From Reyranella humidisoli (GTDB taxonomy: Bacteria; Pseudomonadota; Alphaproteobacteria; Reyranellales; Reyranellaceae): a stretch of DNA of 64,000 nt. Under the pieces are notes generated by a model, which had not been told where the DNA came from, searched no databases, and worked only from the letters and a program-made list of their open reading frames with translations. Shown here in pieces: positions 1-64,000 of this stretch. The stretch lies in assembly GCF_019039055.1 (NCBI RefSeq), contig NZ_JAHOPB010000001.1, positions 1,674,001 to 1,738,000 of the forward strand. The letters are read 5' to 3'. Positions within the stretch are counted from its first letter, which is position 1. Each line of letters opens with the position of its first letter. The position numbers were made by a program, and so were the translations under genes.

Positions 1-358
1 GATCCTCTGCTGCCCGGCCTCGCCGGTGACGCGCGGCATCGCCAATGCGGCGGCCTTCGCGGCGATGCCCGACGGTGCGCATTTCGTGAACGTCGCGCGC
101 GGCGAAGTCGCGGTGGAGAACGACGTCATCGCCGCGTTGCAGAGCGGCAAGCTCGGCGGCGCCTATCTCGACGTGTTCGAGCGCGAGCCGCTCGATCCGG
201 CCTCGCCGCTGTGGGACCTGCCCAACGTGCTGGTCTCGCCGCACACCGCCAGCCATTCGCTGGGGCAGAACGAGGCGATCTTCGGCATCTTCCTCGAAAA
301 CCTCGCGCGCTTCCGCGCCGGTCAGGCGTTGCGTAACGACGTCGACAGGCTCGGCTGA
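1..358 (+). CDS. D-isomer specific 2-hydroxyacid dehydrogenase, C-terminal part (5' end outside window)
   Basis: The coding frame is already open at base 2, so the gene begins upstream of the window; about 118 residues are visible. This is the C-terminal part of the NAD(P)-binding domain of a 2-hydroxyacid dehydrogenase (GhrA/SerA superfamily), which reduces 2-keto acids or oxidises 2-hydroxy acids. Visible family marks are NVARGEVAVE with the substrate-binding Arg, YLDVFEREPL with the catalytic-relay Glu, and VSPHTAS with the catalytic His. The last 37 bases overlap the 3' end of the convergent CobW gene. The exact substrate cannot be told from this fragment. Confidence 0.88.
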   Translation, partial: ILCCPASPVTRGIANAAAFAAMPDGAHFVNVARGEVAVENDVIAALQSGKLGGAYLDVFEREPLDPASPLWDLPNVLVSPHTASHSLGQNEAIFGIFLENLARFRAGQALRNDVDRLG

Positions 359-1293
359 AGCGCACGCGCGACCGCCTCGCGGTCGAGGCGCGCCCTTAGG
401 CCGATGACTACCAGCTTGCCCGGTGTCGCGCCGGGAGGTGCCGCGTCGATCTCGAAGCGCTGGCCAACGACATGCAGCGCGATCGGTTTGCCGTCACCGC
501 GATTCAGGATGCCCTTGGCGCGCAGCACGCCGGTGCCAGGCGCGCCGAGGCTCTGGCCGAGCTCCGCGGCGTCGACGTCATCGGGCACATCCAACTCCAG
601 TGAGTCGTAGAGCGATGCCGCGTCCGGCGCGCCGGGCGTCGTGAGTGTCGCCGACAGGCGAGGCGCTGCGCCGTCGCGCAGGCCGAGCAGCAGGTCGGGC
701 GCGATCTCGGCCCGTGTTGCCGGGATAAGCCGTGCCGCGGGACTTTGCGTCGCCAGCCACGCGAGCGTCTCCTGCAATGACGTCTCGTCCACGAGATCGC
801 AGCGATTGGCAATGACGAGGTCGGCGGCGGCGAGCTGGCGGGTGATCGTGTCGCCGAGGTAGGCGTCGTCGGCCATCGTCCGCACGGTCTCGACGTCGAC
901 CATCACGACGATGCCGTCGATGCGATAGGCCGGCAGGAGGGTGACGGCGCTGGCGACCATGCCCGGCAGCGCGACGCCGCTGGTCTCCAGCACCACGCGC
1001 TCGATGTCCGGCCGCTGCTCGGGCAGCGTCATCAGCGTGTCCATCAGGTCGGAGCCGTAGCTGCAGCAGACGCAGCCGCCGGAAATCTCCAGCGTGTCGC
1101 CGCTCGACGACACGATCAGGTCGCGGTCGATCGGCGTCGCGCCGAAATCGTTGACCAGCACGGCGAGCCGCTGGCCGTCGGCGGCGCGCAGCAGGCGATT
1201 GACGAGCGTCGTCTTGCCGGTGCCGAGATAGCCGCCGATCACCGTGACCGGCAGCCGCCCGCCGGGCCGTGCCCCGCTCACGTCTTCGCTCAC
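322..1293 (-). CDS. CobW/COG0523 family GTP-binding metallochaperone
   Basis: A 323-residue G3E-family GTPase of the CobW/ZNG1/YjiA group, which hand metal ions (usually Zn or Co) to client enzymes. It has a P-loop GGYLGTGKTTLVNRLL near residue 15-30, the family metal motif GGCVCC, the ETSG switch segment and a NRCD guanine-specificity motif in place of NKxD. The GTG start at 1293 overlaps the TGA stop of the upstream amidohydrolase (GTGTGA junction), so the two are translationally coupled. A much longer open frame upstream is only antisense to the amidohydrolase and was excluded. The coupling suggests the amidohydrolase is the metal client; that is inference. Confidence 0.88.
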   Translation of the reverse strand: MSEDVSGARPGGRLPVTVIGGYLGTGKTTLVNRLLRAADGQRLAVLVNDFGATPIDRDLIVSSSGDTLEISGGCVCCSYGSDLMDTLMTLPEQRPDIERVVLETSGVALPGMVASAVTLLPAYRIDGIVVMVDVETVRTMADDAYLGDTITRQLAAADLVIANRCDLVDETSLQETLAWLATQSPAARLIPATRAEIAPDLLLGLRDGAAPRLSATLTTPGAPDAASLYDSLELDVPDDVDAAELGQSLGAPGTGVLRAKGILNRGDGKPIALHVVGQRFEIDAAPPGATPGKLVVIGLRARLDREAVARALQPSLSTSLRNA

Positions 1294-2939
1294 ACCCCGT
1301 TGGCGGGGAAGGGACGGCCGCCCTGGACCGTGCCCCAGATGCGCACGTCCTTCAGCTTGTCCGGCGCGATCTCCAGCGGATCGTCCTCCAGCACCGCGAA
1401 GTCGGCGCGCTTGCCGCACTCGATCGAGCCGACCTCGCCATCGAGCCTGAGCGTCCAGGCGGCGCCCAGCGTGATCGTGCGCAGCGCGTCGGCCACCGAG
1501 ATGGCCTCGCTGGTGCCGAGCGTCCGGCCGCTGGCGGTAAGCCGGTTGACGGCGCACCACGCCGTGAAGATCGGGCCGAGCGGCGTCACCGGCGCGTCGG
1601 AATGGATCGCGAGCGGCACGCCGCTGGCCAGCGCGGTGGCGCAGGCGTTCATGCGCATCGCCCGTTCCGGGCCGACCGTCGTCTCGTAGTGCTGGTCGCC
1701 CCAGTAGAAGTGATGGTTTGGGAACAGGTTGGCGCACATGCCGAGCCGCGCCATGCGCCGAAACTGCGCGGCGTCGGCGAGCTGGCAATGCTGCAGCGTG
1801 AAGCGATGGTCGCGCGCCGGCTGGTCGAGCAGCGCGCCTTCGAGGCAATCCAGCGCCATCTCGGTCGCCTGGTCGCCATTGGTGTGGCTGTGCACCAGCA
1901 CGCCCTTCTGTAGTGCGAGCTTGTAGAGGCCGCTGATCGCCTCGGGCGGCGTGTACCACAGGCCGTTCGGCGCGCCGTTGTAGTAGCCGGGCCACCGCAG
2001 CCGCGCGGAGAAGCCCTGGATCGAGCCGTCGACGAACAATTTGATGGCGCCGAGCCGCAGCCGGTCGGTCGATTTCGCCTTGAGCTTCACGGCGATGTCG
2101 ACCACCTGCTCCGGCGTCAGCGCCTGGAAGCGGCGGAACGAGACGATGCGCACGGGGAAGCTGGCTTCACCGGTGACGCGTGCCATCATCGAGACCGCGT
2201 CGTCCGGCAGCAGGTTGGCGAGATCGGTCGCCGTGGTGACGCCCTGGCGCACGCAGAGCTTGGCGAAGCGCTTCAGGCCTTCCTCGTCGTTGGCCAGCGC
2301 CTCGCGGTCGAAACCGACATGGGCGCCAACGATCGTCATCGCCTCGGGGCCCTTCAGTTCGCCGGTCGGCAGGCCGTCGGCGCCGAGCGGAATGCCGGGA
2401 TGGTTGACGCCCGGCCGCATCAGGCCGGCCAGTTCGAGCGCGCGGGTGTTCACGTTGAAGATGTGGCCGCTGGCATGCATCACGCCGATCGCGCGCGTCG
2501 TCGACACGCGGTCGAAGTCGGCGCGCACGACGCGACGGTCGCCGTAGTAGATGGGGTCGAGGCCCCAGCCGGCGAGCACTTCGGTTGGCGAGGCAAGCTT
2601 GCGCTCGGCCTCCTGCAGGCGCGCCACGACGTCCTCGATGGACTCCGCGCCCTTCCACACCTTGCCTTCGGGATCCATGCGGTCGAAGCGGCCGAGATAG
2701 GTGTAGCGCCAGAAGGTGCCCTCGGCAGCGTGGCTGTGGCCCTCGACGAGACCGGGCATCAGCACCTTGTCGGCGAAGCGTTCGTCCAGCGTGTAGGTGC
2801 CCCAGCCGGCGAGTTCCTCCAGCGGGCCGGCGCCCAGGATGCGGCCGTCGCGCACGGCCACGTGCGTGGCCTCGGGCCGGGCGGGATTCATGGTGAGGAT
2901 TCGGCGGGCGCGGAAGATCGTGATCGGGCTGAGTGTCAT
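1290..2939 (-). CDS. YtcJ-like metal-dependent amidohydrolase
   Basis: A 549-residue amidohydrolase of the Amidohydro_3/YtcJ type. The early GLVEGHSHA segment supplies the HxH metal ligands; later metal or active-site positions are HTNGDQA, LQHCQLAD and HSDAPVTPLGP. The C-terminal GKRADFAVLEDDPL is the usual end of the composite beta-sandwich. Members hydrolyse amide or formamide bonds of small molecules; the substrate is unknown here. There is no signal peptide, so it is probably cytoplasmic. ATG at 2939 is preferred over upstream in-frame starts because homology begins at MTLSPITIFRARRILTMNP. It is the first gene of a pair with cobW and is divergent from a TctC gene across 155 bp. Confidence 0.88.
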   Translation of the reverse strand: MTLSPITIFRARRILTMNPARPEATHVAVRDGRILGAGPLEELAGWGTYTLDERFADKVLMPGLVEGHSHAAEGTFWRYTYLGRFDRMDPEGKVWKGAESIEDVVARLQEAERKLASPTEVLAGWGLDPIYYGDRRVVRADFDRVSTTRAIGVMHASGHIFNVNTRALELAGLMRPGVNHPGIPLGADGLPTGELKGPEAMTIVGAHVGFDREALANDEEGLKRFAKLCVRQGVTTATDLANLLPDDAVSMMARVTGEASFPVRIVSFRRFQALTPEQVVDIAVKLKAKSTDRLRLGAIKLFVDGSIQGFSARLRWPGYYNGAPNGLWYTPPEAISGLYKLALQKGVLVHSHTNGDQATEMALDCLEGALLDQPARDHRFTLQHCQLADAAQFRRMARLGMCANLFPNHHFYWGDQHYETTVGPERAMRMNACATALASGVPLAIHSDAPVTPLGPIFTAWCAVNRLTASGRTLGTSEAISVADALRTITLGAAWTLRLDGEVGSIECGKRADFAVLEDDPLEIAPDKLKDVRIWGTVQGGRPFPANGV

Positions 2940-2966
2940 GTCTCCGACAGTAGCGGCCCTGCGGCG

Positions 2967-2998
2967 GCAACGCCAAGCGTTGCGAAGTTGCCGGCAAC
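2967..2998. promoter_or_regulatory. Clustered palindromes with GCAAC/GTTGC half-sites in divergent promoter region
   Basis: Two adjacent inverted repeats lie between the amidohydrolase and TctC genes. GCAACGC-CAA-GCGTTGC is a perfect 7-bp arm palindrome at 2967-2983, and GTTGCCGGCAAC is a perfect 12-bp palindrome at 2987-2998. Together they give four GCAAC/GTTGC half-sites in 32 bp. The placement suggests an operator controlling one or both divergent genes. The cognate regulator is not visible nearby. Confidence 0.5.
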
Positions 2999-3094
2999 GT
3001 ATACGCTGCCGGAAAGCAGGCGAATGACCTGCTCCAGACAAACAAGGCCAGAGGGACGGCGCCGCCTCCTCGCTTCGGCCCGGAGGAGACATCG

Positions 3095-4075
3095 ATGCGC
3101 CTGTCACGTCGCGCCACGCTCGGCCTGTTGGCCACGTCACCCGCCCTGGCGGCGCCCGCGGTATGGGCGCAAGGGCGCGACTGGCCCAACCGGCGGCTCC
3201 GACTCCTCGTTCCCAGCGCCGCCGGTGGCTACGAAGTCTATGCCCGCATCCTGGCGCCGCGCCTCGCGGAACTGCTGGGCCAGCCCGTCGTCGTCGACAA
3301 CAAGCCCGGCGCCAACGGCATCATCGGCATGCAGGAAGTCCAGCGCAGCGCGCCCGACGGCTACACCTTCATGTTCGCCCATATCGGCGCGATCTCGATC
3401 GGCAGCAGTATCTACACCAACATGCCGCTCGATCCGGTCGACGATCTCGCCTCGATCTCGGTCGCCGTCACCTCGCCGCTGGTCTGGGTGGTGACGCCGT
3501 CGCTGCCCTTCAGAACGATGCCGGAGTTCATCGCCAAGGCGAAGGCGGAGCCCGGCCAGTGGCGCTACGGCCTGCCCGCGTCCGGCAGCATTCCGCACCT
3601 GGTCGCGGAGGACACCAAGATCCGCCACAAGCTCGACATGCCCGCGGTACCCTACCGCAGCACGCCGCAGTCGCTGTTGGCGGTGATCAACGGCGAGGTG
3701 CCGATCACGGTCGACAGCCTCGGCGCCAGCGCCGGTCACATTGCCGGCGGCAAGCTGCGCGCACTGGCCGTCACCTCGCGCGAGCGCTCGGAGAAGCTGC
3801 CCGACGTGCCAACGATGATGGAACTCGGCCTCGATCCGCGCGAATGGGTCGCCTGGTACGCCTTCATGGCGCCCAAGGGCACGCCTGACGAAATCATCCA
3901 GAAGCTGAATACGGCCATCAATCAGGCGCTGCGCGAGGAGGCCATCGCCACGCGCATCCGCGAGCTGGGCGCCTCGCCGCGCATCACCACGCCGGCCGAG
4001 ACGCTCGCCTTCATCACGCAGGAGCGCACCGACTTCGGCGCCATCGCGCGAGCCGGCAAGATCAGGGTGGAATAA
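3095..4075 (+). CDS. Tripartite tricarboxylate transporter (Bug/TctC) substrate-binding protein
   Basis: A 326-residue periplasmic receptor of the Bug/TctC family, which binds carboxylates and related small molecules. The N-terminus MRLSRRATLGLLA has a twin-arginine-like pair before a hydrophobic stretch and an Ala-rich cleavage region (about residues 18-26). Family signatures are GYEVYARILAPRLAELLGQ, VVDNKPGANG and GYTFMF. A strong GGAGG box sits just upstream. No TctA/TctB membrane subunits are encoded near it, so it is an orphan receptor, as is common in proteobacteria with expanded Bug families. Confidence 0.9.
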   Translation: MRLSRRATLGLLATSPALAAPAVWAQGRDWPNRRLRLLVPSAAGGYEVYARILAPRLAELLGQPVVVDNKPGANGIIGMQEVQRSAPDGYTFMFAHIGAISIGSSIYTNMPLDPVDDLASISVAVTSPLVWVVTPSLPFRTMPEFIAKAKAEPGQWRYGLPASGSIPHLVAEDTKIRHKLDMPAVPYRSTPQSLLAVINGEVPITVDSLGASAGHIAGGKLRALAVTSRERSEKLPDVPTMMELGLDPREWVAWYAFMAPKGTPDEIIQKLNTAINQALREEAIATRIRELGASPRITTPAETLAFITQERTDFGAIARAGKIRVE

Positions 4076-4083
4076 CGTAGATC

Positions 4084-4108
4084 TTTGATTTTCTGAGTCG
4101 AAATCAAA
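4084..4108. other. AT-rich hairpin after TctC gene
   Basis: TTTGATTT (4084-4091) and AAATCAAA (4101-4108) form a perfect 8-bp stem around a 9-nt loop, 8 bp after the TctC stop. It could be a weak terminator or mRNA 3' stabiliser. There is no following T-run, so the assignment is tentative. Confidence 0.35.
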
Positions 4109-4110
4109 TG

Positions 4111-4230
4111 CTTCCCCATTCACATGGGGAAGTGCCCCGTCACACGGGGCGATGGGGTCATAGGCCGAGCAAAGCTTATGACCCCTCCGTCGGCGTAAGA
4201 CGCCGACACCTCCCCAGATGACTGGGGAGG
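4111..4230 (+). repeat. Repeat family A, copy 1 (modular palindromic intergenic element)
   Basis: Composite of short hairpins in series: CTTCCCCA..TGGGGAAG, GCCCCGT..ACGGGGC, a central ATGGGGTCAT..ATGACCCC pair, GTCGGCG..CGCCGAC, and CCTCCCCA..TGGGGAGG. The central pair encloses a short insert resembling GGCCGAGC. The same order of hairpins recurs at six other intergenic sites in this window. It fills the gap between the TctC gene and the acyl-CoA dehydrogenase genes. Confidence 0.88.
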
Positions 4231-4243
4231 CGGACTCGCTTCT

Positions 4244-5500
4244 CTACCGAACCGTATTGCGCGGCACGTCGCGGAACGGCTTGGTCGTGTCGATGCTCGG
4301 CTCCTTGGGCATCTTGAGGACGCGCTCGGAGATGATGTTGCGCTGGATCTCGTCGGTGCCGCCGGCAATCGACGTGGCCGGCACCGAGACCAGGATCTCG
4401 GCGATCGTGCCGTTCAGCGGGCTGTCGGCGCCGGTCAGCAGGGCGTCGGCGCCCGAGAGCTGGGTGTGGATGCGGGCCGCAGCGCGGGCGATATGGCTCG
4501 CGACCAGCTTGCCCAGCGAGCCTTCGGGGCCCTGCGGCTTGCCCTGCTGGGCAGCGGCGCGGGCGCGGCGCGCCGTCCATTCGGCGGCCTTCGACATGGT
4601 GAGCAGCCTGGCGATCTCCTGCCGCGCCACGGGATCGTCGAGATGGCCGGTTTCCTTGGCGCGCGACAGGATCAGGTCGACCCGGCCCGCGCGCTGCGGA
4701 TACCACTTGTAGGGCTCCATCGTCGTGGCGATCTCGGCCCGCTCCTCGTCGTAGGCGCGGCCCTTGCGGTCCGACCCCATCGCCCAGGTGCGCAGGCCGT
4801 CGGCGCCGCGGCGCTCGTGCATCAAGGTCGTCGTCGTCACGGCCCAGCCGTCGCCCACGTTGGCGACGAGGAACTCCGGCTCGACCACGGCGTCGGTCAT
4901 GAACACCTGGTTGAACGAGGCGTGGCCGTTCATCTGCTTCAGCGGCTGCACGTTCACGCCGGGCTGGTGCATGTCGATGATGAAATAGGACAGGCCCTTG
5001 TGCTTGGTCTGGTCCCAGTCGGTGCGGGCCAGCAGCAGGCCCCAGTGTGCGTGATGGGCCGAGGTCGTCCAGACCTTCTGGCCGTTCACGATCCACTTGT
5101 TGCCGCTCATCTCGGCGCGGGTGACGGCGCCGGCCACGTCGGAGCCGGAGCCGGGCTCGCTGAAGAGCTGGCACCAGGTGTCCTCGCCGGTGAGGATGCG
5201 GCGCAGGAACTTCTCCTTATGGAGATCGGTGCCGTGCGCGAGGATGGTCGCGGCGGCCAGGGTGCGGATGCCGGCCTTGGCGACGCCGATCGCGCCGATG
5301 CGCGCGAATTCTTCGTCGACGACGGCCTGGAAGGCCTGCGGCAGGTCGCGGCCGTACCATTCCTTGGGCCAGGTCGGGACGCCCCAGCCCGAATCGGCCA
5401 GCTTGTTGCGCCATTCGACGAGGCCGAGTTCGGGGCTCCAGTTGGCTTCGAGCCAGGCGCGCACGTCGGCGCGGACGGAGTCTTCGGTGAGTTCGTTCAT
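4244..5500 (-). CDS. Acyl-CoA dehydrogenase family protein (first of a tandem pair)
   Basis: A 418-residue FAD-dependent acyl-CoA dehydrogenase that would introduce a double bond into an acyl-CoA thioester and pass electrons to ETF. Typical marks are CQLFSEPGSGSD in the N/middle domain, GQKVWTTSAHHAHWG at the FAD/substrate cleft, and the C-terminal GGTDEIQRNIISERVL segment. It lies 11 bp downstream of a second, shorter acyl-CoA dehydrogenase on the same strand. Paired FadE genes of this kind often form alpha2beta2 heterotetramers acting on bulky acyl-CoAs such as steroid side chains; that is inferred from family knowledge. The substrate is not identified. Confidence 0.92.
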   Translation of the reverse strand: MNELTEDSVRADVRAWLEANWSPELGLVEWRNKLADSGWGVPTWPKEWYGRDLPQAFQAVVDEEFARIGAIGVAKAGIRTLAAATILAHGTDLHKEKFLRRILTGEDTWCQLFSEPGSGSDVAGAVTRAEMSGNKWIVNGQKVWTTSAHHAHWGLLLARTDWDQTKHKGLSYFIIDMHQPGVNVQPLKQMNGHASFNQVFMTDAVVEPEFLVANVGDGWAVTTTTLMHERRGADGLRTWAMGSDRKGRAYDEERAEIATTMEPYKWYPQRAGRVDLILSRAKETGHLDDPVARQEIARLLTMSKAAEWTARRARAAAQQGKPQGPEGSLGKLVASHIARAAARIHTQLSGADALLTGADSPLNGTIAEILVSVPATSIAGGTDEIQRNIISERVLKMPKEPSIDTTKPFRDVPRNTVR

Positions 5501-5511
5501 CTTCCTGCTCC

Positions 5512-6642
5512 TCAGGCGGCCCAGTGCTGCATCATCTGCTCGCGGTGGTGATGGGCATCGCCCAGCAGCACCTCCGAGCTCTTGGCGCGCTTGAACCAGA
5601 GATGGGTGTCGTTGTCCCAGGTGAAGCCGATGCCGCCATGGATCTGGATGGCATGGACGGCCGTCTGCAGGGCCGCGTCGCTGGCGGCGGCCTTGGCGAG
5701 CGATGCCACGGCGACGATATCGTCGTCACCCTCGTCGAGCGCGGCGGCGGCGTAGTAGGCCGCCGACTTGGCCAGCTCCACGTCGACCAGCATGTCGGCA
5801 TGCTTGTGCTTCATCGACTGGAACGAGGCGATGGCGCGGCCGAACTGCATGCGCATCTTGGCGTATTCCAGCGAATCCTCGCGCAGGCGGTCGGAGACGC
5901 CGGCCATTTCGTTGGCCAGGCAGACCGCAGCCTCGACCATGGTACGGGCGAACGGCGCGGCGGCGGCGCCGGCCTCGCCGAGCAGGGTCGCTTCCACGCC
6001 CTTGAAGTCGAGGTGGGCGAGTTTGCGGGTCTCGTCCATCGTCTTCAGCAGCTTGCGCGACAGGCCCTTGGCGTCGCCCTTCACGGTGAAGAGCGAGAGG
6101 CCCTTGTCGCCGCTGCTGCCGGGGGCGCGGGCGAGGACCACGATGAGATCGGCGGTGTGGCCGTCGAGGACGTAGCTCTTGAAGCCGTCGAGGACGTATC
6201 CCGAACCGGACGGCTTGGCCGTCAGGGTCGTGGCCGCGGCATCCCAGCGGGACGGCTGCTCGACCCAGGCGAGGGTGGCGACGGTGTCGCCGGCGGCGAT
6301 GCCGGGCAGCAGCGCCTGCTTCTCGGCTTCCGTGCCGGCATTGAGGATCGCGCCGGTGGCCAGCACGGCGGTCGAGAAGAACGGCGCGCAGAGCAGCGAC
6401 CGGCCCATCTCCTCCAGCACGATGCAGAGTTCGCCGAAGCCGAAGCCCTGGCCGCCAAAAGCCTCGGGAATGCGCACGGCAGTCAGGCCGAGTTCGCTGT
6501 TGAGCTTGCGCCAGGCAGCGGCCTCGAAGCCGGCGTCGGTCGCCATCAGGCGGCGCACTTCCTTGGTGGGCGAACGCTCGCCCAGGAAGCGGCGCAGGTT
6601 CGACCTGAACTCTTCCTGCTCGCTGGAGAAACTGAACTTCAT
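5512..6642 (-). CDS. Acyl-CoA dehydrogenase family protein (second of the pair)
   Basis: A 376-residue acyl-CoA dehydrogenase whose closest style is the smaller partner of paired FadE enzymes. The C-terminal active-site loop reads IHGGIGFTWDNDTHLWFKRA instead of the GGTxEIQRN type seen in its neighbour. ATG at 6642 is preceded by a good GGGAGG box, which lies inside a hairpin (see 6653-6681). It is the upstream gene of the two-gene operon. In-frame sequence further upstream is GC-rich non-coding sequence and is not part of the protein. Confidence 0.9.
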   Translation of the reverse strand: MKFSFSSEQEEFRSNLRRFLGERSPTKEVRRLMATDAGFEAAAWRKLNSELGLTAVRIPEAFGGQGFGFGELCIVLEEMGRSLLCAPFFSTAVLATGAILNAGTEAEKQALLPGIAAGDTVATLAWVEQPSRWDAAATTLTAKPSGSGYVLDGFKSYVLDGHTADLIVVLARAPGSSGDKGLSLFTVKGDAKGLSRKLLKTMDETRKLAHLDFKGVEATLLGEAGAAAAPFARTMVEAAVCLANEMAGVSDRLREDSLEYAKMRMQFGRAIASFQSMKHKHADMLVDVELAKSAAYYAAAALDEGDDDIVAVASLAKAAASDAALQTAVHAIQIHGGIGFTWDNDTHLWFKRAKSSEVLLGDAHHHREQMMQHWAA

Positions 6643-6652
6643 AAAACGAATC

Positions 6653-6681
6653 CTCCCAGTGCCGATTTTAGGCACTGGGAG
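6653..6681 (-). promoter_or_regulatory. Hairpin overlapping the acyl-CoA dehydrogenase ribosome-binding site
   Basis: CTCCCAGTGCC (6653-6663) and GGCACTGGGAG (6671-6681) make a perfect 11-bp stem with a 7-nt loop. On the transcribed (minus) strand the 3' arm contains the GGGAG of the Shine-Dalgarno for the gene starting at 6642, so a folded leader would hide the ribosome-binding site. It could equally be a protein operator, or a weak terminator for the cellulase gene upstream. Confidence 0.55.
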
Positions 6682-6748
6682 AGATGACCGGAAGCGCCCC
6701 CGACGGGTCGGAGATTGCAGGGCGAGACGCCGACGCGGCGTCACCGCC

Positions 6749-9700
6749 TCACAGGTCGAGCAGGTCGATGTGCACCGTCGACGGGTTCTGCGCGCCGGCG
6801 GCCACGAAACCGAAGCTGGTTTCGCCGTCATGGGCGATCGTTCCGTTGTGGGAGGTATTGCCGATCACGTAGCCGCTCGCATCGTGCGACACGATGACGG
6901 CGTTCCAGATGTCGGTGATCTGGTTGGTCGTCTCGATCTTGACCTGCCAGCCCGTGACCGTGGCGTCGCCCTCGTTCTCCAGGGTCACGCTGCCGTTGAA
7001 GCCGCCCGACCAGGAATTGACGATCGCGAACATGGCCTCGAGATCGCCCGAGCCCGACGGCTCCGTCGGGGTGGTGGGAGTCGATGGCGTGGTTGATGTC
7101 GTCGGCGCGGTGTCGTCGTCGACGATTGTGCCGGTGCCGGTGGCGCGCGTGATCGTGGCGCCCACCGCGTTGCTGAGGACGACGCCGAAATGCTCGTTGC
7201 CCTCGACCAGTCTGTCCGGGCTGATCTCGATCGTGATCGTCTTGCTCTGTTCGCCGGCCGCGAAGGTGACGTGGCCGTTCTCTGCGATGAAGTCAGCCGC
7301 GCCGGCCTCGCCGTAGACGGTCTGGTAATCCACGGTCACTTCGTGCGTCGCGGCTTCCGAAAGCGTCAGCACGAAGCTCGCGCTCGGACCACTCGGCGCG
7401 CCTCCGTCGCCCGGCGCATCCTCGTGGAACTGGTATTCGATGGGCGTGAGGTAGCCCATCTTCGTCTGGTTCACGGTGTTCCAGTTGTCGTTCAGGATGC
7501 CCCCGGTGTCGCCCGAGTTGGGGTTCCACGACCAGAAGGTCCAGCTCGGCCCCTTCTGTCCCGGTGCCAGGTCGGACGTGCCGTCGTTGTTGAAGTCGCC
7601 ACCAAGATACGAGGTGATCGCTTCCAGCCAAGGTGCATCCTTCGGGTCCACCAGCTTGGTGCCGAACTCGCCGATCCACACGGGCGCGATGCCTTCCTTG
7701 TAGATGTAGCCCCACATCTGGTCGAACTTGGCGGGCAGGTTCGCCGGGAAGTCGGGGCCCTGGAACCATGACTGCTCGTAGACCGAGTTGGGATAGTCGT
7801 GCGCCGAGTAGACCAGCTTGTTGTCGAGCGCGAGGTCGATCGGCCGGTCGCGCACGCCCATCAGGTTGCCGCCCCACCAATAGCTCTGGCCGTTGTAGGT
7901 GCCGATGCCTTCGACGAAGATCAACCAGTTGGGGTTCACCGTGCCGATGGCGTTGCCGGCCGTCTCCGCCGCCAGCGCCCAGTCGTTGGCGCCGCCGCTG
8001 CCCCAGGTACCGTTGTAAGGCTCGTTGTGCAGGTCCGCACCGATGACCGACTGATCGTCGGCATAGCGCGCCGCCAGCATCTTCCAGTCGTTGATCCAGG
8101 CCGACTGCGTATACTGGCTGTTGTACCACAGGCCATTCTCGGACGTGCCGGCCCCGGCATTGCTGCGGTGATGGTCGAGGATGATCTTGAGGCCGATCTC
8201 GTTTGCATAGTCGACGATCTTGTCCATGACCTGCAGCGCCGACAGGCCCTGCAGGTCCGGGTTCTTGCTGAAGTCGATGCCGTTCGGCGCGGTCGTCGTA
8301 TGCAGCATCTCGCTCGAGAAGGGCATGCGGATGGTGTTGAAGCCCAGATCCACCATCTGGTCCATCATGTCCTTGTAGCCGCGCGTCCACAGGCCGTGCG
8401 GCGCGAAGGTCGACGATTCGAAGCCGAACCAGTTCACGCCGGCGATCTGCACCGAGTGTCCGGCCGAGTCGATGATCTGGTTGCCCGAGGTGCTGAGCCA
8501 GCCGGGCGCCGCCCCGCTGCCGGGATTGCCCTCGATCACCGTCGCGTCGGAAATGCCGAGCGTCGGGCCGGCCGGCGCATCGTCGTTGACGATCGTGCCG
8601 GCACCGGTCGCGTCGGCGATGGTCGCGCCGGTCGGGCTCGACAGGACGACGCTGAAGCCTTCGTTGGCTTCAACGGCCGAATCGCCAGTCGTGGCGATCT
8701 GAATCGTCTTCTGCGTCTCGCCCGCTGCGAAGGTGAGCGTGCCGGATTGCGCGACATAGTCGCTGCCGGCAAGCGCCGTGCCGTTGGCCGTCGCGAAATT
8801 CACGGTGACCGGCGAGGTGGAGGCCGCGGACAGGCTCACGGTGAAAGTGGTCTGGCCGGGCGTTGCCGCGCTGCCTTCGGCGGACGAGGCGTCGTTGATC
8901 GAGAGCGAGGGCAGGGCGGTGGCGCTGTCGTCGTTGACGATGGTGCCGAGCGCGCTGCCGTCCCTGATCGTGGCGCCGGTCGGCGAGGTGAGGTTGACCT
9001 TCAGGGTCTCGCTGGCCTCGACCGCCGTGTCGCCGGTCACCTGGACGCGGATGACCTTCGACGTCTCGCCGGCGGCGAATGTCAGCAGGCCCGACTGGGC
9101 GACATAGTCCTGGCCGGCTTTGGCGGTGCCGTTGGTGGTCGCATAGGCGACCGTCACCGGGCCGGACGTCGCCGCGGACAGGCTGACGGTGAAGGCCAGC
9201 TCGCTGGCGCCGCTGTTGCCCTCCGTCACCGTGGCGTTTGCAATCGTGATCGTGGCGTCGTCGTTCACGATCGTCCCGATGCCAAGGCGGTCGGCGATCT
9301 TGCCGCCGGTCGCTCCGGTCAGGTTGATCTTCAGCGTATCGTTGCCTTCGATGATCGTATCGCCGGTGACCTTGATGTTGATCACCTTGGAGGTCTCGCC
9401 GGGCGCGAAGGTGACCGTGCCGGTCTGGGCGACGTAATCCAGCCCTGCCTTGGCCGTGCCATCCTCGGTGCCGTAGGTCACGCTCACCGGGCCGGTGGTG
9501 GCCTCCGAAAGGGTGATCGTGAAGGCGAGATCGCGCGTGCCGCCGTCGCCTTCCTTCACAGTGGCGTCGGCGATGGTGATCCTGGGGACGATGACGTCGT
9601 CGGTGAGGACCGTGCCGACCGCCGCGCCGTCGGCGATGGTGGCGCCGCTCGGGGCGGAAAGAGTGAGCGCCAGCGTCTCGTTCAGCTCGGCGACCTTGTC

Positions 9701-10246
9701 GCCGTTCACCGTGATGCTGATGGTCTTCTGCGTCTCGCCGGCGGCGAAGGTGATGGTGCCCGACTTGGCGACGTAGTCCGAGCCCGTCGTGGCGGTGCCG
9801 TCGGCCGTGGCGTAGGCGACCGTAACGGGACCGGTCGCGGCCTTGGACAGGCTGACCGTGAAGTTCATCTGAACGGCGCCGCTGTTGCCCTCGATGACCG
9901 AGGCGTCGCCGACCGAGATCGTCGGCAGGACCGGCGGCGGCTCCTCGCCAACGCCGTTCAGCTCCAGCCCAGTCGTCGTCGTGCCGCCCGAGGCGCCGGG
10001 AGTCGCCTGGAAGCCGAAGGTGACGCTCCCGCCGGACGAGACGTCGCCGTTGTAGGAGGCATTCCGGATGACGTAGTGGGTGCCGACGCGGCTGACGATC
10101 TCGGCGCCCCAGATATTCGTGATGGTGTAACCGGCATCGAACTCGACGGTCCAGCCATGGAGGCTACCCGTGCCGGCATCGACGGTCATGTTGCCGATGA
10201 AGCCGGAACCCCAGTTGTCCTTGACCGTGTACTTGACCGTAGCCAT
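6749..10246 (-). CDS. Large multidomain cellulase: CBM2 - Calx-beta repeats - GH5 - Calx-beta - CBM2
   Basis: A 1165-residue putative extracellular endoglucanase. Approximate domains: CBM2-like cellulose-binding 4-100; Calx-beta repeats 107-217, 221-330, 331-440 and 445-556; the start of a fifth Calx-beta 561-575; GH5 cellulase 580-942; the remainder of that Calx-beta 952-1045; a Thr/Pro linker; CBM2-like 1069-1165. GH5 catalytic residues are Glu742 in LHNEPY (acid/base) and Glu860 in WIGEFGT (nucleophile). The ATG at 10246 follows a GGAGGG box. No Sec or Tat signal peptide is present, so export, if it occurs, needs another route such as type I secretion. It is divergent from a LytS/LytTR pair that may control it. 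Confidence 0.92.
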   Translation of the reverse strand: MATVKYTVKDNWGSGFIGNMTVDAGTGSLHGWTVEFDAGYTITNIWGAEIVSRVGTHYVIRNASYNGDVSSGGSVTFGFQATPGASGGTTTTGLELNGVGEEPPPVLPTISVGDASVIEGNSGAVQMNFTVSLSKAATGPVTVAYATADGTATTGSDYVAKSGTITFAAGETQKTISITVNGDKVAELNETLALTLSAPSGATIADGAAVGTVLTDDVIVPRITIADATVKEGDGGTRDLAFTITLSEATTGPVSVTYGTEDGTAKAGLDYVAQTGTVTFAPGETSKVINIKVTGDTIIEGNDTLKINLTGATGGKIADRLGIGTIVNDDATITIANATVTEGNSGASELAFTVSLSAATSGPVTVAYATTNGTAKAGQDYVAQSGLLTFAAGETSKVIRVQVTGDTAVEASETLKVNLTSPTGATIRDGSALGTIVNDDSATALPSLSINDASSAEGSAATPGQTTFTVSLSAASTSPVTVNFATANGTALAGSDYVAQSGTLTFAAGETQKTIQIATTGDSAVEANEGFSVVLSSPTGATIADATGAGTIVNDDAPAGPTLGISDATVIEGNPGSGAAPGWLSTSGNQIIDSAGHSVQIAGVNWFGFESSTFAPHGLWTRGYKDMMDQMVDLGFNTIRMPFSSEMLHTTTAPNGIDFSKNPDLQGLSALQVMDKIVDYANEIGLKIILDHHRSNAGAGTSENGLWYNSQYTQSAWINDWKMLAARYADDQSVIGADLHNEPYNGTWGSGGANDWALAAETAGNAIGTVNPNWLIFVEGIGTYNGQSYWWGGNLMGVRDRPIDLALDNKLVYSAHDYPNSVYEQSWFQGPDFPANLPAKFDQMWGYIYKEGIAPVWIGEFGTKLVDPKDAPWLEAITSYLGGDFNNDGTSDLAPGQKGPSWTFWSWNPNSGDTGGILNDNWNTVNQTKMGYLTPIEYQFHEDAPGDGGAPSGPSASFVLTLSEAATHEVTVDYQTVYGEAGAADFIAENGHVTFAAGEQSKTITIEISPDRLVEGNEHFGVVLSNAVGATITRATGTGTIVDDDTAPTTSTTPSTPTTPTEPSGSGDLEAMFAIVNSWSGGFNGSVTLENEGDATVTGWQVKIETTNQITDIWNAVIVSHDASGYVIGNTSHNGTIAHDGETSFGFVAAGAQNPSTVHIDLLDL

Positions 10247-10310
10247 CGCTTCCCTCCGCTCAGTTTCCGCGCATCGCGTGCGAGACAGATGCCATCGACA
10301 TTGGGGCGTT

Positions 10311-10362
10311 ACATCGGCGACCGGCCGGGTAGTCGGTGAACCCGGCAGGAAAGTCGGCGAAC
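10311..10362. promoter_or_regulatory. Three direct repeats, candidate LytTR binding sites
   Basis: TCGGCGACC (10314), TCGGTGAAC (10333) and TCGGCGAAC (10354) repeat in the same orientation with steps of 19 and 21 bp, close to two helical turns. LytTR-type response regulators classically bind pairs of direct repeats about 21 bp apart. The repeats lie in the 161-bp gap between the cellulase gene and the LytS/LytTR operon, so they could serve either side. Confidence 0.5.
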
Positions 10363-10407
10363 GGGTCGCTGCGCGCCTGGCAGGCAGTGCTTGCCTGACT
10401 GCTCCAA

Positions 10408-11544
10408 ATGCCCAATCTTTCTCGGGAATTCAGCCGTCCCGCCCGGAGCGCCTCGACCTTGTCCGCACTTCTGCTTGCCCGGTGGAACGGCCTGTCTCTG
10501 TTCTGGCGGGTCCAGATCGCGGGCTGGGGGCTGTTCGCGATCGCCGACCTGTTGGCGCAGCGTATCGCCTTTCACAGCTTTTCGGTCGCCTTCGCCCGGA
10601 CAGGCCTCATTCTCGTCTGCCTGGTCGCGATTTCGACGGCGATGCGCGGCGTCTACGTCACGCATCGCTTCGCTCATCGCGTTTCGATCGGCGGTGTGGC
10701 GCTGATCGCGCTGCTCTCGCTGCTGGGAGCGCTCGTCGTCGCGAGCATGATCGTTCTGATCCATGAGGCTGTGCCCTGGATCGTGCCGCCCGACCGTCGT
10801 GGCGTCGAAGAGTTCTTCGTTCCATTCGTGCATTACTTCTTTGCCCTTGCGGGGTGGAGCCTCGCCTATTTCTGGCTGCGCGCAGAGATGGCGGAGCAGG
10901 CGCAGCATCGAAGGACAATGCGCGCCGAAGCCGAAGCCCTGCGGGCCGAACTCGAACAGCTTCGCCTGCAACTCGATCCTCACTTCCTGTTCAATGCCCT
11001 GAACGGTGTCGCGGAGGAGATCCCCGAGCACCCGACCGCGGCATTAGACATGCTCCGCAACCTCACCGCCTACCTCCGGCACTCGCTCGACGGCATAAGT
11101 CACACGGTTGTCACGGTGGAGAGCGAAGTGACGGGCCTCGCCGCCTACCTCGCCGTCCAGAAGGCGCGCTTTGGCGATCGCCTGCAGACACGGCTGGACG
11201 TGGCGCCGGAGGCCATGAGCCATCGTATCGCGAGCTTCCTGCTGCAGCCGCTGGTGGAGAACGCCGTCAAGCACGGGCGGCGCGAGCACGATCTCGATCT
11301 GCGCATCGTCATTCGCGCGAACGGCGATGCGCTTCATGCCGAGGTCTCGAATGCAGGAACGCTTGCCCCCGCCAATACACCGCGCCGCCAGCGCCTGGGC
11401 ATCGGCGTGGAGAATGTGCGGCGCCGGCTCGCGCTGCATTATCCCGGACGGCATGCTTTCGAGCTGCGCGAAGCGGGCGAACGGCCTGAAGAGAAGAGGG
11501 TGATTGCAACACTGGAGCTGAGGGGCGAGCCGTGCGGGTCCTGA
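10408..11544 (+). CDS. LytS/YehU-type sensor histidine kinase
   Basis: A 378-residue membrane sensor kinase of the His_kinase (PF06580) type. The N-terminal 155 residues hold about four hydrophobic segments. A short coiled coil (about 158-188) follows, then LQLDPHFLFNALN with phospho-accepting His192, and a C-terminal GHKL ATPase region (PLVENAVKHG, then LGIGVENVRRRL). It would pass phosphate to the LytTR regulator, whose GTG start overlaps its 3' end by 13 bp. The input signal is unknown. Divergence from the cellulase gene suggests control of polysaccharide degradation, by inference. Confidence 0.9.
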   Translation: MPNLSREFSRPARSASTLSALLLARWNGLSLFWRVQIAGWGLFAIADLLAQRIAFHSFSVAFARTGLILVCLVAISTAMRGVYVTHRFAHRVSIGGVALIALLSLLGALVVASMIVLIHEAVPWIVPPDRRGVEEFFVPFVHYFFALAGWSLAYFWLRAEMAEQAQHRRTMRAEAEALRAELEQLRLQLDPHFLFNALNGVAEEIPEHPTAALDMLRNLTAYLRHSLDGISHTVVTVESEVTGLAAYLAVQKARFGDRLQTRLDVAPEAMSHRIASFLLQPLVENAVKHGRREHDLDLRIVIRANGDALHAEVSNAGTLAPANTPRRQRLGIGVENVRRRLALHYPGRHAFELREAGERPEEKRVIATLELRGEPCGS

Positions 11545-12248
11545 TCGTCGATGACGAGGCGCTGGCCCGCAGCGCCATGCGGCGCTTGCTGGCGTCGCTT
11601 GCTCATGTGGAGATCGTGGGCGAGGCGGACAGCGCCGAGGAGGCCCGCACGCAGGTTGCGATGCTGCAGCCCGACCTGATCTTCCTCGACATCGAGCTGG
11701 GCGGCGGGAGCGACGGCTTCGACCTGATCGAGTCGCTGGAACGTCCGCCCATCGTGGTCTTCGTCACAGCCTTCGCGGAGCACGCGGTCGAGGCCTTCGC
11801 CGTGAATGCCGTGGATTACCTGCTGAAGCCGGTCGAGCCGGTCCGCCTCGAAGCGGCGCTGGCGCGGGCGGCGCGCCAGCTCGCGCTCTCGGCGCTGCCG
11901 CCGGGGCCGGGCGTGATCGAGCTCAGGACACCGCGGCGGACATTGTTCGCGACGCCGGGGGAGATCGTGGCGGTCTCCGCCGACGGCGACTTCACACGGG
12001 TCTTCGTGGCGGGCCAGCCGGCGGTGATGATCCTGCGTACCCTGGCGCATTTCGAGGAGCTGCTGCCGGCACCGCCCTTCGTGCGGCTGGGCCGGTCGGT
12101 GCTGATCAACCGCGACCGGCTGCGCAGCCTCGAAGCGCCGACGCGCTCGACCGGCCGTCTCGTGCTCGATGGCATGGCCCATCCCCTGACGATCGGCCGC
12201 GCCGCGACGGCCCGCCTGCGCGAGATCCTGGCGTCAGATAAAGGCTGA
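11532..12248 (+). CDS. LytTR family DNA-binding response regulator
   Basis: A 238-residue two-component regulator. The receiver domain (about 1-120) has the acidic pair in VDDEA, phospho-acceptor Asp53 in IFLDIE and the conserved Lys in DYLLKPVEP. The C-terminal half (about 140-238) is a LytTR DNA-binding domain with the GEIVAVSADGDFTRVF and FVRLGRSVLINRDRL segments. The start is GTG at 11532, inside the end of the kinase gene, which indicates translational coupling. Candidate binding repeats are at 10311-10362. Confidence 0.92.
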   Translation: MRVLIVDDEALARSAMRRLLASLAHVEIVGEADSAEEARTQVAMLQPDLIFLDIELGGGSDGFDLIESLERPPIVVFVTAFAEHAVEAFAVNAVDYLLKPVEPVRLEAALARAARQLALSALPPGPGVIELRTPRRTLFATPGEIVAVSADGDFTRVFVAGQPAVMILRTLAHFEELLPAPPFVRLGRSVLINRDRLRSLEAPTRSTGRLVLDGMAHPLTIGRAATARLREILASDKG

Positions 12249-12320
12249 GAGCTTCCGGCTGTTCGGTCTGGCATCGATGCTGCAAGGCACTCTCCAGCGA
12301 TCGTCGTCCGGGAGGAGCTC

Positions 12321-13304
12321 ATGAAAGCCGTCGTCATCCACGCCACCGGAGGTCCCGAGCAACTGGTTCTCGCCGAGCTGCCGGACCCCGTGCCGGGGGC
12401 GGGCGAGGTCCTGATCGATGTGGCCTATGCCGGCTGCAACTGGGCCGACACCCAGGTTCGCATGGGCATCTACCCGCATCCCATGACCTATCCGATGATC
12501 CTGGGCTTCGAGGTCTCCGGCACGGTCGCGGCGCTAGGGTCGGGGGTGACGGGCGTGAAGGTGGGCGATCGGGTGGCGACCTTCCCGGAAAAGGGCGGTG
12601 CCTATGCCGAGAAGTGCGTCGCTTCCGCCCTGGGCCTCATCAAGCTGCCGGACGCGGTCCCGCTCGACGTCGGCGCGGCCTTTCCCATCCAGGCGCTCAC
12701 TGCCTGGCACATGATGTGGACGATCTACGGCGGCATCGGACCGGGCGACACGGTGCTGGTGAACGCGATCGGCGGCGGGGTCGGGCTGATGTGCACCCAG
12801 CTTGCCGTGCGGGCGGGAGCGCGTGTCATCGGCACGACCGGCACGCCGGGCAAGGAAGCCAGGGCGCTGGCCTTCGGCGCCTCGCGCGTCGTGGTGACCT
12901 CGCAGGAGGACTTCGAGCGCGCGGTGCTCGATTTCACCGGCGGCAAGGGCGTCGATCTCGCCATCGACTCCTACGGCGCCACCATGCTCGACCGCACCTT
13001 CGGCGTGGTGAAGATGCTCGGCCACATCATCAGCATCGGCGAGGCCGAAGGGCAGCCGTTCAAGAACATTCGCGAGCGCATCCTGCCGCGCTCGCAGACC
13101 TTCACCCGCCTGCATCTCGGCCATATCGACCAGACGTCGGCCGAGTGGCAGGCTGGCGTCGACCATGTGCTGGCGGCCCTGGCCGAGGGCTGGCTCAAGG
13201 TCCCGATCGAGGGTGTGTTTCCCCTGGCCGAGGCGGCGGACATGCACCGCCGCCTCGAAGGTCGGGGCGTCGCCGGCAAGCTTTTGCTGAAGGCGGCCGG
13301 CTGA
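12321..13304 (+). CDS. Zinc-independent quinone oxidoreductase-like MDR protein
   Basis: A 327-residue medium-chain dehydrogenase/reductase of the quinone oxidoreductase (QOR) group, expected to use NADPH to reduce quinones or enones in the cytoplasm. The GroES-like N-terminal domain ends near residue 120. The Rossmann fold carries the nucleotide motif in VNAIGGGVGLMCTQLA followed by GARVIGTTGT. No zinc-binding cysteine cluster is visible. A GGAGG box precedes the ATG. It stands alone between the two-component pair and a convergent ABC-receptor gene. Confidence 0.88.
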   Translation: MKAVVIHATGGPEQLVLAELPDPVPGAGEVLIDVAYAGCNWADTQVRMGIYPHPMTYPMILGFEVSGTVAALGSGVTGVKVGDRVATFPEKGGAYAEKCVASALGLIKLPDAVPLDVGAAFPIQALTAWHMMWTIYGGIGPGDTVLVNAIGGGVGLMCTQLAVRAGARVIGTTGTPGKEARALAFGASRVVVTSQEDFERAVLDFTGGKGVDLAIDSYGATMLDRTFGVVKMLGHIISIGEAEGQPFKNIRERILPRSQTFTRLHLGHIDQTSAEWQAGVDHVLAALAEGWLKVPIEGVFPLAEAADMHRRLEGRGVAGKLLLKAAG

Positions 13305-13310
13305 CGCGCA

Positions 13311-14900
13311 CTAGCGATCCAGCCAGACGTCCTCGAAACGCCAGTTGTTGTAGATGCTGTTGATGTGCAGCGTGACGTTCTTGACCTGCGGCTGCCAGCA
13401 TCCGGCGATACGGCCGTGGCTTATGATCGGCCGCGCCACGTCCTCCTGCAGCTTGCGGTCGATCTCCCAGACCATTTCCTGCCGCTTCTTGCGGTCGGTC
13501 TCGCGCGACTGCTCCTCGAAGAGCTTGGTCATCTCCGGATTGCAGTAGTTGTTGTAGTTGCGCAGCGAGCCGCAGGCATAGCCCTCGAACAGGGTCACGT
13601 CGGGATCGTCGACCGCGCTGCCGGTGAGGTTGAGCGCGACGACATAGTCCTTCTTGAAGACGCGGTTGTAGTAGACGCTGGTGTCGATGATCTCGAGTTC
13701 GGCGTCCATCCAGATCTGCTTGAGCTGGTCGATGAGGATCACCGCCGGATCCTTGAAGGTGGCGATGTTGCGGGTGCTGACCTTGAGCTTGAGGCGCTTG
13801 TCGGGCCCGTAGCCTGCTTCCTTCATCAGCGCCCGCGCTTCCTCGCGGGCCTTCTCCACGTCGCCATAGCCGATGAGGCCCTGCAGCTTCTCCTTGGGCA
13901 AACCCCAGACACCGTCTGGCGGCGGCAGCATGGCTCCGCCCATCTGGCCTTCGCCCTCGCTCAGGATCCTGATGAAGGCATCGCGGTCGAGGGTCAGCGC
14001 CATGGCGCGGCGAACTTTCGGGTTGTCGAACGGCGCAACCTCGCGATTGACGATCAGGTTGGTGCTGACGCCGCTTTCGCGCATGGTGCACTGCGCCTGG
14101 GGTGCGTCGCGCTTGATGTTCTTCAGCAGCGGCACGGTGACGTCGGCCGGGAAGGTCATGTCGAACTTGCCGGCGACGAACGACAGCATGCGCGTCGAGC
14201 GGTCGGCGATGATCGAGAACTCGATGGCGTCGAGATAGGGCCGTCCCGGCTTCCAGTAGTCCTGGTTCTTCACCAGCTTGATGCCCTCGTTCATCTTGAA
14301 ATCGGCCAGCTTGAAGGGCCCGGTGCCGACCGGCTTGCGCCGCATGTCGGCGGCCGGGACGTGGCAGGGATAGATCGGCGTGTAGCCGGAGGCGAGCAGC
14401 GCGAGCAGCGAGGGTTGCGGCTGCTTCAGATGGAAGGTCACCTCCGACGGGCTGTCCGCGGTCACCTTCTCCAGGTTGCCGTACCAGGCGCTGCGCGGAT
14501 TGCGGCGCAGTTTTTCCGGCGTGAGGATCAGGTCGAAGGTGCAGGCGACGTCGGCCGCCGAGAACGGCTTGCCGTCGTGCCACTTCACGCCGTCGCGGGT
14601 CTTGAAGACCAGCTTGCGGCCGCCGTCCTTCGTCTCCCAGCTCGTCGCGAGGTCGGGCACGATGGTGTCGAGGCTGTTCTTCGGCGCGTTCTGGTCGAAG
14701 ATGACGAGATTGTTGTAGATCGCCATGAAGGGGACGGCGACCGAGACGGTCGATTCCTCATGGATGGAGGCGCTGGGCGGGGTGTCCATGTGCTGGATGC
14801 GCAGCGTGCCGCCGCTCTTCTGTGCCCATCCGGGGCCTGCCCACCCGACGAGCGATGCGGCGATGCAGATCGAAGCGAAACGCGTCTTGGTGATTTTCAT
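13311..14900 (-). CDS. ABC transporter substrate-binding protein, peptide/nickel type (SBP_bac_5)
   Basis: A 529-residue periplasmic receptor of the DppA/OppA class. The signal peptide is MKITKTRFASICIAASLVGW followed by cleavage after GWAQ. Diagnostic features are VPDLATSWE, the DGVKWHDGKPFSAADV motif typical of the family, and YDAIEF-like core strands. It would bind peptides or another organic solute for an ABC importer. No permease or ATPase genes are adjacent, so the partner components must be elsewhere or lost. The 3' end sits 6 bp from the convergent quinone oxidoreductase gene. Confidence 0.92.
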   Translation of the reverse strand: MKITKTRFASICIAASLVGWAGPGWAQKSGGTLRIQHMDTPPSASIHEESTVSVAVPFMAIYNNLVIFDQNAPKNSLDTIVPDLATSWETKDGGRKLVFKTRDGVKWHDGKPFSAADVACTFDLILTPEKLRRNPRSAWYGNLEKVTADSPSEVTFHLKQPQPSLLALLASGYTPIYPCHVPAADMRRKPVGTGPFKLADFKMNEGIKLVKNQDYWKPGRPYLDAIEFSIIADRSTRMLSFVAGKFDMTFPADVTVPLLKNIKRDAPQAQCTMRESGVSTNLIVNREVAPFDNPKVRRAMALTLDRDAFIRILSEGEGQMGGAMLPPPDGVWGLPKEKLQGLIGYGDVEKAREEARALMKEAGYGPDKRLKLKVSTRNIATFKDPAVILIDQLKQIWMDAELEIIDTSVYYNRVFKKDYVVALNLTGSAVDDPDVTLFEGYACGSLRNYNNYCNPEMTKLFEEQSRETDRKKRQEMVWEIDRKLQEDVARPIISHGRIAGCWQPQVKNVTLHINSIYNNWRFEDVWLDR

Positions 14901-15060
14901 TCTGGTTTCCTCCCGACAACGGCTTGCTGTTGATGCTTGTGACTCTCCGTAGGATTGCAGTGCGGCTGAAAGCCTAGACCGCGTGCAGTCGGTGTGTCGA
15001 CCTGCTTGCGCGGTCTGCTATCGTCCGCCGCCCTTTGCGAGAAACCCGAGGAGATCCGAA

Positions 15061-15927
15061 GTGACCAGTGCCCCCCAAGGTCTGCGCGCCCTGCTGGCCG
15101 AACCCGGCCTCGTCGTCATGCCGGCGGTGTGGGACGGGCTGACCGCCAAGCTGACCTATGGCGAAGGCTTCAAGACGGCGTTCCTGTCGGGCTCGTGCGT
15201 CGCCGCCAGCCGCCTGGGTGGCCCCGATCTCGACCTCGTCTCGTTCGGCGAGATGTTCGATTCCTTCAACATGGTGCACAGCGCGGCGCCCGACCTGCTG
15301 GTGCTGGCCGACGGTGATCACGGCTACGGCAATGCGATGAACGTGCAGCGCACCGTGAGTGCCTACGGCCGCGCCGGCGCCGCCGCCGTGCTGATCGAGG
15401 ACAAGATCACGCCGCGCGCGCTCACCGCCGCCGGCAAGCCCTGCCTGCCGCGCGAGGAAGCGCGCATGAAGATCCGCGCCGCCGTCCAGGCTGCGAAGGA
15501 GTCGGGTATCCTTGTGCTTGCGCGCACCGATTGCCGTCCCACGCAGGGCATCGACGAGGCCGTGGCCCGCATCGAGATGTATGTTGAGGAGGGCGCCGAC
15601 ATCCTGTTCCTCGACTCGCCGGCCGACGACGAGGAGATCCGGCGTGGCGTCGCCGCCGCCAAGGGGCGCCCGTCCTTTGCCGTTTTGTCCCCCGGCGCGC
15701 CGCGCGCCACGCCCTCGCAGACCGAAGCCCTCAAGCTCGGCTTCAAGATCGGCACCTATCCGACCGGCATGCTGTCGCCTGCCGCCGCCGGCATGAAGGC
15801 CGGACTGGCCGCACTCAAGGCCGGCGAGGCCGAGAGCAAGAGCGCGCTGTCGCCCGCCGACCTGCGCGCGACGCTGGGCTACGCCGACTACGACACCGCG
15901 GCCAAGCCGTTCATCGTGAAGGCCTGA
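15061..15927 (+). CDS. Isocitrate lyase/PEP mutase family protein
   Basis: A 288-residue TIM-barrel protein of the isocitrate lyase/phosphoenolpyruvate mutase superfamily, whose members make or break C-C or C-P bonds of carboxylates such as 2-methylisocitrate or oxaloacetate. Supporting segments are ADGDHGYGNAMNV (Mg/substrate site), IEDKITPR in the region of the catalytic loop, and ARTDC. The usual loop cysteine motif KKCGH is absent, which fits an oxaloacetate-decarboxylase-like or carboxyvinyl-type member rather than a true lyase. The GTG start at 15061 is chosen for the GAGGAG box 8 bp upstream. Confidence 0.85.
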   Translation: MTSAPQGLRALLAEPGLVVMPAVWDGLTAKLTYGEGFKTAFLSGSCVAASRLGGPDLDLVSFGEMFDSFNMVHSAAPDLLVLADGDHGYGNAMNVQRTVSAYGRAGAAAVLIEDKITPRALTAAGKPCLPREEARMKIRAAVQAAKESGILVLARTDCRPTQGIDEAVARIEMYVEEGADILFLDSPADDEEIRRGVAAAKGRPSFAVLSPGAPRATPSQTEALKLGFKIGTYPTGMLSPAAAGMKAGLAALKAGEAESKSALSPADLRATLGYADYDTAAKPFIVKA

Positions 15928-16015
15928 GACCCGACTTCCACCGCAGCATTGCGTTGCCGCGCGGGCCCGGAGTATTCACCGGGCACGCGCGGGCATTCCC
16001 GAGAGTAGAGAGTTC

Positions 16016-16453
16016 ATGAAACGCAAAGTCAGCAAGGCATTCGTTCATCTCGGTGCTTCCAAAATCCATGGTCTCGGATGCTTCGCCGACATCGACATCA
16101 GGAAGGACGAACTGGTCCGCGTATGGGACGGCAAGGACAGCCGCTTTATTCCGCTGGCCAGGGCGCACGCCTCACCGCAGGTCCAGCTCATCAAGCGCTT
16201 CGGCATCCGCAGCGCCGGCGGCTACTGGGCGCCGCTCGACTTCCTGCGGATCTCGACCGGCTGGTACATGAACCACGCCGCCGATCCCAACATCGGCTCC
16301 GACGACGGCGACGTGACCTACTATGCGCTGCGCGACATCAAGGCCGGCGAGGAACTCGTCATGGACTACCGTCTCATGGATGCGCGGCACGACAATCTTA
16401 GTCGTGACGAGGTCGTGCCGGCGACGTCCCGGGCCAAGCGGCGCCGCAAGTAG
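16016..16453 (+). CDS. SET domain-containing protein
   Basis: A compact 145-residue SET protein. It shows the SET-N segment KIHGLGCFADIDI, the S-adenosylmethionine/pseudoknot motif YMNHAADPN (NHxxxPN class) and GEELVMDYR (ELxxDY). SET enzymes methylate lysines. Bacterial stand-alone versions are known but their targets are mostly undefined. The C-terminus is strongly basic (AKRRRK), which may help nucleic-acid or ribosome association; that is inference. It is a single gene with no obvious partner. Confidence 0.85.
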   Translation: MKRKVSKAFVHLGASKIHGLGCFADIDIRKDELVRVWDGKDSRFIPLARAHASPQVQLIKRFGIRSAGGYWAPLDFLRISTGWYMNHAADPNIGSDDGDVTYYALRDIKAGEELVMDYRLMDARHDNLSRDEVVPATSRAKRRRK

Positions 16454-16476
16454 ACATTCGCCAGATCGATCCGGCG

Positions 16477-16502
16477 GCAACCGAAGCTACTTCCGGGCCG
16501 TT
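16477..16502 (+). promoter_or_regulatory. Possible EcfG-like promoter, variant -35
   Basis: GCAAC (16477-16481), 17 bp spacer, CGTT (16499-16502). It differs from the alphaproteobacterial general-stress consensus GGAAC-N16/17-CGTT at one -35 base. It lies 31 bp before the small acidic protein gene at 16534. Weak evidence on its own. Confidence 0.3.
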
Positions 16503-16533
16503 CGCTTCCTTGTGCAGGAACAAGGAGAATGCC

Positions 16534-16713
16534 ATGGCCACCGATCCCGATCCCAAGCCGCGGGAACGAACCAACACCGATATCGAGCGTGACACCGGCA
16601 CCGGGGAGACGGTGCGACCGCGTGACAAGGACACCAGCCGCACTGTCGGCCCGGAGGACGAGGATCGCCGCGTGCGTCCCGGCGAACAGCGTCCGCCCGG
16701 GACGATGCCCTGA
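16534..16713 (+). CDS. Small highly charged hypothetical protein
   Basis: A 59-residue hydrophilic protein rich in Asp, Glu, Arg, Thr and Pro, with no hydrophobic core, and so probably intrinsically disordered. ATG at 16534 follows an AAGGAG box at a normal distance. No family is recognised. Composition resembles small stress-associated proteins of alphaproteobacteria, and a variant EcfG-like promoter lies upstream. Its function is unknown. Confidence 0.6.
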   Translation: MATDPDPKPRERTNTDIERDTGTGETVRPRDKDTSRTVGPEDEDRRVRPGEQRPPGTMP

Positions 16714-16744
16714 CGGCAGTGCCACGCGCCGGAGCTTCGTTGCT

Positions 16745-17071
16745 TTAGCGCTTGCGGACGAACTCGGCGCGCAGGACCAGGCCCTTGATGGTGTCGTGGC
16801 GGCAGTCGATCTCCTGGGCATCGCCTGTAAGACGGATGGTCTTGATGACCGTGCCGCGTTGCAGCGTCTGGTTGGCGCCCTTTACCTTGAGATCCTTGAC
16901 CAGGATGACGCTGTCGCCGTCGGCCAACAGGTTGCCGACCGAGTCGCGCACCTCCACGCCTCGCGCAGCCTCCTCGGCCGCCGCCTTCTTCGCGGCTGCT
17001 TCTGCGGCGGGCATCCACTCGCCGCTGGCTTCGTCGTAGACATAGTCGTCGTCGGTGTCGGCCATCTGCAC
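16745..17071 (-). CDS. PhnA/YjdM-domain protein lacking the zinc ribbon
   Basis: A 108-residue protein whose C-terminal two-thirds matches the PhnA (YjdM) domain: VRDSVGNLLADGDSVILVKD, KVKGANQTLQRGT and EIDCRHD are characteristic. The N-terminal cysteine zinc ribbon of E. coli PhnA is replaced by an acidic, Ala-rich helical stretch. Despite the old 'alkylphosphonate utilization' label, the role of the family is not established. The GTG start at 17071 has an AGGAG box at 5 bp; an ATG two codons later is possible. Confidence 0.8.
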   Translation of the reverse strand: MQMADTDDDYVYDEASGEWMPAAEAAAKKAAAEEAARGVEVRDSVGNLLADGDSVILVKDLKVKGANQTLQRGTVIKTIRLTGDAQEIDCRHDTIKGLVLRAEFVRKR

Positions 17072-17209
17072 TTCGGCTCCTGCAAGCGAGCGAGCGCTCT
17101 ACAGGCCGGGCGCAACCGTCGCAACCCGGCGCATCGTCTCCCCCTGAGACATCCGGGACGCGTTACAGGCTCGGAGGGAGGCGATCGGCGTCTCCCGTTG
17201 CGCAGTTCC

Positions 17210-17581
17210 CTAAAGGGACTGTTTCAGGATCCAGTCTCGTGCCGGACCCGCTTGCTGGAAGACGCGCATCGGGCGGTTCGCGGCCGCCAGCACGCCGAGT
17301 ATGCGAGCCACCATGGCGATCTTGTCCTCGGATACGACGACGGCCAGCGGACCGACCGGTCGGGTGTGATGCGCTGACCTCATGCGAACTCCCACCGCCA
17401 GGATGTTGTCGGCCCCCATACTGGTATCGGCGCTGCTTCCGTCGAACAGCTTGCGGTAGGCATACAGTTTGGCGTTGTCGATCACGTCCAGATAGGCCTC
17501 GAACTCCGGCCGGGTGACGTCGCCCTCGGCGACAACGGTCATGAGCTGATGTTTCGAATGTATGGTCCAGTGAACCGGCAT
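17210..17581 (-). CDS. Hypothetical protein, STAS/SpoIIAA-like size and fold style
   Basis: A 123-residue cytoplasmic protein that begins MPVHWTIHSKHQLMTVVAEG. The alternating strand/helix pattern (VVAEGDVTRPEFEAYLDVID, then LAVVVSEDKIAMVARILGVL) recalls small STAS-like proteins common in rhizobia and relatives, but I do not recognise a defined family with certainty. ATG at 17581 is taken; an in-frame TTG lies three codons upstream. It is divergent from a TetR-type regulator that may control it. Confidence 0.6.
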   Translation of the reverse strand: MPVHWTIHSKHQLMTVVAEGDVTRPEFEAYLDVIDNAKLYAYRKLFDGSSADTSMGADNILAVGVRMRSAHHTRPVGPLAVVVSEDKIAMVARILGVLAAANRPMRVFQQAGPARDWILKQSL

Positions 17582-17699
17582 GGAGCCCAACTCTGCCAGC
17601 GACCCTGCTCAAGTGCCAGAGATGCGAAAGGAGGGGGTGACGCTGCCGGGCGGCAGGCCTATTGCTGAGATCGTTCATCGTTCGTGGGAGCGCCAACCA

Positions 17700-18347
17700 G
17701 TGACCTCGCATGAGGCTTTCCCGTCGGGTCCAGCCGCCTCGCTGTCCGAGCCGATCCGTTTCGATGGAAGGCGCCTGCGCAGCGAGCGCACCCGGCATCT
17801 GATCATCGAGGCCTATGTGATGCTCCTCCAGGAGCATGGGCGCATGCCGACTGCGGCGGAAATCGCGGCGCGGGCCGGCTATTCGGTTCGCTCGATTTTC
17901 GAGCGTTTCACCGACCTGGAGGCTCTCAGCCTCGCCACCGCCGACTACGCCATCGCGCTGGGGCAGGCCGAGGCCGAGCCCCGGGATGTCGGCGGCGATC
18001 GGGCCGCGCGCATTCGTTCGCATGTGCATACCCGTGCCCAGGCCTGCGCGAAGTGGCTTCCCTTGTGGCGGATCCTCACGGCCAAGCCGGTGGAAGAGCA
18101 GTTGCCCGATATCCGGGCGCGCGTGCTGGCTGTGCGCCGGGCCAACGTCGAGCGGCTGGAACTGATGTACCGGCCCGAACTCACCGCCCTGGATCCCAAG
18201 GCCCGGGAGACCCTTGTGCTTGCCCTGGCGACCCTCACCAGTTTCGAGAGTTGGGGAGCCCTGAGAGACGACTTCGGCTTGCCGTGGGACTCTGCCCTGG
18301 ACGTCTGGGCGTCGGCCATCGATCGGATGCTGCCGTCGATTTCCTGA
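17700..18347 (+). CDS. TetR/AcrR family transcriptional regulator (paralogue 1)
   Basis: About 215 residues. The DNA-binding helix-turn-helix is in RSERTRHLIIEAYVMLLQEH, then PTAAEIAARAGYSVRSIFER, followed by an all-helical ligand-binding domain ending with SAIDRMLPS. GTG at 17700 has a GGGAG box 9 bp upstream. In-frame starts exist at 17580, 17622 and 17637, but the first overlaps the divergent gene, so the start is uncertain. It is clearly paralogous to the regulator at 22565-23218. No effector is known. Confidence 0.82.
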   Translation: MTSHEAFPSGPAASLSEPIRFDGRRLRSERTRHLIIEAYVMLLQEHGRMPTAAEIAARAGYSVRSIFERFTDLEALSLATADYAIALGQAEAEPRDVGGDRAARIRSHVHTRAQACAKWLPLWRILTAKPVEEQLPDIRARVLAVRRANVERLELMYRPELTALDPKARETLVLALATLTSFESWGALRDDFGLPWDSALDVWASAIDRMLPSIS

Positions 18348-18359
18348 AGACGCGGCTGT

Positions 18360-19829
18360 TCAGGCCTCCAGCGCCGCCAGATAGGCTTCCGCGCGCGCCG
18401 TATCCTGCGGTCCTCCGGTGAATCCCACATATCCATCGGGCCGGATGAGGCGCAGCGTCTTGGCATCGATGGGGTCGCACGCCGGCCCCATCGTCACGAG
18501 GTTGGGAAACTTCGCGGCAAGTCCGGCCACCGGATCAGGAAGGCCGAGCGCCGTGAAACGGCACCCGCCGGGTCCCTCGGCCAGCCGGTGCGGCCAGCGT
18601 TCGCCCGCTTTGGGACCGTTGGCGACCGGGCCGCTCGCGGCCGTGAGGGGACTGTCGGGATAGCCGATGTCCATCTCGCCGAGTTGGTCCGCAACCTTGT
18701 GCTGGATCTGAGGGAAACCGGCGGCGAAGCGCAGGACGGTGTTCCGGATATCCTGCAGCAGCGGATTGCGCAGTGTCGCCAGCTCGGTCAGCCGACCCGC
18801 ATTCTTCAGGACGAGATCGCCGACGGCTGAGCGCTCGCGCGAGTAGCTGTCCAGGAGTGCGGGCTTCGCCGCGCCTTCGATCACCAGTGCCAGCTTCCAG
18901 GCGAGATTGAAGGCGTCCTGCATGCCCGTGTTCATGCCTTGGCCGCCGGCCGGGCTGTGAATGTGGGCGGCGTCGCCCGCAAGGAATACGCGACCCCTGG
19001 AGTATTCCTTCACCTTGCGCTCGTTGATGCGGAAGGCGGCGAGCCAGACCGGATCGGTCATTGCGATGGCAGGCGAGCCGCGATGCGCCATCAACGCGTT
19101 GATTTCCCCGAGCGTCGGATCGGGATGGAGTTCGCCGTCTGCGGCGGGACCCAGGTCGGCGATCACCCTCCAGCGATCCCCGACGATGGGAAAGAAGGCG
19201 AGTATGCCGTCGCGGTGCCAGAAGATGTGCAGGTGATCCTGGCGATCGAGGCCTGTGACGTGGCCGTCGGCCAGCGCCCAATGGGATTGCAAGGTCGAGC
19301 CTTCGAAGGCGAGGCCAAGTCCGTGACGAACCGCCGAATGCGCGCCATCGCAGCCCACGAGCCAATCGGCCTGAATCGTCTCGCTGTCGCCGCTGGCCCC
19401 TGTGAGGACCGCTTCCACCGAATCGCCCCTGTCCGTGAAGCCGCTCAGGCCGACGGTACGCTCGACCGTCACCCCTGCCGCCGCCAGCCGCTCCTCGAGG
19501 ATGCGCTCGGTCTCGCTCTGGGGGATCATCAGCGCGTAGGCGAACCGGCTGTCGATCAGGTCGAACGCAATCCGGGCAACGATCTGCTTGCCGGTTGATA
19601 TCTGCGCGCCGTGCGCCTGAAGGCCGGCCGACAGGAACCCCTGGACGTAACCGGCCGCGTCGAACAGTTCGAGCGTCCGGCTCCACAGGACGAGCGCCTT
19701 GGATTTGTCGGTTCGCTGGGCCGCCTTGTCGACGATGCGCACGGGAATGCCATGGCGAACCAGTTCGTTGGCGAGGGTGAGGCCAACGGGACCTGCACCC
19801 GAGATGAGCACCTTCGGATTGCCGGGCAT
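18360..19829 (-). CDS. FAD-dependent aromatic-ring monooxygenase (PheA/TfdB/UbiH type)
   Basis: A 489-residue class A flavoprotein hydroxylase. It has the N-terminal dinucleotide motif [16 protein letters not shown], the DG-type segment [15 protein letters not shown] and the FAD-ribityl motif [20 protein letters not shown]. Such enzymes use NAD(P)H and O2 to hydroxylate phenolic or polyketide substrates; the substrate is not predictable. A short C-terminal thioredoxin-like extension (about 390-489) is typical. A GGGGAGA box precedes ATG 19829. The 3' end is 12 bp from the convergent TetR gene, which might regulate it. Confidence 0.9.
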
Positions 19830-20036
19830 GCGACATTCTCCCCTCTCAGTGTCGCCTGGAGCTTAGCGGGAGCCGGATTCAGGACCAATCGGTCCTTGCA
19901 AATGCCCTGGCAAAAGGCCATATCCAGCGCGTCGATAGACGGACGATTGATTTGGTCCGCGTTTCCGGCCTTGCCGGCAAACCCGCTCCACGAACACTTG
20001 ATCCCGAAAACCAGTGCGAATTCGACGGCCGGCTGC

Positions 20037-20061
20037 GCGTCCCTTTGTTTTTGCGGGACGC
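20037..20061 (+). promoter_or_regulatory. Hairpin in the cold-shock gene leader
   Basis: GCGTCCC (20037-20043) and GGGACGC (20055-20061) pair around an 11-nt T-rich loop, 40 bp before the cspA-type ATG. Leaders of cold-shock genes commonly fold in a temperature-dependent way; this may be part of such a structure. Whether it is transcribed depends on the unknown start site. Confidence 0.35.
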
Positions 20062-20101
20062 CGCGCGGGTAAGCATATCTAAAGTAGTGAAAGGGTTACC
20101 C

Positions 20102-20314
20102 ATGGCTACGGGAACCGTGAAGTGGTTCAATATTCAGAAGGGCTTCGGCTTCATCCAGCCGGACAACGGCGGTGCCGATGCCTTCGTGCACATCAGCGCC
20201 GTCGAGCGCGCGGGCCTGGGCTCGCTGAACGAAGGTCAGAAGGTCGAGTATGAACTCGTCGCCGACCGTCGCAGCGGCAAGATGGCCGCAGACAATCTGA
20301 AGACTGCCGGCTGA
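20102..20314 (+). CDS. CspA-family cold-shock protein
   Basis: A 70-residue single cold-shock domain that binds single-stranded RNA/DNA and acts as an RNA chaperone. Both RNA-binding motifs are present: KGFGFIQP (RNP1) and DAFVHIS (RNP2). ATG at 20102 begins [10 protein letters not shown], the standard N-terminus; upstream in-frame sequence is leader. A strong intrinsic terminator follows at 20363-20395. An in-frame AAAGGG box precedes the start. Confidence 0.95.
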
Positions 20315-20362
20315 TGAGCCGGCTGCCGCTTGCGGCAGCCACGCTCCAGCGAAGCAAAAAGG

Positions 20363-20395
20363 CCCCGCACCCTTTGGGTGCGGGGTTTTTCTTTT
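20363..20395 (+). terminator. Rho-independent terminator of the cold-shock gene
   Basis: CCCCGCACCC (20363-20372), a TTT loop and GGGTGCGGGG (20376-20385) form a perfect 10-bp GC-rich stem, followed directly by TTTTTCTTTT. It lies 48 bp after the cold-shock stop and is the clearest intrinsic terminator in the window. Confidence 0.95.
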
Positions 20396-20526
20396 CCCCG
20401 GCCTCTACGGTCGCGGCGCTGCCTCGAAGGTCCACCGCCAACGCACGCTCCCTGCACGCATTCCCGACGGGGAATCGCGCCTCAAGCCCCCTCGATGTCG
20501 ACGGACCTGAACCTTGGGAGGCCCCG

Positions 20527-20742
20527 ATGGGCAAGAAATCCAGCAAGCGCACGGAATACGTGCTGTTCAACGTCACTTACGAAGACGGCAGCCAGCGCTC
20601 CAACCGCCGCGTGCCGCTCGATGCCCTCGAAGGGCTCGAAAAGGACCTGCCGGCGCGCGACATCATCGCGGAGCAGGATCGCGAGGTTGCCGAGAAATCA
20701 GGCAAGCCGGCGCTCGCCATCAAGACGCTGGTGCGCGCCTGA
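20527..20742 (+). CDS. Hypothetical protein (71 aa)
   Basis: A small cytoplasmic, charged protein starting MGKKSSKRTEYVLFNVTYED. The predicted pattern is an N-terminal beta hairpin followed by a helix (DALEGLEKDLPARDIIAEQD). The GGGAGG box 6 bp before ATG supports translation. No family is recognised. It lies after the cold-shock terminator, so it must have its own promoter, and converges with the HAD hydrolase gene, 4 bp away. Confidence 0.7.
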   Translation: MGKKSSKRTEYVLFNVTYEDGSQRSNRRVPLDALEGLEKDLPARDIIAEQDREVAEKSGKPALAIKTLVRA

Positions 20743-20746
20743 TCGT

Positions 20747-21418
20747 TCAGGCGAGGATCGAGCGCGCCGCCTCGGCGACATCCCTCACTTCGGTGAAGGG
20801 ATACCATTGCGGGTCGGCCGTCTCGGCCCGGCGGTTCACCCAGTAGGCGCGGATGCCGAGCGCCCTGCACACCGCCATGTCGAGCGGCTGGCTGGCCGCC
20901 ACATGCACGGTGTCGGCCGGCGTCACGCAGAGCACGGCATGGGCGTGGTGGAACAGCCGCGGGTCCGGCTTGTAGGCGCGCGCCTGCTGCGCGGTGATCA
21001 CCGCGTCGAGCGCGAGGCCGAGGCCGGGCAGGCTGCCGGCGATCAGGTCGTCGTCGGTGTTCGAGATCGCCGCGAGCCGCCAACCGCCCGCGCGCAAGGC
21101 TGCGAGGGCGGCCGGAACGTCAGGATGCACCGGCAGTCGTGACAAACCTGCGATCAGGCCTTCGACATCCTCATCGCGTATCGCAAGCCCGCCATGGTCC
21201 AGCGCAAACCTCAGGCTCTGGCGCAGCACGTCGCGATAGGGTCGCCATGGCGGCGTGTCGCGCAGCCGGCGGCCTTCGGCGTGGAAGGCATGGATCAGCG
21301 GCGCGAGATCCATCCCGGGCTTGCCATGTCGCGCAACGATCGCGCGAAAGCCCTTTTCGACACCTTCGTGCCATTGCACCAGCGTGCCGTAGAAATCGAA
21401 GGTGACCGTCCGCGTCAT
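20747..21418 (-). CDS. HAD-superfamily hydrolase, haloacid dehalogenase type II-like
   Basis: A 223-residue HAD hydrolase. Motif I is VTFDFYGTLVQW (nucleophile Asp in DFYGT), motif II is AISNTDDDL, and motif III/IV are KPDPRLF followed by TVHVAAS. The closest style is haloacid dehalogenase/phosphatase of the type II group, acting on small organic acids or phosphates. Its ATG overlaps the TGA of the upstream glutathione transferase gene (ATGA), so they form an operon. Confidence 0.88.
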   Translation of the reverse strand: MTRTVTFDFYGTLVQWHEGVEKGFRAIVARHGKPGMDLAPLIHAFHAEGRRLRDTPPWRPYRDVLRQSLRFALDHGGLAIRDEDVEGLIAGLSRLPVHPDVPAALAALRAGGWRLAAISNTDDDLIAGSLPGLGLALDAVITAQQARAYKPDPRLFHHAHAVLCVTPADTVHVAASQPLDMAVCRALGIRAYWVNRRAETADPQWYPFTEVRDVAEAARSILA

Positions 21419-22143
21419 GCCGTGAACGGTCCGATCTTCGCCGTGGCGAAGGCCGGACGCGCCTGGATCGCGGCCCACCATTCGGCGACGCGAGGATGCC
21501 GCGCCGCCGTGATCTCCTCCGGCGCGATCTCCTCGTCGATGCGCTTGATGAAGGGCACCGCGCCGATGTCGGCGAGCGAATAGTCGTCGCCTGCCAGCCA
21601 TCGGCTCTGGCGCAGCGTCTCCTCCATCCGGTCGACCAGGCCGACGGTCAGCTTGGTGCGCGCCTCCTGGCGCTCTTCATCGGTGTAGGGCCGGCGCGCT
21701 GTGCGCAGCCATGCTTCGCGCCGCTCCTTGCTGGGAACGTTCGCGAGCTTTTCGGCGAGTTCGGCGTCGGACCATTGCGAGGCGACCTTGGCCATCGAAT
21801 GCGCCCAGTTGAAGATGATCAGGTTGCCGATCAGACCGTCGACGTGGCGGATCCAGTTCCGCATCACGGCGCGATCGTAGGCGTCGGCCGGACGCAGCGG
21901 CGGCTTCGGCCAGGTTTCATCCACGAACTCGCAGATCGTGCCGCTCTCGTAGAGCGATCGGCCGTCCTCCAGGATCAGGAGCGGAATGACACCGTTTGGA
22001 TTGAGCTTCAGGAAGGATGGTGCATGGTGTTCCATCTTCGCGAGGTCGATCACCTTGCTCTCGAAGGGCAGGTTCTTCTCGGCCAGGCACAACCGAACCC
22101 GCCGCGACGCCGATGATCTCCAGCCGTGATAGAGCGTGAGCAT
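21415..22143 (-). CDS. Glutathione S-transferase family protein
   Basis: A 242-residue cytosolic GST. The thioredoxin-like N-terminal domain begins MLTLYHGWRSSASRRVRLCL and contains the glutathione gamma-Glu contact pair in SLYESGTICEFVD. The all-helical C-terminal domain follows from about residue 90. It would conjugate or dehalogenate electrophiles using glutathione. The operon partner is a HAD/haloacid-dehalogenase-like enzyme (ATGA overlap), which hints at a shared detoxification role, by inference. Confidence 0.9.
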   Translation of the reverse strand: MLTLYHGWRSSASRRVRLCLAEKNLPFESKVIDLAKMEHHAPSFLKLNPNGVIPLLILEDGRSLYESGTICEFVDETWPKPPLRPADAYDRAVMRNWIRHVDGLIGNLIIFNWAHSMAKVASQWSDAELAEKLANVPSKERREAWLRTARRPYTDEERQEARTKLTVGLVDRMEETLRQSRWLAGDDYSLADIGAVPFIKRIDEEIAPEEITAARHPRVAEWWAAIQARPAFATAKIGPFTA

Positions 22144-22267
22144 TTCCCGATCCCCAATGATGCGTAAGCCCGTTCAGCTTGCGGACCTGCCGATGGTGCC
22201 GCAAGACAGGAAGGGCGGCACGATGCCACGCCGGCAACAAGCAGCGCCGTATTTCGTTGAAGGCAGC

Positions 22268-22564
22268 ATGACCTACCTCCTGCCTTTTGTTTCTTTTTTC
22301 CTTCTGGCAACCTTCGTGTGCCTCGTCCTGCCCGGCCGGTCGATGGCGGAACCGACCTCCGCGGAGGCCGCGCGCTGCGAGCAGCTCATCGACTATTACG
22401 ACCGCTACGGCGCGGGTCGCAGCCCCCATTCCGATGGCCGGCGCAACATGACCCGCATCGCCGCCAGCATCGATTGCGAGCGCGGCGATTTCGCGCGCGG
22501 CATTGCCGAGATGGAGGCGCTGCTGCTGGCGAGGAAGTTCACGATCCCGCCTGCCGGGAATTGA
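22268..22564 (+). CDS. Small secreted hypothetical protein
   Basis: A 98-residue protein with a strong signal peptide (MTYLLPFVSFFLLATFVCLV, then cleavage after SMA). The mature part, about 75 residues, has two cysteines that could pair. ATG at 22268 fits the signal peptide; an in-frame ATG at 22223 has a better ribosome-binding site but would bury the signal, so the start is uncertain. No family is recognised. It ends next to the convergent TetR gene. Confidence 0.6.
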   Translation: MTYLLPFVSFFLLATFVCLVLPGRSMAEPTSAEAARCEQLIDYYDRYGAGRSPHSDGRRNMTRIAASIDCERGDFARGIAEMEALLLARKFTIPPAGN

Positions 22565-23218
22565 TCAGCGAGGCCCCGGCGTCGGCGGCAGCAGCCTGTC
22601 GATCGCCGTGATCCAGGCGTCGATGGCGTCCGCGACGGAGAGGCCATGGCGCTCGCGCATGCGCCCCCAGCTCTCGAAGTCGGTAACCTGTTCGAGCGCG
22701 ATCAGGATTTTCCTGCGGTCAGCTTCCGGAAGGGGGGCGAGTTCCGCGCGGTACATCAGGGCGAGCCGCGCCCATACCGCGTCGCGCATGAGGCCGATCC
22801 GGGTCTTCAGGAACTCCGATTCGTTCTGATTGTGCAGGAGCACCCGCCAGAGCGGCAGCCAGCGCTCGCAGACTCCGGCGCGGGTCTCCACCTGGGCTCG
22901 CAGGCGCTGCTCGCGGGTGCCGTCGAGGTCGCGGATTGCAGCCTGGGCGAGACCTTCGGCAAAGGCATAGTCGGCGGCGGCCAGGCTGAGCGCCAGCAGG
23001 TCGTCGAAACGCTCGAAGACCGAGCGCACCGAATAGCCGGCGCGTTTGGCGATCTGGGCCGCTGTCGGGATTTCGGGACTGTCGCGCAGCAGTTCAAGAT
23101 AAGCCTCGATAATGAGCTGCTTGGTCCGCTCGCTGCGCAGAGCCCGGCCGTCTATGCGGCGCGGTTTGGGCAAGCCTCCCGGCGACGTCGCCCGTGTCGT
23201 CTTGTTGCCGTCCTGCAC
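22565..23218 (-). CDS. TetR/AcrR family transcriptional regulator (paralogue 2)
   Basis: 217 residues from a GTG start. The helix-turn-helix lies in RSERTKQLIIEAYLELLRDS, then PTAAQIAKRAGYSVRSVFER. A helical C-terminal domain ends AITAIDRLLPP-like, closely matching paralogue 1 at 17700-18347 along its whole length. It is divergent from a stress-promoter-driven small protein gene. The ligand is unknown. Confidence 0.85.
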   Translation of the reverse strand: MQDGNKTTRATSPGGLPKPRRIDGRALRSERTKQLIIEAYLELLRDSPEIPTAAQIAKRAGYSVRSVFERFDDLLALSLAAADYAFAEGLAQAAIRDLDGTREQRLRAQVETRAGVCERWLPLWRVLLHNQNESEFLKTRIGLMRDAVWARLALMYRAELAPLPEADRRKILIALEQVTDFESWGRMRERHGLSVADAIDAWITAIDRLLPPTPGPR

Positions 23219-23334
23219 CCTGTCTCCGGACCGGTTCCCACCGCACGAAGGCGATTGATGTTGCGAGTGTGACGGGTTTCGCGCCGCCCCGCCAGCCGTG
23301 ACGCACCCCGATCGAAGCCGATAGACCTCGCTCT

Positions 23335-23359
23335 GGAACGTCTCAAGAGGTCGCGCGTT
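23335..23359 (+). promoter_or_regulatory. EcfG-type general stress response promoter
   Basis: GGAAC (23335-23339), 16-bp spacer, CGTT (23356-23359) is an exact match to the alphaproteobacterial EcfG sigma-factor consensus. It lies only 8 bp upstream of the ATG of the small basic protein gene at 23368, so the transcript would be almost leaderless or start very near the ribosome-binding site. Confidence 0.6.
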
Positions 23360-23367
23360 GCAGGGAT

Positions 23368-23520
23368 ATGAGCAAGACCCCCGAACGCACGCCCAACGAC
23401 CGCCAGCATCAGGCGGCGTTGCGCGTTTCGACCAAGCAGATCGCCAAGGACGCCGTGCGCGGCGGGCCGAAATCCGTCAAGAAGGACAAGCGCCCGACCG
23501 GGCAGGGCCAGAAGGGCTAG
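23368..23520 (+). CDS. Small basic protein, probable general-stress protein
   Basis: A 50-residue very basic protein beginning [18 protein letters not shown] and ending RPTGQGQKG; it is rich in Lys, Arg, Gln and Gly and has no hydrophobic core. ATG 23368 has an AGGG box. A consensus EcfG promoter is immediately upstream, so induction under general stress is likely. No family is recognised; a nucleic-acid-associated or disordered protective role is conceivable. The D-lactate dehydrogenase gene starts 25 bp downstream and could share the transcript. Confidence 0.65.
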
Positions 23521-23545
23521 GAGCCCGGCGCCCGCGGGCCGCGCG

Positions 23546-24550
23546 ATGCGCGTCGCTGTTTTCAGCACCAAGCCCTACGACCGGCATTTCCTGGACGCCG
23601 CCAACACGTCCGACTGTCACGAGCTGGCCTATCTCGAACCACGCCTGACACGCGAGACCGCGGCCCTGGCCGATGGTGCAACGGCGGTCTGTGCCTTTGT
23701 GAACGACGCGCTGCCGGTCGACGTCCTCCGGGCACTCGCAGGGTGGGGCATTCGCCTTGTGGCGCTGCGGTGTACGGGCTTCAACAATGTCGACCTCGTC
23801 GCGGCCCGGAAGCTCGGGATCACCGTCGCCCGGGTACCCGAATACTCACCGCACGCCGTCGCCGAGCATGCCGTCGCCCTCGTGCTGGCGCTCAACCGCA
23901 ACATCCATCGCGCCTATGCCCGCGTCCGCGAAGGCAACTTTGCGCTCGAGGGGTTTCTGGGCTTCGACATGACGGGCCGGACCGTCGGCGTCATCGGTAC
24001 CGGGCGCATCGGTGCCACCTTCGCCCGCATCCTCGCAGGCTTTGGCTGCACGATCCTCGCCGTCGATCCGGCACCCGACCCGGCCTGTATCGCGGCGGGC
24101 GTGCGCTACGTCGAGCTGTCCGACCTGCTGGCGTCCGCCGACATCGTGTCGCTCCATTGCCCTCTGACGCCCGCGACCCGCCACCTGATCGACCAAGCCG
24201 CGCTTGCCCGCATGCGCCGGGGCGCCATGCTGATCAATACGAGCCGCGGGGCGGTCATCGATACGCCGGCGGTGATCGCGGCGCTGAAGGCCGGCCACCT
24301 CGGTCATCTCGGCCTCGACGTCTACGAGGAGGAGGCTGACCTGTTCTTCGAGGATCTGTCCGACAAGGTGATCCAGGATGACGTCTTCGCCCGGCTTCTG
24401 TCCTTTCCCAACGTGCTCGTCACGGGGCACCAGGCGTTCTTCACCGCCGATGCCCTGCACGGCATCGCGGGCACCACGATCGCCAACATCACGGGCTTCG
24501 AGCGCGACGGCCGGGCCGTCCACGAGATTTCGGTCGAGAAGCTCGCCTGA
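23546..24550 (+). CDS. ldhA: D-lactate dehydrogenase (LdhA-type 2-hydroxyacid dehydrogenase)
   Basis: A 334-residue NAD-dependent dehydrogenase interconverting pyruvate and D-lactate. It has the Rossmann motif [17 protein letters not shown], substrate Arg in [10 protein letters not shown], the relay Glu region [18 protein letters not shown] (a pattern specific to fermentative LdhA) and catalytic His in VTGHQAFFT. Full length. It may be read from the stress promoter in front of the preceding small gene. Confidence 0.92.
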
Positions 24551-24580
24551 CGCGGGCAAGCGCGACGGCGATGAGGCTGG

Positions 24581-24847
24581 CTAGGCCCTCCGCCCGCGCA
24601 CCAGTCCGACGATCAGCAACAGGATGATCGCACCCAGCGCCGCGAACAGGATCTCCGAGAGGAGCCCGCCGCCCAGACTGAGGCCGAGGCGGGGAAACAG
24701 CAGGCCCGCGAACAGCGCACCGGCGATGCCGACCAGCAGGTCGCCCACCAGCCCGAACCCGGTGCCGCGAACCACCTTGCCGGCGAGCCAGCCGGCAACG
24801 ATGCCGACGATCAGGATGACGAGGATGCCTTCGGCCGACATGTTCAT
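24581..24847 (-). CDS. GlsB/YeaQ/YmgE family stress-response membrane protein
   Basis: An 88-residue protein of the transglycosylase-associated (GlsB/YeaQ/YmgE) family: three hydrophobic segments rich in Gly, with the signature WLAGKVVRGTGFGLVGDLLV. It sits in the inner membrane; its biochemical role is unknown but homologues are stress-induced. GGAGA precedes ATG 24847. A variant EcfG-like promoter (GCAAC-N16-CGTT) lies about 50 bp upstream. It converges with ldhA. Confidence 0.9.
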   Translation of the reverse strand: MNMSAEGILVILIVGIVAGWLAGKVVRGTGFGLVGDLLVGIAGALFAGLLFPRLGLSLGGGLLSEILFAALGAIILLLIVGLVRGRRA

Positions 24848-24898
24848 GGTGAGATCTCCCGGCCGTCCCGCGGAGGCGCAGCACATCGGCGCAGGGTG

Positions 24899-24923
24899 AA
24901 CGCGCCAGACTTCCGGGCGTTGC
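24899..24923 (-). promoter_or_regulatory. Possible EcfG-like promoter, variant -35
   Basis: Read on the minus strand: GCAAC (24923-24919), 16-bp spacer, CGTT (24902-24899). It has the same single -35 difference from GGAAC as the element before the gene at 16534, and it precedes a stress-family membrane protein. Suggestive only. Confidence 0.3.
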
Positions 24924-25032
24924 GGGCCGTCGGTCTGCCCGCCGCAATGACGCCGCGCTGGAGGTCTATGCCACAACCCATCCGGGAGGCTATGGTCCGC
25001 CCCCTTTCAAGCCAGCGAGAGAGAATCAGTTC

Positions 25033-25308
25033 ATGCGCCTCATCCATCTGCCCCTGCTCGGCCTGCTCCTGCTGCCCGTTGGCGTCCAGGCCGCCGACCA
25101 GGCGGCCGCGTCTGCCTGCGCCGCGCAGCTCTCGAAGGACGGCCAGCTCCTCTACGGCAAGGTCGCGCCGACCATGACGCCCAAGACCGACATCAAGGAT
25201 GCCCTGACCGGCGTCGCCCGCCCGATGGTGATGGGCGGCTCGATGTCCCGTGACAATGCCCGCGTCGCCGCCGAAGCGGCCGGCGAGTGCCTGAAGTTCC
25301 TGAAGTAA
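25033..25308 (+). CDS. Small periplasmic hypothetical protein
   Basis: A 91-residue protein with a clean Sec signal peptide (MRLIHLPLLGLLLLPVGVQA, cleavage before ADQ). The mature part has two cysteines, one near each end (SACAAQL and GECLKFL), likely a disulfide. Helical content is predicted throughout. No family assignment can be made. It converges with the MFS gene. Confidence 0.7.
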   Translation: MRLIHLPLLGLLLLPVGVQAADQAAASACAAQLSKDGQLLYGKVAPTMTPKTDIKDALTGVARPMVMGGSMSRDNARVAAEAAGECLKFLK

Positions 25309-25332
25309 GGCGGAGCTGACGTCCGGGGCCGG

Positions 25333-26550
25333 TCAAACCGGCGGCGGCGCGGGCGGCCTCTTCCTGAGGGCCGCCATCATGCCGCCGGTCAGTAACAGTC
25401 CCATCACTGCCATGACGATCACCGCGCTGCGCGGGCCGAGCGCATCGGAGATCGCGCCGGCCGCGAGCTGGCCGAGCGGGGCCGTGCCGATGCACATCGT
25501 GACCACGCCCATCAGCCGGCTGCGCATCTCGGGCGGCGCCTCGGTGAGCATGAGGGTCGACTGCATGTTACCGAAACCCGCCGTCCCGAAGCCACCCAGC
25601 ACGAGGAGCGCGAAGGCCAGCCAGTAGAACGGCGACAGCGCCATCAGGATCAGCGCGCACATGAACAGCGCCGCGCCGCCGGCGAAGGCCAGTCGCCGGT
25701 CCATGCGCAGGAATCCCGCCGCGATCAGCGCGCCTCCGATCAGCGCCCCCAGCGGCTCGCCGGCCGCCAGCAGGCCGACCAGCGCGGGAGAGACGTGGAA
25801 CGCGCCCTGCCCGAGCGGCGCGACCAGGCCCGAATAGGCGAAGGCAAAGGCGTTGGTGACGATGGTGATGCCGAACACCAGCAGGATGGTGGGCCGCGTC
25901 CACGCGAAGCGCAGCCCCTCGGCGATCTCGTGCGGGATCCGAACGAGATCGAGCCGCCGCGTCACCTGCGCGTGGACGAGGCCGGCGATGGCGAAGGCGC
26001 CGGCGAACTGCACCAGCGCGGTGATCGTGTAGGCGCCCTTCATGCCCAGCCACTGGAACGCGATCCCGCCCAGCAGCGGGCCGACCGCGCGCGTCGCGGC
26101 CGAGGTCATGCTGTCGAGCGCGATGGCGTTGACGATGCGGTGCGGTCCGGCAACCTCGCCCACCATGCGGCGGCGGGTCGACATCTCCGTCGACCACATG
26201 GTGCCGGAAACGAGGTTGCCGACCGCCACGTGCCAGACCTCCAGATGTCCCGTGGCGGCGAGCGTGGCCAGCAGCGTCGAGATCAGCGCGGGCACGACGA
26301 GCGCCAGCATGAAGATCAGCTTGCGGTTCAGTGCCTCCGAGAGCGCGCCGGCGAACGCACCGAACAGGAGCTGCGGAAGCTGGCGCAGCGCCACCACGAC
26401 GGTGACGGCGAAGGCCGAGTGCGTCGCTTCCCAGGCGAACAGGCCCGAGGCGAGCAGCTCCAGCCAGCGCATCGCATTGGCGAAGGCGCCGACCAGCCAC
26501 AGTCTCAGGAAGTCGGGCGAACGCAGAAGCTCCCGGATCGGCGAGTCCAT
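25333..26550 (-). CDS. Major facilitator superfamily transporter
   Basis: A 405-residue inner-membrane carrier with about 12 hydrophobic helices. The N-terminus MDSPIRELLRSPDFLRLWLV and the ALRQLPQLLFGAFAGALSEA loop resemble the enterobactin-exporter/MFS_3 (EntS-like) group of proton-driven exporters. The substrate is unknown. ATG at 26550 begins the first helix region; in-frame sequence further upstream is not conserved in style. Its ribosome-binding site is weak. Confidence 0.88.
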   Translation of the reverse strand: MDSPIRELLRSPDFLRLWLVGAFANAMRWLELLASGLFAWEATHSAFAVTVVVALRQLPQLLFGAFAGALSEALNRKLIFMLALVVPALISTLLATLAATGHLEVWHVAVGNLVSGTMWSTEMSTRRRMVGEVAGPHRIVNAIALDSMTSAATRAVGPLLGGIAFQWLGMKGAYTITALVQFAGAFAIAGLVHAQVTRRLDLVRIPHEIAEGLRFAWTRPTILLVFGITIVTNAFAFAYSGLVAPLGQGAFHVSPALVGLLAAGEPLGALIGGALIAAGFLRMDRRLAFAGGAALFMCALILMALSPFYWLAFALLVLGGFGTAGFGNMQSTLMLTEAPPEMRSRLMGVVTMCIGTAPLGQLAAGAISDALGPRSAVIVMAVMGLLLTGGMMAALRKRPPAPPPV

Positions 26551-26604
26551 TGGTGGGATTCTATCAAACACGGCCGGCCTCCGGCCATGCGTCGTCCGGG
26601 GCAG

Positions 26605-26622
26605 GAGCGAAATCTTTCGCTC
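26605..26622. promoter_or_regulatory. Perfect 18-bp inverted repeat in divergent intergenic region
   Basis: GAGCGAAA-TC-TTTCGCTC, 8-bp arms around a 2-bp centre, lies between the MFS gene (starting at 26550, minus) and the TctC gene (starting at 26738, plus). The position and symmetry fit an operator for a dimeric repressor. Confidence 0.4.
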
Positions 26623-26737
26623 TGTAAGGTCAGGAGGCCTCGCTCGGCCCCGAGGACGCACGAATGGCGTCGAGGATGCTTGGGGCGCGGGGCGGTTGTG
26701 CTAGGCTCGACAAAACAGAAAAATCGGAGGAACACGT

Positions 26738-27712
26738 ATGAAGAGACGTAGCCTGCTCGTCGCCGCGCTCGCCGCGCCGTCGATCGTCCCGGCCGTTGCG
26801 CTGGGCCAGGGCGCCTGGCCGAACAAGACGGTGAAGTTCATCTGCCCCTTCGCGCCGGGTGGCGGCACCGACACGGTGAGCCGGCTGATGTGCGACCAGC
26901 TCTCGAAGATCCTCGGCCAGACCTTCGTGGTCGACAACAAGGGCGGCGCGGGCGGCAACATCGGCACCGTCGAACTCGCGCGCGCCGCGCCCGACGGCTA
27001 CACGCTGGGCCTCATCTCGGTGGCCAGCCACACGCTCAATCCGATGCTCTACACCAGGCTGCCTTACAATCCCGACAAGGACATCGTGGCGATCTCGCGC
27101 GTGGCGACTCTTGCCAACCTGCTGGGCGTGACGCCGTCGCTGCCGGCAAACAACGTCGCCGAGCTGATCGCGCTCTGCAAGAAGGACCCGGGCAAGTATT
27201 CCTTCGCGTCGTCGGGCCCCGGCACGTCGCTGCATCTGAGCGGCGAGCTGTTCAAGAAGATGGCCGGCGTCGACATCATCCACGTGCCCTACAAGGGTGC
27301 GGGTCCGGTCTATTCGGACCTGATGGCGGGCATCGTGAACATGATGTTCGCCAACATGCCCTCGATGCTGCCGCAGGTCCGCTCCGGCAAGCTGAAGGGG
27401 CTGGGCGTCACCTCGGCGCAGCGCTCCAAGGCGGCGCCCGAAATTCCGGCCATCGCCGAGACCGTGCCGGGCTATGTCGCCACCTCGTGGTACGGCATCG
27501 GCGCGCCGGCCGGCACGCCCGAGCCGATCCTCGCGAGGCTCGAAGCCGCCATCGCCGAGGCACTGAAGTCGCCGGACATCCAGAAGCGCTGGAGCAGCGA
27601 TCTCGGCCTCGACCTGCCGCCGCCGGGCCGTGCCGGCTTCGACCAGTTCCTGGCCGAAGACCGCAAGCTCTGGGAGCCCGCGGTCAGGGCGTCGGGCGTG
27701 AAGCTCGACTGA
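26738..27712 (+). CDS. Tripartite tricarboxylate transporter (Bug/TctC) substrate-binding protein
   Basis: A 324-residue Bug-family periplasmic receptor. The signal region MKRRSLLVAALAAPSIVPAV begins with an RR pair and cleaves near LGQG. Conserved elements are FAPGGGTDTVSRLM, VVDNKGGAGGNIGT and the IHVPYKGAGPVYSDLMAG substrate loop. GGAGG precedes the ATG. It is followed after 22 bp by a flavin monooxygenase gene on the same strand, so the receptor may deliver that enzyme's substrate. No TctAB genes are nearby. Confidence 0.9.
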   Translation: MKRRSLLVAALAAPSIVPAVALGQGAWPNKTVKFICPFAPGGGTDTVSRLMCDQLSKILGQTFVVDNKGGAGGNIGTVELARAAPDGYTLGLISVASHTLNPMLYTRLPYNPDKDIVAISRVATLANLLGVTPSLPANNVAELIALCKKDPGKYSFASSGPGTSLHLSGELFKKMAGVDIIHVPYKGAGPVYSDLMAGIVNMMFANMPSMLPQVRSGKLKGLGVTSAQRSKAAPEIPAIAETVPGYVATSWYGIGAPAGTPEPILARLEAAIAEALKSPDIQKRWSSDLGLDLPPPGRAGFDQFLAEDRKLWEPAVRASGVKLD

Positions 27713-27734
27713 TCCCTCATCTGGAGTGGCGTTG

Positions 27735-29495
27735 ATGTCCGTACAGTTTGCTGAAACTCCCGACGAAGCCGGGGAAATCGCGGCGCGCTGGCTCGACTCG
27801 TTCGGGGCAGCGCTTCAGGCGCAGGATGCCGTTGCCGTCGCGGCGACCTTTATCTCCGACGGACATTGGCGCGACGTGCTCGCCTTCACCTGGGACGTCG
27901 TCACTCATTCCGGGCGGACGGCGATCGAGGCGGCGCTGGCGCCGGTGCTGGCGCGAACCGCGGCGAGAGACGTCCATATCCCCGCCATGCGCACGCCGCC
28001 GCGTCGCGTGAAGCGGGCGGGCATCGACTGCATCGAGACGATCTTCGAGTTCGAGACGGCCTTCGGTCGAGCCAACGCCGTCGCGCGTCTGGTCGACGAT
28101 GGCGGAACGTGGCGGGCGTGGTCGCTGCTCACCACCCTCGAGGAACTGCACGGCTGGCCCGACGGACGGCCGCGCGAGTTGAGCGACGCCGAGCGCTACA
28201 GTCGCGACTTCGGCGGCGCCAACTGGCTCGACCAGCGGGTGAAGGCGCAGGCCTACGAGGACCGTGATCCCGTCGTGCTCGTCGTTGGCGGCGGGCAAGC
28301 GGGCCTTGCCACCGCCGCGCGCCTGCGGGCGCTGGGCGTGGATACTCTGATCGTCGATCGTCACCAGCGGATCGGTGACAACTGGCGGCGGCGCTATCAC
28401 TCGCTCACCCTGCACAACGAGGTGCACGTCAATCACCTGCCGCTGATGCCGTTCCCGCCAACTTTCCCGGTGTTCATTCCCAAGGACAAGCTGGCGAACT
28501 GGTTCGAGTCCTATGTCGAGAATCTCGATCTCAACTACTGGACCGACACGCAGCTCACCTCGGGCCACTACGACGAGGGCGCGCAGCGCTGGACGGTGAC
28601 GCTGAAGCGTGGCGACGGGACGGAGCGCGTGCTGCATCCGCGCCATGTCGTCTTCGCCACCGGCGTGAGCGCCATTCCGATCAAGCCGTCGCTGCCGGGT
28701 CTCGACTCCTTCACCGGCACGGTGATGCATTCCGGTGCCTATACGAACGGCGCGGCCTGGAAGGGACGCAAGGCGATCGTGGTCGGCACCGGCAACAGCG
28801 GCCACGACGTGGCACAGGATCTCTGCGCAAGCGGGGCCCATGTCACCATGGTGCAGCGCAGCCCGACCTATGTCGTGTCGATCCGCGAGGCCCAGAAGGT
28901 GTACTCGATCTACACCGAGGGCCTGCCGTTCGAGGATTGCGACCTGCTGGCCGCCGCCTCGCCCCATGCGGTGCTGCAGCGCGCCTACCAGCTCTCTACC
29001 GCCGAGATGCGCGGGATCGACCGCGATCTGCTGTCGGGACTGGAGAAACGTGGTTTCCGCCTGACGTTTGGCGAGGACGATACCGGCTTCCAGATGATGT
29101 ATCTGCGCCGCGGCGGCGGCTACTACTTCAACGTCGGCTGCTCCGATATGATCATCGACGGGCGCATCGAGCTGATGCAGTACGACGACATAGACCGGTT
29201 CGAAGCCGGCGGCGTGCGCCTGAAGGACGGCACCTTGCACGAGGCCGAGCTGGTGGTCGTTGCCACCGGCTACAAGAACCAGCAGGAGACGGTACGCGCC
29301 TTCCTGGGCGACGCGGTGGCCGACCGGATCGGTCCCGTGTGGGGCTTCGACGAGGGCGGCGAACTCGCCAACATGTTCAAGCCGACGCCTCAGCCCGGCC
29401 TCTGGTTCATCGCCGGCAGTCTGGCCCAGTGCCGCATCTACTCGCGCTATCTCTCGTTGCAGATCAAGGCGCGGGAAGAGGGGCTGATCGCTTGA
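27735..29495 (+). CDS. Flavin-dependent monooxygenase with N-terminal NTF2-like domain
   Basis: 586 residues. The first 150 or so form an NTF2/SnoaL-like domain. They are followed by a flavin-containing (FMO/Baeyer-Villiger type) monooxygenase: FAD motif VLVVGGGQAGLATAARLRAL, the GDNWRRRYHSLTLH segment, NADPH motif VVGTGNSGHDVAQDL and VVVATGYKN near the end. It would oxygenate an organic substrate in the cytoplasm with NADPH and O2. ATG 27735 has a GGAG box at 8 bp. It forms a probable operon with the upstream TctC receptor. Confidence 0.9.
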   Translation: MSVQFAETPDEAGEIAARWLDSFGAALQAQDAVAVAATFISDGHWRDVLAFTWDVVTHSGRTAIEAALAPVLARTAARDVHIPAMRTPPRRVKRAGIDCIETIFEFETAFGRANAVARLVDDGGTWRAWSLLTTLEELHGWPDGRPRELSDAERYSRDFGGANWLDQRVKAQAYEDRDPVVLVVGGGQAGLATAARLRALGVDTLIVDRHQRIGDNWRRRYHSLTLHNEVHVNHLPLMPFPPTFPVFIPKDKLANWFESYVENLDLNYWTDTQLTSGHYDEGAQRWTVTLKRGDGTERVLHPRHVVFATGVSAIPIKPSLPGLDSFTGTVMHSGAYTNGAAWKGRKAIVVGTGNSGHDVAQDLCASGAHVTMVQRSPTYVVSIREAQKVYSIYTEGLPFEDCDLLAAASPHAVLQRAYQLSTAEMRGIDRDLLSGLEKRGFRLTFGEDDTGFQMMYLRRGGGYYFNVGCSDMIIDGRIELMQYDDIDRFEAGGVRLKDGTLHEAELVVVATGYKNQQETVRAFLGDAVADRIGPVWGFDEGGELANMFKPTPQPGLWFIAGSLAQCRIYSRYLSLQIKAREEGLIA

Positions 29496-29513
29496 CGCTC
29501 GAAGCGTCTCATT

Positions 29514-29589
29514 GGAGCGCGCCACTCCAGTAACGCTCAAGCTTCGTCGGTGGTCAAAGGCATGAGCGCAACTGGAGTTGCGCGCTCCC
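29514..29589. repeat. Repeat family C, copy 1 (inverted repeat)
   Basis: GGAGCGCGCCACTCCAGTaACGCTCA and its imperfect complement TGAGCGCAACTGGAGTTGCGCGCTCC bracket a 24-nt centre, forming a long hairpin between the convergent monooxygenase and GntP genes. A second copy is at 48941-49013. It may act as a bidirectional terminator. Confidence 0.85.
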
Positions 29590-29595
29590 TTGACT

Positions 29596-30786
29596 CTAAA
29601 TGAACTGGCGGATTGCCGCGATGACCACTAGCGCGCCGATCGCCATGACGGCGCTGCCAAGCGAGATCACGTAGAGCGCGCGGCCCGGCGACAGGCGGCC
29701 CATGTGGGCGGCGATCCAGAAGAAGGGATCGTTGACGTGGCAGATCGCCATCGAGCCCGCGCCGATCGCGGCGGCGGCGATGGCGCGGCCCGAGGCGCTG
29801 TCGAGGCCGAGCGCGGGCAGCATCGGCTCGACCATGCCCGAGGCGGTGAGCACGGCAGTGAGCGAGTTGCCCTGCATCGTCTTCACGATGGCAGCTGCCA
29901 GGAAGGGCGTCAGCACGCCGTAGCGCGGGTGCAGCGCATATTCGGCCAGCAGCTCCGACATGCCGGTCTCGTCGAACACGCGGGCGAGGCCGCCCGACGC
30001 GCCGACTGCCAGCAGCAAGGGCGCCCAGGACCGGCCGGCCAGCGCCGAGGGCTCCCAGCGACGCGCCAGGACGATCGCGAGCGTGATCGCGATGGCCGTC
30101 AGCATCAGCGGCTTGGAGATGCCGATGTAGAGTTCGCGCGAGCCGCCCTTGCCCAGCGGCTCGCTCGGCATCTGGGCGACCGACTGCAGCACGAGCAGCA
30201 CCAGCGGGATGCCAATGCACAGCCAGGCCCAGGAGAGCTGCCCTTCGACCGGCGTCGATGGCACTTGCCGCGCGACATGCCACCAGCCCAGGGCGACGGC
30301 CGCCGCGGCGACGGGCAGCGCGATCATGAATTCGGTGCGGATGTTGGCCTTCATCACCGACGCTGCCGCAACGGCCAGCGGTGAGGGGGCGAGCAAGGCC
30401 GCGACGGCCAGGAGGGTGAGGGCGAGGCCCAGCGCGCGGCGCGGTGCGTCCTGACCCGCCGGCTGCAGCAGCGCCAGCCCGCCCGAGGCCGAGGCGCCCA
30501 GGCCTGCCACGATGCCGGCGGCGGCCGACGTGCCGGTACCGAGCGGCGTGCGCAGCAACAGGGAGCCCACCAGCGCGCCTGCGACGACGAGCAGGCCGGT
30601 CTGCTCCAGCGCCGTCGTGAAGCCCAGTCCGAAGGCCTTGCCGACCGACTGGAAGGTCATGTCCGCGGCGATGCCATAGACGACGACCGTGGCCATGATC
30701 GCCAGGAAGGCCGGCAGGCGTACCCGCTGGATCAGGAAGACGATGGCGGCGACGGCGATCGGGAGCAGGAGGGAGGCGAGAATCAT
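29596..30786 (-). CDS. GntP family permease
   Basis: A 396-residue membrane carrier with about 11-12 hydrophobic helices. The C-terminal AICHVNDPFFWIAAHMGRLS segment is diagnostic of the gluconate:H+ symporter (GntP) family, which takes up gluconate or related hydroxy-acids. It is shorter than the usual 440 residues. It stands without kinase or dehydratase genes of a gluconate pathway. The gene is divergent from a secreted GH5 with 37 bp between starts. Confidence 0.88.
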   Translation of the reverse strand: MILASLLLPIAVAAIVFLIQRVRLPAFLAIMATVVVYGIAADMTFQSVGKAFGLGFTTALEQTGLLVVAGALVGSLLLRTPLGTGTSAAAGIVAGLGASASGGLALLQPAGQDAPRRALGLALTLLAVAALLAPSPLAVAAASVMKANIRTEFMIALPVAAAAVALGWWHVARQVPSTPVEGQLSWAWLCIGIPLVLLVLQSVAQMPSEPLGKGGSRELYIGISKPLMLTAIAITLAIVLARRWEPSALAGRSWAPLLLAVGASGGLARVFDETGMSELLAEYALHPRYGVLTPFLAAAIVKTMQGNSLTAVLTASGMVEPMLPALGLDSASGRAIAAAAIGAGSMAICHVNDPFFWIAAHMGRLSPGRALYVISLGSAVMAIGALVVIAAIRQFI

Positions 30787-30823
30787 GACGGGACGAACCT
30801 TACTGGCCTGCTACAGTCCCGTC

Positions 30824-32014
30824 ATGCGCCTCCTCGTCGCTCTCCTGATCCTGTTCGGTCTCGTCGCGCCCGCCGCGCAGGCCGAGGCGCTGGTTCGCAT
30901 CGAGGGCAAGAACTTCGTGGAGCCCGACGGCCGCATCCTGCGCCTCAAGGGAATCAGCCTCGGCAACTGGCTGATGCCCGAAGGTTATATGTTCAAGTTC
31001 GAGGTCGCGAAGTCGCCACGCCAGATCTACGGCGCGTTCGACCGACTGCTGGGACCCGAACGCGCCGCCGATTTCTGGCGGCAGTATCGCGACCGCTACG
31101 TCACCGAGGACGATATCCGCTTCATCAAGTCGGTCGGTTTCAACATGGTGCGGGTGCCGCTGCACTGGCGGCTGTTCATGGGGGCCGACGGCGAGATCGG
31201 GGGCGAGGGCTGGTCGCTGCTCGACCGCGTGGTCGGCTGGGCCACCGCCGCCGGGCTCTACGTGATCCCCGACCTTCATGCGGCGCCAGGCGGACAGACC
31301 GGCATCAACCACGATGACGGGCCGGGCTATCCGCTCATGTTCTATGTGCGTCGCGATCGCGATCTCACGGTGAAGCTGTGGCGCGCCGTGGCGCAGCGCT
31401 ATCGCGGAAACCCGGCGATCCTGGGCTACGACATCCTGAACGAGCCGATCGCGCCCTATCACGACGTGGCGACGCTGAACGCGCGGCTCGAACCCTTCTA
31501 CAAGCGCGCGACGGCGGCGATCCGCGACGTCGATCCCGAGCGCATCGTGATCCTGGCGGGCGGCCAGTGGAGCTCGAGCTTCGCGATGTTCGGTCCGCCC
31601 TTCGCGAAGAACCTCGCTTACACCTACCATTCGTTCTGGGCGTCGACGAAGCGCGACTCGATCCAGCGGCACCTGAACTTCGCCAACCTTTACGACGTGC
31701 CGCTGTTCCTCGGCGAGACCGGCGAACTGACCGACGAATGGAACGAGCGCTTTCGCCGCCTGCACGAGATGCACGACATCGGCTGGTCGTTCTGGACCTA
31801 CAAGAACCTCGACACGCCATCGACCATCGTCTCGATCACGCGACCCGACGGTTGGAAGGAGATCGTGGCCTATGCCGACGGCGCCACGAAGGAGAAGCCG
31901 TCGCCTGAGTTGATCGATCGCGCCGTCGCGCAGTACCTCGACGGGATACGGTTCAGGAACGGCACGGTGCGCTGGAGCTACCTGGCCTCGCTTGGCCTGA
32001 AGAGTGCTCCGTAG
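30824..32014 (+). CDS. Secreted GH5-family glycoside hydrolase
   Basis: A 396-residue glycosidase with a signal peptide (MRLLVALLILFGLVAPAAQA). The GH5 fold shows GISLGNWLMPEG, which resembles exo-1,3-beta-glucanases, then MVRVPLHWRLF, acid/base Glu in DILNEPIAPY and nucleophile Glu in FLGETGEL. It likely cleaves beta-glucans in the periplasm or outside. ATG at 30824 directly precedes the signal peptide; earlier in-frame codons overlap the divergent gene. It is the second GH5 of the window and unrelated in domain make-up to the one at 6.7-10.2 kb. Confidence 0.9.
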   Translation: MRLLVALLILFGLVAPAAQAEALVRIEGKNFVEPDGRILRLKGISLGNWLMPEGYMFKFEVAKSPRQIYGAFDRLLGPERAADFWRQYRDRYVTEDDIRFIKSVGFNMVRVPLHWRLFMGADGEIGGEGWSLLDRVVGWATAAGLYVIPDLHAAPGGQTGINHDDGPGYPLMFYVRRDRDLTVKLWRAVAQRYRGNPAILGYDILNEPIAPYHDVATLNARLEPFYKRATAAIRDVDPERIVILAGGQWSSSFAMFGPPFAKNLAYTYHSFWASTKRDSIQRHLNFANLYDVPLFLGETGELTDEWNERFRRLHEMHDIGWSFWTYKNLDTPSTIVSITRPDGWKEIVAYADGATKEKPSPELIDRAVAQYLDGIRFRNGTVRWSYLASLGLKSAP

Positions 32015-32025
32015 ACAATCATCTT

Positions 32026-32214
32026 CCTCCCCATTCAAATGAGGAGGTCGTCGTCTTGCGACGACGGAGGGGTCAAGAGGCGGTCGTTCGTTCTTCTTCG
32101 CTCCCAGGCATCGCAAGGCGATGTCCTGCTGCTACCGAGCTGAGCTTCGCTCGGACCATGACCCCATCGCCCCGTATGACGGGGCACTTCCCCATCTGAA
32201 TGGGCAAGCGGTTG
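32026..32214 (-). repeat. Repeat family A, copy 2 (long form, reverse orientation)
   Basis: Starts with the CCTCCCCATT..AATGAGGAGG hairpin and ends with the CTTCCCCA..TGGG arm, in inverse order to copy 1. Its centre carries a long insert with GGCATCGC..GCGATGTCC-like and CCGAGC..GCTCGG hairpins, the same module seen at 39750 and 56925. It fills the gap between the GH5 and glycosyltransferase genes, which run towards each other. Confidence 0.85.
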
Positions 32215-32226
32215 ATCTCCGGCGGT

Positions 32227-33276
32227 TCAGTGTCCGCGGCGCCACTGCCGTCCGGACGAGCCCGGCTTGCCGATGCCCAGAAGCGCCGACATGCGCGCTT
32301 CCACCGAATCGCGGAAGCGGATCCAGTTGCCCTTGCTGCCGGGCGACTCGGCATCGAGCGCGCGGCGGACCAGCGCCTTCGAGTTCGCATGCCGCCAGTC
32401 GCCGAACGCGGCGCGGATGGAGGTCGCCTCCTCGTCGAGCATGCGCTCGACCAGGCGGAGGATGTGGTTGCGGATCGGGCCCCAGTCCTTCGTCGAGGAA
32501 TTGTAGGTGCCGCCCATGACGGTCGCGTTCGAATGCTTGTTGGAGCCGTGCATGCGATAGGCGTAGAGCGCGTCGTGGATAGCGACGGATCCCGTGAGCA
32601 ACCCGGCGAAGGTCGACAGGTAATAGTCGAGATAGAGCTTCAGGTCGCTGTCGGGCACGACCAGCACGAGGTCCACGAAACTGCGCCGGAACATCATGCT
32701 CGCCATGCTGTTCGTGGCACTGAGCGACGTCCATTGCGGATGGAACGTCACCCGTCCGTTGGTCGGGAAAGTAAAATCGCCGGTTGCCGGATCGATGCGC
32801 GGCACGACATTGGAGTCGAAGGCCTTGCTGGACGCCTCGCCCTTGTCGAACCACCAGGCGGTGCCTGCCAGGAGGCGATCGTCGGCGTCGATGATGTGCG
32901 AATCGCAATAGGTGAGCGACACGGGAAACGCGGCGTTCATGTGCACGCACAGATGCCGCTCGATGAAATTTTCGTACCACTTGTCGTCGGAATCGAGGAA
33001 GCCGACGAACGGCGTATCCAGTTCCGCGAGGCCGCGCTTGATGGCGCCGGTCTGCCCCACATTGGCGTCGAGGCGGATGTAGTTGAACCGGGAATCGTTC
33101 AGGCGCGACAGGCAGCTGCGGATTTCCTCGTCCGATCCGTCGGTCGAGGCATCGTCAATCACGATCGTGCGCAGGTCGCGGCAGGACTGGCGCGCGACCG
33201 ATTCGATCGCCCGTCCCACGAAGGCGCCGTTGTTGTAGTTGGCAATCACCACTCCGACCGGAGGCGTTGAAGGCAT
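32227..33276 (-). CDS. Family 2 glycosyltransferase
   Basis: A 349-residue inverting glycosyltransferase with a GT-A fold. The N-terminal PPVGVVIANYNNGAFVGRAI, the UDP-sugar segment VIDDASTDGSDE and the metal-binding GFLDSDDKWYENF (DxD-type) are all intact. It would transfer a sugar in cell-surface polysaccharide or glycoprotein synthesis. A C-terminal helical region (about 230-349) of unknown role follows the catalytic domain. It is divergent from the type I secretion genes, whose secreted product it might modify; that is speculative. Confidence 0.9.
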   Translation of the reverse strand: MPSTPPVGVVIANYNNGAFVGRAIESVARQSCRDLRTIVIDDASTDGSDEEIRSCLSRLNDSRFNYIRLDANVGQTGAIKRGLAELDTPFVGFLDSDDKWYENFIERHLCVHMNAAFPVSLTYCDSHIIDADDRLLAGTAWWFDKGEASSKAFDSNVVPRIDPATGDFTFPTNGRVTFHPQWTSLSATNSMASMMFRRSFVDLVLVVPDSDLKLYLDYYLSTFAGLLTGSVAIHDALYAYRMHGSNKHSNATVMGGTYNSSTKDWGPIRNHILRLVERMLDEEATSIRAAFGDWRHANSKALVRRALDAESPGSKGNWIRFRDSVEARMSALLGIGKPGSSGRQWRRGH

Positions 33277-33433
33277 ACTGACTGGTTCCGTGTGACTTGA
33301 TTGAACTCTGGGCGGGGCGGTCGCACCGATCCTGCGGCGGCAGATTGAAGATGGGCGACGATGGCGGCCACTGCAACCTCGAGCGGATGCCTAGGTTTGG
33401 CCTGCCATTGCCCATCCGTAAAGACTCTGATTC

Positions 33434-33464
33434 GCAGTCAAAAGCGGTTTTTTGCAGTCGAAAG
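33434..33464. promoter_or_regulatory. Direct repeat upstream of the type I secretion operon
   Basis: GCAGTCAAAAG (33434-33444) and GCAGTCGAAAG (33454-33464) are 20 bp apart start to start, two helical turns, about 90 bp before the ABC transporter ATG. They may be an activator or repressor site. The rest of the 278-bp gap shows nothing recognisable. Confidence 0.35.
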
Positions 33465-33554
33465 GGAGAGACAGCCGCAGTTTGTCGATGGTAGTGGGTC
33501 TGGTCGGCTCGCCGTCCGGGGACGGCCGGGCTGCCGCCAAAGGATCAGACGAGA

Positions 33555-35375
33555 ATGGCGCAGGCCCCATCTCCTGCCGGATCGCCACGCACCGAGCTGG
33601 CGGAAACACTAAAGTCGTGCCGCTCCTCCTATCTGGGCGTCGCGGTTTTTACAGCCGTCCTGAACGTCCTGTATCTCACCGGCTCCTTCTTCATGCTGCA
33701 GGTCTACGACCGGGTGCTGCCGAGCCGCAGCGTTCCGACCCTGGTCGCACTGTGCGTGCTGGCGCTCGGCCTCTACGGTTTCCAGGCGGTGCTGGACATC
33801 GTCCGCAACAGGGTCCTGATCCGGATCGCCGGCGGGTTCAGCGAGGCGCTGGACCGCCGAATTTATCATCTGCTGGTCAAGCTGCCGCTGCGGGCGCCGC
33901 AGATGAGCGGCTTCGAGCCGGTCCGCGACCTCGACGCCATCAGGACGTTCATGTCCGGCGGCGGCCCGCCGGCCCTGTTCGACCTGCCCTGGATGCCGCT
34001 CTACCTCGGCATTTGTTACCTGTTCCATCCGCTGATCGGCCTGACGGCGACCGTCGGTGCCCTGATCCTGGTCGTCATCACCTTCCTGACCGAGGTCAAG
34101 GTTCGACAGCCCTCGATCGAGGTTTCGTCGCTTTCCAGCAAGCGGAGCGGGCTGGCCGAGGCCAGCCGGCGCAATTCAGAGGTACTGCACGCCATGGGCA
34201 TGGTCGGCCGATTTGCCCATCAGTGGGCGGATTACGGCCGGCGCTACGTGAGCGCCCACCAGCGGGCCGGCGACATCACCGGCGGCATGGGCAGCTTTTC
34301 CCGGGCGCTCCGCATGGCGCTGCAGTCGGCGGTACTGGCGGTCGGTGCCTATCTGGTGATCAAGGGGCAGGCGACGGCGGGCATCATCATCGCCGGCTCC
34401 ATTCTGTCGGCCCGGGCGCTGGCGCCCGTGGAGCAGGTGATCGCCCAGTGGCGCGTCTTCGTCGCGGCCCGCCAGAGCTGGCACCGGCTGAACAATCTGC
34501 TGGCCCGCATTCCGGACGATCGCGAGGTCATGGCGCTGCCCAAGCCCAAGGCCACCCTGTCGGTCGAGGCGGTCAGCGTGGCGCCCCCGGGCGTCAATAC
34601 GCTGGTCGCGCGCGATGTTGCATTCTCTCTGAAGGCGGGCCAGGGCCTGGGCATCATCGGCCCCAGCGCCTCGGGCAAGTCCTCGCTCGCCCGTACCCTG
34701 GTGGGCGTCTGGCGCCCGGTGACGGGCAAGGTCCGGATCGACGGCGCCACGCTCGACCAGTGGTCGTCCGAGGCCCTCGGCGAGCATATCGGCTACCTGC
34801 CGCAGGACATGGAGCTGTTCGCCGGCACGGTCGCCCAGAACATCGCCCGCCTCGAGCCGGAACCCGACGCCAAGAAGGTGATCGCGGCGGCCCAGGCGGC
34901 CGGCGTGCACGAGATGATCCTTGGCCTGCCCAACGGCTATGAAACCGAGATGGGCGAGAGCGGCACCGCCCTCTCGACCGGGCAGCGCCAGCGCGTCGGA
35001 CTGGCGCGCGCACTCTACGGAGAACCGTTCCTCGTGGTGCTCGACGAGCCCAATTCCAGCCTCGACCATGACGGCGAGGAGGCCCTGACCAAGGCGATCA
35101 TGTCCGTGCGGGCGCGAGGCGGCATCGCCATCGTGATCGCCCATCGCCCCAGCGCGCTCGCCGCCGTCGACCAGCTTCTCGTGATGCGGGCCGGCCGGCA
35201 GCAGGCCTTCGGACCGAAGGACGCCGTCCTGCGCGAGACGCTGAAGGCTGCCGGTCCTCAGCCCGGCTCGCCGCCGGGCGCTCCGGGTGCCCCGGGCGGA
35301 GCGGCACCGCCGACACCACTGCGGGCCACGCTGGGTCCGGTGGCGCCCATCGTGCGCGCCAGGGAGCCGTCATGA
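33555..35375 (+). CDS. Type I secretion system permease/ATPase (PrtD family)
   Basis: A 606-residue fused ABC exporter. The transmembrane domain (about 25-330, six helices, beginning SCRSSYLGVAVFTAVLNVLY) is followed by the nucleotide-binding domain: Walker A GPSASGKSSL near residue 368, signature LSTGQRQRVGLARAL, Walker B LVVLDEPNSSLD and H-loop VIAHRPSA. The C-terminus is a Pro/Gly-rich tail. It powers one-step export of signal-peptide-less proteins in concert with the HlyD-type protein encoded next (ATGA overlap) and an outer-membrane TolC not present here. Confidence 0.93.
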   Translation: MAQAPSPAGSPRTELAETLKSCRSSYLGVAVFTAVLNVLYLTGSFFMLQVYDRVLPSRSVPTLVALCVLALGLYGFQAVLDIVRNRVLIRIAGGFSEALDRRIYHLLVKLPLRAPQMSGFEPVRDLDAIRTFMSGGGPPALFDLPWMPLYLGICYLFHPLIGLTATVGALILVVITFLTEVKVRQPSIEVSSLSSKRSGLAEASRRNSEVLHAMGMVGRFAHQWADYGRRYVSAHQRAGDITGGMGSFSRALRMALQSAVLAVGAYLVIKGQATAGIIIAGSILSARALAPVEQVIAQWRVFVAARQSWHRLNNLLARIPDDREVMALPKPKATLSVEAVSVAPPGVNTLVARDVAFSLKAGQGLGIIGPSASGKSSLARTLVGVWRPVTGKVRIDGATLDQWSSEALGEHIGYLPQDMELFAGTVAQNIARLEPEPDAKKVIAAAQAAGVHEMILGLPNGYETEMGESGTALSTGQRQRVGLARALYGEPFLVVLDEPNSSLDHDGEEALTKAIMSVRARGGIAIVIAHRPSALAAVDQLLVMRAGRQQAFGPKDAVLRETLKAAGPQPGSPPGAPGAPGGAAPPTPLRATLGPVAPIVRAREPS

Positions 35376-36676
35376 AGCCCACCGTTTCCATCCCATCGCT
35401 GACGCGCCGCCCTCTCGTGATCGGCATGGCCGCCTGTTTCATCCTCGTCTTCGGGGTTGGAGGGTGGGCCGCCACGACACAACTTTCCGGCGCGGTGATC
35501 GCGCCCGGCAAGCTCGTCGTCGACACCAATGTGAAGAAGATCCAGCACCCGACCGGCGGCGTCGTCGGCGAGCTCCTCGTCAAGGAAGGCGACCGGGTGA
35601 AGCAGGGCGACGTGGTCGTCCGGCTCGACGGCACCCAGGCCAAGGCCAATCTCGGCATCGTCACCAAGGCGCTCGAGGAGATGGCGGCCCGCCAGGCGCG
35701 CTTCGAGGCGGAGCGCGACAACGACAATTCGGTCGACTTTCCGCCCGAGCTGACTTCACGCGCGAAAGATCCCGAAGTCGCGCGCCTGATGAGCGGCGAG
35801 CAGAAACTGTTCGAGATGCGCCGCACCGCACGCAACGGCCAGAAAGCCCAGCTGCGCGAGCAGATCCAGCAGCTCAACCTGCAGATCGAAGGCATTCAGG
35901 CGCAGGAAGCCGCCAAGGGCAAGGAACTGAAGCTGCTCGCGCAGGAACTGGAGGGTGTCCGCACGCTCTGGAAGCAGAACCTCGTGCCGATCAGCCGCGT
36001 CACGCAGCTGGAGCGCGACTCGGCCCGGATGGAAGGCGAGCGGTCGGCGCTCATCGCCTCGCTGGCGCAGAATCGCGGCCGCATCGCCGAGCTGGAACTG
36101 AAGATCCACCAGATCGACCAGGATCTCAGCACCGAGGTCGGCAAGGAATTGGCCGAGATCCGGGCCAAGAAGTCCGAGATGACCGAGCGCCGGATATCGG
36201 CCGACGATCAGCTCAAGCGCATCGATCTCGTGGCGCCGCAGAACGGCAGGGTGTTCCAGCGCAACGTCCACACGGTCGGCGGCGTCGTCCAGGCCGGCGA
36301 ACCGCTCATGCTGATCGTGCCCGATTCCGATTCGCTGATCGTCGATGCCAAGGTGCCCCCGCAGGACATCGACCAGGTTCACATCGGCCAGCATGCAGTC
36401 CTGCGCTTCGCGGCCTTCAACCAGCGCACGACACCGGAAGTCGACGGCGAGGTCATCCATATCGGTGCCGACGTCACGCAGGAGGACAAGGCGACCGAGC
36501 CTTACTACTCGGTGCGCATCCGCGTCGCCGAAAGCGGGATGGCCAGCCTGCAGGGCCTGCAGCTTCTGGCCGGCATGCCGGTCGAAGCCTTCATCCAGAC
36601 CACGCCGCGCACCGTGGCCTCGTTCCTGGTGAAGCCGCTCACCGACCAGCTCGCGCGAGCGTTCCGCGGGCGTTGA
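35372..36676 (+). CDS. HlyD/PrtE family type I secretion periplasmic adaptor
   Basis: A 434-residue membrane fusion protein. One N-terminal transmembrane helix (about 18-38) is followed by a lipoyl/barrel-sandwich half ([21 protein letters not shown]), a long coiled-coil hairpin (about 110-290) and the second lipoyl half ([20 protein letters not shown]), then a beta-barrel domain. It bridges the inner-membrane ABC exporter and an outer-membrane channel. Its ATG overlaps the ABC gene stop. Substrates are not encoded adjacent; the signal-less Calx-beta cellulase at 6.7 kb is one candidate. Confidence 0.93.
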
Positions 36677-36683
36677 TCATTCG

Positions 36684-36783
36684 CCTCCCCATTCAGATGG
36701 GGAGGTGTCGCGTCTTACGCGGCGGAGGGGTCATGACCCCATCGCCCCGTATGACGGGGCACTTCCCCATTTGAATGGGGAAG
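36684..36783 (-). repeat. Repeat family A, copy 3 (minimal form, reverse orientation)
   Basis: A compact 100-bp copy with no insert in the central GAGGGGTCATGACCCCAT palindrome. It is flanked by TGTCGCG..CGCGGCG and CGCCCCGT..ACGGGGCA hairpins and terminal CCTCCCCA/CTTCCCCA hairpins. It separates the convergent adaptor and GMC oxidoreductase genes. Confidence 0.9.
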
Positions 36784-36787
36784 GGGG

Positions 36788-38383
36788 CTACATCGCGTCC
36801 CGCAAAATCATGTCGGCCGCCTTCTCGCCGATCATGATCGACGGCGCGTTGGTGTTGCCGGAGGTCAGCGTCGGCATGATCGAGGCGTCGGCGACGCGCA
36901 GGCCCTGGATGCCGTGGACGCGCAGCCGCGCATCGACGACGGCCATCGCATCCGAGCCCATCTTGCAGGTGCCGACGGGGTGATAGGTCGTCTCGGCGGC
37001 CTTGCGCACCCAGTCGAGAATCTCGTCGTCGCTGTTGCCCCCGGGGCCGGGCGCGATCTCCGTCACCTGCAGCGGCGCCATCGCCGGCGCGGTCATGATG
37101 GCGCGGGCGATGCGCACGGCGCGCACGGTCAGTTCGCCGTCGACCGGCGCCGACAGGAAGTTGAAGCGGATCTCCGGCGCCTGGCGCGCGTCGGCGGAAA
37201 CGATGTGGATGTGGCCCTTGCTCTCGGGTCGCATCGGATGGGCGTAGCAGGAGACGCCCGACTGGCGCGCGATCCGCGGCCCGCGCGGGCCCGCTTCGGT
37301 GAACATCGGCACCCAGCCCAGCAGCAGGTCGGGCGCGGCGAGCCCTTCGCGCGAGCGCACGAAGGCACGCAGCGGCGCGCCGACCATCGAGAGAAGACTG
37401 TCCTGTCTGAACGCCCAGCGCAGCGCCTGGTTCACGAGGCCGAGGCCACGGCCGCGATCGTTGAAGGTCACGCCCTTCCTGCCGACGGTCCACCGGGTGC
37501 GCGGCGCATAGTGGTCGCGCAGGTTCTCGCCGACGCCCGGCAGGGCATGGCGGACCTCGAGGCCGAGGCTGCGCAGCCGGTCCGGCTGGCCGATGCCCGA
37601 CAGTTCGAGGAGCTGCGGCGAGTTGATCGACCCGCCGCTCACGACGACCTCGCGGGCCGCGCGGGCCTCGTGCGAGGCCTCGCCGATCCGGTATCGGACA
37701 CCGGTGCAGCGCTTGCCGTCGAGCAGCAGAGACGAGGCGAGCGCCCCGGTCACGATGTGGAGATTGGGACGCTTGCGGGCGGGATCGAGGTAGCAGCGCG
37801 CGGTGCTCATGCGCCAACCCGAGGCGATGGTCGCCTGGCTCATGGCGATGCCGTCCTGCTTCGCGCCGTTGTAGTCGGGGTTGTGGGCGATGCCGACTTC
37901 GCCGGCCGCCTCGATCACCGTGGCGTAAAGTGGATTGAGCGGCTGGGGATTGGTGACACGCAGCGGCCCGCCCCGTCCGCGAAAGCGCTCGTCGCCTTCC
38001 TCGTAGCTTTCCATGCGCTTGAAGAAGGGGAGCACGTCCTCGTAGGCCCAGCCCTGGTTGCCCATCTGCGCCCAGGTGTCGAAGTCCTGCGCCTGGCCTC
38101 GCACGAAGGCCAGCCCGTTGATGGCGCTGGAGCCGCCCAGCAGCTTGCCGCGCGGCACCGGGATGCGGCGGCCATTGGTGCTGGCCTCGGGCTCGGAACT
38201 GTAGAGCCAGTTGACGCCCGGATTGGTGATCAGCCGGGAGTAGCCGACCGGGATGCGGGTCCACGGATGGTCGGCGGGGCCGGCCTCCAGCAGCAGCACC
38301 TTGTTCTTCGGATCGGCCGACAGCCGGTTGGCAACGACGGCGCCCGCCGAACCGGCGCCGACCACGATGAAGTCGTATTCCAT
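36788..38383 (-). CDS. GMC family FAD-dependent oxidoreductase (choline dehydrogenase-like)
   Basis: A 531-residue glucose-methanol-choline oxidoreductase. N-terminal [20 protein letters not shown] binds ADP of [23 protein letters not shown] is GMC signature 1, [18 protein letters not shown] is signature 2, and the C-terminal [11 protein letters not shown] supplies the catalytic His. It oxidises alcohols to aldehydes; the substrate is undetermined. ATG 38383 is preferred because the FAD motif follows four residues later. It overlaps nothing and is divergent from a small secreted protein gene. Confidence 0.92.
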
Positions 38384-38499
38384 TGCGCCAAGTATCCCGC
38401 GCGGGTTACCGCCTGTCGACTGCCGCGACGACGGCCCGACTTTACGCGGGCCGATGTTTGGGCATGATGGCGCCCCCGACAACCCCGAAGGAAAAAACC

Positions 38500-38943
38500 A
38501 TGCGCGGTGTCTCCCTCCTGCTTCCCCTCGGCCTCTCGCTCGCCTGCGCCGCCGGCCTTGCGCACGCGCAGCCGGCCGCCGTCGACATGACAGGCACCTG
38601 GACGGGGACGAACAGGAGCATCGTGAGCGGCCTGCCGGCGCACTTCCCTGTGACGTCGCCCGCGACGATCGTCGACGGCAACCGGCTGGTCGAGCTCAAG
38701 ATCACCGTGAAGATCGACGGCCAGGACGAGGGCCGCTTCTGGGGAACGCTCTCTTCGGAATCGAAGGCCGAGCCGATCATCGGCGTCATCGGATCGGACG
38801 GAAAGCGCGTGCGCATGATCGGGCAGGGCGGCAGCGCCATCGAAGGCACGTTGCTCGACGACGGCACGCTCGAACTCTTCTATACGGAGAACCGGGCGGG
38901 CGTTTCGGTGGCCGCCACCAACGTGCTGAAGAAAGCCAAATAG
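38500..38943 (+). CDS. Secreted lipocalin-like hypothetical protein
   Basis: A 147-residue protein with a signal peptide (MRGVSLLLPLGLSLACAAGL, cleavage near AHAQ). The mature part is made of alternating strands starting MTGTWTGTNRS and containing GRFWGTL and GTLLDDGTLELFY, the pattern of a small beta-barrel such as a lipocalin-like fold. No family is certain. GAAGGA precedes the ATG. It is followed after 12 bp by a GH25 lipoprotein gene, so they are probably co-transcribed. Confidence 0.7.
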   Translation: MRGVSLLLPLGLSLACAAGLAHAQPAAVDMTGTWTGTNRSIVSGLPAHFPVTSPATIVDGNRLVELKITVKIDGQDEGRFWGTLSSESKAEPIIGVIGSDGKRVRMIGQGGSAIEGTLLDDGTLELFYTENRAGVSVAATNVLKKAK

Positions 38944-38955
38944 GAACTCCCCGCG

Positions 38956-39750
38956 ATGATCTCACGCAGAAGCATGCTGGCGGGCCTTGCCCTGCCGGCG
39001 CTGGCCGGTTGCGGTGGCCCGACCCCGACCGCCTCGTCTTCCTCGGCGACGGGCCAGACGCGGCCCGGCCTCGATGCCGTCATCGACATCAGCCACAACG
39101 TGAAGGTCACCAGCTTCGCCGCGGTCCGTCGCAGCAACATCCTCGCCGTCATTCACAAGGTGACCGAGGGCGGTGACTGGTTCGATCCGTCCTATGCCTC
39201 GCGCCGTCGCCAGGCCGAGGCGGCCGGCCTCCTCTGGGGCGGCTATCATTTCGGCACGCGCCAGTATTCCGGCGAGCGCCAGGCCGAAGCGTTTCTCTCG
39301 GCCTGCCAGCCCGGCCCGCAGACCGTGATGGCGCTCGATCTCGAGCCCAACGACGCCAACCCGCGCAACACGATGCGGCTCGACCAGGCCGAGGCCTTCG
39401 TCCGCACGGTGCAGAAGGCCACGGGCCGGCTGCCGATGCTCTACGCCCATCCCGCCTGGGCGAACGGCGAAGTCTACGGCCGCAAGCGCCTCCGGCTCGA
39501 CGCCGCCGTGGTGCCGGGCTCGCTCCTGTCGCGCTGCGACCTGTGGCTCGCCGACTATCGCGAAGAGCCCCGGCTGCCCAACGCCTGGTCGAAATGGACG
39601 ATCTGGCAGTACGTCGCCGACGAGACCGTCCAGAACTTCGCCTATGGCAGCGAACCGCGCCACGTCGAGGGCGTCGGCCATTGCGACCGCAACATGTACA
39701 ACGGCGACGCCGCCAGCCTGAACCGGTGGTGGAAGAACGGCGGGCGGTAG
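38956..39750 (+). CDS. GH25 family lysozyme-like lipoprotein
   Basis: A 264-residue protein with lipobox LPALAGC (Cys about residue 19) after an RR-containing hydrophobic signal, so it is a predicted lipoprotein. The GH25 fold shows AVIDISHNVKV at strand 1, HKVTEGGDWFDPSY, the GGYHFGTRQ segment and the catalytic DLE in MALDLEPND, with WTIWQY near the end. GH25 enzymes cleave the MurNAc-GlcNAc bond of peptidoglycan. It is probably co-transcribed with the preceding small secreted protein. Confidence 0.9.
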   Translation: MISRRSMLAGLALPALAGCGGPTPTASSSSATGQTRPGLDAVIDISHNVKVTSFAAVRRSNILAVIHKVTEGGDWFDPSYASRRRQAEAAGLLWGGYHFGTRQYSGERQAEAFLSACQPGPQTVMALDLEPNDANPRNTMRLDQAEAFVRTVQKATGRLPMLYAHPAWANGEVYGRKRLRLDAAVVPGSLLSRCDLWLADYREEPRLPNAWSKWTIWQYVADETVQNFAYGSEPRHVEGVGHCDRNMYNGDAASLNRWWKNGGR

Positions 39751-39887
39751 GCCGAGCCTCGCTCGGCCTCCTGAGCGTCAGGACATCGCGGAGCGATGTC
39801 CGGGAGCGCCGAAGGAAGAGCGATCACACGAAGCTCATGACCCCTCCGTCGCGTAAGACGCGACACCTCCCCATTTGAATGGGGAGG
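39750..39887 (+). repeat. Repeat family A, copy 4 (half copy plus module)
   Basis: Begins with the GGCCGAGC..GCTCGGCC hairpin and GGACATCGC..GCGATGTCC hairpin module, then a GAAGGAAGAGCGATCAC spacer. It ends in the right half of family A: ATGACCCCTCCGTCGCG, TAAGACGCGACA and CCTCCCCA..TGGGGAGG. The left half (CTTCCCC..GGGGC) is missing. It lies between the convergent GH25 and aminotransferase genes. Confidence 0.85.
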
Positions 39888-39896
39888 AAGCTGGTT

Positions 39897-41114
39897 CTAA
39901 CGCGCCGCGAGCGCCTTGAACGCTTCGCGCGTCGCGTTGAGCGCGAAGTCGATGTCGGCTTCGGTGTGGGCGGTTGACAGGAACATGTTGTGGCGCGGGT
40001 GCAGGTAGGCGCCGTGCTTCAGCGCCTCCAGCGTGAAGAAGTTGCCCTTCTCGCAGTCGGGATCGTTGTCGAACAGCACCGTCGGCATCTGGGGCGGGCC
40101 GCTCTGGCGCACGCCGATGCCGAACTCGGCCGACTGGGCGGCGATGCCGTCGCGCAGGCGCTGGCCCATGGCGCGCATGTGCGCCGGGCCGTCGACGCTC
40201 TCCAGCACGTCGAGCGTCGCCAGCGCGGCCGCCATCGACACGGCGCTGCACCAGAACGAGCCGGTGACGTAGAGCTTCGACGCGGCCTCGCGATAGCGGT
40301 CGTTGCCGGTGACGGCGGCCAGCGCATGGCCGTTGGCGATCGCCTTGCTCCAGGCGCTGAGGTCGGGCTGCACGCCCACGAGATCCCAGCTGCCGCGCAT
40401 GGTCAGGCGGAAGCCGGCGCGCACGTCGTCGACGATCAGCGCGGCGTCGTTGGCATCGCACAGCTCGCGCGCGCGCCGGGCGAAGGCCGCGTCCGGCATC
40501 TCCTGGTCCTTGCCGAAATCGTGCTTGAAGGCGGAGACGACGATGCCCGCCAGGTCATCGCCGGCGCGCTGCACGGCGCTTTCGAGGCTGCCGGTGTCGT
40601 TGAATTTGAAGGTGAGCATGTGGGCGCGATCCTCCGGCGTGACGCCGTACGGGTTCGGCGTGCACCAGGGGATGGCGCCGTGATAGGCGCCTTCGGCCAC
40701 CAGGATCTTGCGCTTGCCCGAGGCCGCGCGCGCCAGCGTTACGCAGGTCGTCGTGGCATCGGTGCCATTCTTGCCGAACAGCGCCCAGTCGGCATGCGGG
40801 ATCAGCCCGACCAGCCGTTCGGCCAGCTCGACCAGCCGCTCCGACGGGCCGTTCAGGCAATCGCCCGCCGCCGTCTGCCGCGCGACCGCCTCGGCCACCA
40901 CCGGATTGCCGTGGCCGACCACGATCGGCCCCCAGCTGCACATGAAGTCGACGTAGCGCTTGCCGTTCACGTCCCAGAGATGGCAGCCCTCGCCGCGCTC
41001 GAAGAACTGCGGATAGCCCTCGGGCAGCCGGTCGCTGCGCAGGTGGCCGTACATGCCGCCGGGAATGACCTGCTGGGCACGCTGCCTGAGTTTCTGATCG
41101 GCTGTGAGGGACAT
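39897..41114 (-). CDS. Class III aminotransferase, glutamate-1-semialdehyde aminomutase-like
   Basis: A 405-residue PLP enzyme of the class III (HemL-like) group. Its features are FMCSWGPIVVGHGNP, FGKNGTDATTTCVTLARAA at the phosphate-binding region, AEGAYHG, LIVDDVRAGFR (cofactor Asp) and the PLP Lys in SAWSKAIANGHA. It probably transfers amino groups on a keto acid or aldehyde rather than serving heme synthesis, because the genomic setting is catabolic. ATG at 41114 is used. It is divergent from an SDR gene 98 bp away. Confidence 0.9.
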   Translation of the reverse strand: MSLTADQKLRQRAQQVIPGGMYGHLRSDRLPEGYPQFFERGEGCHLWDVNGKRYVDFMCSWGPIVVGHGNPVVAEAVARQTAAGDCLNGPSERLVELAERLVGLIPHADWALFGKNGTDATTTCVTLARAASGKRKILVAEGAYHGAIPWCTPNPYGVTPEDRAHMLTFKFNDTGSLESAVQRAGDDLAGIVVSAFKHDFGKDQEMPDAAFARRARELCDANDAALIVDDVRAGFRLTMRGSWDLVGVQPDLSAWSKAIANGHALAAVTGNDRYREAASKLYVTGSFWCSAVSMAAALATLDVLESVDGPAHMRAMGQRLRDGIAAQSAEFGIGVRQSGPPQMPTVLFDNDPDCEKGNFFTLEALKHGAYLHPRHNMFLSTAHTEADIDFALNATREAFKALAAR

Positions 41115-41212
41115 GGGGCAGGCTCCGCGAACGCTGTGAACTGGCCTATATATACCGCACGAATGAAGGCCTGCACCCGGCACGGGTCGCAAGGCAGCCA
41201 AGGGGGAAACGG

Positions 41213-41962
41213 ATGGATCTCAAGGGAAAAGTGGCCGTCGTGACGGGCGGCAATGGCGGTCTGGGCCAGCGCATCTGTCACGCGCTGGCGGCCGAGGGCT
41301 GCCACATCGCCGTCGTCTACGCCAAGAGCAAGGACCAGGCCGAGGGCGTCGCCCGCGATCTCGAACGCCACCAGGTCACCGCCGCCACCTTCGCCTGCGA
41401 CGTGACGCAGCGCGACCAGGTCGACCGGCTGGTCGACGACGTGGTGAAGCGCTTCGGCCGGCTCGACATCCTCGTGAACGATGCCGCCTACAACAAGTCG
41501 ATCCCCTTCACCGATCTCGACGGCCTCACCTATGAGGAATGGACGAAGATCATCGACATCAACCTGACCGGCCCGATGCTGCTCACCAAGGCGGTCGGCC
41601 CCGTCATGAAGCGCCAGGGCGAAGGCCGCATCGTCAACATCGCCTCGGTTGCTGGGCTGGGGCCGACCGGCTCCTCGATCGCCTACGCCGTCTCGAAGGC
41701 CGGCCTCATCCATCTCACCAAGTGCATGGCCGTGGCGCTGGCGCCGGAGGTGCTGGTGAACTGCGTGGCGCCGGGCCTGCTCGAAGGCACCCGCGCGACG
41801 GCGAACCTGCGGCCCGAGGTGGTCGCGAAGAACGCCAGCGCCTCGCTCCTCGGCAAACCTGCCGACAAGGACGACTGCGCCGACCAGGTCGTCACGATGT
41901 GCCGGACCAACACCACGACTGGCCAGACGCTGGTGATCGATTCAGGGCGGGTGTTTCATTGA
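41213..41962 (+). CDS. Short-chain dehydrogenase/reductase (SDR)
   Basis: A 249-residue classical SDR. The cofactor motif is VVTGGNGGLGQRI, the structural NDAAY replaces NNAG, and the catalytic Ser-Tyr-Lys set is in NIASVAGLGPTGSSIAYAVS plus the following Lys. It oxidises or reduces a hydroxyl/keto group using NAD(P). The GGGGAAACGG stretch before ATG gives a fair ribosome-binding site. The neighbouring divergent aminotransferase could act on the same substrate class. Confidence 0.92.
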   Translation: MDLKGKVAVVTGGNGGLGQRICHALAAEGCHIAVVYAKSKDQAEGVARDLERHQVTAATFACDVTQRDQVDRLVDDVVKRFGRLDILVNDAAYNKSIPFTDLDGLTYEEWTKIIDINLTGPMLLTKAVGPVMKRQGEGRIVNIASVAGLGPTGSSIAYAVSKAGLIHLTKCMAVALAPEVLVNCVAPGLLEGTRATANLRPEVVAKNASASLLGKPADKDDCADQVVTMCRTNTTTGQTLVIDSGRVFH

Positions 41963-41988
41963 GGGAAGACGAATCGAACTCTCACACG

Positions 41989-42098
41989 ACCTCATCCTGA
42001 GGAGGCCCGAAGGGCCGTCTCGAAGGATGGGCAATAGGCGCGGTTCTCGTGCCCATGCTTCGAGACGCGCTCCTGCGGAGCGCTCCTCAGCATGAGGT
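41989..42098. repeat. Repeat family B, copy 1
   Basis: ACCTCATCCTGAGGAG at the left and CTCCTCAGCATGAGGT at the right form the outer arms. Inside are GGCCCGAAGGGCC and CTCGAAGGATGGGCA..TGCCCATGCTTCGAG arms and a GCGCTCC..GGAGCGC hairpin. A second copy is at 51699-51812. The element is between the convergent SDR and gamma-glutamyltransferase genes. Confidence 0.88.
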
Positions 42099-42132
42099 TG
42101 ATGGTGGTGATTCTATTGAACTCTGTAAGACT

Positions 42133-43818
42133 CTAACCCGGCAACACGAACCTCACTCCCGCGCGCGCCAGCCCACCGCCCAGCGCTGCCGCCGTGCCAT
42201 CCGCGCGCCAGCAGGCGGCGCCGGTCATCGTGCCGTCGTCGTGGAACTGGATGGCGTTCATGCCGCCGGCCACAGTCGGCATGATCTTGAGCGTGTGGCC
42301 GCGGGCTTCGAGGCCTTGGCGTACCGGGGCGGGGATGCCGTGCTCGACTTCCAGGACGGGACCCTCGGTCCAGATGCGCGGCGCCTCGACGGCTTCCTGC
42401 AAGGTCATGCCGTGGTCGATCAGGTTGAGCAGGGCCTGCAGCGCCGAGGGGAAGATCTTGCGGCCGCCGGGCAGGCCCAGCGCATAGCGCACCTTGCCGT
42501 CCCGCAGCGCCATCATCGGCGACATCGAGGTCGTCACGCGCTTGCCCGGCGCGATCGACAGGGTGTTGCCGCGGCGCGGGTCGTAGTTGTTCATGTAGTT
42601 GTTGGGGATCATGCCGGTGCCCGGCACGATGAAGCGCGCGCCGAACAGGCTGTTGATGGTCTGCGTCGTGCTGACCACGTTGCCCTTGCCGTCGGCCACG
42701 GTGAGATGGGTCGTGTCCTGGCCTTCTGCCGCCTGCAGCCCGCCGGTCCAATTCGTGGCGCGGGCGATGTCTAAAAGCTTGCGGCGCTGGTCGGCATAGT
42801 CGCGGCTCACGATGCGCTCGACCGGCACCTTCACGAAGTCCGGATCGCCGCTCGCCTCGGCGCGGTCGGCGAAGGCGATCTTCAGCACTTCCGCGAGCAG
42901 GTGCAGCGTGTCGACGGTGCCGAATCCCATCTTCGCGATGTCATAGGCTTCGAGGATGTTCAGCATCTGCGCGATGTGCACGCCCGAGGCGGCGGGCGGC
43001 GGCGGGCCCAGAATCTCCCAGCCGCGATAGTGGCCGCGGATCGGCGCGCGCTCTTCCACCTTGTAGCCGGTGAGGTCCTCGCGGCGCACGAAGCCGCCGG
43101 TCTTCTCCATGCACTCCACGAGCAGGTCGCCGAGCGGTCCGCCATGTAGCGCCTTCTCGCCCTGCTGCGAGACCAGGGTCAGCGCCTCGGCGTATTGCGC
43201 CTGCACCAGCCGCTCGCCCGCCTTCAGCGGCGTGCCATTGGGCAGGAGCAGCGCGGCGGCGAGCTTGTCCGTCGACAGGTCGGCGCCGGCATCCTTGATG
43301 CAGTCCGAAAGATAGGGCGTTACCGCGAAGCCGCGCGCGGCGTGGCGGATCGCGGGCTGCATCACGTCGGCCAGGCTCATCGTGCCGAAGCGCTCCAGCG
43401 CCAGGCACCAGGCGCGCAGCGCGCCCGGCGTCGCGACCGACTTCGGCCCGACCAGGTTCTCCTGGCCTTCGACGTCGTAGACTTCGGGCGCGGCGCCGGG
43501 GACCGGCTTGTACATGTCGGGATGGCCCATCTGCGGCACGGCGCTCATGCCGTCGAGGATGCGATGGCTGCCGTCGGCCAGGCGGATGTGGCAGGTCGTA
43601 CCGCCGATCAGGCCGACCATCATCGGCTCGACCACGGTCAGCGCGAACTGCATGGCGACGGCCGCATCGACCGCATTGCCGCCGGCCGCCAGCATCTCAA
43701 GCCCCGCCGCCGAGGCCAGCGGATGGTTGGAGACCGCCATGCCGCGCGGCCCGTGGGCCGGCTGCTTCTCGCAGGTGAAAGGCGTGCCGGCGCGCTCGCG
43801 CCATGTCGACTGGGTCAT
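42133..43818 (-). CDS. Gamma-glutamyltransferase family protein
   Basis: A 561-residue Ntn hydrolase of the gamma-glutamyltranspeptidase family. The large subunit begins MAVSNHPLASAAGLEMLAAG; the nucleophile Thr at the autoprocessing site is in GQDTTHLTVADGKGNVV, and the glycine-rich region LGLPGGRKIFPSALQ follows. No signal peptide is seen (start TQSTWRERAGTPFTCEKQPA), unlike secreted GGT, so it may be a cytoplasmic acylase or GGT-like hydrolase. The substrate is uncertain. Confidence 0.9.
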   Translation of the reverse strand: MTQSTWRERAGTPFTCEKQPAHGPRGMAVSNHPLASAAGLEMLAAGGNAVDAAVAMQFALTVVEPMMVGLIGGTTCHIRLADGSHRILDGMSAVPQMGHPDMYKPVPGAAPEVYDVEGQENLVGPKSVATPGALRAWCLALERFGTMSLADVMQPAIRHAARGFAVTPYLSDCIKDAGADLSTDKLAAALLLPNGTPLKAGERLVQAQYAEALTLVSQQGEKALHGGPLGDLLVECMEKTGGFVRREDLTGYKVEERAPIRGHYRGWEILGPPPPAASGVHIAQMLNILEAYDIAKMGFGTVDTLHLLAEVLKIAFADRAEASGDPDFVKVPVERIVSRDYADQRRKLLDIARATNWTGGLQAAEGQDTTHLTVADGKGNVVSTTQTINSLFGARFIVPGTGMIPNNYMNNYDPRRGNTLSIAPGKRVTTSMSPMMALRDGKVRYALGLPGGRKIFPSALQALLNLIDHGMTLQEAVEAPRIWTEGPVLEVEHGIPAPVRQGLEARGHTLKIMPTVAGGMNAIQFHDDGTMTGAACWRADGTAAALGGGLARAGVRFVLPG

Positions 43819-43876
43819 CCGTGTCCTCGCTGAATGTCGGTGAAATCTCGCATGCGGTTCAGGCGGCGGCTACCGC

Positions 43877-44135
43877 CCCGTCGTCCCGAGCGGAGCGCAG
43901 CGCAGTGTCGTTCCGATATAGATCGAGCCATCAGACCTCAATTGCTTCCCCATTCAGATGGGGAAGTGCCCCGTCATACGGGGCGATGGGGTCATGGGCA
44001 TCGCAAGGCTATGACCCCTCCGTCGGCGTAAGACGCCGCCACCTCCCCATTTGAATGGGGAGGAAAGTAATTCTGCTTCGCCCGAAAACACTCGACTGCG
44101 CCGCCCCAGGGGCGGCTTCGCTCAAGACGACGGGG
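43877..44135. repeat. Imperfect inverted repeat flanking a family A element (nested repeats)
   Basis: The 332-bp gap between the gamma-glutamyltransferase gene and a small secreted protein gene contains no gene. Its left arm CCCGTCGTCCCGAGCGGAGC (43877 on) matches in reverse the right arm GGCTTCGCTCAAGACGACGG near 44113-44133, with CGACTGCGC / GCGCAGTGTCG also facing each other. A family A copy (43945-44063) lies between the arms, as if it had inserted into an older palindrome. Confidence 0.55.
43945..44063 (+). repeat. Repeat family A, copy 5
   Basis: Same hairpin order as copy 1: CTTCCCCA..TGGGGAAG, GCCCCGT..ACGGGGC, GATGGGGTCAT..ATGACCCC enclosing a short GGCATCGCAAGG insert, GTCGGCG..CGCCGCC and CCTCCCCA..TGGGGAGG. 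The insert is a remnant of the longer module found in copies 2, 4 and 7. Confidence 0.9.
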
Positions 44136-44150
44136 ATAGGCTTGGAAGCA

Positions 44151-44603
44151 CTACTCCCCCACGCGCTGCTCGGCTTCCTCGCAACGCTGCAGCCGTTCGC
44201 ACGCGGGCTCGTCCTTGTCGCCCTTCGGGTTGAAGCATTGCGCGGCATCGGTCGAGCCGTCGGCCACGATGCTTGTCAGCTTCGCGCGGAACTCGGGCGG
44301 GCGCTCGACGTCTAAAAGGCCCTTGCGGGTCAGCTCGTTGGCGAAGCGGATCACCAGCCGCTCGCGGGCGCGCATCGCGTCGGGTGCCGAGGCCTTGGCG
44401 TCGCGGCACCATTGCATCGAAGCCGCCTTGCCGCAGCCCCAGAGCTGCATCTGGCGGAAGCGCTCGGCGAGCTGGCGGTTCACGCCGAGGCAGTAGGCGG
44501 TGTTTTCGTCCTCGGTCGTGGGCGGTTCGTCCTGTTGCGCCAGTGTCTGTGCCAGTGCCGGCAGGGCGGCGAGCACGAGCAGGAGGACGACGCCCAACCG
44601 CAT
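44151..44603 (-). CDS. Secreted hypothetical protein with six cysteines
   Basis: A 150-residue protein with a signal peptide (MRLGVVLLLVLAALPALA, cleavage near AQT). The mature region has six cysteines (YCLG, WGCG, WCRD, QCFN, ACER, RCEE), which could form three disulfides, and is mostly helical. No family is recognised. It starts 4 bp after the phytanoyl-CoA dioxygenase gene on the same strand, so it is likely co-transcribed. Confidence 0.75.
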   Translation of the reverse strand: MRLGVVLLLVLAALPALAQTLAQQDEPPTTEDENTAYCLGVNRQLAERFRQMQLWGCGKAASMQWCRDAKASAPDAMRARERLVIRFANELTRKGLLDVERPPEFRAKLTSIVADGSTDAAQCFNPKGDKDEPACERLQRCEEAEQRVGE

Positions 44604-44607
44604 CCCG

Positions 44608-45771
44608 TCAGATGAACATGTCGAGCTGATTGTAGTTCTTCAGCACCGTGTCGCGCATCGCCTCGCTCCAGCGGTTCTCGTCCTGGCGGTCGGCGAGCGG
44701 GCGATAGACGTAGCTCTTCTCGTGCGGGAAGCGCTGGCGGCGTGCGTCGATGGCCAGCAGCAGGATGCGCAGCCGTTTGTCGATGCGCTCGCCGTCGTAG
44801 GTCACGACTTCGCCGGTCAGGCGTTTGGTCGTGACGTTCAGCACCCGGCGGCGCGGAAAGAAGCCGGCATTGAGCGTGACGCGACGGTCGGGCGAGCTGT
44901 TGGCGAAGGAGCCGTGCAGCAGCTGGCGGTTGGTGACGATCGTGTCGCCGGCGCCGGCCAGCATCGGCACCGCGCCCTCGATCCGGTCCGAGCCGCTCTC
45001 GGCGACCAGCTTGCGGATGTCGGCCTTGCCGTGGCGGTGGCTGCCCGGCAGCACCCAGACGCAGTTGCCCGCGGTGCTGGGATAGAGCTGGGTCATGAAG
45101 TTGAAGCCGTGGGCGCCCATCTCCCAGTCGGCGGCGTCCCAATGCGTCGTGCCGTCCTGGTGCCAGGCGACCGAAGGGCCGAGGCCCGCTTCCTTGATGA
45201 AGGTCACCTCGTTGTAGGGCACGAAATCCTCGCCGAGGATCGCCTCGGCGGCGGCCATCAGGCCGGGATGGCCGTAGAGCCGGAACGCGGCGTTCATCAG
45301 GTAGAGGTTGCCGTCGAGCAGTTCGACGGTCCAGGCCGGCGCATCCGCAGCCAGGGTCGGCTGGCTCATCGCCACCGGATGGCGACCGTTGTTCTTCGTG
45401 GTGCCGCCGAGCGGGTCGCTCAAGGGCTTGGCCCAGCGATAGGGCGGCTTCAGCACGCCCTCACCGAACGCCGGACGCCCGTGACGGTCGAGTGTCGCGC
45501 CGGGTTCGACCGGGGCACGGTCGAGAATGGCATCGACGTCGGCGCGCAGCTCGGCCAGTTCCTCGGGCCCGGCGACGCCCTCGAAGACGTAGAAGCCGTG
45601 CGTCCAGTAGGCGTCGAGGATGTCCTGAGCGAGCCTTCCGTCGGCATCGAGCCGGATCGGCCCGCGATTGCCCAGCGCCCGTGCGCGGGCTTCACCGGCG
45701 CGGCTGTACTCGGCCATCGTGCGCGCGTGGTCCTGCGCGGTGAGGGGGGCAGCGGCTTCGGCCATCGCCAT
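44608..45771 (-). CDS. Phytanoyl-CoA dioxygenase family (PhyH) protein
   Basis: A 387-residue Fe(II)/2-oxoglutarate oxygenase. The metal triad is visible as WHQDGTTHWD (HxD) and the distal His in QLLHGSFANSS; the 2-oxoglutarate-binding Arg is likely in SPDRRVTLNAG. Such enzymes hydroxylate acyl-CoAs or secondary metabolites. ATG 45771 has a GGAGA box at 8 bp; another ATG two codons later is possible. It is the first gene of a pair with the secreted six-cysteine protein. Confidence 0.9.
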   Translation of the reverse strand: MAMAEAAAPLTAQDHARTMAEYSRAGEARARALGNRGPIRLDADGRLAQDILDAYWTHGFYVFEGVAGPEELAELRADVDAILDRAPVEPGATLDRHGRPAFGEGVLKPPYRWAKPLSDPLGGTTKNNGRHPVAMSQPTLAADAPAWTVELLDGNLYLMNAAFRLYGHPGLMAAAEAILGEDFVPYNEVTFIKEAGLGPSVAWHQDGTTHWDAADWEMGAHGFNFMTQLYPSTAGNCVWVLPGSHRHGKADIRKLVAESGSDRIEGAVPMLAGAGDTIVTNRQLLHGSFANSSPDRRVTLNAGFFPRRRVLNVTTKRLTGEVVTYDGERIDKRLRILLLAIDARRQRFPHEKSYVYRPLADRQDENRWSEAMRDTVLKNYNQLDMFI

Positions 45772-45869
45772 CGGGACGTCTCCGTTATTCTTTACGCGCC
45801 GACGATAGCGCGGGCCTTGGCCTCGGACCAACGTCCCGCAAAAATCCGCCCGCACTGCGGTAGCGCCTG

Positions 45870-45965
45870 CTTCCCCATTCAAATGGGGAAGTGCCCCGTC
45901 ATACGGGGCGATGGGGTCATGACCCCTCCGGCCCTGCGGGCCACCTCCCCATTTGAATGGGGAGG
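45870..45965 (+). repeat. Repeat family A, copy 6 (minimal form)
   Basis: A 96-bp copy with an uninterrupted GATGGGGTCATGACCCC centre. The hairpin after the centre is CCGGCCCTGCGGGCC instead of the GTCGCG type, showing that this stem can be exchanged. It lies between the PhyH gene start and the glutathione peroxidase stop. Confidence 0.9.
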
Positions 45966-45972
45966 AAGGTAA

Positions 45973-46539
45973 TCAGCCCTTCGCCGCCAGCGCCGCCTCG
46001 ATCGCGCGGTCGAGCTTCGATCCCGTGCCGCTCACGGCGGTGAACCAGTCGACGATACGGCCGTCGCGGCCGATCAGGATCTTGTGGAAGTTCCAGCTGG
46101 GCGTGCCGATCGTGCCGGTCTGCGCCGCCGCCCAGCGGTAGAGCGGATGGGCGTTGGCGCCGGACACGATCTGCTTGTCGGCCAGCGGGAAGGTGACGTC
46201 GAAGCTCGCCTCACAGAAGCGCTTGATCTCGGCGTTGCTGCCGGGCTCCTGGCTGCCGAAATCGTTCGACGGCACGCCCAGCACCACGAGGCCCTTGTCC
46301 TTGTAGCGCCGCCACAGTTCCTCCAGCCCCTTGTACTGACCGGTGAAGCCGCAGAGGGAGGCGGTGTTGACCAGCAGCACGACCTTGCCGGCATAGTCCC
46401 TGGTCGGCAGCGGGCCGCCGCCGATCGATTCGAGCGACACGCCGGCCCAGTCGACCGGCTGGCGTCCGGCCTGCGACCAGGCTGCCGCCGACAGGAGCGC
46501 GCCTGCGACCGCGAAAGCCAGCATGCGCAACACCTTCAT
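45973..46539 (-). CDS. Glutathione peroxidase family protein, exported
   Basis: A 188-residue thiol peroxidase with an N-terminal signal peptide (MKVLRMLAFAVAGALLSAAA, cleavage near WSQ), so it is periplasmic. The catalytic set is Cys in VNTASLCGFTGQYKGLEEL, Gln in FGSQEPGS and Trp-Asn in SWNFHKILI; the peroxidatic residue is Cys rather than selenocysteine. It reduces hydroperoxides with thioredoxin-like or glutathione donors. It is divergent from a membrane cyclase across a tandem-repeat region. Confidence 0.92.
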   Translation of the reverse strand: MKVLRMLAFAVAGALLSAAAWSQAGRQPVDWAGVSLESIGGGPLPTRDYAGKVVLLVNTASLCGFTGQYKGLEELWRRYKDKGLVVLGVPSNDFGSQEPGSNAEIKRFCEASFDVTFPLADKQIVSGANAHPLYRWAAAQTGTIGTPSWNFHKILIGRDGRIVDWFTAVSGTGSKLDRAIEAALAAKG

Positions 46540-46641
46540 GGATTGCCGCCTGCGCCGGTGTTCCCGACGCGATCCCGCCCGTTCGTCATCGCTGTCTCCT
46601 TGCGGCCGAGTGTATCGCACAGGACCCCGCCCGGCGTCCCG

Positions 46642-46697
46642 GTGGTGCTGTACCGGTGGCGCTGTACCAGTGGCGCCATACCGGCAGCGCTGTACCG
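46642..46697. repeat. Four tandem 14-bp repeats in a divergent promoter region
   Basis: Units GTGGTGCTGTACCG, GTGGCGCTGTACCA, GTGGCGCCATACCG and GCAGCGCTGTACCG follow head to tail with no spacer, and a decayed fifth (GCGGCACG) follows. They lie between the glutathione peroxidase start (46539) and the cyclase start (46753). They may be a multi-site operator or slipped-strand repeats. Confidence 0.8.
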
Positions 46698-46752
46698 GCG
46701 GCACGTCGCCCGCCATGCTGCCGCCCGGTGGCGTTCGTAAGAAGGGGGCGTG

Positions 46753-48141
46753 ATGGCATCGTCCGGTCCAGTCGAAATCTTCCGTAACCTGTCACTGCGG
46801 CGCGCCGCGGAAGAACGGCTCGCGTCGCCCGAGAACCCCTTCCTGCTCGAGGCGCTGCGCAAGGAGAAGCTCGAGGGCCAGCGCATCGCGGCCTGGGCGC
46901 GCACGATCGCGCTGACGGCGAGCGGCGTGCTGATCGCGTTCCAGAACGCGAGCTGGAGCATGCTCTATTTCCACGGGCTCCTGCTGGTCTTCATCGGCCT
47001 CGGCTGGGCGCAGCTGCGCTTCGCCACGGTGGGCCGCTCGCGCATCGAGCTGATGCTGATCCTGGCCGACCTCGTGCTGCTGGCGGTGGCGCTCACGGTA
47101 CCGAACCCCTTCGCGTCCGAAAGCTTCCCGACGGCGATGATCTTCCGCTTCGATACCTTTCCCTATTTCTTCATCATCCTGGCGCTCGCCACGCTCGCCT
47201 ATTCCTGGCGGACCATCCTCACCATGGGCAGCGTCGTCATCGTGATCTGGGGCGTGGCGGTACTGGGCGTGGCGCTGTTCGGCAACACGGACCCCGAACT
47301 CGGCGCCCGGGTGGCCGCCGCCTTTGCCGGCATGCCCAGCCTGCGCGGGATCGTCGACCCCAATTCCGTGGTCTGGTCGATCCGGGTGCAGGAAATGCTC
47401 CTGTTCTTCCTGGTGGCGGCGATCCTCGCGCTGCGCGGCCAGCGGTCGAACGCGCTGCTGATCCGCCAGGCCGGTATCGCCGCCGAACGCGCCAACCTCT
47501 CGCGCTATTTCCCGCCTTCGATGGTCGACGAGCTGGCCGCGGCCCGCAACGACGTGGGGGCGGTGCGCTCGCAGGACGTCGCGGTGCTGTTCGCCGACAT
47601 CGTGGGCTTCACCCAGCTCGCCGAGCGCGAGACGCCCGAGACGGTGATGCAGCTCCTGCGCCGCTGCCATGGCGTCATCGAGCACGCGATCTTTTCCAAC
47701 GGTGGCACCCTGGACAAATACCTGGGCGACGGGGTGATGGCGACCTTCGGCACGCCACGCATCTCGCCCACCGATTGCGCCAACGCGCTGGCCGCCGCCC
47801 GCGACATCGTCCAGGGCATGGCCGCCGCCAACACCGAGCTGGCGGCCGCCGGCCTGCCGACGCTCAGCATCTCGGTCGGCGTCCATTTCGGGCCGGCGAT
47901 CCTGGGCAACATCGGCACGGAGCGGCGGCTCGAATTCGCGACGCTGGGCGACACGGTGAACGTGGCGAGCCGGCTGGAAGCCGCGACCCGCGCGCTCGGC
48001 TGCCGCATCGTCGCCAGCGACGCGGTGGTGTCGCGGGTCGGCGAAGCCGGCGGCGGCAACGGCGTGCCCGACGGCTTCCGCCGCGTCCCGGCGCTCGCCC
48101 TGCGCGGGCGGGAAGCGCCGATCGACGTCTGGGTGGCCTGA
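46753..48141 (+). CDS. Membrane-anchored class III adenylate/guanylate cyclase
   Basis: A 462-residue protein. The N-terminal half has about six hydrophobic helices (residues 45-225). A linker then leads to a class III nucleotidyl cyclase domain: VAVLFADIVGFTQLAE (metal Asp), GGTLDKYLGDGVMATFG (second metal Asp and substrate site), and LGDTVNVASRLEAATR (transition-state residues). It would make cAMP or cGMP in response to a membrane signal. ATG at 46753 has an AGGGGG box; a GTG one codon earlier is possible. The 3' end is 4 bp from the convergent RraA-like gene. Confidence 0.92.
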   Translation: MASSGPVEIFRNLSLRRAAEERLASPENPFLLEALRKEKLEGQRIAAWARTIALTASGVLIAFQNASWSMLYFHGLLLVFIGLGWAQLRFATVGRSRIELMLILADLVLLAVALTVPNPFASESFPTAMIFRFDTFPYFFIILALATLAYSWRTILTMGSVVIVIWGVAVLGVALFGNTDPELGARVAAAFAGMPSLRGIVDPNSVVWSIRVQEMLLFFLVAAILALRGQRSNALLIRQAGIAAERANLSRYFPPSMVDELAAARNDVGAVRSQDVAVLFADIVGFTQLAERETPETVMQLLRRCHGVIEHAIFSNGGTLDKYLGDGVMATFGTPRISPTDCANALAAARDIVQGMAAANTELAAAGLPTLSISVGVHFGPAILGNIGTERRLEFATLGDTVNVASRLEAATRALGCRIVASDAVVSRVGEAGGGNGVPDGFRRVPALALRGREAPIDVWVA

Positions 48142-48145
48142 GCGG

Positions 48146-48859
48146 CTACTTCTTCGTGGCGGCGTAGCGCGCCTTGGCTTCGTCGTTCGGCGGATAGAGG
48201 CCGGGCAGGGCCACGCCGCGCTCGACTTCCGACATGATCCAGCCTTCGAGCCGCTCCTGCTCGGTGCCTTCCTGGGCGACGGCCTCGACCAGCGCCTGGG
48301 GGATCAGCACCGCGCCGTCGTCGTCGACCACGACCACGTCGTCGGGGAACACCGCCACGCCGCCGCAGCCGATCGGCTCCTGCCAGCTCACGAAGGTGAG
48401 GCCGGCGACCGAGGGCGGCGCCGCGGCGCCCTGGCACCAGACCGGCAGGCCGGTGCCCAGCACGCCCGCGATATCGCGCACCACGCCGTCGGTGATCAGG
48501 CCGGCGACGTTCTTCTTGACCATGCGCGCGCACAATATGTCGCCGAAGATGCCGGCGTCGGTGACGCCCATCGCGTCGGCCACGACGATCGCACCCTCGG
48601 GCATCGCCTCGATGGCGGCGCGGGTCGAGATCGGCGACGACCAGCTGGCCGGCGTGGCGAGATCCTCGCGGGCCGGCACGAAGCGCAGGGTGAAGGCGCG
48701 TCCCACCAGGCGTCCCTGGCCCGGCTTGATCGGCCGCGTGCCGCGCATCCAGACGTTGCGCAGGCCCTTCTTCAGCAGGATCGTCGTGATGCTGGCCGTG
48801 GTGATCTTCGACAGCGTGTCCTTGAGGTCTTTCGAAAGCGGGGTCGGGGGCGTCGGCAC
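48146..48859 (-). CDS. RraA-like family protein
   Basis: A 237-residue RraA-fold protein. Typical segments are VVADAMGVTDAGIFGDILCA and AGLITDGVVRDIAGVLGTGL (the GxxxDxxxR region with metal/substrate residues). Family members are aldolases of 4-hydroxy-4-methyl-2-oxoglutarate, oxaloacetate decarboxylases or RNase E regulators. In this catabolic setting an aldolase/decarboxylase role is more likely. GTG at 48859 has a GGAGA box at 5 bp; the long in-frame extension upstream is antisense to the deacylase. Confidence 0.88.
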   Translation of the reverse strand: MPTPPTPLSKDLKDTLSKITTASITTILLKKGLRNVWMRGTRPIKPGQGRLVGRAFTLRFVPAREDLATPASWSSPISTRAAIEAMPEGAIVVADAMGVTDAGIFGDILCARMVKKNVAGLITDGVVRDIAGVLGTGLPVWCQGAAAPPSVAGLTFVSWQEPIGCGGVAVFPDDVVVVDDDGAVLIPQALVEAVAQEGTEQERLEGWIMSEVERGVALPGLYPPNDEAKARYAATKK

Positions 48860-48940
48860 GGTGTCTCCGTTTCTCTGGAATTCGGGGTCAGGCGGAGAAT
48901 AGGCGACGGGCCGACCCGACGCCACACGAAGACGTTCAAG

Positions 48941-49013
48941 GGAGCGCGCCACTCCAGTGGCGCTCATGTCATTCTGCCGATGCAGTATGAGCGCCACTGG
49001 AGTGGCGCGCTCC
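48941..49013. repeat. Repeat family C, copy 2 (perfect inverted repeat)
   Basis: GGAGCGCGCCACTCCAGTGG followed by CGCTCAT, and its exact complement ATGAGCGCCACTGG plus AGTGGCGCGCTCC, pair around a 19-nt centre. It lies between the D-aminoacylase stop and the RraA gene. The arms are better preserved than in copy 1 at 29514. Confidence 0.9.
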
Positions 49014-49020
49014 AATGAGC

Positions 49021-50694
49021 TTAACCTCTTAGAACCTTGCCCGCCTTCGCGTCGGTCAAGCGTCCCTGTTCCCAGGTGAGGGCGCCGTTGACCACCGTGT
49101 ATTCGACGCCGCGCGAGGGCATGACGATGCGTTTGGCGCCGCCGGGGAGATCGTGGCGGCGTTCGCCGTGGTTGCTGGAGCCGATGGCGGCGGGATCGAA
49201 GATCGCCACGTCGGCGGGGGCGCCTTTCCGCAGGCGGCCGCGGTCCTTGAGGCCGAACAGGTCGGCGGGATCGGAGGTGAGCTTGCGCACGCCTTCCTCC
49301 AGCGTGATCGCCTGCTTCTCGCGCACCCAGGTGCCCAGCAGGTAGGTCGGGTAGCCGGCGTCGCACAGCATGTCGACATGCGCGCCGCCGTCGCCCAGCG
49401 CCATCAGGATGGCGGGGTTGTTCAGCAGCTCGCGCATGCGGTCCTCGCGCGTGTTCCACGAGGAGATGGTGAGCTCGGTGTCGAGATCGTCGGCCAGCAC
49501 CGTGTCGAGGAAGGCGTCGACGCTGTCCTTACCCTGCTCCTGCGCGATCTGGGCGATCGACTTGCGCTCCAGATGCTTCAGCGCCGGATTGCGCACGTCA
49601 TGGACGACGACGCGGCGCCAGTCGCTGAAGCCGGTCGGGTTTTTCAGGTCGGCCTTGAACTGGGCGCGGAAGGCCGGATCGGCATAGACCTTTTTCTGCG
49701 CTTCCTTCGAGGTGTCGGCGAACACCCGCTTCCAGGCCGGGAAGGCGGCGAAGGCGAAGGGATTGTCCATGTTGCATTCGCGCGTCAGCGGCAGCGGCGA
49801 GGTCTGCGGCCGCGCGCCCTTGGCGATCTGCGGCGCCGCGCGGCGCAGCGTGTCGCGCACCGCCTCGGGAATGTCGTCGCGGTCGAACAGGGCGATGAAG
49901 GTCACCGGCCGGCTGCTTTCCGTTAACAGGAAGTCCAGCAGCTCGCACTGGTCCTCTTCCAGCACGCCGACCTGGCGCGTCAGCGCGATCTCGATGGTGC
50001 CCCGGCCGCGCTTCTTCAGCTGGTTGGCGTAGGCCTTCATCTCCTCGCGGCTGGCGTTGCGGCAGGCCAGCGGCTTGCCCTCGAAGCCCATATGCTGGTT
50101 GAGCGTGGTCGAGGAGAAGCCCAGCGCGCCGGCGTCCATCGCCTCGCCGATCAGACGGGCGATCTCGTGCGTCTCCTCCGGCGTGGCGGCGCGGTCCATC
50201 GAGGCCTCGCCCATCACGTAGTGGCGGAACGGCGTCAGCGGCGCGATGAAGGCGAGGTTGAGCGACGGCTTGCGTGCCGCGGCGGCGTCCATGAACTCGG
50301 GGAAGGTTTCCCAATCCCAGGTGATGCCCTTGTTCAGCACGTCGAAGGGAATGCCCTCGACGTTCACGAGATCCTTCATGGCGATCTCGCGCGTCTCGGG
50401 CTTGCAGGGCGCGATGCCGACGCCGCAATTGCCCATCACCACCGAGGTGACGCCATGCCACGACGAGGGCGTCACCGCGCCGTCCCAGCAGATCTGCGCG
50501 TCGTAATGCGTGTGCGGGTCGACGAAGCCCGGCGCGACGACGAGGCCGTGCGCGTCAATGGTGCGCTTGGCGCCCTCCGTCACCTTGCCGATCTCGGCCA
50601 CCTTGCCGTCCACGATCGCGACATCGGCCTGGTAGCGCGCGGCGCCGGTGCCATCGACCACGGTGCCGTTCTTGATCACGAGGTCGTAGCTCAT
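49021..50694 (-). CDS. N-acyl-D-amino-acid deacylase family amidohydrolase
   Basis: A 557-residue metal-dependent amidohydrolase of the D-aminoacylase group. HTHYDAQICWDG supplies the HxH ligands, VVMGNCGVGIAPCKP the metal-bridging Cys region, and GDGGAHVDMLCDAGYPTYLL the catalytic Asp. It would release D-amino acids from N-acyl derivatives, or act on related cyclic amides. ATG 50694 is preceded by GGGAGG. It is a monocistronic gene, with repeat elements on both sides. Confidence 0.9.
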   Translation of the reverse strand: MSYDLVIKNGTVVDGTGAARYQADVAIVDGKVAEIGKVTEGAKRTIDAHGLVVAPGFVDPHTHYDAQICWDGAVTPSSWHGVTSVVMGNCGVGIAPCKPETREIAMKDLVNVEGIPFDVLNKGITWDWETFPEFMDAAAARKPSLNLAFIAPLTPFRHYVMGEASMDRAATPEETHEIARLIGEAMDAGALGFSSTTLNQHMGFEGKPLACRNASREEMKAYANQLKKRGRGTIEIALTRQVGVLEEDQCELLDFLLTESSRPVTFIALFDRDDIPEAVRDTLRRAAPQIAKGARPQTSPLPLTRECNMDNPFAFAAFPAWKRVFADTSKEAQKKVYADPAFRAQFKADLKNPTGFSDWRRVVVHDVRNPALKHLERKSIAQIAQEQGKDSVDAFLDTVLADDLDTELTISSWNTREDRMRELLNNPAILMALGDGGAHVDMLCDAGYPTYLLGTWVREKQAITLEEGVRKLTSDPADLFGLKDRGRLRKGAPADVAIFDPAAIGSSNHGERRHDLPGGAKRIVMPSRGVEYTVVNGALTWEQGRLTDAKAGKVLRG

Positions 50695-50798
50695 TGTGCG
50701 TTTCCTCCCAGAAACTTCTGGCGGAAACGCTACCACCGGTGGCCGCCCGCGCCACTCCCCCGAGCCGCAGAGCGCATTCACGCACGCTCCTCATGTTC

Positions 50799-50894
50799 CT
50801 CGCCCCCGCGAGGGGGAGAGGCTAGGTGAGGGGGCGGGTCGAAGCGTCGGTGCGCAACCCCCTCACCCAACCTCTCCCCCGAGTGGGGGAGAGG
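50799..50894. repeat. Repeat family D (GC-rich palindromic element)
   Basis: Left half: CCTCGCCCCCGCGAGGGGGA, then GAGGCTAGGTGAGGGGGCG. Right half: CCCCCTCACCCAACCTCTCC, then CCCGAGTGGGGGAGAGG. Each half is a hairpin and the two halves also pair with each other. This type is widespread between genes in high-GC proteobacteria. It lies between the SRPBCC stop and the deacylase start. Confidence 0.85.
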
Positions 50895-50906
50895 AGCTCG
50901 AAGGGT

Positions 50907-51359
50907 TCACCCCGGAATCTCCGGCTGGACGAGCTGGGCCAGCAAGGTCAGCGACTCCTGCCAGCCGAGGTAACAGGCCTCGGTCGGGATGACGGCGGGG
51001 ATGCCCTCCTGCACGATCTCGATCTCGGTGCCGACCGAGACCTTGCGCAGGACGATCGTGGTCTGCATCTCGCCGGGCAGGTTGGGATCGTCGAATGTGT
51101 CGGTGTGGCGGATGCGCTCGTTGGGCACCAGCTCGACGAAGGTGCCGCCGAAGGAATGGCTGTTGCCCGACGAGAAGTTGGTGAAGGACATGCGGTAGCC
51201 GCCGCCGATCCTCGCATCCATCGAATGGACGTGGCCGGTGAAGCCGTGCGGCGGCAGCCACTTGCACATGGCGTCGGCGTCGAGGAAGGCGCGGTAGATG
51301 CGTTCGGGCGGCGCGGTGAGGACTCGGTGGAAGCGGACGGTTCCGGTCTGGGTCGACAT
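50907..51359 (-). CDS. SRPBCC/AHSA1 domain protein
   Basis: A 150-residue START-like protein of the activator of Hsp90 ATPase (AHSA1) type. The N-terminal TGTVRFHRVLTAPPERIYRA and AFLDADAMCKWLPPHGFTGH, and the C-terminal CYLGWQESLTLLAQLVQPE, are characteristic. These proteins bind small hydrophobic ligands; many are paired with ArsR regulators, but none is adjacent here. A GGAGA box precedes the ATG. It is divergent from a small unknown gene. Confidence 0.88.
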   Translation of the reverse strand: MSTQTGTVRFHRVLTAPPERIYRAFLDADAMCKWLPPHGFTGHVHSMDARIGGGYRMSFTNFSSGNSHSFGGTFVELVPNERIRHTDTFDDPNLPGEMQTTIVLRKVSVGTEIEIVQEGIPAVIPTEACYLGWQESLTLLAQLVQPEIPG

Positions 51360-51443
51360 GGGCAGATTCTCCTTGGGCGCAGTCTGCCCCGGACAACGGC
51401 CACCTTCAAAATAGGTTCACGATTGGCGGGCATTAGTTCCGTC

Positions 51444-51638
51444 GTGCCGACCAAGCTCATCGACGTCTTCCTGCGCGACGAATATCTCCGCTCCTATTCG
51501 ATCGCGCTGGGCTTCGTGAACGCCCCGATCTTCGACCAGGACTACGTCGACCGCGCCCGCATCCAGATGCAGGCCGACGGCTGGTCGGCGGATGAAGTCC
51601 AACAGGCCCGCTTCGTCGTCCGCGACGAGGAGCGGTAG
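51444..51638 (+). CDS. Small hypothetical protein (about 64 aa)
   Basis: A short reading frame of normal codon composition, starting at GTG 51444 (VPTKLIDVFLRDEYLRSYSI) and ending VVRDEER. A TTG at 51423 is an alternative start; the ribosome-binding site is poor for both. The predicted structure is two or three helices. No family is recognised. It is divergent from the SRPBCC gene with 84 bp between, so they may share a promoter region. Confidence 0.45.
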   Translation: MPTKLIDVFLRDEYLRSYSIALGFVNAPIFDQDYVDRARIQMQADGWSADEVQQARFVVRDEER

Positions 51639-51698
51639 AGTCTTTCCGCTTCGAGTTCACCCACCACCACCTCATCCCGAGAGGCGGACCAATCACTG

Positions 51699-51812
51699 AC
51701 CTCATCCTGAGGAGCGCCCTACAGGGGCGCATCTCGAAGGATGGGCAACGGACGCGGTGCGCGTTCCCATGCTTCGAGACGCGGTCCCGGGGACCGCTCC
51801 TCAGCATGAGGT
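51699..51812. repeat. Repeat family B, copy 2
   Basis: Outer arms ACCTCATCCTGAGGAGC and GCTCCTCAGCATGAGGT, with inner GCGCCCTACAGGGGCGC hairpin, CTCGAAGGATGGGCA / CCCATGCTTCGAG arms and GGTCCCGGGGACC. A fragment of the left arm (ACCTCATCCCGAGAGG) is also present 30 bp before, at 51669. It lies upstream of the aldo/keto reductase stop. Confidence 0.88.
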
Positions 51813-51847
51813 TGGTGTTGTTGCTTTGATCGGACTTGGAAAGGCCG

Positions 51848-52813
51848 TCAGGCCTTCACCGGCCCCGGCAGGTCGAGCCCGACGCCGGTCAGGTGCCCGA
51901 AGGTCCGATGCAGCCGCTCGATTACCGGGGCGGGCAAAGGCGGCCGCAGGATCGACTCGATGTTGGCCTTCACATGCGCCCGATTGCCGGTGCCGAACAG
52001 GATCACGTCGGCGCCCTTCTCGTGGCGCGCGTAGCGGTAGGCCGCATCGGTGATGCTCTCCGCGCCGCCCTCGGCGACGAGGAAGGCGAGCGGGTCGCCA
52101 TCCGCGCTCCCCTGGGACAGCACCGACGCCTCGAGCCGCCCGTCCTCGACCAGCTTCGCGAACACGGCGCGGCGGTAGGCGTCGTTGCTGAAGATGTTGC
52201 GCACGACGAACATCAGCAGCGTGCCGATGCCGCGCCGTACGGTCACCGGAAACACCCTGGTGCGCGCGCCCTGGTTCACCAGGCTGTAGGCCAGCATGAT
52301 GACCTCCCACGGCGCCTCCTCGACGGCGCGCGCGAGCATCGCCTGCTCGGGATCGCGCGGACCCGTCTCGGTGAGGCCGACATGGCGCACCTTGCCCTGC
52401 TCCTTGAGCCGCAGCAGCGCCGGCGCCAGCACGTCGCGATGATGCTCGTAGGCCGCCGGCCCGACCGCGTGGAAATGGAAGATGTCGACATGGTCGAGCC
52501 GGAGCCGCTTCAGCGATGCCTCGACCTTCTGCGTCACCGTCTCTGCCGTGTCCTCGGTCTTGAACAGCGCCTTGGTCGAGATCACCAGCCTGTCGCGGTC
52601 ATAGGCCTTCACCGCCGCGCCCACGATCTCCTCGGTCCCATAGACCTCGGCCGTGTCAAGGAAGTTGACCCCCAGATCGATCGCCGCCCGCGCGACTCCC
52701 ACGCACTCGTCGAAACTCGCCCCGCGCCCCAGCCCGAGCCGGCTGTTGCCGCCGCAGCCGAGCCCGGCGACAGAGACGGTGAGGCCGGTGGTTCCGAGGG
52801 GGCGGGAATCCAT
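51848..52813 (-). CDS. Aldo/keto reductase family oxidoreductase
   Basis: A 321-residue TIM-barrel NADPH-dependent reductase. The catalytic tetrad is visible: Asp and Tyr in NFLDTAEVYGTEE, Lys in VISTKAL and His in IFHFHAVG. The variant resembles L-fucose/D-threo-aldose dehydrogenase-like AKRs. It reduces aldehydes/ketones or oxidises sugars. It is the last high-GC gene before the low-GC island at its 5' side. Confidence 0.9.
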   Translation of the reverse strand: MDSRPLGTTGLTVSVAGLGCGGNSRLGLGRGASFDECVGVARAAIDLGVNFLDTAEVYGTEEIVGAAVKAYDRDRLVISTKALFKTEDTAETVTQKVEASLKRLRLDHVDIFHFHAVGPAAYEHHRDVLAPALLRLKEQGKVRHVGLTETGPRDPEQAMLARAVEEAPWEVIMLAYSLVNQGARTRVFPVTVRRGIGTLLMFVVRNIFSNDAYRRAVFAKLVEDGRLEASVLSQGSADGDPLAFLVAEGGAESITDAAYRYARHEKGADVILFGTGNRAHVKANIESILRPPLPAPVIERLHRTFGHLTGVGLDLPGPVKA

Positions 52814-53096
52814 CAGGTGTTCCTGTTAGGCTTCGGTGGCAGACAAATAATGTAAACGACTACCTCTACGATTCTCAAATTCCCACAATGGCTGTGCGGA
52901 GCTTGTCTTCGGATAGCGCGCGATAGGAACGCTGAAACGCCGCGACTAATTACTCGATTGAGCAAATGGCGACTTGGGGAATATCCGCGGAATCCGGTTG
53001 GAACAAGCCACGACACAGCTTTTGATTGATACATTGACGGCTTTAGAAAGCCGAAAGCAGTGATGTCCAGCTGCGGAATACGAGTCATCCAACTAA

Positions 53097-53969
53097 ATGA
53101 GACCTGACATGAAGCTAATGCAATGTGTTGTTCCTGTTTTGAAAGATGACGAGAGAGGCGTCCCAAGAGCCGTCGGTTCTTGCGTACTTCTAGAGATTGC
53201 TGAGCAGTATTTCCTGCTATCAGCCGCTCATGTGCTTGATGAAACTGCTTCTAGTACGCTCTATCTGCCGGGTAGAAACAAGCTCATCGCAATTACCGGT
53301 CATAAGATCTGTAGTGTGGCTCCCAACGGTGATCGTGATCTTGACTGGATTGACGTTGGGTATGTTTGCTTGACTAAACAAGAAGCAGAAGAGGTCTCGA
53401 CGCAGTTCTTCTTCTTGCCTGTTGCATTTGTTGACACCGATGACATGGCGAGTCCGGGTTCTCACTATATTTTTTCCGGCTACCCAGCCACCGCTGTAAC
53501 AAGGCGATACCAAGCGAACGTATTCGATGGTCAGGTGCATACTTTTGTTGGCCGAAATTCTCCGTACCAAACGTATTGGAAGGCCGGGACCAATTTTCTC
53601 GCAAACGTCGTTGTTGGTTTTCAAGCTAAGAAGGCCAAAGATCAACTTGGCAAAATCGTAAGACCGAAAGACCGACAAGGAATGAGCGGCGGCGGCATAT
53701 GGGTAAGCAGCGGGTCAAATTTGATGCGAAACATTCCAACTCTTCGGCTTTGCGGAATAGGAATCGAGCATCAATCAAAGAATCAATGTTTGGTCGGCAC
53801 GCGCCTATTCGTTCTTTTGGAAATGATAAGAAGGGACTTCCCTCATCTCTCAAATGCAATTCCTACTAGTGCTGTGCTTGCGATAATCCCAACTTGGGCG
53901 CAGGAGGGAGAAATCCACGCGGCTAATCAATTTTCACGCACAAGGTTACCTCACCGCACGCGCATGTAA
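53097..53969 (+). CDS. Trypsin-like serine protease, cytoplasmic
   Basis: 290 residues with the chymotrypsin-fold triad in order: His45 in LLSAAHVLDE, Asp86 in DWIDVGYV and Ser197 in RQGMSGGGIW. There is no signal peptide or membrane segment, so it should act inside the cell, unlike most trypsins. A conserved FSGYPAT strand and LCGIGIEHQ after the serine fit the fold. The last 30 residues are basic. An alternative ATG is at 53109. Composition is AT-rich, unlike its neighbours. The stop at 53969 abuts the stop of the convergent ATPase-nuclease. Cytoplasmic trypsin-like proteases are frequent effectors of bacterial conflict systems; a defence role here is inferred. Confidence 0.78.
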   Translation: MRPDMKLMQCVVPVLKDDERGVPRAVGSCVLLEIAEQYFLLSAAHVLDETASSTLYLPGRNKLIAITGHKICSVAPNGDRDLDWIDVGYVCLTKQEAEEVSTQFFFLPVAFVDTDDMASPGSHYIFSGYPATAVTRRYQANVFDGQVHTFVGRNSPYQTYWKAGTNFLANVVVGFQAKKAKDQLGKIVRPKDRQGMSGGGIWVSSGSNLMRNIPTLRLCGIGIEHQSKNQCLVGTRLFVLLEMIRRDFPHLSNAIPTSAVLAIIPTWAQEGEIHAANQFSRTRLPHRTRM

Positions 53970-55988
53970 TCATTCGCCGCTCTCAAGGCTCGCGGTTGGC
54001 AAATTGACTCGCGCCATTTTCGCGTCGTTACCTTGCTCTTCGCCAGCGGGAACAATTCTGCTTAGATCCAATTCTCGCTGCCGTGGTTGCTGGGGGCTCA
54101 TGTAAGTCTCCGGGTCTATACCGCGATCTCTTAGAAATGGCGCGTCACGAAGTTTGTCGCGAAGACCAAGCATGCGCTTTTCAGCTCTCTTTATGAAAGT
54201 TGAATAAGTCATGGCGCGAATAGTTACCCGGCCATTCAGCTTCGTCTCGTCTGCTGCTTCTTCTGGATCTATCTTGGAGCCCAGTACGTAACAAGTCGTT
54301 GTCGCAGCGTCCGTTAATAAGCCCCTCGCAATAAGTTCTTTCACATATTGCCATGGCTGCTGCTTTTCCTCGGCGCCAATCAACACACCGGGCTTCTTGA
54401 TCTCTGCAATGACGAGGCGGGACACGCCGTCAACCTCATGTCCAAGGTCATGAGAGTCGCGACTGTAAAAGCCGACGCTACCATCGGGTAGAATCACGAA
54501 GTCAGGCCGTAATTTGCTGCCCCGCTCCTTACTGCCGAAGATCTTGCTGATAACCTCAGTCATGCCGCGGTTGCTTGTAAACTCCAGACTTTCGAACTCC
54601 GGACCGAATACCCAAAGACTGCGATCGAATAGTGGCTGCAGATCGCTAACTTCCTTCATGGTTTCGTCGCGGAGCTTTTGGTCGAGTTCTTCGATCAACT
54701 TAAGCCGCTGCGCTATCTCATCGAGGGCCAACTTGGCTGTACGAACAGTCCAGTCAACGAGCAGTGCGTGCAGTTCATCCAAGTCGCCCGGCTTCATCTC
54801 GTGCAGTTTGGCGATGAGTTCGTACTTGGAGGTTGCCAGCTCCAGATTGGCAAGCACTCCGGCGACTTGCTCGACGGTGTCTTCGTTCATGGACGGACAG
54901 GCATCGACGACGCGATCGACAAAATCGTTCCAGCGATCCCGGCTTATCGGCGGCAGTTTGGCTACTGTATGCGCCAGTGTCTCTCGAACCGCTTCCTTCG
55001 TTTCCCTGCGTCGATCTGCATTGATCTCGCTGAGATACTCCCGAATCTTAGAATGCAGTATCGGTTGGGTCGCACGCCAAGCGTTGCCCTCCGGAGAAAA
55101 CCCTGACCAATCTGGCTTTACCTCGCCGGCCAAAAAATCGGCCCGTACAATGAATATAAACCGCTTGGCCTCGCTGCTTCGCCCATCGACAAGACGTTCC
55201 TGATCAAAGCCAGTCCAGCCGGGGGTCCCAACAATGCGGTTGTTCACGCGCCAAGCAATGCCGTGTTGGCGTGTCGTCTTGTCCGCCTTTTGCGTATCGA
55301 TGACAGCGAGGTTTGCTATTCCGAAGCCTGGTACCTCTACGTCAATCACGCGTCGTTGTGCGATAGGTATGTCATCGAAAGTGACTTTGGTGCCGTTGAT
55401 CGTGACGACAAAGTTGGGATCCGCCAGAAAGCGCGTTCCGACTACTTCACGCGCTTCTTCGGGCGTCATCGCGAGTGGCCGGGGATCTAGCGCCGCGATT
55501 TCCGTTCCATGCCCATCGATATCGGCTTCGGCCTTCAGGCGCTTAATAGTGAATGGTTGGCCTTCGCCGCGGCGGACTTCGAATGCGACTGCCTTCCCGT
55601 CGCGCCATGTTCGGACGCGATATGCCTCGCAGAAGCGGAATGCAGCGTGTCGGCCTTTTCCGTTACGTCCATAGGCCGTCCGTGGACGCAATTCCGAAAG
55701 CTCTGATGGTGGCTGTGACACCTCTCCTTCGTCGCGCAGGCGATTATAATCCAGCGTCTTCCAGCGTGTCTGGAATTGTGCTTCCGTCATGCCTTTCCCA
55801 TTGTCTGAAATGGAAAATGGGGCATCGGTGGCTCGTTCTGGCCAAACAATATCGACCTGCGTTGCCCATGCATCCCAAGAGTTAGCAACCAGCTCGACGA
55901 GTGCGACCGCAGGATCGGCAATAATCGCCCCCGCGTGCCGATCCATAAATCTGTTGTCGAAGAGTAGCCCTGGTTGTTTGGCCATCAT
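53970..55988 (-). CDS. GHKL (Hsp90/MORC-type) ATPase fused to Shedu-like PD-(D/E)XK nuclease
   Basis: 672 residues. The N-terminal GHKL ATPase (about 1-200) has the N-box Glu32-x3-Asn36-x2-Asp39 in VELVANSWDA, the G1 motif SDNGKGM (Asp62) and the G2 loop YGRNGKGRHAAF. A transducer-like region (about 200-320) and helical part follow. The C-terminal half carries LWVFGPEFES, then a PD-(D/E)XK core: Asp496 in RPDFVIL, Glu529 and Lys531 in VIAEIKKPG, and a QxxxY helix (Gln544, Tyr548). This arrangement resembles DUF4263/Shedu defence nucleases. ATG 55988 is chosen; ATG 55985 and 56003 are alternatives. Low GC suggests transfer. Confidence 0.8.
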   Translation of the reverse strand: MMAKQPGLLFDNRFMDRHAGAIIADPAVALVELVANSWDAWATQVDIVWPERATDAPFSISDNGKGMTEAQFQTRWKTLDYNRLRDEGEVSQPPSELSELRPRTAYGRNGKGRHAAFRFCEAYRVRTWRDGKAVAFEVRRGEGQPFTIKRLKAEADIDGHGTEIAALDPRPLAMTPEEAREVVGTRFLADPNFVVTINGTKVTFDDIPIAQRRVIDVEVPGFGIANLAVIDTQKADKTTRQHGIAWRVNNRIVGTPGWTGFDQERLVDGRSSEAKRFIFIVRADFLAGEVKPDWSGFSPEGNAWRATQPILHSKIREYLSEINADRRRETKEAVRETLAHTVAKLPPISRDRWNDFVDRVVDACPSMNEDTVEQVAGVLANLELATSKYELIAKLHEMKPGDLDELHALLVDWTVRTAKLALDEIAQRLKLIEELDQKLRDETMKEVSDLQPLFDRSLWVFGPEFESLEFTSNRGMTEVISKIFGSKERGSKLRPDFVILPDGSVGFYSRDSHDLGHEVDGVSRLVIAEIKKPGVLIGAEEKQQPWQYVKELIARGLLTDAATTTCYVLGSKIDPEEAADETKLNGRVTIRAMTYSTFIKRAEKRMLGLRDKLRDAPFLRDRGIDPETYMSPQQPRQRELDLSRIVPAGEEQGNDAKMARVNLPTASLESGE

Positions 55989-56193
55989 TCCCCCGGCACA
56001 CATCCTAGCGAGCCGGCATCATCGGGTCTATGCGAGCGGAACTGCGCTGACCGTACGGGCTACTGTGCTCCATCGGCGTAGCGGCTTGTTGGCGTACTCA
56101 ACCAAGCCGACCACTTTTGACAGCACTGCAAGCGGAGATCTGTATCGACAACTGGCGCGGGTCAGACAAAAGCACCAAGGTCCAGATGCTTCG

Positions 56194-56910
56194 CTATTGT
56201 GGCGTGCTTCGGCCGTAGTACTCCGCCAACCCCTCCAACGCCGCCTCCCCATCTCCTTTGAACGTCGGTCCGTGCATCAGCGCGATCGTCGTCGGCTTCA
56301 GTGCCGCCAGCCGGCGTAGCGTCGGTGCGGCCATCGGCGTCGGCGGCATGAAGGGCAGGCGCTCGGCGACCGCGATAGCGGGGGCGACGATGTCGCTTTC
56401 GGTGGTGGGATCGGCGGGGCCGGTCTGGGTGAAGAGGTCGCTGCTGAACAGCGTGCCGGTCGTCTCCTCGTAGATCAGGCCGGCGTCCCAGTTGTGCGGG
56501 ACGTGCGGCGTGTCGAGCCAGCGCACCCGCTTGCCGCCGAGGTCGAGCACCTCGTTGTCCTGGAGCGCGCGCGGCGGGCGATCGGCCATGTCGCTCAGCC
56601 AGATGTTGCAGCCGGTCAGGCCGTGCGCCGGCTGGGCGTTGGGCGCGGCGGCGAGCCACTGGTTGAGCGCGCCGCTTTCGTCGCCCTCGGCGTGCGAGCA
56701 GGTCGTCCAGCGCAGTTTGCTGAGCGGGATCACGGTCTTCACCGCCTCGACGATCAGCGGGAAGAGGCTGCGCTGGCCGTAGTGGAACAGCAGCGGCTCG
56801 TCGGCGTCGATCAGGAACTGGTTGAAGGTAAAGCCGGTCGGGCCGACGTTGGGCACGAAGGTCGAGAGCCGGTAGATGCTGGGCGCGATCTCGGCGACGG
56901 TGGTTCTCAT
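56194..56910 (-). CDS. Metallo-beta-lactamase-fold protein with diiron (FprA/ODP-like) ligand set
   Basis: 238 residues. The metal motif is H73-x-E75-x-D77-E (SHAEGDESG) rather than the HxHxDH of hydrolases. Further ligands are in TPHVPHNWDAG, FSSDLF (Asp158) and LMHGPTF (His213). His-x-Glu-x-Asp plus His/Asp/His is the iron set of flavodiiron and ODP oxygen-binding proteins; no flavodoxin domain is attached. It may therefore bind O2 or NO, or be a sensor. AAGGAGA precedes ATG 56910. It is the first high-GC gene after the island. Confidence 0.85.
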   Translation of the reverse strand: MRTTVAEIAPSIYRLSTFVPNVGPTGFTFNQFLIDADEPLLFHYGQRSLFPLIVEAVKTVIPLSKLRWTTCSHAEGDESGALNQWLAAAPNAQPAHGLTGCNIWLSDMADRPPRALQDNEVLDLGGKRVRWLDTPHVPHNWDAGLIYEETTGTLFSSDLFTQTGPADPTTESDIVAPAIAVAERLPFMPPTPMAAPTLRRLAALKPTTIALMHGPTFKGDGEAALEGLAEYYGRSTPQ

Positions 56911-56924
56911 CGCGGTCTCCTTGG

Positions 56925-57062
56925 GGGCCGAGCGAAGCTCGGCCCGTGGAGCGGCAGGACATTGCCTTGGCAATGTCCGAGAGCGCTGAAGGAAGAGGGA
57001 TCACGGAGGCTCTGACCCCTCCGTCGCGTATGACGCGACACCTCCCCCTTTGAAGGGGGAGG
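56925..57062 (+). repeat. Repeat family A, copy 7 (half copy plus module)
   Basis: Starts with GGGCCGAGC..GCTCGGCCC and GGACATTGCC..GGCAATGTCC hairpins, then GAAGGAAGAGGGATCAC and the right half of family A (TGACCCCTCCGTCGCG, TGACGCGACA, CCTCCCCCTT..AAGGGGGAGG). Compare copy 4 at 39750. It lies between the MBL-fold gene and the Asp-box gene. Confidence 0.85.
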
Positions 57063-57072
57063 AGCATGATTC

Positions 57073-58041
57073 CTACGGCAGCGGCTGCCAGATCGTGCTG
57101 CGGACCTCGCCGAACTCGCGCGGCAGCTTGGTCCAGGTCTCGCCGCCGTCGGTCGAGCGGAAGAGCTGGCCGAGGTTGGAGCAGACGAAGATCAGCTTCG
57201 GGTTCGAGGGATGCGTCGCCACCGTCCACGGCGTCGAGTTGAGCTCGCCCGGCAGGTTGGCGTCCTGCCAGTGGGCGCCATGGTCGGTGCTGCGCAGCAG
57301 CCGGCCGGTCGAGCCCGGCGGGCCGTTGCCGTTGGTCAGGAACACCGTCGCGTCGCCGTCGGCGCGGGGCACGATGGTGCGGGTGTACTGCCAGGGCGAG
57401 TCGAGTTCCTGGAAGGCGAAGGTCTCGCCATTGTCGCGGCTCAGGTTCAGGCCGCGGTTGGTCGTGGCATAGACCAGCTTCGAGCCGTTGCGGATCACGG
57501 CGAGGCCGTGGATGTCCTCGGAGTTGATGCCCTGGCCCACCTTCTTCCAGGTGCGGCCGCGATCGGTCGAGCGGTGTACGCCGTCGATCTCGACGCCGGC
57601 CCACAGCGTGTCCTTGTCGACCGGATCGAAGATGATTTGAGTGACGCGCGGCTTGCCCACGAAGATGCAGGCGTCGGCGAAGGAGCCCTGTGCGGGCGTG
57701 AAGCTTTTGCCGCCGTCGGTCGAGACGAAGATGTGGGCGGGCTGGGTGCCGACCACGATGAGGTCGGGATCGTCCGGCGCCTGCGCCATCGCCCAGATGT
57801 CGTACTCGTCCAGCACCGAGGGCAGGTGCGTCCATTTCTGGTCGCCCTCGTTCCAGCGGTAGAGGCCGGAATCGGTGCCGGCCAGCACTTCGCCCGGCCG
57901 CTTGGGATGCGCCGACAGCGCCCAGACGCGCGCCTCGAGATAGAGGCCGGATTCGATATAGGGCCGGATCCAGGTCTCGCCGTCGTCGCGGCTGAACCAC
58001 ACGGACATGCCGGCGGTGCCGACACAGAGCAGGTTGGGCAT
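57073..58041 (-). CDS. Asp-box (BNR/sortilin-like) beta-propeller protein
   Basis: 322 residues. Six Asp-box motifs of the form Ser-x-Asp-x-Gly-x-Thr/Ser-Trp/Phe are seen: SRDDGETW, STDGGKSF, STDRGRTW, SRDNGETF, STDHGAHW and STDGGETW. They mark the hairpins of a six-bladed propeller as in sialidases and Vps10 domains. No signal peptide and no sialidase RIP/Arg triad are evident, so enzymatic function is doubtful; it may be a cytoplasmic scaffold or hydrolase of unknown type. Confidence 0.88.
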   Translation of the reverse strand: MPNLLCVGTAGMSVWFSRDDGETWIRPYIESGLYLEARVWALSAHPKRPGEVLAGTDSGLYRWNEGDQKWTHLPSVLDEYDIWAMAQAPDDPDLIVVGTQPAHIFVSTDGGKSFTPAQGSFADACIFVGKPRVTQIIFDPVDKDTLWAGVEIDGVHRSTDRGRTWKKVGQGINSEDIHGLAVIRNGSKLVYATTNRGLNLSRDNGETFAFQELDSPWQYTRTIVPRADGDATVFLTNGNGPPGSTGRLLRSTDHGAHWQDANLPGELNSTPWTVATHPSNPKLIFVCSNLGQLFRSTDGGETWTKLPREFGEVRSTIWQPLP

Positions 58042-58087
58042 TCGAGTCCTCCGTTCGGCGCCCTCATTGGGTGGGGCCGCCGCATCA

Positions 58088-58152
58088 AGGATCCTTCGCT
58101 GCGCTCAGGATGACAGGGAAGTGTCATCCCGAACGAAGAGAGGGATCCTTCT
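58088..58152. repeat. Repeat family E (inverted repeat)
   Basis: AGGATCCTTCGCTGCGCTCA and GGATGACA at the left face TGTCATCCCGAACGAAGAGA and GGGATCCTT at the right, around a short centre. This palindrome type is common between genes of many alphaproteobacteria. It lies upstream of the TRAP operon. Confidence 0.8.
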
Positions 58153-58277
58153 CGCCCATTGAAGGCCGCGGCGACCTCGCAGGCAAGCCGGCCGTGCCCT
58201 TGCCACTCCGCGCGAATTGAACGACAGTCATGGCAACTGCGCCATGGGGTTACAGGCGCGGAACAGGGAGCTTTGAG

Positions 58278-59348
58278 ATGAAATTCACCGCACTTCTCGG
58301 AATGGCGGCGGCGTTCGCCGTCGCGGGCGGCAGCATCGCCGCGGCCCAGACGCCGGCACCGGCGCAGCTCGACACCAAGAAATTCAACGTGATCGGCACG
58401 TGGAACTTCCTCAACATCAACAAGAAGGTCGAACAGCCTTTCTGGAGCGAGCAGCTCGGCGCGGCCTCGGGCGGCAAGCTGACCGGCAACATCAAGTCGA
58501 TCACCGAGCTCAACCTCAAGGGCACCGAGGTGCTGCGGCTGCTGAAGACCGGCGTCTATGACGTGGCGCATGCGCTGCCGATCTATGTCGACGACGGCGC
58601 GGCCATCTTCGAGGGCTCGGACCTGTCGGGCGTGGCGCAGAGCGTCGCCCAGCAGCGCGAGATCCTGAGCGCCTGGATGCCCGAGATGCAGAAGGTGATG
58701 CGCGACAAGTTCGGCTCGATGATCGTGTCGACCTTCGCCTTCCCGCAGCAGGTGTTCTTCTGCCGCGACGAGATTTCCAGCCTGGCCGACATCAAGGGCA
58801 AGAAGGTGCGCGTGCAGGGCGTCTCCCAGTCCGACCTGGTGAAGGCGCTGGGCGGCGCCGCGGTCACCATCCCGTTCGGCGAGGTCGTGCCGGCGCTCGA
58901 GAAGGGTGTCGTCGACTGCGGCATCACCGGCACGCTGCCGGGCTACCAGGCGAAGTGGCCGGAAGTTGTGAAGACCGTCGTCGACGTGTCGCTGGGCTAT
59001 ACGGCGGGCTTCGTGTCGGTGAACCTGGCCAGCTGGAACAAGCTCTCGAAGCCGACCCAGGAATTCATGACGGGCCAGTTCAAGAAGCTCGAAGAGGCGG
59101 CCTGGGCCAGCGTCGAGTCCGACACCAAGGAAGGCATCGCCTGCGACACCGGCAACGGCCCGTGCTCGGTCGGCCCGCCGGCCAAGCTGAAGCTGGTGAT
59201 GCCGACGGACGCCGACCGCGCCCTGGTCAAGAAGGCGCTGAACGACGTCGTGCTGCCCGAATGGGCCAAGCGCTGCGGCGCGGAGTGCGCGGCCAAGTGG
59301 ACCGAGATGGTCGGCAAGCGCTACGGCCTCGTCGCGAAGGCGAACTGA
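58278..59348 (+). CDS. dctP: TRAP transporter substrate-binding protein (DctP family)
   Basis: A 356-residue periplasmic receptor with signal peptide (MKFTALLGMAAAFAVAGGSI, cleavage near AAAQ). The DctP fold is supported by DIKGKKVRVQGVSQSDLVKA followed by GAAVTIPFGEVVPALEKGVV, the classic TRAP receptor pattern including the conserved Arg that grips the substrate carboxylate. The Cys pairs in CDTGNGPC and RCGAEC may be disulfide-bonded. It is the first gene of a dctP-dctQ-dctM operon. The ligand is probably an organic acid, not determined. Confidence 0.93.
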   Translation: MKFTALLGMAAAFAVAGGSIAAAQTPAPAQLDTKKFNVIGTWNFLNINKKVEQPFWSEQLGAASGGKLTGNIKSITELNLKGTEVLRLLKTGVYDVAHALPIYVDDGAAIFEGSDLSGVAQSVAQQREILSAWMPEMQKVMRDKFGSMIVSTFAFPQQVFFCRDEISSLADIKGKKVRVQGVSQSDLVKALGGAAVTIPFGEVVPALEKGVVDCGITGTLPGYQAKWPEVVKTVVDVSLGYTAGFVSVNLASWNKLSKPTQEFMTGQFKKLEEAAWASVESDTKEGIACDTGNGPCSVGPPAKLKLVMPTDADRALVKKALNDVVLPEWAKRCGAECAAKWTEMVGKRYGLVAKAN

Positions 59349-59350
59349 AC

Positions 59351-59375
59351 AGCAGCGGGGCCCGGCCCCGCCGCT
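59351..59375 (+). promoter_or_regulatory. Intercistronic hairpin between dctP and dctQ
   Basis: AGCAGCGGGGCC (59351-59362) and GGCCCCGCCGCT (59364-59375) pair with one mismatch, leaving a very tight loop. Hairpins after receptor genes typically protect the 5' message and lower expression of the permease genes. No T-run follows, so it is not a strong terminator. Confidence 0.5.
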
Positions 59376-59396
59376 AAACTGGCTCGGGAAGCACAC

Positions 59397-60011
59397 ATGG
59401 AACGTCTATGGCGCGGCGCCTCGGTCGCCGCCCTCTGGGGGGCGTGGGCCGGCGGCGCCATGATCCTGCTGGCGGCCGTCGTCGTCACGGTCGAGGTGAT
59501 CAGCCGCAAGCTGCTCGCCTTCGCCTTCTCGGGCTCCGACGAGATCGCGGCCTATCTCTTCGCGGTGGGGACGTCGTGGTCGCTGGCACACGTGCTGGTG
59601 ACGCGCGGCCACGTTCGCATCGACGTGCTCTACGGCAACCTCGGCACGCGGGCCAAGGCGGTGTTCGACCTGCTCGCGATCGTGGGGCTCGCGATCCTCG
59701 TCCTGGCCATCGTGGATCGCGCCGGGGAGATCTTCCTCGACAACCTGACCGGCGGAAACCGCTCCAATACGCCGCTGCGCATCCCGCTCGCCTGGCCGCA
59801 GGCGCCGTGGTTCGCGGGCTTCGTCCTGTTCCTGATCGTCACCGTGCTGGCCTTCCTGCGCAGCCTGCTCGCGCTGCTGCGCGGCGACCATGCGATGGTC
59901 TCCGCGACGATCGGCGTGCCGTCGCAGGACGAGGAAGTGAAGGGCGAGCTGGGCTCGCTGGGAATCGGGACCGCGTCCGAGGCGTCGGCAAACAAGGCGG
60001 CGAAGAGGTAG
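59397..60011 (+). CDS. dctQ: TRAP transporter small permease (DctQ family)
   Basis: A 204-residue membrane protein with four hydrophobic helices (about 10-35, 45-65, 80-105, 135-155). The VTVEVISRKLLAFAFSGSDE segment is typical of DctQ, with the RGHVRIDVLY motif in the middle. The hydrophilic C-terminal tail of about 40 residues is longer than usual. It pairs with DctM in the inner membrane for sodium-driven uptake. It starts 48 bp after dctP and ends 2 bp before dctM. Confidence 0.92.
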   Translation: MERLWRGASVAALWGAWAGGAMILLAAVVVTVEVISRKLLAFAFSGSDEIAAYLFAVGTSWSLAHVLVTRGHVRIDVLYGNLGTRAKAVFDLLAIVGLAILVLAIVDRAGEIFLDNLTGGNRSNTPLRIPLAWPQAPWFAGFVLFLIVTVLAFLRSLLALLRGDHAMVSATIGVPSQDEEVKGELGSLGIGTASEASANKAAKR

Positions 60012-60013
60012 AC

Positions 60014-61306
60014 ATGCTCGGCACAGCCCTTCTTCTTCTCATCGCCCTGCTGGCCGTCAGCGTGCCAGTGGCGGCCGTCATGGGCGTCCTCGGACTGGCG
60101 CTCAACCAGTTCTTCTCGTCCATCCCGCTCTACCTCGCGATGGGCGACATCGTGTGGAACGCCAGTTCCGAATACATCCTGATCGCGATCCCGATGTTCG
60201 TGATGCTGGGCGAGATCCTGCTGCGGTCGGGCATCGCCCATCGCGTCTATGCCGCGATCGCGACCTGGCTGTCCTGGCTGCCGGGCGGGCTCATGCACGC
60301 CAACATCGGCACCTGCGCGATGTTCGCCGCCACCTCGGGCTCGAGCGTGGCCACGGCCGCGACGGTCGGCGTCGTGGCCCTGCCGCAGGTCAAGATCCGC
60401 GGCTACGACGAGCCGCTGTTCCTCGGCACGCTGGCCGCCGGCGGCACGCTGGGCATCCTCATCCCGCCGTCGATCAACTTCATCCTCTACGGTCTGCTGA
60501 CCCAGACGTCGGTGCCGCGGCTCTACCTGGCGGGCATGATCCCCGGCCTGCTGCTCACCGCCTTCTTCATGGCCATCGTGCTGATCTACTGCCTGGTCTC
60601 GCCCGCGAAGGGCGGCACGCCGGTGGAGAGCAGCTGGCGCGACCGGCTGCGCAGCCTCAAGGACCTCGTCGCGCCGCTGTTCATCTTCGGCGTCGTCGTC
60701 GGCTCGATCTATGCCGGCTGGGCGACGCCCACGGAAGCGGCCTCGATGGGCGTCTTCGCGGCGCTGGTGCTGGCGGCCTGGGAGCGCGCGCTCTCTTGGC
60801 CGATGATGAAGGCGGTGTTCGAGGGCACGATGCGCACGACGGCGATGATCATGCTGATCATCATCGCCGCGCAGTTCCTGAACTTCGTACTGGCCAACAT
60901 CGGCGTCACCGACGGCGTGGCCAAGGCGATCGAGGCGCTGGGCCTCGGCAAGTTCGGCACCATGCTGCTGCTGATCGTGTTCTACCTGATCCTCGGCTGC
61001 TTCATGGAAACGATCTCCATGATGATCCTCACGACGCCCTTCGTGTTCCCGATCGTGGTCGGACTGGGCTGGGATCCGATCTGGTGGGGCATCGTGCTGA
61101 CGATCCTGATCGAGGCGGCACTGGTGACGCCGCCGGTGGGCCTCAACCTCTACGTCGTGCAGAGCCTGCGAACGACGGGCGCCATCGCCGACGTGATCCG
61201 CGGCGCCCTGCCGTTCGTGGGAGCGATGCTCGCCCTGATCCTGCTGCTCATGGCCTTCCCCGACATCGCGCTCGGCCTGCCGCGCTGGGTGATGGGCGGC
61301 AGTTAG
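60014..61306 (+). CDS. dctM: TRAP transporter large permease (DctM family)
   Basis: A 430-residue carrier with about 12 helices. It contains IAIPMFVMLGEILLRSGIAH, ATSGSSVATAATVGVVALPQ and AGGTLGILIPPSINFILYG, the hallmark segments of the DctM ion-transporter superfamily. The C-terminal VTPPVGLNLYVVQSL is the second ion-site repeat. AGAGG precedes ATG 60014. Together with DctP and DctQ it completes the transporter, so this operon looks functional. It converges with the outer-membrane protein gene, 17 bp apart. Confidence 0.94.
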   Translation: MLGTALLLLIALLAVSVPVAAVMGVLGLALNQFFSSIPLYLAMGDIVWNASSEYILIAIPMFVMLGEILLRSGIAHRVYAAIATWLSWLPGGLMHANIGTCAMFAATSGSSVATAATVGVVALPQVKIRGYDEPLFLGTLAAGGTLGILIPPSINFILYGLLTQTSVPRLYLAGMIPGLLLTAFFMAIVLIYCLVSPAKGGTPVESSWRDRLRSLKDLVAPLFIFGVVVGSIYAGWATPTEAASMGVFAALVLAAWERALSWPMMKAVFEGTMRTTAMIMLIIIAAQFLNFVLANIGVTDGVAKAIEALGLGKFGTMLLLIVFYLILGCFMETISMMILTTPFVFPIVVGLGWDPIWWGIVLTILIEAALVTPPVGLNLYVVQSLRTTGAIADVIRGALPFVGAMLALILLLMAFPDIALGLPRWVMGGS

Positions 61307-61323
61307 GCCGGGAGGGGCCGCGC

Positions 61324-62106
61324 TCAGGGGGCGCGGCCGGGCGGGAACTGGATGTTGAAGCCCGCGAAGACCTGGAAGCTAGGCTGTCCGGGGCCGCTCT
61401 GAACCACCGAGTATTGCGGCTCGAGATAGAGGTTGAGCACGTTGCCGTCTTCGAGGCGCTTGACCCGGCCGAGGCCCAGTCCGACCGGCACGACCGCCCG
61501 CTGGCGGCCGAAGTCGATCGTCGTGATGCCGCTCGACCGCACATAGAAGCCGTCGCTGAGATTGTAGAACAGGAAGGGCTGGACGGTGAGCGAACGCGCG
61601 CTGCCGTCGAAGGCCTGCTGGTAGGCGACCAGCGCCGCCAGCAGCCCCCAGTCGTAGGGCGCGCTCACGACGCCCTGCACACCTGCCTGCCATTTGCGTT
61701 CGCCCAGCGCCGGGCTGGTGGCGGTCGGCAGGATCAGGAGCGGCCCGATCCCCATCTTGGCGTTGGCGAGCTGGAAGAGCGGCACGTCGAACAAGGTGAG
61801 ATCGCCCAGGCCGCTCTCGGTGCCGGCCGGTCCCCACACCGTCGTGCCGGTGGCGAGCGAGGCGCGCATGAGCTGGGGCCAGCCGAACGTGTCGTGCGGC
61901 AGGATCCCGCGCAGGAAGGGCTGGTCGGCGCCGCTGCCCGGCTGGCCGCTCATCACCGGCTGCAGGTAGTTCTGCACCTGGATCGCCGGGATGTCGGTCA
62001 GCGGATTGTTGGCGACGTTCTGCTGCGCCGCGGCCGGCGACAGCGCCGTCCCCAGCAGGATCGCCACGCTCCATGCGCCGGGCAGCGCCCGCGCCCGGAG
62101 GGTCAT
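61324..62106 (-). CDS. Outer-membrane beta-barrel protein of the family often mis-named 'neuromedin U'
   Basis: 260 residues with a signal peptide (to about AAAQ, residue 28). The mature part is a series of amphipathic strands; GIGPLLILPTATSPALGERK followed by WQAGVQGVV is the signature of this proteobacterial outer-membrane family, and the C-terminus ends near an aromatic strand (FAGFNIQFP). Function is unknown; a role in uptake of hydrophobic substrates has been suggested for related MetA-pathway barrels. It is the last gene of a three-gene operon, 10 bp after the alpha/beta hydrolase. Confidence 0.82.
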   Translation of the reverse strand: MTLRARALPGAWSVAILLGTALSPAAAQQNVANNPLTDIPAIQVQNYLQPVMSGQPGSGADQPFLRGILPHDTFGWPQLMRASLATGTTVWGPAGTESGLGDLTLFDVPLFQLANAKMGIGPLLILPTATSPALGERKWQAGVQGVVSAPYDWGLLAALVAYQQAFDGSARSLTVQPFLFYNLSDGFYVRSSGITTIDFGRQRAVVPVGLGLGRVKRLEDGNVLNLYLEPQYSVVQSGPGQPSFQVFAGFNIQFPPGRAP

Positions 62107-62116
62107 CGGGCGTGCG

Positions 62117-63019
62117 TCATCTGGCGAGGACGCGCAACAGGGTCTCGTTGAAGGCGTCTGCCGCCTCGTAGGCCACCCAGTGGCCGGCGCCGGGGATGAC
62201 GTTCATCTCGAAATCCGGCTGCAGCGCGCGGAACAGATCGATGCGCTCCTGGATGTGCGGATAGGTCGTCGAATCGAACTCGCCCCAGATGCCGGTGAGC
62301 GGCGTCTTCACCCGCGGCAGCACTTCGCTGAGCTTGAAGGCCTGGCCCATGATGCGGCTGCGGGTCTTGGCGCGTGTGGTGTTGAGGATCTGCATGTGGA
62401 TCGCGATGCCGTCGACGTTCTTCGGATCGTGCAGCATCAGGATCTCGAGATTGCGCCGCGCCTCGGCGGCCAGCATCTCGGGCGGCATCTCGGCCAGCAG
62501 CTTGTGCAGCTTCGGACCGGGCTTGCGCGTGGCCTTGAGGCCGCCGGCGCCGACCAGCGCGATGCGTTCGATGCGGTCCTCGAACAGGGTCGCGATGTGG
62601 CCGGAGACCATGCCGCCGAAGGAGAAGCCCGCGATCGAGAACGGCTTGTCCTTCGGGACCAGCTCCTGCATCGCGGCCTCGACGCAATGCGTCACAGACC
62701 AGATGTCGTTCACATCGTCCGGCGGATCGCTGTCGCCGAGGCCCGGCAGGTCGGCGGCGTAGACGTTGAAATGGGCGCTGAGCGGCAGGACGTTGCGGAT
62801 CCAGTGGATCCACGAACCCGAGCCGCCATGGAACAGCAGCAGGATCGGCTTTTCGGGCGCGGCCCCGAAGACGTGCCACATCATCCGGCCGGTGCCGCCG
62901 GCGCTCCTCGCGCCCATCGGCACGCGCACGATCTGCGACCGGTTGGCGACCTCTTCGATGTGTTCGGCGGCGGTGCGGCCGTCGGCCATGCGGGGGACGG
63001 CGGAGAAATCCAGACTCAT
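62117..63019 (-). CDS. Alpha/beta-fold hydrolase
   Basis: A 300-residue serine hydrolase. The oxyanion region is LLFHGGSGSWIHWIRNV, the nucleophile Ser is in IAGFSFGGMVSG, the acid is probably Asp in GEFDSTTYP and the catalytic His is in PGAGHWVAYE. The pattern is like meta-cleavage product hydrolases and epoxide-hydrolase relatives, acting on carbon esters or C-C bonds. Its ATG overlaps the stop of the upstream serine hydrolase gene (ATGA). No signal peptide. Confidence 0.9.
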   Translation of the reverse strand: MSLDFSAVPRMADGRTAAEHIEEVANRSQIVRVPMGARSAGGTGRMMWHVFGAAPEKPILLLFHGGSGSWIHWIRNVLPLSAHFNVYAADLPGLGDSDPPDDVNDIWSVTHCVEAAMQELVPKDKPFSIAGFSFGGMVSGHIATLFEDRIERIALVGAGGLKATRKPGPKLHKLLAEMPPEMLAAEARRNLEILMLHDPKNVDGIAIHMQILNTTRAKTRSRIMGQAFKLSEVLPRVKTPLTGIWGEFDSTTYPHIQERIDLFRALQPDFEMNVIPGAGHWVAYEAADAFNETLLRVLAR

Positions 63020-64000
63020 GCCTTGATCGCACCCAGCAGACGTTCGACGAATTCCGGCGCCTTCTTGCGGTCGATCCAGCGCAGCACCGTGACGAGGTCG
63101 TTGTCGGGATCGATCCAGACGATGTGGCTGCCCCAGCCCAGCGCGAAGTAGCTGCGCTCCGAGGCAGCGGCGAACTGGCGCTTGTCGGTGTTGAGCCACC
63201 ACATCAGCCCGTAGAAGGGCGCGACGGGGCAGGGCTTCACCAGCTCGTCGGTCCAGCCCTGGGGCAGGATCTGCTTGCCCTCCCAGACGCCGCCCTGCGC
63301 GACGAGCCTTCCCATCAGCGAGAGGTCGCGCGCCGAGATGACGATGCCGCCGCCCCAGTGGCCGCCGCCCGGCACCGACAGCATCGGCCTGCCGTCGATC
63401 GTGTCGAAGGAATTGCGATAGCCGTCCCACTTCCAGGTCTGCGAGCCGCCGATCGGATCCATGATGCGTCGCTTCAGCACCTGCGGCAGCGGCTCCTTGA
63501 ACACCTGCAGCAGCGAGCGCGACAGCCGGTTCACCCTCACGTCGTTGTATTCGTAAAAGCTGCCCGGCTTCTTCATCGCGCGCCGCGTGCCCTTGGGCGC
63601 ATCGGCGACGGCGACGCCCACCACGCGATTGTGATCGATGCGGTCTTCCTTGCCGAAGACGCTGCCCGACCATTCGCTGGTCTGCGTCAGCAGGTGGCGC
63701 CAGGTGATGTCGCGGTTCTGCTCGCTCGTGAACCCGTCGTCGAGCGCATAGGCCGCGACCTTGTCGTCGAGGCTCTTGATCAGCCCGTCGCCCAGCGCCA
63801 GGCCGGCGAGGAGGGCAAGATAGCTCTTGGCCACGCTGAAGGTCATGTCGGCGCGGTCGACATCGCCCCATTCGGCGAGCTTCTGGCCGCCGCGATAGAC
63901 GATACCCGAGGGACCGCCGCGCGGCGTCACCGGGCCCAGCACCTCGTTGTCGGGCGCCTTCTCCCCGGAATCGTAGGTCATCACGAACTGCCCGTCGGGC
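63016..64000 (-). CDS. Serine hydrolase, beta-lactamase/class C-like (5' end outside window)
   Basis: At least 328 residues, with the frame open to the window edge, so the true start lies beyond 64000. The penicillin-binding-protein fold is marked by SxxK in FSVAKSYLAL, YxN in YEYNDVRVN and the third motif region GGGHWGGG. Such enzymes are esterases, D-aminopeptidases or 6-aminohexanoate-dimer hydrolases rather than true beta-lactamases. It heads an operon with an alpha/beta hydrolase and an outer-membrane protein, pointing to degradation of an ester- or amide-linked compound; that is inferred. Confidence 0.88.
   Translation of the reverse strand, partial: PDGQFVMTYDSGEKAPDNEVLGPVTPRGGPSGIVYRGGQKLAEWGDVDRADMTFSVAKSYLALLAGLALGDGLIKSLDDKVAAYALDDGFTSEQNRDITWRHLLTQTSEWSGSVFGKEDRIDHNRVVGVAVADAPKGTRRAMKKPGSFYEYNDVRVNRLSRSLLQVFKEPLPQVLKRRIMDPIGGSQTWKWDGYRNSFDTIDGRPMLSVPGGGHWGGGIVISARDLSLMGRLVAQGGVWEGKQILPQGWTDELVKPCPVAPFYGLMWWLNTDKRQFAAASERSYFALGWGSHIVWIDPDNDLVTVLRWIDRKKAPEFVERLLGAIKA

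Follow-up and report, generated by a model that had tools for sequence, protein, structure and literature searches.

The GH5 domain of a 1165-residue protein of Reyranella humidisoli very probably sits between strands A and B of the fifth of its Calx-beta repeats and is not appended to it. The gene is on the minus strand of the window, which is the whole stretch of DNA analysed, 64,000 nucleotides long. Sequence establishes that this repeat is split, at which exact site, that the split is conserved and that the two halves complement each other. A sequence-only reading had proposed that residues 561-575 stand before GH5 and 952-1045 behind it, and the open reading frame, coordinates and residues of that layout were verified. 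Its further view that the enzyme is inserted after strand A finds good support in the complementary halves, in Azospirillum homologues with a single, split domain, in an uninterrupted paralogue and in two structure models. The features of the gene are as follows.

6749..10246, minus strand: whole gene, 1165 amino acids; ATG at 10246 with GGAGGGAAG just upstream
9953..10243, minus strand: N-terminal CBM2, residues 2-98 (Pfam PF00553)
9596..9925, minus strand: Calx-beta repeat 1, residues 108-217, intact (Pfam, strand-A matrix and B-G profile)
9257..9586, minus strand: Calx-beta repeat 2, residues 221-330, intact (Pfam, strand-A matrix and B-G profile)
8927..9256, minus strand: Calx-beta repeat 3, residues 331-440, intact (Pfam, strand-A matrix and B-G profile)
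8579..8911, minus strand: Calx-beta repeat 4, residues 446-556, intact (Pfam, matrix and profile); internal control in model 1
8522..8566, minus strand: strand A of Calx-beta repeat 5, residues 561-575, before GH5 (PSSM score 29.6; DSSP strands)
8531..8533, minus strand: E572, candidate equivalent of the NCX CBD1 calcium ligand E385 (position and spacing; 73 of 73 rows)
7430..8506, minus strand: inserted GH5 domain, a predicted endoglucanase, residues about 581-939 (Pfam; phmmer to 8fc0 and 1ece)
8021-8023, minus strand: codon of E742, putative GH5 acid/base
7667-7669, minus strand: codon of E860, putative GH5 nucleophile
7112..7393, minus strand: strands B-G of Calx-beta repeat 5, residues 952-1045, with D985, D1011, E1015, E1018 and a terminal DDD
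6752..7048, minus strand: C-terminal CBM2, about residues 1067-1165, behind a Thr/Pro/Ser linker (Pfam; phmmer 1067-1155 to 6f7e)

No in-frame ATG, GTG or TTG precedes the ATG at 10246, and there is therefore no space for an N-terminal signal peptide. Pfam finds two CBM2 modules (PF00553), five Calx-beta stretches and one GH5 in the protein, with the GH5 profile (PF00150) matching residues 602-911 (E 9.7e-50). The catalytic glutamate columns, E742 (HNEP) and E860 (GEFG), are invariant in the 24 rows of alignment A1, and we take E742 to be the acid/base and E860 the nucleophile. Judged by its sequence, the domain would be an endoglucanase of the Acidothermus E1 type; its relatives E1 and CelE2 are endoglucanases according to the titles of their structure entries.

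The split repeat and its uninterrupted counterpart

A position matrix for strand A, trained on 11 intact repeats (repeats 1-4 included, the copy at 561 excluded) and run over the whole protein, marks 15-mers at 108, 221, 331, 446 and 561 with scores of 29.6-36.7, and the next-best score elsewhere is 9.0. Five remainders, that is strands B-G, match these five strands and start at 129, 242, 352, 468 and 958 according to the B-G profile. Strand A and its remainder lie 6-7 residues apart in repeats 1-4, as against 382 in repeat 5. The Calx-beta profile (PF03160) picks up repeat 5 only from position 29 (50.3 bits, positions 29-117 of 119) because its strand-A piece sits before GH5. When the repeats are aligned, numbers 1-4 are contiguous and the fifth is complete only with residues 560-578 restored before 952-1045.

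The same genome encodes a 1015-residue protein, L067, to which Pfam assigns four Calx-beta repeats and two CBM2 modules and no GH5. Its last Calx-beta is uninterrupted, is followed by a similar linker and CBM2, and is colinear with residues 958-1165 of the 1165-residue protein. Repeat 5 is 51% identical to this repeat, 53% to repeat 4 and 56% to one repeat of L065; as it is no closer to L067 than to other repeats, the L067 repeat is a counterpart and not a proven ancestor.

Recurrence among relatives

The layout recurs in many soil bacteria. This GH5 was present in 34 of the 101 genomes searched (our own included), all 34 of the same genus, and the named close matches are mostly from Reyranella. 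A contig scan gave at least 596 pattern matches with at least 588 relatives among them, and the best 80 of these were kept as the named loci. The named loci were ranked against the nested query, are biased to nested cases and therefore cannot yield the share of GH5 domains that is nested; they span Reyranella, Xanthobacteraceae, Acetobacteraceae/Roseomonas, Microvirga, Albimonas and Mycobacteriaceae. Within these best 80 of at least 588, the strand-A motif stands 1-11 residues before GH5 in 80 of 80, scores above the best match inside the protein's own GH5 in 80 of 80, and exceeds the highest of 4000 shuffles in 61. Since the motif recurs before GH5 in all 80 named loci, a chance origin of the match is excluded. 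A first set consisted of 38 ORFs drawn from this genus and from eight plasmid loci (38 of 39 GH5 ORFs were scored, L010 being a copy of L001), and in 36 of them strand A outscored every shuffle; the exceptions were L043 and L046, which lack a Calx-beta behind GH5.

The halves were then counted against each other in a ledger of 88 ORFs (L040-L047, L068-L147 and the window, some loci giving more than one ORF). It holds 388 Calx-beta remainders: 296 directly adjoin a strand A, 86 are separated from theirs, and for six none was found. Of these six, one is at a contig edge, one is in a gene split by a stop, one is in an ORF that seems to be off frame, and three are repeats that have diverged. The sole orphan strand A belongs to the stop-split gene L084. 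GH5 lies inside the insert in all 86 split remainders, with gaps of 371-402 residues, and an earlier count that included near-duplicates found it in 116 of 116 large gaps. The ledger ORFs were fetched by their GH5, and what these counts can show is confined to this enzyme among possible users of the A-B loop.

Each of four Azospirillum proteins (L042, L044, L045 and L047) contains a single Calx-beta remainder, which is split from its strand A, and the split domain therefore does not arise as a side effect of a repeat array. Azospirillum cellulases were described in 2011 as ‘GH_5 - CalX-beta’, in the order GH5 then Calx-beta, and nesting is not mentioned in the sections of that article that deal with them (PMC3245306). 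They carry the same pair of domains as the 1165-residue protein and related plasmid copies are likewise split, but they have one Calx-beta only and a different N-terminal part. The placing of GH5 between two CBM2 modules, as claimed earlier, thus applies to the 1165-residue protein, where Pfam confirms it, and does not carry over to the Azospirillum forms.

Nesting is not the only arrangement. A class-wide search was positive in four of 240 genomes including our own, and the remaining three are not nested. GH5 follows the apparent end of a Calx-beta in L149 and L150, from another family, and is there appended, and GH5 relatives without Calx-beta are found in L043, L046 and L151-L154. These forms show that the enzyme can do without nesting. 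On a GH5 tree of 94 rows (86 nested and eight other, L084 left out) the nesting label needs three changes, two of them forced by starred branches; long branches weaken the base of this tree and its root is uncertain. The A. brasilense locus L043, which has no Calx-beta, adjoins nested L042, which suggests Calx-beta loss, and the Mycobacteriaceae rows group in a single clade that lies among those of Alphaproteobacteria, a position that suggests transfer.

Structure models, solved relatives and competing readings

Alignment A3 comprised 42 of the 80 named loci, the window and L012, and alignment A4 comprised 73 rows, leaving out L069, L072, L076, L084, L122, L124, L125 and L138. Two AlphaFold2 models were built. 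Model 1 covers residues 445-1046 (44 rows; mean pLDDT 84.6, pTM 0.64), and DSSP assigns strands 447-450 and 453-456 in repeat 4 and 562-565 and 568-571 in repeat 5. Model 2 covers residues 556-1050 and does not contain repeat 4 (73 rows; pLDDT 84.8, pTM 0.73), and the strands 562-565 and 568-571 are assigned again, at positions that correspond to the strands of intact repeat 4. Strand A has a partner in the model, because DSSP assigns strands by hydrogen bonds; in model 2 this would most likely be the sandwich of 952-1045, which is favoured because there is no repeat 4 to borrow. A sandwich of 952-1045 closing without 561-575 was not found, both models using 562-571 as strands. The same models speak against the suggestion that the nesting holds the enzyme rigidly on its stalk, as the linkers at 575-580 and 941-952 both have pLDDT below 50.

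The best solved match of the protein is CelE2, a metagenomic GH5/Calx-beta endoglucanase (8FC0; Z 56.9, 66% identity in GH5). The deposited sequence begins LSISDASATEPGSGGIAPGFL, and its residues 1-17 are the strand-A piece; the chain starts LSISDASATE, with a strand-A motif before GH5 as in the 1165-residue protein. Chain B is aligned and resolved over 18-379, and as residue 18 is the GH5 border the strand-A piece is not visible, provided that entry numbering equals sequence numbering. From its sequence, CelE2 is most likely nested as well. The CelE2 paper names both domains, GH5 and Calx-beta, in its title (Pimentel et al. 2023, Enzyme Microb Technol 165:110206). Acidothermus E1 (1ECE) resembles the GH5 of the 1165-residue protein in fold and sequence (53% identity, Z 51), but its solved catalytic domain lacks the strand-A piece. 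We know of no Calx-beta in full-length E1. The VIA-align structure list is full of GH5 barrels, and the absence of Calx-beta from it is uninformative.

The halves on either side of GH5 might instead be two truncated repeats, the piece before the enzyme being a vestige and the part behind it a second Calx-beta minus strand A, with no pairing between them. A repeat array makes unequal crossing-over easy, the pLDDT of strand A (561-575) is modest at about 71-76 in the models, and the profile score shows no rise when the two halves are put together (a mean gain of 0.2 bits; 12 of 79 exceeded their own controls, L084 and L122 being left out), an uninformative outcome that loop length perhaps explains. 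Such an origin is nevertheless improbable given the near-exceptionless rule of one strand A per remainder over 88 ORFs, the four Azospirillum proteins that have no other Calx-beta as a source of a vestige, and the invariance of E572 (73/73), which is unexpected in a vestige. It is harder still to read the piece as an N-terminal extension of the GH5 fold in this enzyme subfamily. It does always stand directly before GH5 in the Calx-beta-bearing group, the CelE2 construct included, yet E1 and other GH5 relatives begin at about the equivalent of residue 581 without it, chain B of 8FC0 is not resolved over residues 1-17 of CelE2, L043 and L046 lack the piece as they lack Calx-beta, and its pattern is that of strand A in the intact repeats. 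We regard this extension as very improbable, and the idea that the GH5 fold includes the piece as largely refuted.

A candidate calcium clasp, phage relatives and implications

If GH5 is nested between strands A and B, it would replace a few residues of the Calx-beta A-B loop. Strand A would emerge first, the GH5 barrel would fold, strands B-G would follow, and strand A would pair back onto them. Calcium held on the N-terminal side by E572, and on the C-terminal side by D985, D1011, E1015, E1018 and the terminal aspartates, could then clasp the ends of the enzyme to the stalk. GH5 would be kept near the stalk on two short tethers and not one, and the terminal CBM2 modules would hold cellulose.

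The clasp is modelled on NCX, whose CBD1 and CBD2 share Calx-beta sequence kinship with the bacterial repeats and, by spacing, the positions of calcium ligands. To our knowledge, no enzyme lies between strands A and B of the NCX Calx-beta domains. In NCX CBD12, E385 coordinates Ca2, Ca3 and Ca4, and D446, D447, I449, E451 and D498-D500 also take part in calcium coordination; in isolated CBD1, D421 serves as a ligand, and E454 is at the Ca1 site (PMC3386913). By spacing, E572, D985, D1011, E1015 and E1018 occupy places that match NCX ligands, and the intervals D985-D1011-E1015-E1018 (26, 4, 3) equal those of D421-D447-E451-E454. When the bacterial repeats were aligned to NCX by profile, the alignment stopped short of strand A and gave E572 no partner, so the equivalence of E572 and E385 rests on spacing. 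As E572 stands before GH5 and the other candidate ligands behind it, calcium would join both ends of the enzyme. We give this clasp of both Calx-beta halves around GH5, argued by analogy, about an even chance.

The competing view, which touches only the clasp, is that the domain is nested and has no calcium role, Calx-beta being a plain spacer and E572 serving folding. The terminal aspartates are eroded in about one-third of rows (D1044 is kept in 48 of 73 and D1045 in 49 of 73), and a plain spacer is quite possible on these grounds, if somewhat short of probable. Against it stand the five ligand-equivalent acidic residues that flank GH5 with NCX-like spacing and are conserved in 71-73 of the 73 rows (E572 73, D985 73, D1011 72, E1015 71, E1018 72).

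A separate line on phages was prompted by a viral structure list. A tblastn search with residues 556-1050 gave 34 phage records, and one with the first 95 residues of the gene behind the Pastis GH5 gave 31, with 30 accessions common to both. An E1-like GH5 tail gene of Erwinia, Klebsiella and Serratia phages precedes a Calx-beta gene without strand A: in 10 of the 11 phages examined, the GH5 gene is followed after 9-81 nt by a gene whose product starts at Calx-beta strand B (53-74 bits), and Fifi011 gp6 likewise starts there. The strand-A motif in the GH5 protein was reached by 0 of 1000 shuffles each in S6 and Pastis and by 2 of 300 in Fifi011, and is weaker in Hena1 (13/1000) and pEp_SNUABM_01 (49/1000). 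It was not significant by the shuffle test in the GH5 proteins of phiEaP8 (142) and Fifi067 (388), and was not found in those of Pavtok, PEp14, SopranoGao, Parlo and Skulduggery. S6 gp094 has an N-terminal Calx-beta, and a missing strand is not mentioned where the article describes that domain (PMC9544554). The Calx-beta A-B loop could be a calcium-stapled enzyme socket that may be split between molecules, with phage tail proteins joined by strand complementation, an idea that we consider unlikely; a truncated Calx-beta without strand A in four examined phages argues against a simple rule of completion in trans. If true, the phage case would be a trans version of the cis nesting in the 1165-residue protein.

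The association of GH5 with Calx-beta was already known; no description of the nesting was found in literature searches, which reached few subscription journals. Family-based annotation gives GH5 followed by Calx-beta, and constructs designed to drop one domain would cut the Calx-beta fold and lose an invariant glutamate. Earlier cut-outs of such cellulases may have split Calx-beta unnoticed, and the CelE2 chain starts with an orphan strand. To judge what Calx-beta does in these cellulases, constructs must follow the true domain borders. The family offers a natural and recurrent case in which a catalytic barrel lies within a calcium-type beta-sandwich, and the two-point, calcium-dependent tether that this would provide is directly testable.

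The cellulase gene and its neighbors

The cellulase protein carries a CBM2 right from its N-terminus, and no in-frame start codon lies upstream of the start at 10246, therefore a Sec/Tat signal peptide has no space in this protein. It is possible that the cellulase is exported without a signal peptide, with type I secretion as one candidate route. The gene and the features adjoining it in the window are as follows:

6749-10246 (-), cellulase gene
10408-12248, sensor of the His_kinase family and LytTR response regulator (Pfam), divergent from the adjacent cellulase gene
5512-6831, acyl-CoA dehydrogenase ORF downstream of the cellulase gene, its start as listed overlapping the cellulase end

The sensor and response regulator might regulate the cellulase gene. 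For the acyl-CoA dehydrogenase, translation probably begins at the ATG near 6642.

Related Calx-beta and nested GH5 genes

Two further Calx-beta-repeat proteins, L065 and L067, are encoded in the same genome as the cellulase. Besides its repeats L067 has two CBM2 modules, and no enzyme domain was found in it by Pfam; a role as cellulose-binding scaffold or adhesin is possible. In L066, a 1198-aa ORF, the last Calx-beta holds ~40 additional residues mid-repeat, which is an interruption of a smaller kind. The Reyranella soli homologue (L032 and L084) has an in-frame TAG within its GH5 region that parts strand A from the remaining Calx-beta, and intact copies of this gene occur in other species. 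Nested GH5 genes were also detected on two contigs labelled as a Bifidobacterium breve MAG (L124, L125); these genes are placed among Mycobacteriaceae in the GH5 tree, and the contigs are probably misbinned or misnamed.

A possible Calx-beta across two phage tail proteins

Tail regions of Erwinia, Klebsiella and Serratia phages (L155-L158, L160-L166, L169) hold an E1-like GH5 tail gene followed by a gene that opens at Calx-beta strand B, without strand A. The strand-A motif is present on some of these phage GH5 proteins, and the phage Calx-beta may possibly be put together from two proteins.

Follow-up and report, generated by a model that had tools for sequence, protein, structure and literature searches.

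Locus and genomic setting

The gene studied here occupies an intact open reading frame on the reverse strand of the window, by which we mean the whole stretch of 64,000 nucleotides from Reyranella humidisoli that was analysed (Table 1). Counted from its first ATG the frame encodes 677 amino acids. The likely start, however, is M7 (ATG at 55985-55983), which is favoured by a GGGGGA just 5' of this codon and by relatives beginning in the M7 column of the alignment, and which would give a product of 671 residues. Residues are numbered here from the 677-aa frame; the initial annotation began at M6 and its numbers are 5 lower, and all residues that it named are present at the shifted positions (E37/N41/D44, D67xGxG71, D501, E534-x-K536 and Q549-x3-Y553).

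Table 1. Coordinates in the window of the GHKL-nuclease gene, its predicted domains and key residues, and its surroundings.
Feature	Position	Strand	Basis
GHKL ATPase - Shedu-type nuclease gene (predicted product)	53970..56003	-	ORF call, alignment of relatives
GHKL (Bergerat) ATPase domain, residues ~16-175	55479..55958	-	Pfam HATPase_c_3, invariance in relatives, Foldseek
Putative S5-like transducer, residues ~180-300	55104..55466	-	Model secondary structure, Foldseek alignment lengths, invariants
Long helical middle region (predicted), residues ~305-445	54669..55091	-	AlphaFold2 model m964276e6ddd3
Predicted PD-(D/E)XK nuclease domain, Shedu SduA_C type, residues ~448-622	54138..54662	-	hhalign with shuffle controls, weak Foldseek list
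E451, first acid of the E-D-ExK signature	54651..54653	-	Invariant in relatives
D501 of RPDF	54501..54503	-	Invariant in 13- and 16-sequence sets
E534-x-K536, end of predicted core strand 529-535	54396..54404	-	Relatives and model
Q549-x3-Y553, helix after the catalytic strand	54345..54359	-	Relatives and model
Foreign insert between the two conserved flanking genes listed below	52814..56214	.	GC content, variable interval in sister genomes
Conserved flank, aldo/keto reductase gene	51848-52813
Conserved flank, ODP-type MBL gene	56194-56973
Trypsin-like serine protease gene, same insert	53097..53969	+	Triad H45, D86 or D83, S197

The GC content is about 48-58% over 52.9 to 56.2 kb as compared to about 62-70% outside. 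Genomes of the same genus keep the aldo/keto reductase and ODP-type MBL genes as flanks while the interval between them varies: in G770, G772 and G760 it shows no evident cargo and measures 640, 605 and 477 bp, respectively, it holds a RiboL-PSP-HEPN gene in G768 and a cassette of Nmad2-like, IrrE/M78 and DUF6378 genes in G280, and in G752 an SNF2-type helicase adjoins the MBL gene. None of the sister-genome intervals that were compared with the insert of the window matched it, and no direct repeats were seen by eye at the insert edges. The content between the kept flanks differs among these genomes; the gene is thus cargo of a variable site, on an insert that was gained recently. The site itself (window 52814-56214, L101-L108) is a cargo hotspot in the genus. 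Close to it lie a dispersed, intergenic repeat of ~75 bases (56925-57000), which recurs at dozens of same-genus places at 80-92% identity and in three further copies in the organism's own genome, and a ~113-base stretch (51699-51812), likely also a dispersed repeat, found on both strands at several same-genus loci.

The same insert encodes a trypsin-like serine protease with a conserved H/D/S triad and a weak PADLOC match to Lamassu LmuA. These two properties, a common low-GC insert of ~3.4 kb and stop codons that abut those of the nuclease gene could be read as a defence module of two genes, with the product of one serving to activate or release that of the other. We consider this highly improbable: the genes are convergent and not co-transcribed, a trypsin homologue was sought in 14 loci of the nuclease family and found in none, and such homologues occur elsewhere without the nuclease. 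The last two observations leave the protease unsupported as a partner, and given its absence from the 14 loci we treat it as a separate passenger. In Rhizobium (L112) a homologue of the protease is located near S1 peptidase and caspase-family genes; the last ~25 residues of the protein have no clear counterpart among its relatives.

ATPase half, transducer and middle region

The N-terminal domain matches Pfam HATPase_c_3 with an E-value of 2.2e-16, which argues against a chance assignment to the GHKL ATPases. Its motifs comprise the general base E37 with N41 and D44, D67-x-G-x-G71, GRNGKG at 112-117 (in a glycine-rich segment reading Y111-GRNGKGRHAAF) and GHGT at 164-167, and the three Bergerat motifs described as intact in the initial annotation are all confirmed, with the Pfam check positive. 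In ten relatives of 43-71% identity E37, N41, D44, D67, G69, G71, G112 and G115-K116-G117 are invariant, as are D501, E534, K536, Q549 and Y553 of the nuclease part. Over a set of 13 sequences, invariance holds for E37, N41, D44, D67, G69, G71, G112, G115, G117, D501 and Y553, and E534 is nearly invariant.

An AlphaFold2 model built from 13 sequences (mean pLDDT 71.5, pTM 0.48) matched HtpG/TRAP1, MORC2-4 and MutL in Foldseek with a best E-value of 2.7e-12; as the alignments cover just a portion of the chain, TM-scores are low. Alignments to structures combining GHKL and S5 extend over ~350-450 columns and the predicted secondary structure fits S5; we infer that residues ~180-300 may form an S5 domain, a region which contains the invariant R275...A279-K280-R281. 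Beyond it, helices are predicted at 307-342 and 409-444 (model m964276e6ddd3). The Hsp90/MORC-like clamp proposed at the outset is supported, at the level of the predicted fold, as a GHKL/S5 clamp by the matches to MutL, MORC and TRAP1/HtpG (E to 1e-12), the apparent affinity to MORC being one of fold only, as seen with Foldseek. Sequence searches of the PDB with the protein returned mainly MutL/PMS2-type ATPases and no Shedu for the clade of the window protein.

Relatives and distribution

The relatives of 43-71% identity (alignment A1) come from Sphingomonas, an alphaproteobacterial MAG and plasmids of Rhizobium, Agrobacterium, Azospirillum and Tritonibacter. In a maximum-likelihood tree the window protein groups with the Sphingomonas and MAG sequences, inside a clade of 12 that includes it and has full support and a long branch; long branches meet in this tree, which makes the deeper joins unsure. 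Members come from alphaproteobacteria, from a further family within the phylum (L126) and from two low-GC viral contigs (L120, L121), and the clade carries ~18 extra, conserved residues between D501 and E534 (DGSVGFYSRDxHDxGxEVDGV).

More distant relatives, with a C-terminus matching SduA_C (alignment A2), form a sister GHKL-SduA_C family (L040-L043, L067, L069-L073, L123). It shares the architecture of the window protein and is homologous to it over the full length at ~22% identity, but it is without the insert between D and ExK. Whole-length profiles of the two groups match with an E-value of 6.6e-35 over residues 20-608, and the A2 profile recovers the window gene in its own genome (2.2e-33, model positions 15-484). 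One sister protein (L040) scores 27.9 bits against the PF14082 SduA_C cut-off of 27; in the PDB the family finds the Shedu structure 8ti8 at an E-value of 0.1 only. A further GHKL-nuclease group from viral contigs (L075-L088, e.g. L076:4989-7001) has ExM (LEFMRP) where ExK is expected, the nuclease site being altered or inactive, and for this reason the L075/L087 group was dropped as evidence of nuclease activity, its identical architecture notwithstanding. Decayed fragments of the family were also observed, one of the N-terminal 92 residues on a Sphingobium plasmid (L045:8001-8276) and one of ~30 nuclease-core residues in G380 (L111:5269-5349).

The gene is rare, being present in one out of 289 genomes of the class and absent from the same-genus genomes sampled. 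Many tblastn matches in the class sample cover residues ~15-145 only and were not counted as relatives; we take most of these ATPase-only matches to be other GHKL proteins such as MutL. Phage records searched with the protein (P0001) gave no match. Integrases lie beside three of the loci (L003, L046, L047), split cas9 and MmeI genes are near another (L037), and in L036 a canonical Shedu gene is located directly 3' of the family gene. On both viral contigs the family gene directly follows an S24/HTH (CI-type) prophage repressor, a usual location of superinfection-immunity genes. SF2 helicases accompany the family gene in L002/L003 and are divergent from the sister-family gene in L040/L041; the helicase of L041 (5007-7535, reverse strand) is of the PADLOC candidate type PDC-S28 and that of L040 (4985-7513, reverse strand), annotated as DEAD/DEAH helicase, has the same position, so that helicase and GHKL-SduA_C gene possibly constitute a two-gene system. 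On an Agrobacterium Ti plasmid a member (L034:11977-13911) is found near nopaline dehydrogenase, and the genes that come next, HepT-like and RusA, are convergent.

Among solved structures MutL is the nearest to the GHKL domain in sequence, and one might therefore think of a housekeeping protein of DNA repair or chromosome handling, of MutL/MORC type, rather than of defence. Such a role is very unlikely for a gene of this rarity that is carried on plasmids, in prophages and in a variable insert.

Identity of the C-terminal nuclease domain

The catalytic residues of a PD-(D/E)XK nuclease, E451, D501, E534-x-K536 and Q549, are conserved in the C-terminal domain. Searches with single profiles miss it: Pfam PF14082 (SduA_C/DUF4263) did not match the protein at E<=10, and PADLOC SduA models left its C-terminus without a match. 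A PF14082 search of the own genome likewise gave no match, which is uninformative alone as control genomes gave none either. By profile-profile comparison with hhalign, in contrast, the C-domain of the window clade matches that of the sister family (probability 96.9, E 1.6e-10) and, as alignment A5, a profile (A6) of 13 Shedu-type C-domains drawn from the phylum sample and from one plasmid (probability 88.7, E 2.6e-6), and a deeper mixed alignment of 16 rows (A8, with sister-family rows and the two rows L075 and L087 included) reaches a probability of 98.0 against canonical Shedu C-domains. The best among 100 column-shuffled A6 profiles scored 22.3 as against 43.3 for the real one with A5 (0/100 as high), and control profiles made from an unrelated protease and from the ATPase half and middle region all stayed below 1% probability. 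In the match D501 falls on the D of Shedu and E534-x-K536 on its ExK; E451, just outside the aligned stretch, was placed by eye, from its position, against an invariant E that stands a little ahead of WQ in the C-domains of Shedu.

With this match and a sister GHKL-nuclease family that passes the Pfam SduA_C cut-off, the C-terminus is a predicted nuclease of the Shedu type, its homology being one of profile-profile comparison. The Shedu-like PD-(D/E)XK domain first read from the sequence thus stands at that level and is not seen by Pfam or PADLOC. The structural check set with the initial annotation is answered in part, at the level of predicted secondary structure. The model of the domain is weak (pLDDT 65.5) and, used on its own in Foldseek, gave no match with an E-value below 0.08; 14 of the 15 top entries are, judged by their names, PD-(D/E)XK enzymes, including Bacillus cereus Shedu 8ti8, a list that is suggestive only and consistent with a PD-(D/E)XK fold.

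Comparison with described systems

The initial annotation regarded the fusion as undescribed or little described, which does not hold: GHKL-S5-nuclease proteins were named paraMORC3 in 2008 by Iyer, Abhiman and Aravind, who also noted standalone cases (PMC2292703), and a GHKL-Shedu protein has been tested in Vibrio cholerae (Adams et al., 2025, PMC12137116). Like paraMORC3, the window protein has GHKL motifs and a C-terminal restriction-fold nuclease with E-D-ExK, its S5 domain being putative, and the agreement, by description, extends to paraMORC3 members that stand alone or accompany SF2 helicases, mainly in proteobacteria and bacteroidetes. The Vibrio protein, VcSduA of the WASA lineage, joins GHKL with DUF4263, confers protection from T1-like phages and vibriophage X29, loses defence upon E27A and K557A exchanges, gives growth curves that agree with direct restriction and not with death of the host, and has been classed as Shedu type I-D (PMC12137116). 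It resembles the window protein in being a single chain with N-terminal GHKL motifs I-IV, a clamp-like middle and a C-terminal DUF4263-type PD-(D/E)xK domain, and in being a single gene borne on a mobile island; its ATPase glutamate and nuclease lysine are 530 residues apart (E27-K557) and those of the window protein 499. The comparison is by description, not alignment, and the DUF4263 of VcSduA is recognised by profile whereas that of the window protein is missed. Of the marks of Shedu type I-D, the window protein has profile-profile homology of the C-domain, the catalytic residues and an enzymatic N-terminal domain (GHKL), but no PF14082 match. Canonical Shedu (SduA, PDB 8ti8) shares with its nuclease core the columns of E, D, ExK and the following Q, but has another N-terminal sensor and no GHKL; the E. 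coli Shedu is reported to be a homotetramer that binds DNA ends (PMC12904381).

BbrUII/HgiDII restriction enzymes are likewise large single-chain nucleases with a GHKL ATPase, and the window gene might encode an ATP-dependent restriction endonuclease of this kind, or a modification-linked nuclease, which recognises a sequence and is restrained by a methylase encoded at another genomic location. The NCBIfam BbrUII/HgiDII model (NF050001, 4.4e-23) and PADLOC REase_II models do match its ATPase half, and paraMORCs have been placed in restriction-modification operons, with SF2 helicases as further partners (PMC2292703). However, NF050001 scores 81.7 bits where the cut-off is 550, and its best stretch is the ATPase only; no methylase is present in the insert or adjacent in the annotated plasmid relatives, and some paraMORC3 members stand alone (PMC2292703). 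We regard a restriction enzyme as unlikely.

Proposed function

ATPase and nuclease signatures kept intact in one chain, the homology to Shedu, a site of mobile cargo, and relatives that are plasmid-borne or adjoin prophage repressors argue, from sequence and context, that the gene most likely encodes an anti-phage nuclease which works as a one-gene system and is of the GHKL-Shedu kind (paraMORC3; Shedu type I-D); it would be licensed by ATP-dependent closure of a clamp. By analogy to MutL, MORC, GyrB and VcSduA, two chains would dimerise, and ATP binding would shut the N-terminal gate and trap DNA in a cavity under the S5 and helical middle regions. Closure may then position or release the two C-terminal nuclease domains such that the trapped DNA is nicked or cut, and ATP hydrolysis would reopen the clamp. 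Self and non-self would probably be told apart by some property of the DNA that comes with infection (free ends, for example, or replication intermediates with branches) and not by methylated sequence, the insert being without a methylase.

It is well-founded to see the protein as a new and distant member of a group that had been described before and tested in Vibrio, and in this respect the finding is largely expected. What is new is a rare and well-supported clade, found in alpha- and other proteobacteria, on plasmids and in prophages, with an extra insert in the nuclease core. A bolder and rather doubtful proposition is that this clade would make up a Shedu subtype of its own, invisible to profiles, where topological capture of DNA driven by ATP, together with the D501-E534 insert, replaces the sensing of DNA ends by canonical Shedu, and which prophages use for superinfection immunity.

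The GHKL-Shedu design extends past what PF14082 and PADLOC detect, and surveys with these profiles therefore undercount it. Cutting gated by a clamp is a testable explanation of why a nuclease that is sequence-independent leaves the DNA of its host intact, and the clade includes members on prophages for which a natural role is plausible.
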